Shown piece after piece: positions 1-36,408 of a stretch of 36,408 nucleotides of DNA (the first letter of the stretch is position 1; every line of letters begins with the position of its first letter). The notes below the pieces were generated by a model. The model made no database searches. It had not been told where the DNA came from and was given only the letters and a program-made list of their open reading frames with translations. The position numbers and the translations under genes were made by a program. This DNA comes from Legionella sp. (lineage in GTDB: Bacteria > Pseudomonadota > Gammaproteobacteria > Legionellales > Legionellaceae), in the NCBI GenBank assembly GCA_009995425.1, contig JAACPN010000016.1, forward strand, positions 1 through 36,408. Direction: 5' to 3'.

Positions 1-85
1 CTTAAATCCAAGTTGCTCCTGTGCGTGTGAGTAGCCTATTGAATTTTTTGTTTAAATGCCAGAGTTCGAAGCGATAAATTCAAAA

Positions 86-1078
86 TTAGAATTGCTGACG
101 TGCCAACGGTGAGGTGGCGTTGAATCTTCCAAAGTGATATCTTGGTCTTAAGTGTGTTTTCAAGTAATTTTTAATACTATTTATTTGAGGAACATACAAT
201 TGTTCGAAGTTAATTTTACGTATGTATTGATTTTGTAGACCAGGTAATAAACGAGCAACCTCAGCCATTAAAGGATAAAGGGGATTACCCGACGTGAACG
301 GCGTTGTGCTAGGCCCAAACATCTCTCTATGTGCAATATTATTTACAATATCAACAGAAGAAACCGTAATGCTTTCTTTATTGCCACCTTCTGTCAGCAA
401 TATTAATAACCGCAATGAAGTTGAAGCCATTGTATATTGAATTTTATTAAGTTTTTCAATTGCATCTTTTAAATCATTCGCTTTATGCATTGCATGTTCA
501 TCAAAAATAAACGCTTCAAAACTTTGTTGCATAAAAGCTAGCGCCTTTTTTTCAGGCTGTTTTAACATATCTGTAAAGATAGTAAGTGTTTTTGACTTTA
601 AAATAAGCTCATTTAAATGCTGAATTAATTCAAGCTTGTCATGACTGGTGTGTAAATAAGGTAATTCTAAAGCTACAGAAGCAATGTAGCGAAAAAAAAC
701 TTTAGCGACGCTTTGGCTCTTGGTTTCTTTTAACGAAGATAAACTGCTCATTTGTGTTAAAATTTCATTACGTAAAGAACAATCCACATATTTTCTACCA
801 TTAAAATTTCTTCTTGTTTGGAGGGCCTTCATGACCGCTTCTAAACTAAAGCAATTTTGTTCAGAAAACACATAAACACAACCATGTTCTTTCGAATATT
901 CATTAAACAATTCTATGAAATCACTTCTGGTTCCTGGGAGTCCTTGACTCATGGGTTGTATGATCTGATACAACCCATCAAAAGCTTCGATAGCCTCGTC
1001 TGTGCGCAATGTATGGCGACTGTCAGTTAACCAGTAACCGAAGCGGATAACACTGGAAGGCATAGTATCAACAAGCAA
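86..1078 (-). CDS. Hypothetical protein, about 330 aa
   Basis: I do not recognise this protein. It is a soluble-looking, mostly helical sequence with no signal peptide, no transmembrane segment and no catalytic motif I can name. The C-terminal third is richer in aromatic and basic residues (LRPRYHFGRF near the end). The longest reading begins at a TTG (1078) preceded by a GGGGTG stretch about five bases upstream. The first ATG in frame is at 1063 and has no obvious ribosome binding site, so the start is uncertain. The gene opens a minus-strand stretch and overlaps the end of the small Gly-rich ORF upstream. Its size and lack of known domains would fit a lineage-specific or effector-like protein, but nothing in the sequence proves that. 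The 85 bases after its stop hold no recognisable feature. Confidence 0.7.
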   Translation of the reverse strand: MLVDTMPSSVIRFGYWLTDSRHTLRTDEAIEAFDGLYQIIQPMSQGLPGTRSDFIELFNEYSKEHGCVYVFSEQNCFSLEAVMKALQTRRNFNGRKYVDCSLRNEILTQMSSLSSLKETKSQSVAKVFFRYIASVALELPYLHTSHDKLELIQHLNELILKSKTLTIFTDMLKQPEKKALAFMQQSFEAFIFDEHAMHKANDLKDAIEKLNKIQYTMASTSLRLLILLTEGGNKESITVSSVDIVNNIAHREMFGPSTTPFTSGNPLYPLMAEVARLLPGLQNQYIRKINFEQLYVPQINSIKNYLKTHLRPRYHFGRFNATSPLARQQF

Positions 1079-1200
1079 ATGAGCACCCCAGTTGCAACGG
1101 CTACACCCACACCTCCAGCTACACGTGCTACACCCGCACCTCCAACAACACCACCTTCAACAGCCTTTCTCATAACACTCTCAAGCAAATATAAAAACAT
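1027..1200 (-). CDS. Possible small Gly/Val-rich membrane peptide
   Basis: A 57-aa frame read from the ATG at 1200. An inner ATG at about 1171 would give 47 aa and has a GAG-type ribosome site. The middle is a run of Gly, Val and Ala resembling a glycine-zipper membrane helix, followed by a very hydrophobic Leu/Ile/Cys segment (VLICLLILCLPVL). It overlaps the start of the next gene (330 aa, same strand) by about 50 bases in another frame. It could be a real membrane peptide translationally coupled to that gene, the original N-terminus of that gene separated by a frameshift, or chance. The opposite strand reads as a Pro/Thr-rich frame over the same bases, which I take as its shadow. Confidence 0.3.
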   Translation of the reverse strand: MFLYLLESVMRKAVEGGVVGGAGVARVAGGVGVAVATGVLICLLILCLPVLSASVTG

Positions 1201-1385
1201 GTCGGCCAATATAATACCACAAGCTTCTCTTTCAGCCGCTACTGTTGCACTTCAGATCTGAAAAGGCGCAATAAATGGTCAGCATGTTTTTATAATTACT
1301 TGCTTGATATGGCTTGCTAACGGCACATGAGCATGTAAAATGCCATGACCTAACGATGACTTAAAACGAATATCACCTCAATTGA

Positions 1386-1823
1386 TTACTCACGAGAAAC
1401 ACGTAACATCCACCGTGCTTTTTCGTGCGCACTGATGCGATCGCTTAAAATATTAACCGAACCTTCATCGTTAATTTCTTGAGCAAGCTGCATGGCGCGA
1501 TTTAAATCGTTAACCAACGTATCGTTATCTTCAGCCAGCTCTGTGACCATTTGATTAGCACTCGCACTGGAATCACCATCTTTGATAGTTTTTAAACGAT
1601 CAAAATCTTTAAACGTTGCAGGTGCAGCATGATCCATAATTCGAAGCTGCTCTGCAATCGCATCCACAGCCAGTGCTAGTTCTAAATACTGACCTTCAAA
1701 TAATTCATGCAACGCCTTGAACTGCGGACCGGTGACATGCCAATGGTAGTTTTGTGTTTTAAGGTATAAGGCATACGTATCAGCCAAGAGAACTTCAAGT
1801 TGAGCTAACAGATCGTTACGCAT
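1386..1823 (-). CDS. dps: Dps-family ferritin-like DNA-protection protein
   Basis: A 145-aa ferritin-like protein of the Dps family. These form 12-subunit cages that oxidise and store iron with hydrogen peroxide and protect DNA in stress and stationary phase. The hallmark N-terminal helix is present (YLKTQNYHWHVTG, then FxxLHELFEGQY), carrying the His of the inter-subunit ferroxidase site. The acidic partner residues follow in the ELALAVDAIAEQLR helix. The C-terminal helix has the typical ISAHEKARWMLR. The start at 1823 is chosen because GGAG lies seven bases upstream; a longer in-frame reading has no support. It is a single gene with its own promoter region in the 200 bases upstream. Length is slightly short of E. 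coli Dps (167 aa) because the Lys-rich DNA-binding tail is missing, so DNA binding may be weak. Confidence 0.93.
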   Translation of the reverse strand: MRNDLLAQLEVLLADTYALYLKTQNYHWHVTGPQFKALHELFEGQYLELALAVDAIAEQLRIMDHAAPATFKDFDRLKTIKDGDSSASANQMVTELAEDNDTLVNDLNRAMQLAQEINDEGSVNILSDRISAHEKARWMLRVSRE

Positions 1824-2024
1824 GATTTTGCTCCAAATTAATTCAATATCTCTTAATTCAAAGCATAGCTTGGCGTAAGAAAAAAACAAGATCACACAAT
1901 AAAAACTGTTGTAACAAAATAAAAACCATACAAATCCGTATTTCAACTGTGGATTTGTATAAAAATTATATTCCAGGCTAGAATCAAATCAACCTAAAAT
2001 CCATCTTGAGATAACCGTGTTTAA

Positions 2025-2324
2025 TCGACAACTTTCAAACGATATTCCCAATTATTATCTTACCTGCAAGGCGTTGTAGATCTACACAATAAAAATCGAC
2101 GATTTATATTAACAGGTCGTCATCAATTGGCTTTGCATGAAGCCATCACCCAATCGCTGGCTGGACGTACAGCTATTTTAAAATTATTGCTTTTTAGCAT
2201 ACAAGAATTATCGCAAAACGAGGTAACCTACACCTTGGATCTGGTTTATGCTGGAGAACAAACGCAACCTATTAGTGATTTTCAGCTAATAAATTTCAGG
2301 CAATCAGGATTAATTCATTCGTAA
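2025..2324 (+). pseudogene. Remnant of an AAA ATPase with DUF4143 (AAA_14 family)
   Basis: Reading forward from 2025 gives an open frame whose first part matches the middle of AAA_14/DUF4143 ATPases: LLSYLQGVVD, then NRRFILTGRHQLALHEAITQ, then SLAGRTAILKLL and FSIQEL. About 25 residues later it jumps to what looks like the extreme C-terminus of the same family (LDLVYAGEQTQ, INFRQ). The N-terminal Walker A region is gone: a stop lies at 2022-2024. The large central portion (about 250 residues in intact members) is deleted. Intact members are about 380-430 aa and are common in accessory DNA. This is a decayed copy between dps and groEL and should not be annotated as a 65-aa protein. Confidence 0.75.
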
Positions 2325-2340
2325 CACATACGTAAATAAT

Positions 2341-2371
2341 AAAAAAACCCGCTTAAAAAAGCGGGTTTTTT
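2341..2371. terminator. Bidirectional rho-independent terminator
   Basis: A strong hairpin, AAACCCGCTT / AAGCGGGTTT, with a four-A loop, flanked by seven A on the left and six T on the right. It works in either direction: it ends groES-groEL transcription from the right, 40 bases past the groEL stop, and anything arriving from the decayed ATPase on the left. Confidence 0.9.
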
Positions 2372-2410
2372 CATGGTCGAACGTGTCAAACAGGTTGTAT
2401 AAGCAAGCAA

Positions 2411-4072
2411 TTACATCATGCCGCCCATACCTCCCATTCCACCCATGCCGCCCATTCCACCCATACCACCCATGTCAGCAGCTGAGTCATCTTCTTTAGG
2501 TGCTTCTGCAACCATGCACTCGGTTGTGAGCATCAGGCTTGCAACAGATGCCGCATTTTGAAGTGCTGTACGTGTTACTTTAGTTGGGTCAAGAATACCT
2601 AACTCAACCATATCGCCATATTCACCGTTTGCCGCATTAAAGCCTTGGTTACCTTGGGCTTCAGCGACTTTGTTCACAACGACCGATGCTTCATAGCCTG
2701 CGTTTGACACGATTTGACGTAAAGGAGCTTCCATTGCACGACGTAAAATATCAATTCCCATCGTTTGATCGTGGTTGCTGCCTTTCAAGTTAAGCAGTGC
2801 TTTTTGTGCACGAATTAATGCGACGCCACCACCTGCAACAATACCTTCTTCTACCGCTGCGCGGGTCGCATGCAACGCATCTTCAACACGTGCTTTTTTC
2901 TCTTTCATTTCTACTTCAGTCGCCGCACCTACTTTGATCACCGCAACACCGCCTGCTAATTTAGCAACGCGCTCTTGTAATTTTTCACGATCGTAATCAG
3001 ATGAGGTTTCTTCCATTTGTGCACGAATTTGAGTAATACGCTCATCAATTTGAGAAGCATTGCCTTCGCCATCAATAATGGTTGTATTTTCTTTTGTAAT
3101 CACAATACGTTTAGCAGAACCTAAGTCTTCTAACGTAGCTGTTTCTAAGCTTTTGCCAATTTCCTCAGAAATTACTTCAGCATTGGTCAAAATAGCGATA
3201 TCTTGCAACATCGATTTACGACGATCGCCAAAGCCAGGTGCTTTAACCGCACATACTTTAACAATGCCACGCATGTTGTTAACAACCAAGGTAGCCAGTG
3301 CTTCACCGTCAACATCTTCAGCAATGATCAAAAGAGGACGACCAGATTTCGCAACCGCTTCTAACGTAGGAATCATTTCACGAATATTGGATATTTTTTT
3401 ATCAACCAACAGAATGAGTGGTTGCTCAAGTTCTGTTGTCATGCTTTGTTGATTGTTAATAAAGTAAGGTGAAATATATCCACGATCAAACTGCATACCT
3501 TCAACAACCGCCAATTCATTTTCGAGACCATTGCCATCTTCAACGGTGATGACACCTTCTTTACCGACTTTAGCCATCGCTTCAGCAATGATAGCACCCA
3601 CGGCTTCATCTGAATTAGCAGAAATTGTTCCCACTTGAGCAATAGCCTTTCCATCTTTGCAAGGCTTAGACATGCTATGCAACTCTTTAACAACCGCAGC
3701 AACAGCAGTATCAATACCACGTTTCAAGTCCATGGGGTTCATGCCTGCAGCAACCGCTTTATGACCTTCAACCAAAATCGAACGCGCCAATACAGTCGCT
3801 GTGGTTGTACCATCACCGGCTGTGTCAGATGTTTTAGAAGCAACTTCTTTAACCATCTGCGCGCCCATGTTTTTGAAACGCTCAGAAAATTCAATTTCTT
3901 TTGCTACAGAAACACCGTCTTTTGTTACGGTAGGTGCGCCATAAGCTTTTTCAAGGACAACATTTCGTCCACGTGGACCCATGGTGACTTGAACCGCGTT
4001 TGCTAACGCGTTAACACCTGAAAGCATCAATTGGCGCGCTTCATCACCAAAACGTACGTCTTTACTAGCCAT
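2411..4072 (-). CDS. groEL: Chaperonin GroEL (Hsp60)
   Basis: A 553-aa group I chaperonin, normal length. It forms the 14-mer folding chamber that works with GroES and ATP in the cytoplasm. Characteristic segments are all present: the ATP-site motifs [14 protein letters not shown] and DGVSVAKEI near the N-terminus, [14 protein letters not shown], the apical domain with [23 protein letters not shown], and a C-terminal GGM repeat tail (six GGM units ending in M). The start at 4072 is preceded by AAGGAGA eight bases upstream. It follows groES by 38 bases and shares its promoter; the terminator at 2341-2371 ends the operon. Confidence 0.99.
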
Positions 4073-4110
4073 GTTTAAATCTCCTTAAACAATAATAAAA
4101 TAACGATGGA

Positions 4111-4404
4111 TTATTTCGCGTTAACAACAGCCATGATGTCATCTTCACGCATCACAACCACATCATCACCGTCGATTTTGATTTCAGTACCTGAATATTT
4201 ACCAAACAGTACGGTGTCGCCAACTTTAACAGCAAGCGCACAAATTTCGCCATTGTCTAAACGCTTACCGGTGCCAATCGCCACAACTTCGCCACGCATG
4301 GGTTTTTCTGCAGCACTATCGGGGATAAGAATACCACCAGCCGATGTACGCTCTTCTTCCATACGACGAACGACGACGCGATCATGTAAAGGACGGATGT
4401 TCAT
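4111..4404 (-). CDS. groES: Co-chaperonin GroES
   Basis: A 97-aa Cpn10 protein. Seven copies cap the GroEL ring. The N-terminal signature [12 protein letters not shown], the mobile-loop region with [12 protein letters not shown], and the C-terminal DDIMAVV are all canonical. The ribosome site CAGGAG lies about nine bases before the ATG at 4404. It is the first gene of the groES-groEL operon; the promoter should lie in the 259-base gap up to grxC. Confidence 0.99.
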
Positions 4405-4491
4405 GCTCTTTTCTCCTGAGTAATGATTACCTTAAAAAATTCTTCATTCAAAATTCAAATATCATACATAAATATCATAATTTGAATGCTC

Positions 4492-4533
4492 ACGTTGTGG
4501 GGTTGTTTATCTAAAACAAACTTCAAACAACGT
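4492..4533 (-). promoter_or_regulatory. Inverted repeat in the groES upstream region
   Basis: ACGTTGT (4492-4498) and ACAACGT (4527-4533) form a perfect 7-base inverted repeat about 90-130 bases upstream of groES. Inside it are a second partial inverted repeat (GTTGTTT / AAACAAAC) and, read on the minus strand, TTTGAAG followed by CCCCACA. These loosely resemble the -35 and -10 parts of a sigma-32 heat-shock promoter, but the 19-base spacing is too long for a good match. It is not the CIRCE operator. Its role as promoter or operator is a guess; the symmetry itself is plain. Confidence 0.3.
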
Positions 4534-4663
4534 CGATGCTGATTAAGATGGGGGCTATGTTTCAAATATCAAGTGCGGCCATCATAAAAAATTTTATTTT
4601 AAATTAGAGCCACATCATCTACTATAAATAATCACATCCTAACTTACTTGAAAGGCGCCGAAC

Positions 4664-4912
4664 ATGACCCCTGAAATTCGTATCTACAGTACAACCTATT
4701 GCCCCTACTGCGTACGCGCAAAAGAATTACTCACCCGAAAAGGACTCAGCTTTACTGAAATTCTTGTGGATGAAGATAAGCAAAAACGAGAAGAAATGAT
4801 AGAGCGCTCTAACCGCATGACCGTTCCTCAAATTTTTATTGGTGAACAGCATGTCGGTGGTTACGATGATTTATATGCTTTAGAAAAAGCAGGAAAATTA
4901 CCCACCCCATAA
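4664..4912 (+). CDS. grxC: Glutaredoxin 3
   Basis: An 82-aa glutaredoxin, full length. The redox site CPYC is at residues 12-15 (TTYCPYCVRAKELL). The glutathione-binding TVPQIFIG loop and the GGYDDL segment near the C-terminus follow, all in the expected order. It reduces disulfides and glutathione adducts in the cytoplasm. AAGGCG about eight bases upstream supports the ATG at 4664. It heads a forward run of genes and is separated from TspO by 30 bases. Confidence 0.96.
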   Translation: MTPEIRIYSTTYCPYCVRAKELLTRKGLSFTEILVDEDKQKREEMIERSNRMTVPQIFIGEQHVGGYDDLYALEKAGKLPTP

Positions 4913-4917
4913 AAATA

Positions 4918-4941
4918 TAGGATATATATTAGGATATATAT
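4918..4941 (+). repeat. Tandem 12-bp repeat carrying the TspO ribosome site
   Basis: TAGGATATATAT is repeated exactly twice, head to tail, immediately before the TspO start codon at 4943. Each copy contains AGGA. The second copy places it about eight bases from the ATG, so the duplication leaves a usable ribosome site plus a spare one farther away. Confidence 0.85.
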
Positions 4942-4942
4942 T

Positions 4943-5437
4943 ATGACTCAAACCAAAGCCAGCAACAAAACTAAAAAATTCATGACCGTACTCACATGGA
5001 TTATTGTTTTTGAATGCATCAGTTACGGGCTGGGTCAACTTTCTGATAGCAACATCACCCCATGGTATGCCGGCATAAACAAATCACCGCTCACCCCACC
5101 CGGCTTTGTGTTTGGCATTGTCTGGCCTATTCTATACGCCATGATTGCCATTACTGGGTGGTCGCTATGGACCCACCGCAAGCATCCCAAAACAAAACCC
5201 GCCCTCGTGTTTTATAGCATCCAAATGCTTTCAAATTGGGCCTGGTCACCGCTGTTTTTTCATTTTCATCTGATAACAGCAAGCTTTGTATGCATTATAT
5301 GCACAACCGTGTTTACTCTAATGACAATTCTTGCAACCAAAAATCATAATAAACTCTGCAGCCTGATGTTAACGCCTTATTTTTTATGGCTGCTTTTCGC
5401 AAGTTACCTAAACTGCGTCACCTGGGTATTAAATTAA
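4943..5437 (+). CDS. TspO/MBR family membrane protein
   Basis: A 164-aa integral membrane protein of the TspO/peripheral benzodiazepine receptor family, which binds porphyrins and is linked to tetrapyrrole and oxidative-stress responses. The family signature WYAGINKSPLTPPGFVFGIV is followed by WPILYAMIAITGW. Five transmembrane helices can be traced, with SNWAWSPLFF typical of the fourth. The stop codon overlaps the dsbD start (TAATG at 5435-5439), implying translational coupling. Its neighbours grxC and dsbD are thiol-redox genes, which fits a stress theme, though co-function is inference. Confidence 0.93.
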   Translation: MTQTKASNKTKKFMTVLTWIIVFECISYGLGQLSDSNITPWYAGINKSPLTPPGFVFGIVWPILYAMIAITGWSLWTHRKHPKTKPALVFYSIQMLSNWAWSPLFFHFHLITASFVCIICTTVFTLMTILATKNHNKLCSLMLTPYFLWLLFASYLNCVTWVLN

Positions 5438-7215
5438 TGTTGATAAAATATATGGCACGTTTCGGCTTTCTAATCTTAAGCCTCAATCTCCTAGCACCCA
5501 TCACAGCGCAAGCAGCTTCGCTCAATCCGCCCCCCGCCAGCGCCGTATTTCAAATTCATGTGAAAGCATATGATCCGAATACACTTTTACTGACATGGGA
5601 TATTAAACCCGGTTTTTTCTTATACCGTGACCGTATACGCATAGCCGCATCCCATAACGAATTAATCGATCTTGCTGACATCAAACTCCCTGCTGCACAA
5701 ACCAAAACGAATCACCTCAATGAGACCATTTTAATTTACCGAAAATATTTAAAGCTCCCCATAAGCCTTGTTGCATTACATCCTGGTGAAACCATCATCA
5801 ATATTCATGACCAAGGCTGCGCTGATGAGGGTTTTTGCTACCCTCCTGAAACACACGCGATCAAACTCAGCATCAATCCCAACCTTGCTTTAACGCATGC
5901 CGAGCTGATTGCGCCCCCCCCCATACTCCCCCAAAAAACCGCAACATCAAGCTCAGCATTTACGCAGCATCACTGGCCTATCACACTTTTAATTTTTTTA
6001 GGCTTGGGCTTGCTTTTATCCTTTACGCCTTGTGTGCTACCCATGATTCCCGTGCTTTCAGGCATTTTAGTCGGTCACGGAAAAAATTTATCCACTCGAA
6101 AAGCTTTTTTACTTTCACTCACCTATGTTTTAAGCATGTCACTCACATACGCTGCAATAGGCGCAGCCGTGACGCTGATGGGCGAAAACTTCCAGGTGTT
6201 ATTACAAACCCCTTGGGTAATTGGTTTATTTAGCTTACTTTTTGTTATTCTTGCACTATCTATGTTCGGTTTTTACGACTTAAAATTACCGCAATCATGG
6301 CAAGCCAAATTTGCCAACGTCAGCTACCATCAGGCCACAGGGCATTATCTAGGTGCGGCAGCCATGGGTTGCCTCTCAACGCTTATTTTGTCACCCTGTG
6401 TCACTGCCCCACTGATTGGCGCACTGGCCTACATTGCACAAACAGGTAATATCGTACTGGGCACAGCCTCGTTATTTTGCTTAGGTCTTGGTATGGGGCT
6501 TCCGCTGCTTTTAGTCGGCGCATCCCTCGGTCGATGGCTGCCTCATGCAGGCAACTGGATGAACACCGTAAAATCCATCTTTGGCATCATGCTTCTGGGG
6601 ATTGCGATTTATCTTATAAGCCGCGTCATTTCACCGTTTATTAGCATGCTCTTGTGGTCAAGCTTGTTGGTTTTTTCAGGCATCACACTGGGCGCTTTTC
6701 ACCGTGCCAGATCACACTTATCACGACTTCGTCGTGGTGTAGGCATCATGCTCTTAGCTTATGGTTTATTGATACTCTTTGGCGCAAGTCATGGCAACAC
6801 CAATCCACTCAAACCGCTTATTTTTTCTCATTCACATACAACAACACGCACGCAGGCACACGTACTTACAACGCTTGAAGCAACCGAGCAGGCTCTCCAA
6901 CAAGCCGCAAAACAACATCAATTCGTTATGTTGGATTTTTACGCTGATTGGTGTACAGCATGTAAATCTCTCGAAGCCAACACCCTACGCAACCCTAAAA
7001 TTCAAGAAGCTCTAAAAAATATAGTATTATTAAAACTAGATTTAACCGCCAATAATCATGAAAGCCGTGCCTTAATGCATAAATTTAACGTGGTTGCACC
7101 GCCCACGTTTGTCTTTTTTGATTCAGGCCAAGAACACCCCGAGCTACGCCTGGTCGGCGATATCTCTGCTTCAGCATTACAGAAAAATTTACAAGCACTC
7201 AAGACTGGATCATGA
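5437..7215 (+). CDS. dsbD: Thiol:disulfide interchange protein DsbD
   Basis: A 592-aa inner-membrane protein that carries electrons from cytoplasmic thioredoxin to periplasmic DsbC, DsbG and cytochrome c maturation. Domains in order: a signal peptide (residues 1-27, ending AQAA); the periplasmic alpha domain with its Cys pair C128/C134 in DQGCADEGFCYP; an eight-helix membrane domain with the Cys of FTPCVLPMIP (C199) and LSPCVTAPL (C321); and a C-terminal thioredoxin-fold domain with WCTAC (C506/C509). All six catalytic cysteines are present. I place the start at the ATG overlapping the TspO stop, because a clean signal peptide follows; an upstream in-frame ATG would put extra residues ahead of it. 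The stop overlaps the crcB start. ccmA/ccmB at the far end of the window are a possible client pathway. Confidence 0.96.
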   Translation: MLIKYMARFGFLILSLNLLAPITAQAASLNPPPASAVFQIHVKAYDPNTLLLTWDIKPGFFLYRDRIRIAASHNELIDLADIKLPAAQTKTNHLNETILIYRKYLKLPISLVALHPGETIINIHDQGCADEGFCYPPETHAIKLSINPNLALTHAELIAPPPILPQKTATSSSAFTQHHWPITLLIFLGLGLLLSFTPCVLPMIPVLSGILVGHGKNLSTRKAFLLSLTYVLSMSLTYAAIGAAVTLMGENFQVLLQTPWVIGLFSLLFVILALSMFGFYDLKLPQSWQAKFANVSYHQATGHYLGAAAMGCLSTLILSPCVTAPLIGALAYIAQTGNIVLGTASLFCLGLGMGLPLLLVGASLGRWLPHAGNWMNTVKSIFGIMLLGIAIYLISRVISPFISMLLWSSLLVFSGITLGAFHRARSHLSRLRRGVGIMLLAYGLLILFGASHGNTNPLKPLIFSHSHTTTRTQAHVLTTLEATEQALQQAAKQHQFVMLDFYADWCTACKSLEANTLRNPKIQEALKNIVLLKLDLTANNHESRALMHKFNVVAPPTFVFFDSGQEHPELRLVGDISASALQKNLQALKTGS

Positions 7216-7589
7216 TGAATCTTGTCTTAATTTTTTTAGGTTCCGGTCTTGGTGCTATCAGCCGCTATGGCGTATCAAATCTAATACATAACTTGGTAGG
7301 TCGTGCTTTTCCCTACGGTACACTTGTGGTAAATGCAAGCGGTTCTTTTATCATGGGCTTACTTTTTATTATTATTTTGGAACGCTTTGATGGCCTCGCA
7401 CCACAATTGCGTGCTTTCTTATTGATAGGTTTTTTAGGTGGCTACACAACGTTTTCGTCTTTTTCGATAGAAACACTCTCCTTGCTGGAACAAGGCGCCT
7501 GGATAAGTGCTGGTTTGAATATCTTGCTGAATATCATCGTCTGTATTTCACTCGCCTGGCTGGGCGTACTTGGAGCACGAAGCTTATGA
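7212..7589 (+). CDS. crcB: Fluoride efflux channel CrcB (Fluc)
   Basis: A 125-aa four-helix membrane protein that, as an antiparallel dimer, lets fluoride leave the cell. Family marks are GSGLGAISRYGVSN at the N-terminus, GTLVVNASGSFIMG, and the central GGYTTFSSFSIET with the conserved Thr/Phe/Ser of the pore. Two ATGs (7212, 7215) overlap the dsbD stop; either may be used. Its own stop overlaps the next ORF (ATGA). No fluoride riboswitch is visible, as expected for a gene inside an operon. Confidence 0.96.
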   Translation: MMNLVLIFLGSGLGAISRYGVSNLIHNLVGRAFPYGTLVVNASGSFIMGLLFIIILERFDGLAPQLRAFLLIGFLGGYTTFSSFSIETLSLLEQGAWISAGLNILLNIIVCISLAWLGVLGARSL

Positions 7590-7897
7590 ATTCTATCAAT
7601 CTTGTTGATGTGATTATGGTCAAAATCTATATCACCGAATCATCCAAGCTTTTAAAACCTACACTTGAATATTTAAAGCACGAAGCCAACATCCGTGGTG
7701 TGAGTGTTTTTCGTGCCATTCGTGGCTATGGTGAAAACGGTAATCATGCTTCATCACTCATTGATTTATCACTTGATTTACCGCTCACGATTGAATTTTT
7801 TGATGAAAAAAATAAAATCAATATCGCTTTAGAGCACTTAGCCAAAACCATCAAACCCGAACATATCGTGTTTTGGGATGCAAAAGCGAATATTTGA
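7586..7897 (+). CDS. DUF190 family protein, partner of CrcB
   Basis: A 103-aa protein of the DUF190 family, which has a PII-like (ferredoxin-type) fold and is often encoded beside crcB. Typical pieces are KIYITESSKLLKP at the N-terminus and GVSVFRAIRGYGENG in the middle. The start overlaps the crcB stop (ATGA at 7586); a second Met at 7616 is where most family members would begin, so the real protein may be 93 aa. Function is unproven for the family; adjacency suggests a role in sensing or regulating fluoride export. Confidence 0.88.
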   Translation: MNSINLVDVIMVKIYITESSKLLKPTLEYLKHEANIRGVSVFRAIRGYGENGNHASSLIDLSLDLPLTIEFFDEKNKINIALEHLAKTIKPEHIVFWDAKANI

Positions 7898-7929
7898 TCG
7901 TCTTTTACGCCTCTTCTCTCATGCTGTAT

Positions 7930-9156
7930 TTATGCATCAATATGTTCTGCCCGCGGATCGATTTCGGCCATAATAGGCGTTGTCTGCGTCATCATTTGGA
8001 AAGGCTCTTCCTGAGGCGGGCTTTCGCGTTGTGTTTTACGCCACGTAAATATCGACACGATGCAGCCTGAAATAATGATAAAATAAATAAATAAGCCTTT
8101 CTCATGAAAGATTTGCATAAATATAGGCGCAACAAAAGGCCCAAGCATGGCGCCAATGCTGTAGGCAAGCAATAAGCTTTGAATACCCGCCACAATATCT
8201 TTAGCCTCCAAGACATCACAAGCGTAACTAATGCTCACAGGATAAATCGTGGATGCTAACCCACCAAAAATAGCAACCAACACGAGCGATACGAGATAAT
8301 GCTTCATCAAGGCAAACAACAATAAACACATCAAAATAATAAAACAAGAAATCGCAATCACAACCAATCTTCGTTCAATAATATCTGAAATTTTTCCTAC
8401 CGGATATTGAAGAGCCATACCTCCAAAAATAAGGCAAAACATGAAAAACGAAACTTTGGATGTATCACCGTAAAGATTAAAAAATAAAATAGGAAAGAGC
8501 GCATAGGTTGCACTCAGCATCATGCCTGCAAAAAAACACCCAAAAATACCAGATGTTGTTTTATTATACAGTTCTTTTAACTTCATGGTCGAGGGCTCAT
8601 CAAAATGTGGTAAAGCCACATACGTCATCGATAAAGGAATCACCGAGAGCGAGCACAGCATCGTCACAATTCCATAAAGCAGAAGATCATCAGGTTTCGC
8701 CAGATTAATTAAAAGCTGACCCAATGCTTCAGATGCATAAAAAACAATCATGTATAACGATAAAACACGGCCTCGTGTAGCAGCCGTGCTATTGCATAAT
8801 AACCAGCTTTCGATCACCACAAAAATACCTGCCGTGCCAAATCCACCGATAAAACGCAACACCAACCAAAGTGGCATATTATAAAAAATACCATGCAAAA
8901 GGCTGACCACAGCTAACGCCGACGCGAGCGCAGAAAAAGCCCGAATATGGCCTACACGCATAATAAAAGACTCAATCTTAAACGAGCCACAGACAAGGCC
9001 GGCATAATAAATACCTGTCATCGCACCAATCAGAATAGGCGCTTCATGATGAGTATTCATCGCCAAAGAAATCAGCGTCATAAAAAAACCACATCCCATG
9101 GCAAATATAAACAAACTGAGCAACGGAGCAAGTGTTTTTTTAATGAGAGCGAGCAT
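7930..9156 (-). CDS. MFS transporter (YcaD-like)
   Basis: A 408-aa major facilitator with 12 predicted transmembrane helices and a large N/C-half symmetry. Motifs include RFIGGFGTAGIFVVIESWL in the fourth to fifth helices and the loop-like QYPVGKISDIIERR between helices 8 and 9, which corresponds to the motif A repeat (GxLSDRxGRR). The conserved Glu-Ser-Trp is shared with the YcaD/YfkF type. The C-terminal tail is cytoplasmic and acidic. AGGTG five bases before the ATG at 9156 fixes the start; a longer reading to 9237 lacks such a site. The substrate cannot be told from sequence. It converges with the crcB-DUF190 run. Confidence 0.88.
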   Translation of the reverse strand: MLALIKKTLAPLLSLFIFAMGCGFFMTLISLAMNTHHEAPILIGAMTGIYYAGLVCGSFKIESFIMRVGHIRAFSALASALAVVSLLHGIFYNMPLWLVLRFIGGFGTAGIFVVIESWLLCNSTAATRGRVLSLYMIVFYASEALGQLLINLAKPDDLLLYGIVTMLCSLSVIPLSMTYVALPHFDEPSTMKLKELYNKTTSGIFGCFFAGMMLSATYALFPILFFNLYGDTSKVSFFMFCLIFGGMALQYPVGKISDIIERRLVVIAISCFIILMCLLLFALMKHYLVSLVLVAIFGGLASTIYPVSISYACDVLEAKDIVAGIQSLLLAYSIGAMLGPFVAPIFMQIFHEKGLFIYFIIISGCIVSIFTWRKTQRESPPQEEPFQMMTQTTPIMAEIDPRAEHIDA

Positions 9157-9246
9157 GCAGCACCTATGATTTATGTTTGAAGGTCTATATAACGTAAACG
9201 ACACCAAAAAGAAAGTTTCTCGCGACTTACTTAACAATGTACCGGC

Positions 9247-9642
9247 TTATTTTGCAGCATGATTCTCAGCATGATGGGCCTTGAGTATATCTCTTATCTC
9301 TTCCAGTAATCCAACTTCGCTGGATGATGTGCTTAACATTTTTTCTTCTTGTTTGTGCATAATATGAATAAACTTAATGGCAACAAATATTGCAAACGAA
9401 ATAATCGTAAAATCAATCACGGATTGAAGAAAATGTCCCCACTTGATGGTCACTTCACCGAGCTTCATCACTTTATCAGAAACGTCAATACCGCCTGAAA
9501 GAAAGCCCAGGACAGGCATCAAGATTCCATCCACCAACGATGAAACAATCTTTCCAAATGAAGTACCAATCACAACAGCAACCGACAAATCAAGCACATT
9601 TCCGCGCATAGCAAACGCTTTAAAATCAGATAAAAAACTCAT
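9247..9642 (-). CDS. mscL: Large-conductance mechanosensitive channel MscL
   Basis: A 131-aa channel that opens under extreme membrane tension and releases solutes on osmotic downshock. The N-terminal amphipathic helix (SFLSDFKAFAMRGN) and the pore helix (VLDLSVAVVIGTSFGKIVSSLV) with its Gly/Ala face are canonical. A second helix and the C-terminal Glu/Leu bundle (VGLLEEIRDIL) follow. Length matches the family (about 136 aa). The gap between this gene's start and the IS200 remnant (9643-9814) holds no credible gene, only a 15-codon open frame near 9755. Confidence 0.98.
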   Translation of the reverse strand: MSFLSDFKAFAMRGNVLDLSVAVVIGTSFGKIVSSLVDGILMPVLGFLSGGIDVSDKVMKLGEVTIKWGHFLQSVIDFTIISFAIFVAIKFIHIMHKQEEKMLSTSSSEVGLLEEIRDILKAHHAENHAAK

Positions 9643-9814
9643 ATCAAATCACTCTAAAAAATAAATTATCTTTCAACCTTCTATCATAATAACCCTAAAT
9701 CAAAAAACCTACTATAGTCAAATAAAAAGCATTAAGAAAAAAAAGGGGCTTGTTATGCGTAAATTCGATCATTGGAAGCGTCAAAATTTAACCATTCATT
9801 AACGTAAGCGGAAT

Positions 9815-10230
9815 TCTCCATCCAGAACGTGTAGCATTTGGGTGGAGATGGATAGCGTTTATTTGCAGTTATCATACCTCATTATTGTGCCAGGTGAGTT
9901 GCAAATTCTTTGCGAATCAATCGGCTTGTAACGGTTTTGAGGCTATTGATGAAGCGGCTCGGCATGATATTGGGGTGCATATCAAGGAGCAAATGAATGT
10001 GATCTGCTTCACCGCCAAATTCGATTAATTCTATTCCCCATCCAGCACATTGTTGATGGCAAATTTCTTCCAGACGCTCAAGTATTAATTTTGTGAAGCA
10101 TGGATGCCTGTATTTCGTCACAAGCACCAGATGATATTTTAGCTGGTAGAGGCAATGCCAATGGCTTTTATATGTTTTGGCTGTTTTCTTCATTTTTGAT
10201 TGACACTAAGTTTTGAACCAAAGCCCTTAG
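9815..10230 (-). mobile_element. Degenerate IS200/IS605-type element
   Basis: A small element around a truncated TnpA. On its 3' side is a hairpin (9815-9823 with 9840-9848; nine pairs, CTCCATCC / GGGTGGAG core) of the kind recognised by single-stranded Y1 transposases. On its 5' side a weaker hairpin (CTAAG at 10206-10210, CTTAG at 10226-10230) lies against the dnaE stop. No target duplication is expected for this family and none is seen. The boundaries are the outer edges of the two hairpins and are approximate. With the transposase lacking its C-terminal part, the copy is probably immobile unless helped in trans. Confidence 0.6.
9882..10193 (-). pseudogene. tnpA: Truncated IS200/IS605 transposase TnpA (Y1_Tnp)
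   Basis: A 103-aa frame with the start of a Y1 rolling-circle-like transposase. The N-terminal HCLYQLKYHLVLVTKYRHPCF is followed by the metal-binding HUH motif as HIH in GGEADHIHLLLDMHP and then the SRFINSLKTVTSRLIRKEF helix. Intact TnpA proteins are about 140-150 aa and carry the nucleophilic Tyr after this point. Here the frame stops (tandem TAA TGA) right after THLAQ, so the catalytic Tyr helix and the usual SGSYF segment are missing. I see no continuation in another frame before the 3' hairpin. Confidence 0.8.
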
Positions 10231-10231
10231 G

Positions 10232-13200
10232 TCAATAACAAAGACTTACAGAATCTGTATCAAATAATCCCGTTAACGCCTCTAATAAACCATCTTCGGG
10301 GAGCACGCCCCAACGCGGTGGCAAATGCACAATTTTTTCAGCATCACCATTCACATACTTGAGCCGAACCGGGCATCGCCCTGGGTACTGCTCAAGCAAA
10401 GCTTTTAATTGCTCAAACTGGCTTGCATGATTAGGCGTTACATTCAATAACAAATTTTTTGAAAAGCGTGCACGCGCTTCAGCAACCGAATACACCGCTG
10501 TTGCCGTGACACGCACCCCACCGGTGAAATTATCTTCACCTACCTCACCTTTTAAGCACACAATGTCACCTGAAGCTGGCGGTGTAGGAGCGGCTTCAAA
10601 CACTTCAGAAAACACCACGGCATCCAGCGTTCCACTATCATCTTCTAACGTCATGATCACCAATTGCTTACCACGCTTGGTGATGATACGACGCATACCT
10701 CGCACCAACGCACATACACGCGCTTTTTTAAGATGATTTTTCCCTAGATCGGCAATCGGCACAACATGCTCGCCCAGCTCAACACGATAAGACTGGGCCG
10801 GATGGCCACTCAGATAAAAACCCAACGTATCTTTTTCACCTTGCAAGCGCTGCTTCTCGGTCCAAGGAACCGCCTCTGCATAAGGTGGTGTGTCATCTTG
10901 CTCACCAAACAACCCGAATAAATCAGCCTGGCCGCTGTTTTGGCTGGAATGGAATTCAAGCCCGCGTTTCATGGCCGAATCCAACGACGCATGCAGAACC
11001 GAACGCTCAATACCCCAGTCATCAAAGCTTCCACTTTTAATTAAAGCCTCGAACACGCGGCGATTGGTACGACGCAAATCCACTTGACGACAAAAATCAA
11101 ATAAATCTTTGGCAGGACCTTGTTCTTCTCGTGTTTGAATTAACGCTTCAATCACGGCCTCGCCCACACCTTTGAGTGCGCCCAAGCCATAAATCAGCGT
11201 TTTATCATCGGCAACGGTAAACTCATATTGCCCGTGCACAACCGACGGCAAACGTACGTCAAGTTTCATTTCTTTACATTCACGTAACAACATATCCACT
11301 TTATCGGTATTATCCATATCCACCGATATCACCGATGCCATAAATGCTGCTGGATAATGTGCTTTAAGCCAAGCGGTTTGATAAGCCACGAGTGCATACG
11401 CTGCCGAATGAGATTTATTAAATCCGTAGCCTGCGAATTTCTCCATTAAATCAAACATCGCTGTGCTAATTTTTTTATCAATACCCCGCGCTGTGGCACC
11501 TTCGGTAAAAATAACACGCTGCTTGGCCATTTCTTCAGGCTTTTTCTTACCCATCGCGCGACGCAATAAATCTGCAGCTCCGAGCGTATAGTTTGCTAAA
11601 ACCTGAGCAATCTGCATCACCTGCTCTTGATATAAAATAACCCCATACGTTGGTTTTAAAATTGGCTCCAAATCAGGGTGTAAATACACAATCGGCGATC
11701 GGCCATGCTTTCGTTCAACAAAGTCATCGACCATGCCCGACTGTAACGGCCCAGGCCGGTAGAGTGCCACCAAAGCAATAATATCTTCAAATGAATCAGG
11801 CTGGAGGCGATGAATTAAATCTTTCATACCGCGTGACTCAAGCTGAAACACAGACGTCGTTTGACACGCCTGTAATAGTTCAAATGTTTTTGCGTCATCT
11901 AACGGTATGTTTGCAATCAACAGCGGCTCTAGAGCCTCGTTTGCACGCCTCTGATTCACAGTTTTCAATGCGCAATCAATCACCGTAAGTGTTTTAAGAC
12001 CTAAAAAGTCAAACTTAACAAGCCCCACCGCTTCCACATCATCTTTATCAAACTGACTCACCCATTGCGTTGAGTCTTGCTCACAATACACCGCCGTAAA
12101 ATCGGTTAGTACAGAAGGCGCTATGACGACACCCCCTGCGTGCTTACCTGCATTACGTGTGATGCCCTCAAGCGATAAAGCCAAATCAATTAAGCTTCGA
12201 ACATCTTCTTCATCTTCATAACGCCGTTCGAGCTCAGGCTCCATTTCCAAAGCTTTGGTGAGCGTGATGCCTAATTCAAACGGAATAAGTTTCGCAAGCT
12301 TATCCACAAAACCATAAGGATGACCCAGTACGCGACCCACATCACGAATGACCGCTTTGGCCGCCATGGTACCGAACGTAATGATCTGCGATACACTTTG
12401 CCGCCCATAACGTTCCGCAACATAATCAATCACGCGATCGCGACCGTACATACAAAAGTCGATATCAAAATCGGGCATGGATACCCGCTCAGGATTCAAA
12501 AATCGCTCAAACAGCAAATCATATTCAAGTGGGTCTAAGTCCGTGATCAATAAAACATACGCCACCAACGAACCCGCACCCGAACCACGACCAGGCCCCA
12601 CAGGAATCGCCTGATTTTTAGCCCACTGAATAAAATCAGCAACAATTAAAAAATAACCTGCAAAGCCCATCTGATTAATCACCCCGAGCTCAATATCAAG
12701 ACGCTCTCGATAAGCAACCGGTGCTTCAGATACATGCGTAAGACCTAAGCGCTTCGCAAGCCCTTCTTCTGACATATGGGTTAAATACGTTTTTTCAGAA
12801 AAATTTTCTGGCACAGGAAAATTCGGTAAATAAACATTGCCCAGTGGCAAATCAACCGTACAACGCTTCGCTATTTCATAGGTGTTTTCAATCGCTTGAG
12901 GCAAATCAGCAAATAACGCACACATCTCATCCGCTGAACGCAAATATTGTTCTGGACTATAACGCTTAGGTCGCCTTGGATCGGCAAGCGTATAACCGTC
13001 ATGAATACACACACGCGCTTCGTGTGCATCAAATTCACTTGAATCAATAAAACGGACATCATTGGTTGCAACCAGTGGCAAGTTTAATTTATCAGCCAAA
13101 CGCACGGCGCGTTCGTTATACGCCTCTTCACCAGGGCGCCCTGTTCGCTGAATTTCTAAATAAAATCGCCCAGGAAATAAGCTGCTCCAGCGCTTGGCCA

Positions 13201-13660
13201 CTTCCTCGGCCATCTCTTCATCTTCGCGTGCTAACGCATGCCCTACTTCACCACTTAACCCACCGGATAAGGCAATTAAACCCTCAGCCTCTTCCGCAAT
13301 CCAAGCATACTGAATGCGTGGTTGACCTTGATATTGTCCTTCAAAATAAGCGCGAGACACCAAACGCGTTAAATTTTTATACCCGGTCATGTTTTGACAT
13401 AATAAAACAACAGACGTTATTTCATCCGGCTTATCGGGGTTGTGACACGGCAGCTCCGCACCAAAGATGGGTTTAATACCCATTTTCATCGCTGCCGTGA
13501 ACATTTTGAGCGCTGCAAATTGATTACAAAAGTCGGTGACGGCAACAGCATTCATGCCACGATCAGTCACGGTGTTCATCAAAGGCTTGATACGAACCAG
13601 ACCATCGACCAATGAAAATTCACTGTGCACTCTTAAATGAACAAAACGAGAATGACCCAT
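10232..13660 (-). CDS. dnaE: DNA polymerase III alpha subunit
   Basis: A 1142-aa replicative polymerase catalytic subunit, near the usual 1160 aa. Domains in order: an N-terminal PHP domain (LRVHSEFSLVDGLVRI and following His/Asp residues); the C-family polymerase palm with the catalytic Asp triad region PMPDFDIDFC and GRGSGAGSLVAY; fingers with MGKKKPEEM and GYGFNKSHSAAYALVAYQTAWLKAHYP; then a helix-hairpin-helix (ALKGVGEAVIEAL); an OB fold (LVRGMRRIITKRGKQLVIMTLED); and a C-terminal tau-binding region. AGGTAAGG just upstream supports the ATG at 13660. It stands alone, with the IS200 remnant abutting its stop and a toxin-antitoxin pair beginning 60 bases behind its start. Confidence 0.99.
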   Translation of the reverse strand: MGHSRFVHLRVHSEFSLVDGLVRIKPLMNTVTDRGMNAVAVTDFCNQFAALKMFTAAMKMGIKPIFGAELPCHNPDKPDEITSVVLLCQNMTGYKNLTRLVSRAYFEGQYQGQPRIQYAWIAEEAEGLIALSGGLSGEVGHALAREDEEMAEEVAKRWSSLFPGRFYLEIQRTGRPGEEAYNERAVRLADKLNLPLVATNDVRFIDSSEFDAHEARVCIHDGYTLADPRRPKRYSPEQYLRSADEMCALFADLPQAIENTYEIAKRCTVDLPLGNVYLPNFPVPENFSEKTYLTHMSEEGLAKRLGLTHVSEAPVAYRERLDIELGVINQMGFAGYFLIVADFIQWAKNQAIPVGPGRGSGAGSLVAYVLLITDLDPLEYDLLFERFLNPERVSMPDFDIDFCMYGRDRVIDYVAERYGRQSVSQIITFGTMAAKAVIRDVGRVLGHPYGFVDKLAKLIPFELGITLTKALEMEPELERRYEDEEDVRSLIDLALSLEGITRNAGKHAGGVVIAPSVLTDFTAVYCEQDSTQWVSQFDKDDVEAVGLVKFDFLGLKTLTVIDCALKTVNQRRANEALEPLLIANIPLDDAKTFELLQACQTTSVFQLESRGMKDLIHRLQPDSFEDIIALVALYRPGPLQSGMVDDFVERKHGRSPIVYLHPDLEPILKPTYGVILYQEQVMQIAQVLANYTLGAADLLRRAMGKKKPEEMAKQRVIFTEGATARGIDKKISTAMFDLMEKFAGYGFNKSHSAAYALVAYQTAWLKAHYPAAFMASVISVDMDNTDKVDMLLRECKEMKLDVRLPSVVHGQYEFTVADDKTLIYGLGALKGVGEAVIEALIQTREEQGPAKDLFDFCRQVDLRRTNRRVFEALIKSGSFDDWGIERSVLHASLDSAMKRGLEFHSSQNSGQADLFGLFGEQDDTPPYAEAVPWTEKQRLQGEKDTLGFYLSGHPAQSYRVELGEHVVPIADLGKNHLKKARVCALVRGMRRIITKRGKQLVIMTLEDDSGTLDAVVFSEVFEAAPTPPASGDIVCLKGEVGEDNFTGGVRVTATAVYSVAEARARFSKNLLLNVTPNHASQFEQLKALLEQYPGRCPVRLKYVNGDAEKIVHLPPRWGVLPEDGLLEALTGLFDTDSVSLCY

Positions 13661-13723
13661 GCCTTACCTATCATATCTAATATTTTATGATTAATACTTT
13701 TATGAGGTGAATTGTACCTGGTT

Positions 13724-14059
13724 CTAAGAAGCCTGTCTTTTATCGCGAGCATAAAACACAAGACCAAACTGATTAATATGATTGATTAAATTTTTATTCG
13801 TTATCTCGCTCATAAACGACAAATCAAACGTGTATATTAAATCCAAATCATCAAGTGCCAGACTAATTTTATTTAATAACGTCATCGATGGCGAAAAGCC
13901 CGCGTTTAATAGAATCGTTAAATCAATATCAGAGCCTGTTCTATAATTGCCTATTGCTCGGGAACCATACAAAATAACACGTTTAATTTCAGGAAAATTT
14001 GCCAATGTGTTTTGTATAAGCTGAATCACAGATGGCTTTAGACCACAATTTTTTAACAT
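13724..14059 (-). CDS. mntA: MntA-type nucleotidyltransferase antitoxin
   Basis: A 111-aa minimal nucleotidyltransferase. It carries the exact family motif GS-X10-DXD (G32 S33 ... D44-I-D46 in LYGSRAIGNYRTGSDIDL). In the HepT/MntA type VII toxin-antitoxin system such proteins neutralise the HEPN toxin by transferring AMP to a Tyr in its active-site motif. The ATG at 14059 starts one base after the stop of the HEPN gene (TAATATG) and gives the standard length; a longer reading through the upstream gene is not credible. It is the second gene of the pair on the minus strand. The C-terminus (VFYARDKRQAS) is short and basic. Confidence 0.9.
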   Translation of the reverse strand: MLKNCGLKPSVIQLIQNTLANFPEIKRVILYGSRAIGNYRTGSDIDLTILLNAGFSPSMTLLNKISLALDDLDLIYTFDLSFMSEITNKNLINHINQFGLVFYARDKRQAS

Positions 14060-14060
14060 A

Positions 14061-14462
14061 TTATGCTTCAGCAAGCTGTACAAGTTTTTTGTAAAGAGCA
14101 TTAAATTCAGCGTGATAACATGCTTTGATTTGTTTAATAATTTGTGCACTAATCACGTCATTATACGTATGCGATGTAAGATTTCGACTTTTAATCATAT
14201 CCATCCAAACATCCCCATGCTCGATTAAACCTAATTTAAATGCTTCTCGTGCAGTATCTTTTGAACCAAATAAGTTATCGACACCTCGTGAAACTAAAAA
14301 ATCTTTTTTTGTTTTCCAAGCCAGTTCATGCGTATATTCAAACGCCTGTATTAAACCTTGTTCTTCTAAATCATTTAAATTATCTTTTTGTAAAAACTTA
14401 CTCAATTGAGATAAAGCTTTTCCGTAATTATCAAGTCTCTGTTTCCAGCGAACATCATGCAT
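14061..14462 (-). CDS. hepT: HepT-type HEPN toxin (HI0074 family)
   Basis: A 133-aa all-helical HEPN protein of the HI0074/nucleotidyltransferase substrate-binding family. It has the RX4HXY motif as R93-NLTS-H98-T-Y100, which is both the ribonuclease site and the AMP-acceptor Tyr in characterised HepT toxins. The conserved HELAWKTKKDFL and DTAREAFKLGLI helices are also present. I choose the ATG at 14462 because AAGGA lies nine bases upstream; a GTG two codons earlier is too close to it. It forms an operon with mntA and marks one edge of the accessory block. The 60 bases upstream contain an AT-rich run with repeated TACAAAA. Confidence 0.9.
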   Translation of the reverse strand: MHDVRWKQRLDNYGKALSQLSKFLQKDNLNDLEEQGLIQAFEYTHELAWKTKKDFLVSRGVDNLFGSKDTAREAFKLGLIEHGDVWMDMIKSRNLTSHTYNDVISAQIIKQIKACYHAEFNALYKKLVQLAEA

Positions 14463-14519
14463 TGTCACGCTTCCTTATACAAAATACAAAATACAAAACA
14501 AACATAAATAATTATAAAA

Positions 14520-16190
14520 CTAAACAACCTTATCTAACAACGATGCCTTGGTTGTCGTGATAGAGCCATGCTCATAAAATCCTAAGCGCATCAATACATC
14601 AAAAATCATATCCACTGCACGCACAACCGACATAGTTGAAGTATCAATCACCAGTTCTGGATTTTGCGGTATTTCATACGGATCATCCACGCCGGTAAAG
14701 CCTGTGATTAAGCCTTCTTCCGCTTTTTGATACAAGCCTTTGACATCCCGAGATTTACACACATCAACATCTGCTGCCACATAAATTTCAATAAACCCAC
14801 CGTATTGTTCAACCTGCGTTCGCACACTGCGACGTGCCTCGGCATACGGTGCAATCGCTGCACAAATCGCAATGCCTTGGTGTTTTGTAATCTCAGACGC
14901 AACATAGCCTAGGCGTTTAACATTGATATCTCTATCTTTTTTAGAAAAACCAAGCCCTGCCGATAGATGTTTACGAACCACATCACCATCCAATAAACTC
15001 ACGCGACGCCGGTTATCCTCCAGCAACTTGGCTTGCACCGCTTTGGCTAACGTTGATTTTCCTGAGCCCGAAAGTCCAGTAAAAAAGAGCGTAAAACCTT
15101 GTTCATGCTTCAGCGGATAGGCCGCTTGCAATGTTTGAATCACCTCAGGAAACGAAAACCAATCAGGCAGTGCCTTTCGCTGTTGAAGCGCCTGCCTCAA
15201 CGCCGTTCCTGAAACATTTTCAACAACATCATCCGCACACAGTTCATCTTCACTCAACAACGTATCTTTTTGCTTCACATACACAATCGCGGGAAACGCC
15301 ATCACCTCAAGTTCAATTTCGTCTGCATGGGCAAGCAGCAGCGTTTGCGCCGCATAAGGCTCATAAAATGCTTGATTTTGGCTGTTATTTCCAGGCCCTG
15401 CATGGTCACGTCCCACAATAAAATGGGTTGCGCCATAATTTTTACGAATGATGGCGTGCCACACCGCCTCACGTGGGCCAGCCATACGCATAGCCAACGG
15501 CAGTAAACTCAACATGGCGTGCTGTGTTTTAGGATAACGCTTCATCACATGCTCATAGCATTTAACACGCAAGACATAATCAATATCGCCAGGCTTCGTC
15601 ATACCTATAACAGGATGAATTAATATATTCGCATTAGCCTTACGCGCTGCGCGTTGTGTTAATTCAAAATGCGCGCGATGGATGGGGTTACGTGTTTGAA
15701 AGGCCAACACACGCGACCAGCCGTACAACTTAAATAACTGCTTTAACTCAGCCGGCGTATGCCGATACTCAAGAAAATCATGATGCGAAGGCAGAGCTAA
15801 AGCCGTCACCTTTCCACCGATATACCAAGAACCTGCTTCATCATATAAATACTGAACGCCCGGATGAAGCTTATCGGTCGTCCCAAAAACTTGCTCAGCC
15901 TCAAGCTGCTTATTTGGTTGCCATATCGAGCTAATAGTAACACGCGCCAAAGGCGTGTTCTCATCATCCACGCATATAATTTCATCACCGATCGCGCACT
16001 GCTCAGCAAAAACAGCAGACACATCGAGGGTGATGGGCATAGGCCACAAACGACCATCGGCTAAGCGCATGGTGTCACACACGCTATCATAATCTGCTTC
16101 ATCTAAAAAGCCAGAAAGCGGTGCAAAAGCGCCGTTTAATAAACACTCAAGATCACACAACTGCCGCTTGCTTAACGTCCAATAATGCAT
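14520..16190 (-). CDS. Bifunctional sulfate adenylyltransferase/APS kinase (PAPS synthase)
   Basis: A 556-aa fusion that turns sulfate and two ATP into PAPS. The N-terminal ATP sulfurylase domain (about 1-345) has the HxxH motif in QTRNPIHRAH (165-174), GRDHAGPG (260-267) and VSGTALR (327-332). The C-terminal APS kinase domain (about 365-540) has Walker A GLSGSGKST (372-380), DGD (401-403) and the RDVKGLYQKA substrate loop. Both halves look catalytically complete. I choose the ATG at 16190, with AGGGAAG about eight bases upstream, overlapping the end of the ABC gene by 38 bases. It is the last gene of the peptide operon. No cysH, cysI or cysDN is near, so here PAPS is most simply a sulfo-donor for the sulfotransferase two genes upstream of the ABC gene rather than an intermediate of cysteine synthesis (inference). 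Confidence 0.95.
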   Translation of the reverse strand: MHYWTLSKRQLCDLECLLNGAFAPLSGFLDEADYDSVCDTMRLADGRLWPMPITLDVSAVFAEQCAIGDEIICVDDENTPLARVTISSIWQPNKQLEAEQVFGTTDKLHPGVQYLYDEAGSWYIGGKVTALALPSHHDFLEYRHTPAELKQLFKLYGWSRVLAFQTRNPIHRAHFELTQRAARKANANILIHPVIGMTKPGDIDYVLRVKCYEHVMKRYPKTQHAMLSLLPLAMRMAGPREAVWHAIIRKNYGATHFIVGRDHAGPGNNSQNQAFYEPYAAQTLLLAHADEIELEVMAFPAIVYVKQKDTLLSEDELCADDVVENVSGTALRQALQQRKALPDWFSFPEVIQTLQAAYPLKHEQGFTLFFTGLSGSGKSTLAKAVQAKLLEDNRRRVSLLDGDVVRKHLSAGLGFSKKDRDINVKRLGYVASEITKHQGIAICAAIAPYAEARRSVRTQVEQYGGFIEIYVAADVDVCKSRDVKGLYQKAEEGLITGFTGVDDPYEIPQNPELVIDTSTMSVVRAVDMIFDVLMRLGFYEHGSITTTKASLLDKVV

Positions 16191-17910
16191 GGGTATTCTT
16201 CCCTCTCGCTTGAAGTCTAATTTGTTGATCGGCAAACGCGCACATATCCTCTTGATGTGAAATAATCACGATGGTCATGCTCCCGCGTAATGCAGCCAGT
16301 GCTGTTTGAATTTTTTGTAAATTTTTTGAATCGAGTGCATTGGTGCTTTCATCCAAGACCAAAAGCTTCGGTTTCATCAGTAACGCGCGTGCTAAAGCAA
16401 TACGCTGCCGCTCGCCTCCTGATAAACGCACACCGCGATCACCTAATATTGTATCCAACCCTTCATCTAGATCATCCACAAAATCAGCGGCTGCTGCCTT
16501 TAATACCTGCCAAAGCGCTTCATCCGTATAATCATCACAAAACCAGGTTAAATTATCACGCACAGAGGCATGAAATAAAAAAACATCTTGGGTAACATAC
16601 GCAATATGACGCTGCCAAGCGGTATGATTTGAGCTATGAAGTCGCTCTCCATCTATTATAATTTCACCTGCACTCGGTTTTAGCAAACCTACCATTAAAT
16701 CCGCTAACGTCGATTTTCCTGAACCGGATGGGCCGATTAAAGCCGTCGTACTGTTTTTAGTAAGTTTTAGCGAAAGATTGTGAATAATATAAGTATCTGG
16801 CTTCGCAGGATAAGAAAAACTCACCGATTTAAGTTCGATATGTGACTCAAAACTTAATGTATCTGTCGCAGGCAAGACATGCTCCGCTTGACATGCTTGT
16901 AATAAATCTTGAATACCCAAATACGCGGGTAATTGATGTAAAATACGCTGATAGGTTTGTTGGGCCGTTGAAACCATCGGTAACGTGCGTGCAAACACAA
17001 TCAAGAGCAATAATAAGCTTGCCGGCGGCAGATGAATCACCCCTATCGCCATATATAATAGCGCACTCAAGACCATCACCGAACCGCAGGTGTACACCAA
17101 ACGACTTCGTGCCGTCATCACGGTCACACGTTGATTTTGATATTCGAGTGATGCATTCACATCCACCAATTTATCGATAAAGCGTGCTTCAAGACCTGAG
17201 CCTTTGAGCATTTTAAGCGCCGAAAATTGCTCTTGAATCGCTTGAAAGATCATTTGATTCTTGTGTAAATGATCTCGTCCTGCCTTGGATGTGAGGCGAT
17301 GCAAAGGCAACATCAAACCTAACAAGACCAAAGCACACCCCATCGCCGCCAGGGTCATTTTCCAAGACAGCAAACACGCAAGTGCCGTATACACCATCAC
17401 AAGAAACAACGTGTTGATTAAGCTTAATAATTGATGATGGCACGTTGCCACCCCTTGCACTTGTGTGGTTAAGCTGTACAGCACATCCGACATTTTACGT
17501 TTTAAAAAAAAGGACCATGACGTCAAGAGTAATTTTCGGTGTAAATGTGCACGTAAATAACGCGTGTAGCGTTGCTGAAGCGCGGTGCCTGTGATCTGTT
17601 CTGTGTACGCCAGTAAGGCAATCATACTTATCATCAAAACATAAACCACAAGCACACCACCAAGCGTCATGGGAATATGCAGCCTATCAAAGCATGCATG
17701 AAATTGGGTGAGTATGCCCTGACTTGCGACAGACCCTAACGACACCCCAATCAGCTGCAATAACGGCAGAATCAGCAACAAACCAAAACCCGAAGTCACA
17801 CTTCTTGCAAACATCAAACACAAGGTTACACTTGAACGTAGGGCATCAAATTTGAAAAGATCGCGCAACAAACAACTTAATACACGAAGATTGCTTACAT
17901 TCACGCGCAT
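16153..17910 (-). CDS. ABC exporter, fused membrane and ATPase domains
   Basis: A 585-aa half-transporter that would dimerise in the inner membrane and export a substrate. The N-terminal part (about 1-320) has six membrane helices of the type-1 exporter fold. The C-terminal nucleotide-binding domain has Walker A GPSGSGKST (393-401), Q-loop VTQD, the signature LSGGERQRIALARALL (from 496), Walker B LLVLDES (516-522) and the switch His in ISHQED. There is no N-terminal C39 peptidase domain, so it cannot itself remove a leader peptide. It starts one base after the PqqD-like gene ends and overlaps Sat-CysC, placing it firmly in the operon. By analogy with lasso peptide clusters (protein D), the cargo is most likely the modified peptide; export of an unrelated substrate cannot be excluded. 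Confidence 0.9.
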   Translation of the reverse strand: MRVNVSNLRVLSCLLRDLFKFDALRSSVTLCLMFARSVTSGFGLLLILPLLQLIGVSLGSVASQGILTQFHACFDRLHIPMTLGGVLVVYVLMISMIALLAYTEQITGTALQQRYTRYLRAHLHRKLLLTSWSFFLKRKMSDVLYSLTTQVQGVATCHHQLLSLINTLFLVMVYTALACLLSWKMTLAAMGCALVLLGLMLPLHRLTSKAGRDHLHKNQMIFQAIQEQFSALKMLKGSGLEARFIDKLVDVNASLEYQNQRVTVMTARSRLVYTCGSVMVLSALLYMAIGVIHLPPASLLLLLIVFARTLPMVSTAQQTYQRILHQLPAYLGIQDLLQACQAEHVLPATDTLSFESHIELKSVSFSYPAKPDTYIIHNLSLKLTKNSTTALIGPSGSGKSTLADLMVGLLKPSAGEIIIDGERLHSSNHTAWQRHIAYVTQDVFLFHASVRDNLTWFCDDYTDEALWQVLKAAAADFVDDLDEGLDTILGDRGVRLSGGERQRIALARALLMKPKLLVLDESTNALDSKNLQKIQTALAALRGSMTIVIISHQEDMCAFADQQIRLQARGKNTHALLDVKQAAVV

Positions 17911-17911
17911 T

Positions 17912-18178
17912 TTAATCCGCAGTCATCACAAGAAACGCTTTCCCTAATAACGCGTCGACAAACGCCTGTACATCGGCTGTTGCAGTTGCTTCATCGATAG
18001 CATAATTATTTTGTAAAAAATGCACCATACTGGCTATATTCGTCGGTTTTTCATCCAATAAATTCCAAAGCTCCGCTCCCACGGTATTTAAGCCATGATA
18101 TTCCCCCGTGCTTGGTTCCATCATCACAATGTCGTGATCAATTTGCGTAAACACCACGTCTTGATTAATAGCTAGCAT
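17912..18178 (-). CDS. PqqD-like peptide-binding (RRE) protein
   Basis: An 88-aa PqqD-family protein. Such proteins are winged-helix RiPP recognition elements that bind leader peptides and present them to modifying enzymes; in lasso clusters the same fold is protein B1. The typical core is visible: PSTGEYHGLNTVGAELWNLL, the family's D-x-x-TGxYxGLNxVGxxIWxLL pattern, followed by a helical domain ending in FVDALLGKAFLV. The start at 18178 is chosen because AGGAG (18188-18192) is nine bases upstream; a Met three codons earlier abuts that site directly. The ribosome site overlaps the end of the sulfotransferase gene, so the two are coupled. It is the strongest family-level clue that the operon handles a peptide. 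Confidence 0.9.
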   Translation of the reverse strand: MLAINQDVVFTQIDHDIVMMEPSTGEYHGLNTVGAELWNLLDEKPTNIASMVHFLQNNYAIDEATATADVQAFVDALLGKAFLVMTAD

Positions 18179-18190
18179 GTTTTTCATCTC

Positions 18191-19036
18191 CTAAATATAC
18201 CCATGAGCTTGCATGACTTCGCCATGGTCATGAATAATGGTATCTATTTGTTTGGATGTGAGCACATTCTTCCAATCACCCACCATCCCTTTTCTAAAAA
18301 ATCGCTCGACTTTGGGCGGCTTTTCTTTAAAACCATGCGCTTGCTCCAAATCTTGCAAACGATCGATATGCGCATGGTTTAACGCGCGCTCAATACGTTC
18401 TTCTGAAGCATCCAGTTTTAAATGCTTAGCCGCACGTGTAAACGTTTCCATCGGCGTTTGTTTCATGTCTTCATACCGTAAGACCAAACAATTTATCTCT
18501 TGTGCTTCACTCCAACTTTTAACATGCATCGACCACGACAATAACTGCTGCCGTAATTGATCGTGCAATTTTTGATTGCTTTTACAAAATGCAAAATCAG
18601 GTTTTCCCATCGACTGGATAGCTTGATCAATCGAACAATTCATATGATTTGCAAACGAAACAGCGACATCTAAAGGATTTCGTACAAAATAAAGCGCACC
18701 CAGTGAGTTTTGTGCAGGAATAAGCGCCTCACCATTCGGCAAATACGTATAGGCATCATGCGTTTTATGATGTTCCACGGTGGTGGCTTGCTCAGCATGC
18801 CAGCGGTACACAGCCGGTCGTAAGGCATCCAAATCATCATGCGTAAAATGGGCGCTATCAAACCCTAGCGCTTCATCCACCCAGGCACGCCCACTGGCAA
18901 TCGCTCCGGTGCGAATGCCATCTAAATCTAAAGCGTCATCGCCATCATGCAGCATATGCGCTAAAAAAACACGAAACCACGTATTCCCTGATTTAGGATA
19001 CGACGCTAACCAATAAATTCCTTTTTGTTCAGACAT
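18191..19036 (-). CDS. PAPS-dependent sulfotransferase
   Basis: A 281-aa cytosolic-type sulfotransferase (Sulfotransfer_1 fold). It contains the 5'-phosphosulfate loop YPKSGNTW (13-20), the KTH motif with the likely catalytic base His93, the 3'-phosphate motif RNPLDVAVS (119-127) and the C-terminal RKGMVGDWK (248-256). All cofactor-binding elements are intact, so it should transfer sulfate from PAPS to a hydroxyl or amine. Its start overlaps the kinase gene end by eight bases (ATGTCTGA) and its stop lies inside the ribosome site of the PqqD-like gene. The target is unknown. The precursor encoded in the operon has no Tyr after residue 19, so a core-directed reaction would have to use Ser/Thr or another group. 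A small-molecule acceptor is the main alternative. Confidence 0.95.
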   Translation of the reverse strand: MSEQKGIYWLASYPKSGNTWFRVFLAHMLHDGDDALDLDGIRTGAIASGRAWVDEALGFDSAHFTHDDLDALRPAVYRWHAEQATTVEHHKTHDAYTYLPNGEALIPAQNSLGALYFVRNPLDVAVSFANHMNCSIDQAIQSMGKPDFAFCKSNQKLHDQLRQQLLSWSMHVKSWSEAQEINCLVLRYEDMKQTPMETFTRAAKHLKLDASEERIERALNHAHIDRLQDLEQAHGFKEKPPKVERFFRKGMVGDWKNVLTSKQIDTIIHDHGEVMQAHGYI

Positions 19037-19943
19037 GAACCACGCCTCGCGCTAACAAATCCGCTTGAATTAAATCCACAAGTTTATCCAATTGAAACCC
19101 TGCGCGAGGACGGGTGATACGTACCACATACACTTGAGACGCTAAACTTCCGACATGTTTCAAGTGCTTGTTTATTTTGCCTAAGCCCTTTAAATAATGC
19201 TGGCGATACGTATTATTTTTTAAAGGCAGCATTTTATGCATGCCTTCAATCGATTCAAATTCAAACGTATCTTGATTATGTGAATTTAAAATATACAGTA
19301 CTTTCAATGGCAGGTTTTTAGCATAAAATTGCTGCTCGAGGGGCACTGCGAATTTTTCGATATTCGGACGAATGCGTCGAAGCGCATCGGTTTCAATCGC
19401 TAATTTTTGACTTGAATCAGCCCATAACTTAACGTGCGGAAAACTTGGCATCACCTGCCCTGCTTGGTTAATCGCACACACATCATCGGCCAAAACCGAA
19501 TAACCACGGCTCATAAATGCAGCCGATAATGTTGACTTTCCGGCTCCCGAATGTCCGGCAAATGAAACACAAGCATCGCCGATTTTAATCGCATTCGCAT
19601 GCAACAAAAACAAATCTCGTTGCATCAACAAAGCCCCCATCCCCGAACCCAACAAAAACACGCGAATACTGTCTTCGTCGGCGCCTGCGTAAGGCTCAAT
19701 CGTTAAGGTATTTCCATCACGTATAAGATAACGTGCAACGTTAGGCACATTGAGCCAGAGCTCATGATGATTCGCTTGATAAAATGCGCCACGAGCGACA
19801 ACTTCGGGTAGACCTGCTTCAGAAACAACACCCCATTGAATGGTCACGCATGGTGCAACATCAGATGGTGTGGTGTTAACCAACAGCTCGGGTAAATTGA
19901 GTTCGCTTTGAATATTTAATCCAAATGCATGATAAACATACAT
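19029..19943 (-). CDS. HPr-kinase-like peptide kinase (lasso/HprK-related type)
   Basis: A 304-aa protein resembling HPr serine kinase/phosphorylase. An N-terminal beta-rich domain (FGLNIQSELNLPEL and following) leads to a kinase core preceded by the usual LHANAIKIGD. Walker A is GHSGAGKST (130-138) and the second motif is LADDV (151-155), equivalent to the catalytic Asp region of HprK. Relatives in some lasso clusters (for example that of paeninodin) phosphorylate the side chain of the C-terminal Ser of the precursor; others belong to HprK-related PqqD-linked systems of unknown role. The precursor here ends in Ser. No HPr or PTS gene is nearby, which argues against sugar regulation. It lies 139 bases after the precursor and overlaps the sulfotransferase gene. 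A GGA element ten bases before ATG 19943 is a modest ribosome site. Confidence 0.88.
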   Translation of the reverse strand: MYVYHAFGLNIQSELNLPELLVNTTPSDVAPCVTIQWGVVSEAGLPEVVARGAFYQANHHELWLNVPNVARYLIRDGNTLTIEPYAGADEDSIRVFLLGSGMGALLMQRDLFLLHANAIKIGDACVSFAGHSGAGKSTLSAAFMSRGYSVLADDVCAINQAGQVMPSFPHVKLWADSSQKLAIETDALRRIRPNIEKFAVPLEQQFYAKNLPLKVLYILNSHNQDTFEFESIEGMHKMLPLKNNTYRQHYLKGLGKINKHLKHVGSLASQVYVVRITRPRAGFQLDKLVDLIQADLLARGVVHV

Positions 19944-20082
19944 AGTACTCGGTCCTTGAGAACAATTATAAAAGCTTGCTTAGTGTCCCAGATTTTCTTT
20001 AAAAACGCTACACCTCGGCTTATGATCATGCTGCATGGGCTGCATAAAATCAACGGGATTCAGCGTGTCCAGCCTAAGGTTT

Positions 20083-20235
20083 TTAGCTCGGCCCGATGTT
20101 CGGGGTGGTTGATTCATGATCGTGTTGATTTTTATTAAGAGGGGTTAGGTTGTCAAGTGATATAAGAGCTGGCGCTGTGTAAATCTTAGAGTATAAATTA
20201 TCGGATTTTAACGGTTTCATGAATTCTTGGTCCAT
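20083..20235 (-). CDS. Candidate RiPP precursor with lasso-like leader
   Basis: A 50-aa peptide. A very strong ribosome site (AGGGGG, 20243-20248) seven bases before the ATG at 20235 fixes the start; a reading extended 17 residues upstream has no such site. Residues 19-24 are YTAPAL, the Y-x-x-P-x-L motif by which lasso leaders bind the B1/RRE protein, followed by ISLDNLTP with Thr31. If Thr31 is the conserved -2 residue, the core is the 18 residues from Leu33, with Asp39 at position 7 and Glu41 at position 9, the ring-acceptor positions in lasso peptides. It ends in GPS with a C-terminal Ser, the residue phosphorylated by lasso kinases. The Tyr-to-Thr spacing is three residues shorter than canonical, and Leu is an unusual first core residue. 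It is the first gene of the operon. The precursor role is inference from these features. Confidence 0.65.
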   Translation of the reverse strand: MDQEFMKPLKSDNLYSKIYTAPALISLDNLTPLNKNQHDHESTTPNIGPS

Positions 20236-20242
20236 GTTGGTT

Positions 20243-20248
20243 CCCCCT
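20243..20248 (-). promoter_or_regulatory. Strong ribosome binding site of the precursor
   Basis: AGGGGG on the minus strand, seven bases before the ATG at 20235. It is the best such site in the operon and consistent with the precursor being made in excess over the enzymes. It decides the start of the peptide. Confidence 0.75.
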
Positions 20249-20463
20249 AGGTATGGCTTGATTTTCATTATTTGTTGTTTTAACACGCTTTAGCACGCTG
20301 TAAAACCTGGGGTTTACCGTAGATTCTGATTTTATCTCTAAACTAGGCTACATCGACATTCCATAAATTACTCACCTTACGCACGCGTTCGCAGCGTCAT
20401 CATGCCTCTCGCCTTTCATGCATAGAACCGTTACTATAAATCAATATCTATACCACTTAATGC

Positions 20464-20474
20464 TTAGGACCTAA
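20464..20474 (+). promoter_or_regulatory. Palindrome overlapping the hipB ribosome site, possible operator
   Basis: TTAGGACCTAA, a perfect palindrome with a one-base centre, lies six bases before the hipB ATG and contains its AGGA ribosome site. HipB-type antitoxins repress their own promoter through palindromes near the start, so this is a candidate autoregulatory site. Farther left, about 20281-20322, are tandem AACACGCTT / AGCACGCTG copies and an imperfect GTAAAACC / GGTTTAC inverted repeat in the shared divergent region with the precursor gene. Only the symmetry is seen; binding is a guess. Confidence 0.35.
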
Positions 20475-20479
20475 ACACC

Positions 20480-20731
20480 ATGTTTATTCGTTCATCGAAA
20501 GAGCTGGCGCTCCTTATCGTCAACCGACGAAAAAAATTGAACTTAAGCCAAACGGCTGTAGCTAAACTGGTTGGATTAAAGCAACAAACCGTTTCTGAAT
20601 TTGAAAATAAACCCGAAAGCACCAAGCTCGCCACGTTATTTAAAATATTATCCGCTGTTAAATTAGATGCCTCGGTGCTCGCAAAAGAAGAGCAGCTTAT
20701 CTCTGAATCGCAATGGAATGAAGAATGGTAA
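20480..20731 (+). CDS. hipB: HipB-like antitoxin (XRE family)
   Basis: An 83-aa helix-turn-helix protein. The HTH runs through LNLSQTAVAKLVGLKQQTVSEFEN, followed by KLATLFKILSAV, the standard XRE fourth and fifth helices. The C-terminus ends in NEEW, with a terminal Trp like that of E. coli HipB. It should bind HipA and repress the hipBA promoter. Its stop overlaps the hipA start by seven bases (ATGGTAA), the usual arrangement. Confidence 0.93.
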   Translation: MFIRSSKELALLIVNRRKKLNLSQTAVAKLVGLKQQTVSEFENKPESTKLATLFKILSAVKLDASVLAKEEQLISESQWNEEW

Positions 20732-22014
20732 ACACTAAAAAAACCCCTCAAACCCTACGTGTTATCATGAACGGCTATCTTATTGGTCGCTTGAAAAAAA
20801 ACACGCGCGGCAAACTGATTTTTAGTTACGCAAGCAGCTGGCTCAACACGCCCGGTGCACGTCCAATATCACTTGCCCTCCCGCTTGTTGAGCAACCGTT
20901 TACAACCGAAGCGGTGTATCATTTTTTTGATGGTCTACTTTCTGATAACCCAAACACGCGCGCACAGATTCAAAAAAAATGGGGTCTTATCAGTAAACAT
21001 CCGTTTGACTTATTAGCTTGCATTGGATCTGAGTGCACAGGCGCTATTCAGCTGATTGCGGGCAAAGTTCCAGCCTTCAAAAAGAAATTTGAATATTCAA
21101 CTTTAGATAAAAAAACACTGGCAACGCTTTTACGCAATCATCAAGATACACCGATTTCACTTGCTGGCACGCAAGATAAAATTGGGCTTTTATATCACAA
21201 TCATACTTGGTGTTTACCAGAAAATAAAACGCCCACCAGTCACCTGATTAAATTATCCAAAGACATATTGCATAGTGCCGAAAACGAATGGCTGTGCACC
21301 CAAATTGCCAAGGCATTTGGTCTGCCTGTTGCTGAGTCACGCCTGCTTTATGTCGAAGGTATCAAAGCCTTAGCCGTTCAACGTTTTGACCGTAAATTTT
21401 CAAGTGATAACACCTGGCTTATGCGTTTACCCCAAGAAGATCTATGCCAAGCACTCGGTGTATCGCCTTTTTTAAAATATCTCATAGCAGGCGGACCAAG
21501 CTTGTATGATGTCATGAAATTTTTATTGGGATCAGCGAATCCTATTCATGATCGCGATGTATTTTTTTGCTCTCAAATTTTATTTTGGCTGCTCGCCAAC
21601 CACGATGGGCATGCCAAAAATTTTAGCGTATTTATCGAGCCTGCAGGTAAATATCGCCTGACACCACTTTATGATATTCAATCAGCCTACCCGGCCATCG
21701 CACAAAACATGTTAGATTCGCATAAGATTAACATGGCCATGCCGCTTTTGACTAAGGCATCTCCTGCCTATTGGCATCAAATCAAGCGTATTGATTTTTT
21801 AGAAACAGCTAAGCATATTAATTATTCGGTTGAACGTGCCGAAGCCATTCTTGATGACATGTTAGCGTGTGTAGATACGGTGATTCAGCAGGTTTCAGCC
21901 AGTTTACCTCAAGCTTTTCCAAAACAAGTGTCTGATCCTATTTTTGACGGTATGCGGTTTATGAAAAAGAAACTGGCAAGGCATCAAAACCAAAAACACG
22001 CGGTTTTAAACTAA
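20725..22014 (+). CDS. hipA: HipA-like serine/threonine kinase toxin
   Basis: A 429-aa HipA-family kinase (E. coli HipA is 440 aa), whose relatives phosphorylate tRNA synthetases and stall translation. The N-terminal domain (about 10-115) includes [24 protein letters not shown]. The Gly-rich loop is SLAGTQDK (145-152), with Ser145 matching the autophosphorylated Ser of HipA. The catalytic motif NHDGHAKNF has its Asp at 294, and the metal-binding YDIQS has its Asp at 317. All key residues are present, so it is probably active. It is followed tail-to-tail by trmL with a nine-base overlap of the coding ends. It forms the right edge of the accessory block and reads away from the peptide operon. 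Confidence 0.94.
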
Positions 22015-22461
22015 CGACTCATAATCAAGCTGCCGCAACGCTTCAAATAAAATAATGGCGACCGCATTGGATAAATTTAAGCTCCGACTTTCTGCGCGCA
22101 TCGGGATACGTACTTTATCATGCTGGCTCAAAATATCGGCCGGTAAACCCCGTGTTTCGGGTCCAAATAATAAAATATCATCAGACTGATATTGATAATC
22201 GCTGTGATACGTTTGCGTTTTGGTCGTGCATGCAATAATACGGTGCGCTTTGTTTTGCTCAAAAAATTCTTCTGCATTCGCATACTGACGTACGGCAGCC
22301 CATTCATGGTAATCAAGGCCCGCACGCCGCATACGCTTGTCATCCAGTGCAAAACCTAATGGATGAATCAGATGAAGCTCGGCTCCTGTGTTGGCGCACA
22401 GCCGAATAATATTGCCAGTATTGGGCGGTATTTCGGGTTGATATAATGCAACGTGTATCAT
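22006..22461 (-). CDS. trmL: tRNA (cytidine/uridine-2'-O-)-methyltransferase TrmL
   Basis: A 151-aa SPOUT methyltransferase that methylates the wobble base ribose of tRNA-Leu. The N-terminal [21 protein letters not shown]-type signature, LIHPLGF, the FGPETRGLP loop and the knot region [27 protein letters not shown] are all typical, and length is normal. Its ATG overlaps the stop of the YgfX-like gene (ATGA), so it belongs to the sdhE-ygfX-trmL operon. The coding end overlaps the hipA end by nine bases on the other strand. Confidence 0.96.
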
Positions 22462-22967
22462 GTTTTTTTACTCTTATGCTTGTATGAATTTTTATGCGAT
22501 GCATCATGAACACGTAAAATAAGCCGGAGCAGACGGTGTTCATCTGGATTAATTTGATCGTGAAACACGAGCACATCTTGCTGGCGTTTTTTTGTAAAAA
22601 GCGACGCTTCTTCTTTAAACACAATCCACATCAACCAACCAAAATCAAAATAAACCTGAGCCTCAGTGTACGTCATCAGTTCACCGGTACGATCATCTAA
22701 AACCCACCAACGCTCTTGGGCATAACTAAGCTCAGAACAGCACGCACCGGGCGTTTTTTGTCGCCACAAATACGAACCATGCGCTGCTAGTATAAAAATA
22801 AAAACCACAATCAAACCTGGGGGGCAAGCGGTTTGTAACAGCGCAATAACAGCACAAATATGAACCAATACCAATAAATATAAATAATCGCGTGAAGGCT
22901 TAAGGCGTACCGTAACGTTGGATAAGGGTGACCATATGTTTAAAGTCGTTGTCTTCAACCGTTTCAT
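22458..22967 (-). CDS. ygfX: YgfX/CptA-like membrane protein
   Basis: About 169 aa with two adjacent transmembrane helices ([18 protein letters not shown] and [19 protein letters not shown]), then a soluble domain with [12 protein letters not shown] and the closing [19 protein letters not shown], which matches the end of E. coli YgfX (CptA). That protein sits next to SdhE and has been proposed to act on cell-division filaments. Position right after sdhE supports the call more than the weak sequence likeness does. The start is uncertain: the ATG at 22967 overlaps sdhE by 68 bases with only a GGGG nearby. Confidence 0.7.
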
Positions 22968-23163
22968 ACCCCATAAACCATGCGTATAAATCAGGATCGG
23001 GCGAATGTAACATGCGTTCAAACACCGCTTGTTCTTCCGTGCTTAAGGCATCCCAATGCGTTTCAAGAAACCGCGTTAAAATCAAATCTAATTCAAGCAT
23101 ACCACGTCGGCAGCGCCACACGAGTTTAGCTTTTTGTTTTGTTTGTTGATCAATGATCGTCAT
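22900..23163 (-). CDS. sdhE: FAD assembly factor SdhE
   Basis: An 87-aa helical protein of the SdhE/YgfY family that helps attach FAD covalently to succinate dehydrogenase. The conserved RRGMLELD motif is intact (WRCRRGMLELDLIL, residues 17-30), with the Gly and Glu needed for function. [12 protein letters not shown] completes the fold. It is first in the sdhE-ygfX-trmL operon. The roughly 140-base gap to potA, read the other way, should hold both promoters. Confidence 0.95.
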   Translation of the reverse strand: MTIIDQQTKQKAKLVWRCRRGMLELDLILTRFLETHWDALSTEEQAVFERMLHSPDPDLYAWFMGYETVEDNDFKHMVTLIQRYGTP

Positions 23164-23305
23164 TAAAATTTTAGGATATCTTAGCGAACAAGCTAGACAT
23201 AATACACCGATGAGCTCACATCAGACAAGATAAAGGCCCAATCGCTAGACATATTCTCAACAAACCGTCATAATTTGCTCTTTTTGACGTCGGCCAAATC
23301 TGCCT

Positions 23306-24400
23306 ATGCAAGCATCCGTGATTGAGATTAAACATCTCTCAAAATCCTATGGCTCAACACCTATTCTTCGCGATCTTTCCTTGTCAATTTTCCCAGGTGA
23401 ATTTTTAACCCTCCTTGGGCCATCGGGCTGTGGCAAAACAACGCTCTTACGATTGATTGCTGGCTTTGAAAAAACATGTTCAGGTGATATTTATATTCAC
23501 GGTACATGTGTGAATCAATTAACACCACAACAACGCGATGTGCATACGGTTTTTCAGAGCTACGCTCTTTTTCCTCATCTGAGTGTATTTGAAAATGTTG
23601 CGTTTGCATTACGTTGTAAAAAAACGCCTGAAGATGAAATTAAAACACGGGTACACGAAGCCTTAGCACGCGTTCAGCTTGGATCGTTTGAACATCGTAC
23701 AACCCAACAATTAAGTGGTGGGCAACAACAGCGCGTCGCCATTGCACGCGCCATTATTAATCGCCCAAAAGTGCTACTTCTCGATGAATCACTGAGTGCA
23801 CTCGATTATCGACTACGTAAAACCATGCAATATGAGCTCAAGCAATTACAAAAATCACTGAACATCACCTTTGTGTTGGTCACACACGACCAGGAAGAAG
23901 CGCTCTCGATGTCTGATCGCATTGCTGTATTTAATCACGGACATATCGAACAAATTGGTACACCACGAGAAGTCTATGAAAATCCCAAGAATCTTTATGT
24001 TGCCAAATTTATTGGCGAAACCAATATGTTTGATGTTGAAGTGGAAGCCTTAGACGATACCGAATTATATGTCACTGTTGAATCACAACGACTTCGTTGC
24101 AAGAATACAGGCCAACACAACCTGGGAGAGCATCTTCACTTGATGATTCGACCTGAAGATATTCGCGTTTGGCATCTAGACGAAGTTACCTCTTCAGACG
24201 AAATGATCCCAGGAACCATCGTTGATATTATCTACAAAGGTTCAACCGTTGATCTTACCGTCGCCCTCCCCTCGGGAAAAATCATTAATGCATCCGAGTT
24301 TTTTGACGAAGACGACGACGATCTTGATTATGAAATTGACGAAAAAGTATGGGTTCAATGGTTCACCGGTTGGGAAGTCTTGTTACCTTATGAAAACTAA
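23306..24400 (+). CDS. potA: Spermidine/putrescine ABC importer, ATPase subunit PotA
   Basis: A 364-aa ABC ATPase. Walker A is GPSGCGKTT, the signature is LSGGQQQRVAIARAI, Walker B is VLLLDESLSALD, and the switch His is in VTHDQEEAL. The C-terminal regulatory TOBE domain ends with EFFDEDDDDLDYEID and WFTGWEVLLPYE, close to E. coli PotA. It energises polyamine uptake through PotB/PotC. It is first in potABCD; its last 11 bases overlap potB. Its ATG at 23306 has no strong ribosome site. Confidence 0.96.
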   Translation: MQASVIEIKHLSKSYGSTPILRDLSLSIFPGEFLTLLGPSGCGKTTLLRLIAGFEKTCSGDIYIHGTCVNQLTPQQRDVHTVFQSYALFPHLSVFENVAFALRCKKTPEDEIKTRVHEALARVQLGSFEHRTTQQLSGGQQQRVAIARAIINRPKVLLLDESLSALDYRLRKTMQYELKQLQKSLNITFVLVTHDQEEALSMSDRIAVFNHGHIEQIGTPREVYENPKNLYVAKFIGETNMFDVEVEALDDTELYVTVESQRLRCKNTGQHNLGEHLHLMIRPEDIRVWHLDEVTSSDEMIPGTIVDIIYKGSTVDLTVALPSGKIINASEFFDEDDDDLDYEIDEKVWVQWFTGWEVLLPYEN

Positions 24401-25223
24401 AATAAACACAAAAAATCTACCCCTTTATGCGGTATATACCTGGCTTTTTTTATTTGGTTTCATTCCACTTAGCCTAGTTTTTATTGCAAGCTTTTTTTCG
24501 CGTGATGCCACACATTTAATCACACTTCCACTGACCCTTGCGCATTATAAAGCACTTTTTTCGCCACTGCTTGGGCATGTCATGCTCCGCTCGCTGGTGA
24601 TGGCGTTAATAACCACATGCGCATGCCTCCTGATTGCCTACCCCTTCAGCTATTTTATGGTGCGTTCAAAGCATCAATCGCTTTTATTATTACTTATTAT
24701 TATACCATTCTGGACCAGCTCATTGGTTCGAACCTATGCATTGGTTGCCATCTTAAAATTTAACGGTGTTTTAAACACGCTGTTACTTAAAATGCATCTG
24801 ATTACCGTGCCGCTACCCTTGCTTTATTCAAATTTTGCGGTCATCAGCGGCTTAATTTATACGTTATTTCCTTTCATGGTGCTCCCTTTGTTCAGTAACA
24901 TGGAGCATTTTGATTTTAGACTCTTTGAAGCTGCAGAAGATTTAGGTGCAAACCGCTGGACGCTTTTTTTTCGTGTATTTTTACCCAACACCACACGCGG
25001 CATTGTGTCGGGCGCGCTACTCGTATTTCTACCCGCCATGACGCTCTTTTATATTCCGAATGTACTGGGTGGCGCACGATCCATCTTGATCGGTAATCTC
25101 ATACAAAATCAATTTCTTGTCGAAGAAAACTGGCCTGCTGGTGCGGCAACCAGTATTTGCTTAACCGTACTCTTACTCCTGCTTATGCTTATCTATCGAC
25201 GACCTCGTGGAGTTCAATCGTGA
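24390..25223 (+). CDS. potB: Polyamine ABC importer permease PotB
   Basis: A 277-aa inner-membrane permease with six predicted helices. The ABC-coupling EAA loop is EAAEDLGANRWTLFFRVFLPN. FYIPNVLGGARSILIGNLI is characteristic of PotB. I place the start at the ATG overlapping the end of potA, because the sequence upstream in this frame is the potA gene read out of phase. The end overlaps the GTG start of potC (GTGA). Confidence 0.95.
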   Translation: MKTKINTKNLPLYAVYTWLFLFGFIPLSLVFIASFFSRDATHLITLPLTLAHYKALFSPLLGHVMLRSLVMALITTCACLLIAYPFSYFMVRSKHQSLLLLLIIIPFWTSSLVRTYALVAILKFNGVLNTLLLKMHLITVPLPLLYSNFAVISGLIYTLFPFMVLPLFSNMEHFDFRLFEAAEDLGANRWTLFFRVFLPNTTRGIVSGALLVFLPAMTLFYIPNVLGGARSILIGNLIQNQFLVEENWPAGAATSICLTVLLLLLMLIYRRPRGVQS

Positions 25224-25990
25224 AGCCTTGGATTAAGAATCTATATATTACGTGTGTTTATGCACTCTTATATTTTCCTATTTTAATTTTGGTACTTTAC
25301 TCGTTTAACCAAGCCCAGTATTCGTTACAATGGCAAGGTTTTTCGACTCATTGGTATCATGAATTATTTCAAGATAGCGAGCTATGGCTGGCTTTTACTC
25401 ATTCCTTTGTTTTGGGAACAAGTGCTTCGTTTATTGCGAGTGTTGCTGGTTTAATTATTTGTATTCATCTCTTTTTACACCACCATCAATCCAATCGAGC
25501 ACTTCAAAGCACGCTTTTAATGCTGATTATTTTGCCGGATCTTGTCTTAGGCATAGCTTTACTTATTTTCTTTAATCTGACGTCAATACCGCTCGGTTTT
25601 TTTAGTTTACTGATTGCGCACATCACGTTTTGTTTACCGTTTGCCATTGTCGCGATTAATAGCCGCATTCATAATTTAGATATTAATCTATATTACAGTG
25701 CACTTGATTTAGGTGCCACGCGAACCCGCGCTATCACGCACGTGTTATTACCGCTCTTATGGCCTGCTGTGATGAGTGCCTTTCTTTTAGGCTTTACCTT
25801 ATCGTTTGATGATGTGATTATCAGTTATTTTGTTGCAGGGCCTGGGTTTAATATTTTACCTTTAACGATTTATTCGTTGGTTCGAAAAGGTGTTACGCCT
25901 GAGCTGAATGCACTGTGTAGCATCACGTTTTTGATGTCGATGCTTTTAGTCGTTGCCGCACATCGTCTTTCACGGAAAACGTCATCATGA
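25220..25990 (+). CDS. potC: Polyamine ABC importer permease PotC
   Basis: A 256-aa permease (E. coli PotC 264 aa) with six helices. The EAA-type loop here reads SALDLGATRTRAITHVLLPLL, and SFDDVIISYFVAGPGFNILPLTIYS is a PotC hallmark. The start is a GTG at 25220 inside the potB stop (GTGA), which yields the conserved beginning KPWIKNLYITCVYALLYFPI. Any earlier start would lie within potB. The stop overlaps the potD start (ATGATGA). Confidence 0.95.
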   Translation: MKPWIKNLYITCVYALLYFPILILVLYSFNQAQYSLQWQGFSTHWYHELFQDSELWLAFTHSFVLGTSASFIASVAGLIICIHLFLHHHQSNRALQSTLLMLIILPDLVLGIALLIFFNLTSIPLGFFSLLIAHITFCLPFAIVAINSRIHNLDINLYYSALDLGATRTRAITHVLLPLLWPAVMSAFLLGFTLSFDDVIISYFVAGPGFNILPLTIYSLVRKGVTPELNALCSITFLMSMLLVVAAHRLSRKTSS

Positions 25991-27021
25991 TGATTAAGCG
26001 CTTATTGATCATATTTCTAGCGGGACTTTTATCAACGCCGCTATGGGCTGCTAAAACACTGAATCTTTACATCTGGGGCGGTGAAATTCCTAAAGCACTT
26101 ATTCAAACGTTTGAGCATGAAACAGGCATCAAAGTCAATTTATCAACTTACGATAGCAACGAAACGCTGTATGCGAAATTAAAAGCAACCCCCCATCCTA
26201 TGTATGATATTGTTTTGCCTTCAGCGTATTTTGTCGAGCGCCTAAAAAAACAAAAGCTTTTGAACCCATTGGATCATAATCGCCTGCCTAATCTTAAAAA
26301 TTTAGATCCTGCTTTTACAAACAATCACTATGATCCACACAATCAATACAGTGTCCCCCTGATCTGGGGAATAACAGGTATTTTTTATAATCAAGCATGG
26401 ATCAAACATATTCCTACACATTGGGGAGATTTATGGGACACGTCGTGGCAAGGTCAACTGATGCTACTCGACGATCCACGTGAAGCGTTTGGTATGGCGT
26501 TATTAAAACTGGGCTATCATCCCAATGATAGCGATCCCAAACATATTGAAGAAGCTTTTCAGAGCTTAAAAACGCTTGCGCCTAATATTAAAATATTTGC
26601 CAGTGAAGGCATACAGTCCATTCTTATTGATGGTGATGCTATGGTAGGCGTGACCTGGAATGCCGATGCACTCAAAGCTTACCGCGAAAATAAAAACATT
26701 CGCTTTACTTACCCAGCAGAAGGGTTTGTGATGTGGATAGATTGCCTCGCTATACTTAAAAATGCGCCGCATCCTGATGAAGCCTACGCCTTTATTAATT
26801 TCATGCTCAAAGCCAGCAGTGCGGCCTCGCTAGCGCTCGCTGAAGGCCATGCCATCACCAATCAAGCCGGAAAACAACAATTACCCGAAAATATTCAAAA
26901 CAACCCGATGACGTACCCAGCGCCTGAAATTTTAAAACGCGGGATTATTCAGCGCGATCTCGATGAAAAAACACTTGAGATCTATAATACCTATTGGCAA
27001 AAACTCAAATTTTCACTCTAG
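25987..27021 (+). CDS. potD: Periplasmic spermidine/putrescine-binding protein PotD
   Basis: A 344-aa binding protein with a signal peptide (RLLIIFLAGLLSTPLWAA). The mature start LNLYIWGGEIPKALIQTFE is typical. It has the two-lobe sequence pattern with YDIVLPSAYFVERL, VPLIWGITGIFYN, and the ligand-lining Trp/Asp residues around GVTWNADA and EGFVMWIDCLAI. It captures polyamine in the periplasm for PotABC. It is the last gene of the operon; the 67 bases to coaE hold no clear terminator. Confidence 0.96.
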   Translation: MMIKRLLIIFLAGLLSTPLWAAKTLNLYIWGGEIPKALIQTFEHETGIKVNLSTYDSNETLYAKLKATPHPMYDIVLPSAYFVERLKKQKLLNPLDHNRLPNLKNLDPAFTNNHYDPHNQYSVPLIWGITGIFYNQAWIKHIPTHWGDLWDTSWQGQLMLLDDPREAFGMALLKLGYHPNDSDPKHIEEAFQSLKTLAPNIKIFASEGIQSILIDGDAMVGVTWNADALKAYRENKNIRFTYPAEGFVMWIDCLAILKNAPHPDEAYAFINFMLKASSAASLALAEGHAITNQAGKQQLPENIQNNPMTYPAPEILKRGIIQRDLDEKTLEIYNTYWQKLKFSL

Positions 27022-27088
27022 CTCACTAGCCAACATCATCCCACCATGCTTTAATGGTTTTTATCCTATTTGCTGATGAACCATCACC

Positions 27089-27703
27089 ATGACCTATGCT
27101 ATTGGCCTAACAGGAAGTATCGCCACCGGAAAATCAACTGCCGCCACGTTTTTTGAGCGACATGCTATTGATGTGATCAGTGCCGATGACATCGCACGTG
27201 CTTTAACAAAACCGGGTGAACCTGCATTCACCTCCATTGTCTCGCACTTTGGACAAGGGATTCTGAAAAAAAATGGTGAGCTCAATCGCCGAGCGCTTCG
27301 AAAAAAAATTATTCGACACCCCGCCGAGCGCCGATGGTTAGAAGGCTATCTGCACCCCCAAATAAGAGCACGTATCGAAAATGCTTTATGCGATGTCACC
27401 AGCCCTTATGCCATGATTGAGATTCCCCTGCTGATTAACCGAGAGCATTATCCGTATTTAAAGCGTGTTTTATTACTCGAAACAGACCAAGAGCTTCAAT
27501 TAAAACGACTCATGGAACGAGACCAATGCACCTATGATGACGCAATCGCCATGCTCAAGTTACAACCACGAGAAGAACTTCGACGCGTGATTGCTGATGA
27601 TGTGATCCGTAACGACGGCAACCCCGAGCATCTCGAAGACGCACTTTTTGCTTTGCATGAAAACTACCTGATTTACTCTGATGACAACGGCATAAAAAAT
27701 TGA
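27089..27703 (+). CDS. coaE: Dephospho-CoA kinase
   Basis: A 204-aa P-loop kinase performing the last step of coenzyme A synthesis. The Walker A GLTGSIATGKST (7-18) is followed by the ADDIAR substrate motif, LNRRALRKKIIRHPAERRWLEGYLHPQIR and IEIPLLIN, all diagnostic. The C-terminal VIADDVIRNDGN is the usual D-x-V-I-x-N-x-G closing motif. It runs into the SNF2 gene tail-to-tail with 31 bases of coding overlap. Confidence 0.97.
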   Translation: MTYAIGLTGSIATGKSTAATFFERHAIDVISADDIARALTKPGEPAFTSIVSHFGQGILKKNGELNRRALRKKIIRHPAERRWLEGYLHPQIRARIENALCDVTSPYAMIEIPLLINREHYPYLKRVLLLETDQELQLKRLMERDQCTYDDAIAMLKLQPREELRRVIADDVIRNDGNPEHLEDALFALHENYLIYSDDNGIKN

Positions 27704-29874
27704 GCAACGTCTTCTTCGGTCCACTCAACCGGTGCACTTAAGGTTTCTTCTGAAAAAATGCTATCAAACAAAACGCGTTTTTTAGCTTGCATTTTCATCA
27801 TCACTTCTTCAACGGTACCCGAGCCTATCAACCGATAAACAAACACCGGTTTCTCCTGACCTATGCGATGGGTTCTATCCGTCGCTTGATCTTCAACCGC
27901 AGGATTCCACCACGGATCGTAATGAATCACCGTATCGGCTTGTGTTAGGTTTAAACCCACCCCACCGGCACGCAAACTGATGAGGAAAATAGGCGCTTCG
28001 CCGGCTTGAAAGCGTTGAATTAAACTTTCGCGATCACGTGATTTACCGGTCAAGATTAAGTGCGGGTACCCACGCTTAATCAAGGCTTGCTCAATGATAT
28101 CAAGCATGCTGGTAAATTGAGAGAAAACCAAGACCGACCGGCCTTCATCCATAAGATTATCTAACAGCTCAAGGCAGGTATTTAATTTAGCCGAAGAATA
28201 ATTCTGTACCGCCGTTTCATCACGTTGTTTTAACAGCTTCGGATCACAACACACTTGTCGTAGTTTAAGTAAAGCTTCCAAAAACACCCATTGGCTTTTA
28301 CCTAGTCCTTGTTTTGCAATCGCTTCACGAACCGAGCGCTCGGTTGTCATACGAATGGTTTCGTATAAATCACGTTGAGAACCGAGTAAATTAACCGTCA
28401 GTGTCATTTCTGTTTTTTTAGGAAGCTCAGACGCCACCTGATTTTTTGTTCGCCTCAAAACAAACGGTTGCAAGCGTCGTACTAACGCTGCACGACAATC
28501 TTCATCCTGTTGTTTTTCAATGGGATACTGAAAAATTTGGCGAAATTGCTTCAACGTGCCAAGAAATCCAGGCGCCAAAAAGTGAAACAACGACCACAAC
28601 TCGCCTAAATGATTTTCCAGTGGCGTTCCGGTTAAACACAAACGATGCTTCGCTTGAAGCTGTTGAATAATCTGGCGTGTTTTTGTTTGTGTGTTTTTAA
28701 TCACCTGGGCTTCATCAAGTACCAAATAATAAAACGGATATTTAATAAAAAGCTTTTTATCGCGTTGCGCAACACCGTAGGTTGAGATAATGAGATCATA
28801 ATCATCAAACGCACTGTTTTGATGACGTGTGAGCCCATGATAAATCATGACGTTAAGATCAGGTGTAAAGCGCTCAGCCTCTTCAAGCCAATTGCCGATA
28901 ACGCTGGTCGGCGCCAAAATTAATGCCGCACGTTTAAGACGCCCAGCTTCTTTTTCGTATTGGAGATGCGCTAAGGTTTGGAGGGTTTTCCCCAGTCCCA
29001 TATCATCTGCCAAAATCCCGCCTAAACGCGCTGAACGCAAACGCTGAAGCCAGCTCAAACCACCGAGCTGATAATCACGCAGTTCCGCTTTTAATCCGAG
29101 AGGACTTTTAATTTCCGGTTGTTCTTCATGTTGAAGTAAAGCTTGGTGTATGCGTCTAAATTCAGCGGTTCCCTGCCAACGCGCTGTGCTCGCAGCAAGC
29201 GCCTGCTCAGCTTCTTGCATAAACAAGAGTTGATAACGCGTGAGCTTTAACGCATCGTCTGACATATCACGGGTTTTTAAACCATATTGCCATAATAATC
29301 GAAGCAGCGGCTTTAAACGCCCGAGCGCGACTTCGAGCACTTTGCCCTCACCTATCGGCAAACGAAAACGCTCATGATCATCACGCTTCTCAAACGTATC
29401 TGTTCCAAACTGCTCAAGTAAACCGGCCACCAACGGTACAATACTGACACGTTGGTCATCAATCAGAATACCAAGCTGATACGCAAAAAAATCATGCCCT
29501 TCCGAACGACTTTGTGAATACCACATCACATCGTCTTCTTTAATCACGGTTTCATAACGTGGACCCGACACTTGGGATTTATTTTTAAGTAAGTCGGCAC
29601 CTGTTTCCCTCGCATGTAACGCAAGTAAAGCGGCGGCGGCATGCTCGCAATTAATTTTTCGCTCACATCCACACCGCGCTGAATTTGCAGGAAAGCTGCG
29701 CAAATCCATATACACATCAAAAATCTGATGCGTTTCCCCTTTAACGCGTGCTCTAAGTAATCCATCACTTAAGCGAAACGTGAGCACATCACCGCTTTCA
29801 TAGTGACGTTGCCCACGCAGAAGAACAGATTTTGGCGCAGCTGTAGTCATGCGTGAAATAGCTGTTTTCAGCAT
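27673..29874 (-). CDS. SNF2-family helicase with SWIM zinc finger
   Basis: A 733-aa ATPase. The N-terminal SWIM finger CxCx5CxH (C68, C70, C76, H78) is followed by a linker and a two-lobe SNF2 core. Walker A is DDMGLGKT (about 290-297), Walker B is DEAQ, and motif III is LTGTPLENHLGELWSLF. The second lobe carries VFSQFTSMLDIIE, RAGGVGLNLTQAD and the closing ATDRTHRIGQ. Such proteins remodel nucleic acid-protein complexes; the exact role in bacteria is unsettled. AGGTG five bases upstream supports the ATG at 29874. It starts 40 bases after the htpG stop and may be cotranscribed with it. Confidence 0.93.
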   Translation of the reverse strand: MLKTAISRMTTAAPKSVLLRGQRHYESGDVLTFRLSDGLLRARVKGETHQIFDVYMDLRSFPANSARCGCERKINCEHAAAALLALHARETGADLLKNKSQVSGPRYETVIKEDDVMWYSQSRSEGHDFFAYQLGILIDDQRVSIVPLVAGLLEQFGTDTFEKRDDHERFRLPIGEGKVLEVALGRLKPLLRLLWQYGLKTRDMSDDALKLTRYQLLFMQEAEQALAASTARWQGTAEFRRIHQALLQHEEQPEIKSPLGLKAELRDYQLGGLSWLQRLRSARLGGILADDMGLGKTLQTLAHLQYEKEAGRLKRAALILAPTSVIGNWLEEAERFTPDLNVMIYHGLTRHQNSAFDDYDLIISTYGVAQRDKKLFIKYPFYYLVLDEAQVIKNTQTKTRQIIQQLQAKHRLCLTGTPLENHLGELWSLFHFLAPGFLGTLKQFRQIFQYPIEKQQDEDCRAALVRRLQPFVLRRTKNQVASELPKKTEMTLTVNLLGSQRDLYETIRMTTERSVREAIAKQGLGKSQWVFLEALLKLRQVCCDPKLLKQRDETAVQNYSSAKLNTCLELLDNLMDEGRSVLVFSQFTSMLDIIEQALIKRGYPHLILTGKSRDRESLIQRFQAGEAPIFLISLRAGGVGLNLTQADTVIHYDPWWNPAVEDQATDRTHRIGQEKPVFVYRLIGSGTVEEVMMKMQAKKRVLFDSIFSEETLSAPVEWTEEDVAQFFMPLSSE

Positions 29875-29914
29875 GCATGCACCTGCAAAAATTGTACAAC
29901 GTACATACTACTCC

Positions 29915-31840
29915 TTATGCATTTAATAAACGATTCACGCGTTTAACAAATTCAGCTGGATTATCTAAGGTTCCACCTTCAGCTAACACCGCTTGATCAA
30001 ACAGCACTTCAGTCCATTCAGCAAATTCAGCATCATCTTGAATCGCATGTAAACGTTTCAATAAATCATGCTCCATATTCACTTCAAAAATAGGTTTTGT
30101 TGAAGGTGCTGCTTGTCCTACCGATTGTAGAATACGCTGCATTTCAAGACCCATGTCGTTTTCATCAGCGACCACACATGCAGGCGAATCGGTTAACCGA
30201 TGTGTCACACGCACTTCTTTCACACGGTCACCCAAAACAGTTTCGATTTGCTTCAGCATAGACGACATACTTTCATCTTGCTCGGCTTTTTTCGCGTCTT
30301 CTTTATCATCAACATCGAGCTCAAGTTTACCTTTGGTAATGGACTGAAGTTTTTTACCTTCAAACTCAGTCATGTAGCCCACAAGCCACTCATCCACACG
30401 ATCACTTAATAAAAGCACTTCAATATCTTTTTTCTTAAAAATTTCAAGATGTGGGCTGTTTTTTGCAGCATTAAAGCTGGATGCGGTCACATAATAAATT
30501 TTATCTTGACCTTCTTTCATACGTGAGACGTAATCAGCCAAAGAAACCGTTTGTTTTTCTGAACCCGTGGCGGTACTTGCAAAACGTAACAACTTGGTGA
30601 CGCGTTCGCGATTCGCCATGTCTTCAACCGGGCCTTCTTTAACTGCTGCACCAAACTCATCCCAAAATTTTTGGTATGCTTCGGCATCGTCTTCACTCAT
30701 GCGTTCAAGTAAAGATAATACACGCTTTGTGCAGGCTGCCCGAATGCTTTCAACTTGCTTGTTATCTTGTAAAATTTCACGTGATACGTTGAGTGGCAAA
30801 TCACTTGCATCAACAATCCCTTTAACAAATCGCAGGTAGCGTGGCAAAAATTGGCTTGCATCGTCTAAAATAAAAATACGTTTTACAAAAAGCTTCAAGC
30901 CATGCTTCGATTCAGCTTGCCATAAATCAAACGGTGCTTTAGCTGGAATATACAGCAAGCTGGTGTAATCATGCTTACCTTCCACCTGATTATGTGACCA
31001 CGTTAACGCTTCTTGATAATCATGTGAAATATGCTTATAAAACGTTTGGTATTCTTCATCAGAAATTTCAGCTTTAGGTAACGTCCAAAGAGCCGTTGCT
31101 TTATTGACGGTTTCAAATTTTACTTCTTTTTTGGCTTTCTTCGCTTTTTTAGCGTCTTTTTCATCACCTTCGCTAGACTCTTCTTCGATTTCCACTTCTT
31201 TTTTCATGACAATCGGCCAAGCAATATGGTCTGAATATTTATTAATAATACTACGTAGGCGCCAATCACTGAGTAATTCAGTGCTTTCTTCAGGCTTTAA
31301 GTGTAAGGTAATTTCTGTACCGCGCTCTTTTTTCGTTTTGTTGGCAATGGTAAATTCGCCTTCACCGTTGGATTCCCAAACAATCGCTTCTTCAGCAGGA
31401 ACTCCAGCACGACGACTTTTAACGGTGACTTTATCGGCAACAATGTACGCAGAATAAAAACCAACACCGAATTGACCAATTAATTGTGAATCTTTCGATT
31501 GATCACCGGTTAAATGACTCAAGAAATCTTTTGTTCCAGATTTAGCAATCGTTCCTAAGTTTTCAACGGCTTCATCCCAGCTCATGCCAATACCGTTATC
31601 TGAAATGGTCAGGGTTTTCTTTTTTTCATCGAAATCGACCGTAATACGTAAGTCCGCATCACCTTCATACAAATCAGCTTTTGACAATGCTAAAAAACGT
31701 AATTTATCTAATGCATCGGACGCATTGGATACCAGTTCTCGTAAGAAAATTTCTTTGTTGCTGTATAACGAATGAATCACTAAATGAAGCATTTGCTTTA
31801 CTTCGGTTTGAAACCCCATGGTTTGTTGCTTACTTGCCAT
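29915..31840 (-). CDS. htpG: Hsp90-family chaperone HtpG
   Basis: A 641-aa bacterial Hsp90, normal length. The N-terminal GHKL ATPase domain shows [20 protein letters not shown] (with the catalytic Glu), [19 protein letters not shown] and [14 protein letters not shown]. The middle domain contains RRIFI-like VKRIFILDD and [18 protein letters not shown]. The C-terminal dimerisation domain follows. A charged linker of Lys/Glu-rich residues ([17 protein letters not shown]) lies between the first two. I use the ATG at 31840, with GGGAG eight bases upstream; a GTG five codons earlier overlaps that site. Confidence 0.98.
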
Positions 31841-32000
31841 TATGCTATCTCCCACTCACGAACAAAAAAAGAAAAAATTCACTAAGAACTTTGGATATGG
31901 GGATGAATCATAAAATTTCAAGGCCAACATTGTACTTAATTGCAGATCGCAGTAAACTTGCTTTGTTTTAAAATTACCTTTATGAGTCAATATTTAAACC

Positions 32001-32894
32001 ATGCCTATTAAATTAATGATAGTTAGTATTCTGTGCGTGTCGTGCATATGCGTGATTGCTATGTTTCGTAAACTCCCGACACAACCCAAAATTACACGCT
32101 CAATTCAAGAAAACGTAAAATTAGCCATGACAGGCGTGCTTGCTTTTATTGCCGATACATTAGGTGTGGGTAGTTTTCCTATCACCATCGCCTTATCAAA
32201 ACTTTGGGGTACCTTTGAAGATCATGAACTCCCTGCAGTCACGAACGGCGCACAAGTCATCCCTGGTACGATAGAAGCTCTTTTCTTTATACAAATCATT
32301 CATGTTGATTTAACGACATTACTCACATTAGTCGCAGGAACGTGTGTTGGAGGTATCTTGGGTGGCCACATGATAACTCACTTAAGTAAACAAAAACTTC
32401 GTTTAGCGATGATCATCTGTTTTACGGGTATTATTGGTTTACTCATCTACCAGAAATTTGGATATTTCACATCGAATCATGAACTGACAGCCCTGCATGC
32501 TTGGAAATTATGGCTCGGTTTTCTAGCCATGAGCATATGTGGTGCATTGACCTCCGTCGGCATTGGATTATTTGCTATGGTTCAAGCGGTTTTATTTTTA
32601 ATGCACTTATCTCCCGCCGTCGCTTTTCCTATTATGACCGTAGCAGGCGCTATGCAGCAGCCTTTAACTACACTCGTTTTTTTAAAGCAGGACAAAATTC
32701 CTCTGAGAAAAACACTTACCTTGAGTTTATTTGGATGTTTAGGTGTGTTGATTGCATTACCTATTGTGACGCATATGAAGCAGACATGGCTTCACTCACT
32801 ATTGCTTATCATTATGATTTATAATGTGTTTAGTATCACATCCACCTATTTTAACGATAAAAAATCGCTGAAAGCTTCTGTTGTGCTTAATTAA
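32001..32894 (+). CDS. TauE/SafE-family permease
   Basis: A 297-aa protein with about eight membrane helices in two repeated halves, as in the TauE/SafE family of proposed sulfite, sulfoacetate or other organosulfur anion exporters. The first repeat has GVLAFIADTLGVGSFPITIAL and the second SICGALTSVGIGLFAMVQAVL, the matching Gly-rich segments of the two halves. TNGAQVIPGTIEALFF and HMITHLSKQKLR between them are typical. It is a single gene between htpG and the tRNA. The substrate cannot be assigned. A link to the sulfation operon 12 kb away is possible but unsupported. Confidence 0.85.
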   Translation: MPIKLMIVSILCVSCICVIAMFRKLPTQPKITRSIQENVKLAMTGVLAFIADTLGVGSFPITIALSKLWGTFEDHELPAVTNGAQVIPGTIEALFFIQIIHVDLTTLLTLVAGTCVGGILGGHMITHLSKQKLRLAMIICFTGIIGLLIYQKFGYFTSNHELTALHAWKLWLGFLAMSICGALTSVGIGLFAMVQAVLFLMHLSPAVAFPIMTVAGAMQQPLTTLVFLKQDKIPLRKTLTLSLFGCLGVLIALPIVTHMKQTWLHSLLLIIMIYNVFSITSTYFNDKKSLKASVVLN

Positions 32895-32947
32895 AGATAA
32901 CGGTAAACTTTCTGAGTTATATACCGAACGCAGTATACATACACGAT

Positions 32948-33024
32948 GTCTCAGTGGCGCAGCTGGATAGCGCGGCCCCCTCCTAAGGGGTAGGTCGCAG
33001 GTTCAAATCCTGCCTGGGACACCA
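32948..33024 (+). tRNA. tRNA-Arg (anticodon CCU)
   Basis: A 77-base cloverleaf. The acceptor stem GTCTCAG pairs with CTGGGAC (one G-U pair). The D arm is GGCGCAGCTGGATAGCGC. The anticodon loop CTCCTAA sits between CCCC and GGGG and gives anticodon CCU. The T arm is GCAGGTTCAAATCCTGC. The CCA end is encoded. Just upstream TATACAT (32934-32940) sits at the right distance for a -10 box. tRNA-Arg(CCU) genes are frequent integration sites, and the next genes are orphan ORFs. Confidence 0.97.
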
Positions 33025-33145
33025 ATGAAATCAAGGGGTTACGAGATTAAAATTTAAAAATTAAAGATTTTTATTTTCACAGGTGCCTATGTGGGTGCCT
33101 AAAAATTAATTGGTACAGGGGCGTTCAGGACTGGGAAAGTAAAAG

Positions 33146-33337
33146 CTAGTGGCTTGTATTGCTCTCAATTCGACTCGTATTACTTTCTATATCGTCTAAT
33201 TGGGCAGTGTGTGTTGAAATTATCGCAATATTGCTATCAATGTTATTGAGTATATCTTTGACTTCGTTAAGATTGTGATCAATGCCATAAATAGAAAAAA
33301 GAATCCAGCCAAGAATAAGCATTTTAAATAAATTCAT
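33146..33337 (-). CDS. Small membrane-anchored coiled-coil protein, unknown
   Basis: A 63-aa frame from an ATG at 33337 with GAGAG about seven bases upstream. A single hydrophobic helix (LFKMLILGWILFSIYGI) comes first. A hydrophilic, Asn/Ile/Asp-rich tail with heptad-like spacing follows, ending in a short internal repeat (IESNTSRIESNTSH). I recognise no family. It lies just downstream of the tRNA on the opposite strand and is probably accessory. The 120 bases between it and the tRNA contain two GGTGCCTA copies (around 33083 and 33094) of unknown meaning. Confidence 0.45.
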   Translation of the reverse strand: MNLFKMLILGWILFSIYGIDHNLNEVKDILNNIDSNIAIISTHTAQLDDIESNTSRIESNTSH

Positions 33338-33494
33338 TTCTGCTCTCTGTGAATTACAAGTGGGAATTGATTTGCATATCATCGTGGGAGATGATGTTAG
33401 CTATGACAAGACCATTCGATTTCATTGAATAGATATATGCCGCGTTGATAAACCACGGCAAATTGTTTTTGGTCTACTTGAACCACTATTTATA

Positions 33495-33812
33495 TCAGTG
33501 GCCGCATGGGTAAACGCAATATGCTTGACCGTAAACATAGACATACTCGCCCCACTGACCAGACACATTCCAGCAACATTGACTATAACCCATTGCTGCG
33601 TTTGCGGTTGGTTTCTGCTCTGATGATTGCGTCTTTAATTTCACCAAACATGAGTCGATGCTTGTATCACTTGCATTACAAAAACTCAATATCTTGGTAT
33701 ATGTTTCAGGCTTCATTTCACTAGCGTATATATTTTTAAAGTTAGCCATATCTTGCACTGAAATTGCAGCAAATGAGAACATAGGCGTAATCAGCAATAT
33801 ATAAAATAGCAC
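33495..33812 (-). CDS. Small secreted cysteine-rich protein, unknown
   Basis: A 105-aa protein with an N-terminal secretion signal (LFYILLITPMFSFAA). The mature part of about 89 residues has six cysteines: two in the first half (SFCNASDTSIDSC) and four near the C-terminus (SQCCWNVSG ... AYCVYPCGH). Even numbers and periplasmic targeting suggest three disulfides. No family is recognised. The start is uncertain: a GTG at 33812 is the only usual codon, while the in-frame Lys/Leu/Thr codons just before it look like the front of a signal peptide with no start codon. The original ATG may therefore have been lost or shifted. It shares the tRNA-proximal region with the other orphan gene. Confidence 0.5.
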   Translation of the reverse strand: MLFYILLITPMFSFAAISVQDMANFKNIYASEMKPETYTKILSFCNASDTSIDSCLVKLKTQSSEQKPTANAAMGYSQCCWNVSGQWGEYVYVYGQAYCVYPCGH

Positions 33813-33913
33813 CGATTTAAGTGTTAATTTTTTAGGTTTATCATGTTAAATACATCCTGTATAAAAATACAACATTATATTTTCAAGATGGCTTCATGAT
33901 ACCATAAAGCACC

Positions 33914-34891
33914 TTATTTAGAAATAAAAAAACCCAAGATGACTTCTAATAAACCAAGCTTGTTAATGCTGTAACAATGCTCTAATTGAATACGATCTAA
34001 CCCTGGAAAGTACCATTTCAATAGGCGCCTTGCTTGAAGTAAAGCTACTTTATCACTCCCTTCAAGCACGGCTAGTTGCTCAATATGATATTTAAAAATA
34101 TCTAAAACTTCAGATGAAGATGGTGCAACATCATGCCCCAATAATGCTTGAAAGAGCCAAGGACGCCCAAGACTACCACGCGCAATCATGATAGCAGCCG
34201 CACCCGTTTCACCGAAACAACGCTGCATACTCGCCCTATCTCGCACATCACCGTTCGCAATCACCGGAATACTCACACGCTCCACAACATTCCTGATGTG
34301 TTGATAGTTAGCCACCACATCATAATCTTCTGAATGATGTCGACCGTGTACAATAATCGCGTCTGCACCACACGCCTCAATCACGGTGGCTGCGTCTAAA
34401 TAAGCATGGTCATCTGTTTGACCGCCCACTCTGATTTTTACCGTAAGTGGCAACGTTGTGGCTTGTCGCATCGCCGTCACAACCGCACTTAAATTATCAA
34501 GCGAATCCATGAGCGCCGAACCACAGCCCCTACTTCGAATTTTGGGTTTCGGGCAACCGCAGTTTAAATCAATCAAATCAGGCTGATACCGCGCTGCAAT
34601 TTGCGTTGCTTGATGCATAAGCTCCGGGTTATTACCTGAGAGCTGGATACACCAAGGACCTTCTTGGGGTGAATGCGCTAAATAACGTGGGTTTAATTTT
34701 TCATGTTGTAGGATAGAGTGCGCAGAAATCATTTCTGTGACAGCATAGGCGGGCTGGGTATAGAGCGAAAAAAGTTCCCGAAAAGGCGCGCAGCTTATAC
34801 CCGCGAGCGGTGCTTGGATCAACCGATGTGATAATTTAAGTGAGCCTATATAAAAAGGCGTATTGACATCGTTTAACGTATTTAAAATCAT
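33914..34891 (-). CDS. tRNA-dihydrouridine synthase
   Basis: A 325-aa TIM-barrel flavoenzyme that reduces uridines in the D loop of tRNA. FMN-binding PLAGISCAPFREL is at the start. The catalytic loop is DLNCGCPKPKIRSRGCGSALM, with the proton-donating Cys in NxGCP. Then come VKIRVGG, VHGRHHSEDY and ANGDV / ARGSLGRPWLFQALL. The DusB-like length and motifs are clear, but subfamily (DusA/B/C) is not certain. It starts five bases after ccmB ends, with AGGT in the ribosome-site position, so it is likely cotranscribed with ccmAB. Confidence 0.93.
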   Translation of the reverse strand: MILNTLNDVNTPFYIGSLKLSHRLIQAPLAGISCAPFRELFSLYTQPAYAVTEMISAHSILQHEKLNPRYLAHSPQEGPWCIQLSGNNPELMHQATQIAARYQPDLIDLNCGCPKPKIRSRGCGSALMDSLDNLSAVVTAMRQATTLPLTVKIRVGGQTDDHAYLDAATVIEACGADAIIVHGRHHSEDYDVVANYQHIRNVVERVSIPVIANGDVRDRASMQRCFGETGAAAIMIARGSLGRPWLFQALLGHDVAPSSSEVLDIFKYHIEQLAVLEGSDKVALLQARRLLKWYFPGLDRIQLEHCYSINKLGLLEVILGFFISK

Positions 34892-34895
34892 AAAC

Positions 34896-35561
34896 CTAAG
34901 TCATACTCGCACGAATCACACCCGAGATTGCCCAAGGCAATCCCCAAAAGGCCAAAATGGAGAGAGCGGACAGCAAAGCGAGATGCCCACTGATGGGCAG
35001 CCCCTGCATGGCGGCGGTTAATACCCCGCCGCCAAAAACAATCACCGGTAAAGTGAGTGGCAATAAGATTAATGCTGTAAACAAACCTTGTCGTTTAAGA
35101 CCTATCCCAAAGACCGCTGAAAATGCACACAAAGCCATCAGCGTTGGCGTTGCGCATACTAAACTTAAACTTAAAACACCGATTTCATACCCATTTAAAT
35201 TAAATAAAATCGCGAGTATTGGGCAAAATAAGATGAGCGGCCCAAGATTAGTCAACCAATGAACCATCAGTTTGATACGCACTCGTACATGCATAGGCTC
35301 ACGAGAAATCACCCATTGCTCAAGCACACCATCTTCATGTTCTTGCTGGAACAAATGTTCAGCCGATAAAAAAAAGGCAAATAATACAGCAATCCACACG
35401 AGGCCTGGTAATAATTGACGAAGAAAAACAGGATCAGACGGAAAGCTCAGAGGAAAGAGCATCACCACCATGAAAAAAAACAAACACGCATTCAACGTGC
35501 CGCGAAACTGTCGTTTTTGCAGCGTGATTTCGCGTAATAACGCCTGCTTTATCAACATCAT
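34896..35561 (-). CDS. ccmB: Cytochrome c maturation permease CcmB
   Basis: A 221-aa membrane subunit of the CcmAB ATPase that drives release of holo-CcmE in cytochrome c maturation. Six helices are visible. Characteristic segments are LPGLVWIAVLFAFFLSAEHLFQQEHEDGVLEQW near residue 50 and PLTLPVIVFGGGVL with the Gly-rich loop. Its ATG overlaps the ccmA stop (ATGA). The usual next gene, ccmC, is absent: a dihydrouridine synthase follows instead. Confidence 0.95.
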   Translation of the reverse strand: MMLIKQALLREITLQKRQFRGTLNACLFFFMVVMLFPLSFPSDPVFLRQLLPGLVWIAVLFAFFLSAEHLFQQEHEDGVLEQWVISREPMHVRVRIKLMVHWLTNLGPLILFCPILAILFNLNGYEIGVLSLSLVCATPTLMALCAFSAVFGIGLKRQGLFTALILLPLTLPVIVFGGGVLTAAMQGLPISGHLALLSALSILAFWGLPWAISGVIRASMT

Positions 35562-36124
35562 ACGACAAGCTCCTGCAAGATTGGAAAATCAAACGGAAGC
35601 GGTTGATGCGACGTAAACACGACCGCGCCCCCCACACTCACATGAGCTAATAACAGATCACTTAAACCCTCCATGCTTTCATGATCGAGCGCCACCCAAG
35701 GCTCATCGAGCAGCCATAATAAAGCATCTGAGTTGATAAGCTGCAAGAGCCCCACACGACGACATTGACCTGCCGAAAGCAAGCCACACGGCGTATGCTG
35801 AAGATCATACAACGTCAAACGCCGAAGTGACACATCGATAAGCTCATCAGAAGATTTAGGTGAAAGATCAAAGCATATATGTTCACGCGGTGTTAAATGC
35901 GTGTTTACGCCAGCCTTATGCCCCACATAAACTATTTTTTGTTGATGCTTGATCTCACCTTCGGTAGGATACAAAAGCCCTGCAAGTAATTTTAAGAGCG
36001 TGGTTTTACCAGCGCCGTTCGCGCCTTTTATGTGCAATGCAGAGCCAGCCGAGAGTGCAAAACGTATGTTTTGAAGCAGCGGTTTATCACCGTAATCAAA
36101 TTGTAGGCCTTGGACTTCTAACAT
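35558..36124 (-). CDS. ccmA: Cytochrome c maturation ATPase CcmA
   Basis: A 188-aa small ABC ATPase (usual 200-210 aa). It has Walker A GANGAGKTT, a Q-loop-region VYVGHKAGVNTHLTPREHI typical of CcmA, the signature LLSAGQCRRVGLLQL, and Walker B LLWLLDEPWVALD. The switch His is in FTSHQPL. It is first in ccmA-ccmB-dus. The tail is about 15 residues shorter than in many homologues but all nucleotide-site residues are present. Confidence 0.95.
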   Translation of the reverse strand: MLEVQGLQFDYGDKPLLQNIRFALSAGSALHIKGANGAGKTTLLKLLAGLLYPTEGEIKHQQKIVYVGHKAGVNTHLTPREHICFDLSPKSSDELIDVSLRRLTLYDLQHTPCGLLSAGQCRRVGLLQLINSDALLWLLDEPWVALDHESMEGLSDLLLAHVSVGGAVVFTSHQPLPFDFPILQELVV

Positions 36125-36217
36125 AAATACATCGGATCATAAAACTATTTAGATGCATGTATTTTGACATGCTAAGCCTAAAAGTAAAAGAAGCCGTGTA
36201 TTCTAGCAGCAATATAG

Positions 36218-36408
36218 TGGACCCCAAAAATGAGACAGTAGTGTAAAATACAAACTATTGTCAAAAGGGGTACAAAATGGCTAAAAAAACATTTACAGCG
36301 GAGTTCAAATCCAAGGTAGCAATTGAAGCCGTAAAGGGTAACAAGACTATCAATGAATTAACCACGGAATTTGGGGTTCATGCAAGCCAAATACACAACT
36401 GGAAAAAG
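36218..36408 (+). mobile_element. Left end of an IS3-family insertion sequence (cut by window edge)
   Basis: TGGACCCCAAAAATGAGACAG starts at 36218 and has the TG-initiated, Ala-rich look of an IS3-family left inverted repeat, followed 38 bases later by the orfA start. The right end lies beyond the window. It sits about 90 bases behind the ccmA start, where it could influence the ccm operon promoter. Confidence 0.8.
36277..36408 (+). CDS. IS3-family transposase OrfA (partial, 5' end)
   Basis: The first 44 codons of a transposase OrfA. AKKTFTAEFKSKVAIEAVKG followed by TINELTTEFGVHASQIHNWKK is the helix-turn-helix of HTH_8/IS3 OrfA proteins. The frame is intact to the window edge. AGGGG eight bases before the ATG is a good ribosome site. 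The full element would continue with a -1 frameshifted OrfB integrase. Confidence 0.9.
   Translation, partial: MAKKTFTAEFKSKVAIEAVKGNKTINELTTEFGVHASQIHNWKK

What the first reader, a model, noticed from the sequence alone, without database searches (positions are those of the whole stretch)
14520..20250. A six-gene operon that looks like a phospho/sulfo-RiPP system with its own PAPS supply
Seen: on one strand, with overlaps or gaps of a few bases among the last five genes, lie a 50-aa YxxPxL peptide, an HPr-kinase-like enzyme, a PAPS sulfotransferase, a PqqD-like RRE protein, an ABC exporter and Sat-CysC. Known: lasso clusters combine precursor, RRE, ABC exporter and sometimes an HprK-like kinase; HprK-related/PqqD systems of unknown function also exist. 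What I do not know from described families is a PAPS-using sulfotransferase plus a dedicated PAPS synthase built into such a unit. Inference: a peptide that is phosphorylated and sulfated, then exported.
Basis: partly seen in the sequence, partly recalled or inferred. Interest (0 to 1): 0.92.

Follow-up and report, generated by a model that had tools for sequence, protein, structure and literature searches.

The report
Lasso-peptide kinase–sulfotransferase operon with PAPS synthase
Part of a bacterial gene set that ties small peptides into lassos also appears to decorate them with phosphate and sulfate and carries its own enzyme for making the sulfate donor; sulfate on lasso peptides has been suspected from gene neighbourhoods but we came across no report of one.

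Summary
The six genes are real and lie where stated. They are the recognition, tailoring and export half of a lasso-peptide system in an uncultured Legionellaceae genome; the lasso protease B2 and cyclase C lie on another contig of that genome, beside a second precursor. Kinase–sulfotransferase–PqqD is contiguous in 8 of 8 genomes of the genus; in 5 of 8, B2 stands divergently next to the kinase, so the split here looks derived. The 50-aa peptide is not conserved in place, but belongs to a dispersed precursor family: 38 of 38 intact members collected end in Ser, the residue that lasso HprK-like kinases phosphorylate. Sat-CysC looks like a dedicated PAPS supply: of 11 sulfotransferase genomes tested, 8 carry it in the operon and lack a clear CysH, 3 have CysH and a CysNC-like gene elsewhere; 3 of 3 genomes without the sulfotransferase lack a strong APS kinase. 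In one relative, exporter and Sat-CysC are one ORF. A related cassette sits in YcaO/TfuA clusters. HPr-kinase and sulfotransferase genes in lasso clusters were noted before in Gram-positives; the PAPS synthase, dispersed precursors and sharing with YcaO clusters look new. Sulfation is inferred; Tyr is not its general target.

The parts
20083..20235 (-). lasso-type precursor peptide, 50 aa; leader YTAPAL, Glu41 as likely ring acceptor, C-terminal GPS
   Evidence: leave-out profile E 2.3e-6; alignment A1
19029..19943 (-). HprK-like (lasso-type) kinase; P-loop GHSGAGKS and DD motif kept
   Evidence: contiguous with ST and PqqD in 8 of 8 genus genomes
18191..19036 (-). PAPS-dependent sulfotransferase; PKSGNTW, RNPLD...S and RKGxxGDW motifs intact
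   Evidence: best matches among solved structures are cytosolic SULTs, then Teg12/Teg14
17912..18187 (-). PqqD-like RiPP recognition element (lasso B1)
   Evidence: PF05402 63.1 bits; best NCBIfam model lasso_PqqD_Bac 51.3, below its cut-off 80; the only PqqD found in this genome
16153..17910 (-). ABC exporter (lasso D-type), membrane + ATPase domains
   Evidence: at this place in 7 of 8 genus genomes, not in G002
14520..16190 (-). bifunctional Sat-CysC (ATP sulfurylase + APS kinase) = PAPS synthase; listed ORF starts TTG at 16235
   Evidence: NF004040 above cut-off; only strong APS kinase found in this genome; in the operon in 6 of 8 genus genomes

Best explanation
The operon is the recognition, tailoring and export half of a split lasso-peptide system. 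PqqD (B1) binds the YxxPxL leader of the 50-aa peptide and of other precursors elsewhere in the genome. The HprK-like kinase phosphorylates the C-terminal Ser, and the sulfotransferase transfers sulfate from PAPS to a Ser/Thr hydroxyl of the precursor. Sat-CysC makes that PAPS from sulfate and ATP. B2 (protease) and C (cyclase), encoded on contig C70, cut the leader and close the ring on the conserved Glu, and the ABC protein exports the product. Shown by sequence: the genes, intact motifs, conserved linkage, presence of B2 and C in the genome, the precursor family with its Tyr, Pro, Glu and terminal Ser, and the link between PAPS supply and sulfotransferase. Inferred: order of steps, modified residues, that both groups end up on one peptide, threading, export.
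For: B2 of the own genome passes the curated lasso model (56.9 bits, cut-off 33) and C's best model is the lasso cyclase (316.6, below its cut-off 525). B2 in 8 of 8 genus genomes, divergent and adjacent to the kinase in 5 of 8. Kinase directly before ST in 17 of the 24 Legionellaceae genomes (of 144) with the ST; in 3 more the ST is at a contig edge or broken, in 4 no kinase adjoins. Outside the family: C-HprK-ST-PqqD with B2 in G397 and HprK-ST-C in G285; HprK-ST-PqqD with C and an ATP-grasp protein on a Hyphomicrobiales plasmid; C, two HprK-like, ST, B2, PqqD, ABC and nucleotidyltransferase on a Thalassobaculum plasmid whose B2 is annotated as lasso. Precursors: 15 of 15 aligned and 23 of 23 further intact ones end in Ser; a Glu 18-27 residues after the leader Tyr in 15 and 21. 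PAPS: complementary pattern over 14 genomes; ABC-Sat-CysC in one ORF in G025; CysD + CysNC next to HprK-ST in G107; APS kinase in 23 of 24 ST genomes against 25 of 120 others.
Against: B2/C and the operon are on different contigs of a draft genome, so co-function rests on relatives. The peptide is not seen in front of the kinase in relatives. C and PqqD score below the curated lasso cut-offs. Sat-CysC also occurs in 14 fetched Legionellaceae genomes without this ST, in other surroundings, and G008 has the ST but no strong APS kinase. No PAPS synthase was found within 7 kb of the ST on the UR115 and Thalassobaculum plasmids. A Tistrella plasmid has kinase-ST-nucleotidyltransferase without annotated B2, cyclase or PqqD within 7 kb. 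YcaO-type precursors of the cassette end in A or F, not Ser, so the kinase's target is not always a C-terminal Ser. The core boundary is uncertain. No structure model could be made.
Confidence: 0.73

Rival explanations
1. The sulfotransferase and Sat-CysC act on a polysaccharide, lipid or small molecule and merely neighbour the lasso genes.
For: Sat-CysC occurs in other surroundings in the family: 14 of 25 non-ST genomes with APS kinase were fetched; one copy stands beside what looks like an ABC-2-type exporter (L153) and several beside long proteins whose start looks TPR-like (both readings by eye and recall). The Tistrella pTM1 kinase-ST pair has no annotated lasso core within 7 kb.
Against: This ST lies between kinase and RRE in all 8 genus genomes, recurs with lasso C or B2 in two other gammaproteobacterial genomes and on two alphaproteobacterial plasmids, and otherwise mostly with YcaO clusters.
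Confidence: 0.11
2. Phosphorylation and sulfation are alternatives, not both on one peptide: the kinase caps the C-terminal Ser of some precursors and the sulfotransferase modifies others, or the same Ser in competition.
For: Genomes hold several precursors with different cores; the C-terminal Ser is the only hydroxyl residue that all 38 share at a fixed place; lasso genomes without the ST (G011, G031) keep kinase and terminal Ser.
Against: Kinase and ST overlap by 8 nt in the window and stay paired in 17 of 24 genomes.
Confidence: 0.3
3. A decaying remnant: split from B2/C and flanked by toxin-antitoxin-like genes, the operon no longer makes a lasso peptide.
For: Split loci; no NTP_transf_5 gene in the window although 6 of 8 genus genomes have it; TA-like pairs on both sides.
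Against: The reading frames are open and the motifs looked at are intact; B2, C and two further precursors are present elsewhere in the genome.
Confidence: 0.08

Closest known systems
Kinase-bearing lasso clusters (paeninodin of Paenibacillus; polyphosphorylated proteobacterial lasso peptides)
   Same: HprK homologue in a lasso cluster; precursors ending in Ser, which the kinase phosphorylates (PMC8498205 passages)
   Different: Here with a sulfotransferase and PAPS synthase, and with cyclase and protease away from the operon in this genome
Gram-positive lasso clusters with an HPr kinase and/or a putative sulfotransferase
   Same: Both enzymes noted in some lasso clusters (PMC4289311 passage; PMC8498205 passage); role left open there
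   Different: No PAPS synthase in those passages; different phylum; dispersed precursors here
RaxX/RaxST sulfatyrotide system
   Same: Peptide, sulfotransferase RaxST, PAPS made by RaxP and RaxQ (PMC9484694 passages)
   Different: Tyr sulfation there; no Tyr in this peptide's core and in 4 of 38 precursors of the family; here lasso enzymes and a kinase
Pseudomycoidin-type clusters (nucleotidyltransferase adds hexose to the phosphate; PMC8498205 passage)
   Same: An NTP_transf_5-like gene follows the operon in 6 of 8 genus genomes
   Different: Missing in the window and in G004
YcaO/TfuA clusters of Legionellaceae with a kinase-ST-PqqD cassette
   Same: Contiguous HprK-ST-PqqD and a precursor with a YxxP leader motif
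   Different: YcaO/TfuA instead of B2/C, other cores, other exporter
Tistrella mobilis pTM1 kinase-sulfotransferase-nucleotidyltransferase genes
   Same: Annotated HPr kinase, sulfotransferase and nucleotidyltransferase in a row
   Different: No annotated B2, cyclase or PqqD within 7 kb; ST only 29.8% identical

Membership tests
Lasso-peptide biosynthesis | B2 transglutaminase-like leader protease | tested here: met
   L085 9009-9500: lasso_biosyn_B2 56.9 bits, cut-off 33; Cys90 and His127 invariant in 11 B2; on another contig
Lasso-peptide biosynthesis | C, asparagine-synthetase-like cyclase | tested here: met
   L085 7171-9012: best model lass_lactam_cya 316.6 bits, but below its cut-off 525; SGGxDS kept, residue 2 not Cys
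Lasso-peptide biosynthesis | B1 / PqqD-like RRE | tested here: met
   PF05402 above cut-off; lasso_PqqD_Bac best but below its cut-off
Lasso-peptide biosynthesis | Precursor with YxxP leader and Glu/Asp acceptor at ring position | tested here: met
   Tyr, Pro, Glu invariant in 15 aligned precursors; Glu 18-27 residues after Tyr in 21 of 23 further ones
Lasso-peptide biosynthesis | Thr at leader position -2 (recalled; also in the abstract start of PMC10368454, listing) | tested here: inconclusive
   Fits the window peptide (T31, core from L33, 9-residue ring to E41); most of the family has no Thr at that column
Lasso-peptide biosynthesis | Genes in one cluster | tested here: not met
   Operon on C74, B2/C on C70 in this genome; B2 adjacent to the kinase in 5 of 8 genus genomes
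Lasso-peptide biosynthesis | Threaded topology of the product | not testable with these tools
   Needs the peptide
Paeninodin-type lasso kinase | HprK-like kinase and precursor with C-terminal Ser | tested here: met
   profile match weak, activity not tested
PAPS-dependent sulfotransferase | 5'-PSB, 3'-phosphate and RKGxxGDW motifs | tested here: met
   PKSGNTW, RNPLD and RKG..GDW residues invariant in 21 aligned sequences
RaxX-type sulfatyrotide | Tyr in the core to be sulfated | tested here: not met
   No Tyr in the window core; 4 of 38 precursors have one more than 13 residues after the leader Tyr
Pseudomycoidin-type glycosylated lasso | NTP_transf_5 nucleotidyltransferase | tested here: not met
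   None found in the window; present in 6 of 8 genus genomes

The most novel reading that the evidence does not exclude
A leader-addressed RiPP decorating hub: one kinase-sulfotransferase-RRE cassette with built-in PAPS supply and exporter serves many precursors scattered over the genome, and the same cassette has been handed between two RiPP classes (lasso and YcaO/TfuA). In its boldest form, kinase and sulfotransferase act in turn on the same C-terminal Ser and leave a mixed phosphate-sulfate cap.
Probability: 0.3. Interest if true: 0.82.

Novelty: new variant of a known kind. Interest (0 to 1): 0.66.

Why it matters
Sulfotransferase genes have been noted in lasso clusters since at least 2014 (PMC4289311 passage) with the role left open. 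Six phrases for a sulfated lasso peptide or a lasso sulfotransferase occur in no paper of the held open library, and no paper there holds 'lasso peptide' together with 'ATP sulfurylase' or 'sulfate adenylyltransferase'. A genome that keeps Sat-CysC with this operon and has no recognisable CysH makes sulfation the plainest use of its PAPS and gives a concrete set of precursors and enzymes to test. It would add sulfate to the known lasso tailoring groups and show how one recognition/tailoring unit can serve dispersed precursors and two RiPP classes.

Tried and rejected
Window ORFs 4943-5437 and 5386-7215 were first taken for B2 and C by size; they are TspO and DsbD. A peptide directly before the kinase was sought up to 1300 nt upstream in 15 relative loci and not found; three of these are second copies of a locus already in the list, one (L023) has no upstream DNA and two (L026/L022, L034) have less than 700 nt. 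Tyr sulfation as the general mode was dropped. Sat-CysC was checked as a mere housekeeping gene: it occurs without this ST in other surroundings (14 of 25 such APS-kinase genomes fetched), so it is not exclusive to lasso loci, but in the 14 genomes the supply follows the ST; G007 has one weak PF01507 hit (25.3 bits, cut-off 22.5) that I read as unrelated.

Precursor rows dropped: one search gave 34 pattern matches in 40 sources; 15 were taken by eye for the alignment, one (L102) is a duplicate of L033, and 18 were left out by eye, among them L025:3244-3450 (YTPPTLVSL leader but ending in Cys) and L035 (YcaO type). The choice of 15 is therefore not blind. Of the further hits, 23 were counted as intact and distinct; not counted: G009:C97 (short frame ending in Lys), G002:C59 (stop inside), G063:C139 (cut by the contig end), G025:C30 (no matching ORF), G009:C16 (same peptide as C59), G011:C116 (duplicate), G005:C4:29270 (the L025:3244 peptide), and 11 hits with E from 0.0084 to 1 that I did not inspect.

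The Tistrella pTM3 hit (L224) is unannotated and my ORF call, poor on high-GC DNA, found no relatives there, not even the ST; nothing follows from it. Fisher values are not corrected for relatedness. Structure prediction of kinase and sulfotransferase never ran. PMC4919450 is not held; what I say of Zhu et al. 2016 rests on passages of PMC8498205. Of the 15 papers holding both 'lasso peptide' and 'sulfotransferase' I opened passages in 2. One search asked for three of five terms and listed 15 of 35, none of those with 'lasso peptide'; searches replaced it. Of (610 papers) 20 were listed and one opened.
Full report
Observation. The six ORFs are present on the minus strand with the stated spacing, and five of six have the stated families. 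The kinase is only weakly HprK-like by profile (Hpr_kinase_C 25.0 bits, cut-off 33.3), but P-loop and DD residues are kept in a 25-sequence alignment. The peptide has no Pfam or NCBIfam hit. A profile built from relatives without it finds its ORF as the best of 393 window ORFs at E 2.3e-6 (E 1.8e-6 with all GPS-ending precursors left out); the best score in 20 mononucleotide-shuffled windows was 12.0 bits against 22.3.

Where it is. The window is contig C74 of an 83-contig genome given as 97% complete. Named records with near relatives are MAGs titled Legionellaceae bacterium or Gammaproteobacteria bacterium. Eight genomes of the genus were searched, the window's included.

It is a lasso system. 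In several relatives the ORF divergent from the kinase is a B2-like protease, followed in two (L027, L029) by an asparagine-synthetase-like cyclase and an ATP-grasp protein. The window's genome has all three on contig C70 (L085): B2 9009-9500 passes the curated lasso B2 model, C 7171-9012 has the lasso cyclase as best model (below cut-off), ATP-grasp 5912-7174. A second precursor lies on C70 (10697-10873) and a third on C61 directly before a second, shorter cyclase-like gene. B2 is in 8 of 8 genus genomes and next to the kinase in 5 of 8; in G005 it is 4.6 kb away with a reverse transcriptase and HipB/HipA-like genes between, in G000 and G004 on another contig. GC of C74, C70 and C61 is 0.42-0.44, though the first kb of C70 is 0.54; a long ORF near B2 on C70 is related to one near B2 in G004 and G005, so contamination is unlikely. 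PqqD is single in six of the eight genus genomes, this one included, so one RRE seems to serve all precursors.

Precursors. Fifteen precursors, taken by eye from 34 pattern matches, align with invariant Tyr, Pro and Glu, and all end in Ser. A profile from them hits 16 of 17 genomes examined at E 1 or less. Of the further hits, 23 intact distinct ones all end in Ser and 21 have a Glu 18-27 residues after the leader Tyr; those not counted are listed under Tried and rejected. The profile covers the C-terminus, so this is not a wholly independent test. Over 144 family genomes the profile (E 1e-5 or less) hits 16; 15 of these are among the 18 B2 genomes, 1 (G060, 67% complete) among the 126 others; G063, G072 and G112 have B2 without such a hit. 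Several precursors show no lasso gene in the 1-3 kb stretches fetched around them.

Sulfotransferase. It keeps the PAPS-binding motifs; its best matches among solved structures are cytosolic SULTs, then Teg12/Teg14. It is in 24 of 144 family genomes. Contexts of the 24: kinase-ST-PqqD in 11 with lasso-type kinase (G000-G007, G009, G063, G076); kinase-ST at a contig end in 1 (G058); ST at a contig edge followed by an ABC-Sat-CysC ORF (G025) or by PqqD and ABC (G060); kinase-ST-PqqD with TfuA and YcaO in 4 (G014, G086, G125, G152); kinase-ST next to CysD and CysNC with a YcaO-like ORF in 1 (G107); ST with a YcaO-like ORF and a Cys-rich peptide but no adjoining kinase in 4 (G008, G132, G136, G138); broken in 1 (G127). 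Pfam was run on YcaO and TfuA of L139 and L140 only; the other YcaO-like ORFs were matched to these or to L035's by sequence. Of 369 class genomes, 37 match at E 0.001; apart from the family only G285 and G397 match closely (47% and 41%), both in loci with lasso cyclase. In the plasmid collection 4 records match, all fetched: UR115 and Thalassobaculum copies lie with kinase, PqqD and lasso-type cyclase, Thalassobaculum also with an annotated lasso B2; Tistrella pTM1 has kinase-ST-nucleotidyltransferase without annotated lasso core; pTM3 was unreadable to me. No match in phages.

PAPS supply. In 14 genomes: of 11 with the ST, 8 have Sat-CysC in the operon (in G025 as one ORF with the ABC) and no CysH (G007 one weak hit, 25.3 bits); G003, G006 and G014 have CysH at 192-197 bits and an APS-kinase domain in a 638-651-aa frame elsewhere; G011, G019 and G031 have no ST, no CysH and no APS-kinase hit above 22 bits. 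G063, outside that set, also has Sat-CysC in the operon. Over 144 genomes APS kinase (E 1e-20 or less) is in 23 of 24 ST genomes (not G008) and 25 of 120 others (Fisher 2e-12, relatedness not corrected). Against exclusivity: in the 14 of those 25 that I fetched, Sat-CysC sits in other surroundings. For the operon: the 1121-aa ABC-Sat-CysC ORF of G025, on a 5-kb MAG contig, and a different PAPS pathway, CysD + CysNC, adjoining kinase-ST in G107 (CysD read by eye).

Mechanism. By analogy with known lasso kinases (PMC8498205, passages) the kinase most likely phosphorylates the C-terminal Ser of the linear precursor. Lasso genomes without the ST (G011, G031) keep the terminal Ser, so it fits the kinase. 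The sulfation site is open: Tyr is in the core of 4 of 38 precursors and not in the window's, so Ser or Thr (S42, T43, T44 or S50 here) is likelier. Ring closure from L33 to E41 would fit a Thr at leader position -2; most relatives do not show it.

Known and new. HPr kinase and sulfotransferase genes in some Gram-positive lasso clusters are reported (PMC4289311 passage; PMC8498205 passage). RaxST with RaxP/RaxQ is a precedent for a peptide sulfotransferase with PAPS enzymes (PMC9484694 passages). In the held open library six phrases for sulfated lasso peptides gave 0 papers, and 'lasso peptide' with 'ATP sulfurylase' or 'sulfate adenylyltransferase' 0 each; 15 papers hold 'lasso peptide' and 'sulfotransferase', of which I opened 2. 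Most subscription papers are not held. Tree of 21 STs: lasso and YcaO copies fall mostly apart (4 label changes over four labels, least possible 3), with weak deep support and two long outside branches, so moves between classes look few.

Noticed in passing
L085 9652-10728; L025 2085-3296; L033 7297-8415: Three related reverse transcriptases (RVT_1; the L085 copy is group II maturase-like at 118 bits, cut-off 300) stand near lasso genes in three genomes, in two of them directly before a YxxP peptide.
   Followed up: partly
L086 7542-10086; L033 4486-5691; L102 4813-6033: A second, mutually related set of reverse transcriptases follows the shorter cyclase and its precursor, in L086 with an Lcl_C-domain protein; it has the look of a diversity-generating retroelement (recalled).
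   Followed up: partly
L085 5912-7174, L027 3260-4495, L222 14677-15957, L225 10146-11435: An ATP-grasp protein (PF14397 in the first two; the others by weaker similarity, 1e-16 and 1e-5) accompanies the lasso cyclase in several lineages; a possible further tailoring enzyme.
   Followed up: partly
L140, L142, L147, L035: TfuA/YcaO clusters with kinase-ST-PqqD and precursors with a YxxP leader and a Gly/Ser/Thr/Ala-rich tail; described only.
   Followed up: partly
L139 3522-3668, L144 3018-3164, L145 14244-14390, L146 14122-14268: 48-aa peptide with five consecutive Cys in loci with the ST and a YcaO-like protein.
   Followed up: no
window 13724-14468 and 20480-22014: Toxin-antitoxin-like pairs (nucleotidyltransferase with HI0074-type partner; HipB/HipA) flank the operon on both sides.
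   Followed up: partly
L036, L037, L038, L040, L042, L043: A second class of HprK-PqqD loci in the family, without the ST; in L038 with B2, cyclase-like, subtilase and beta-propeller (Lactonase) proteins.
   Followed up: partly
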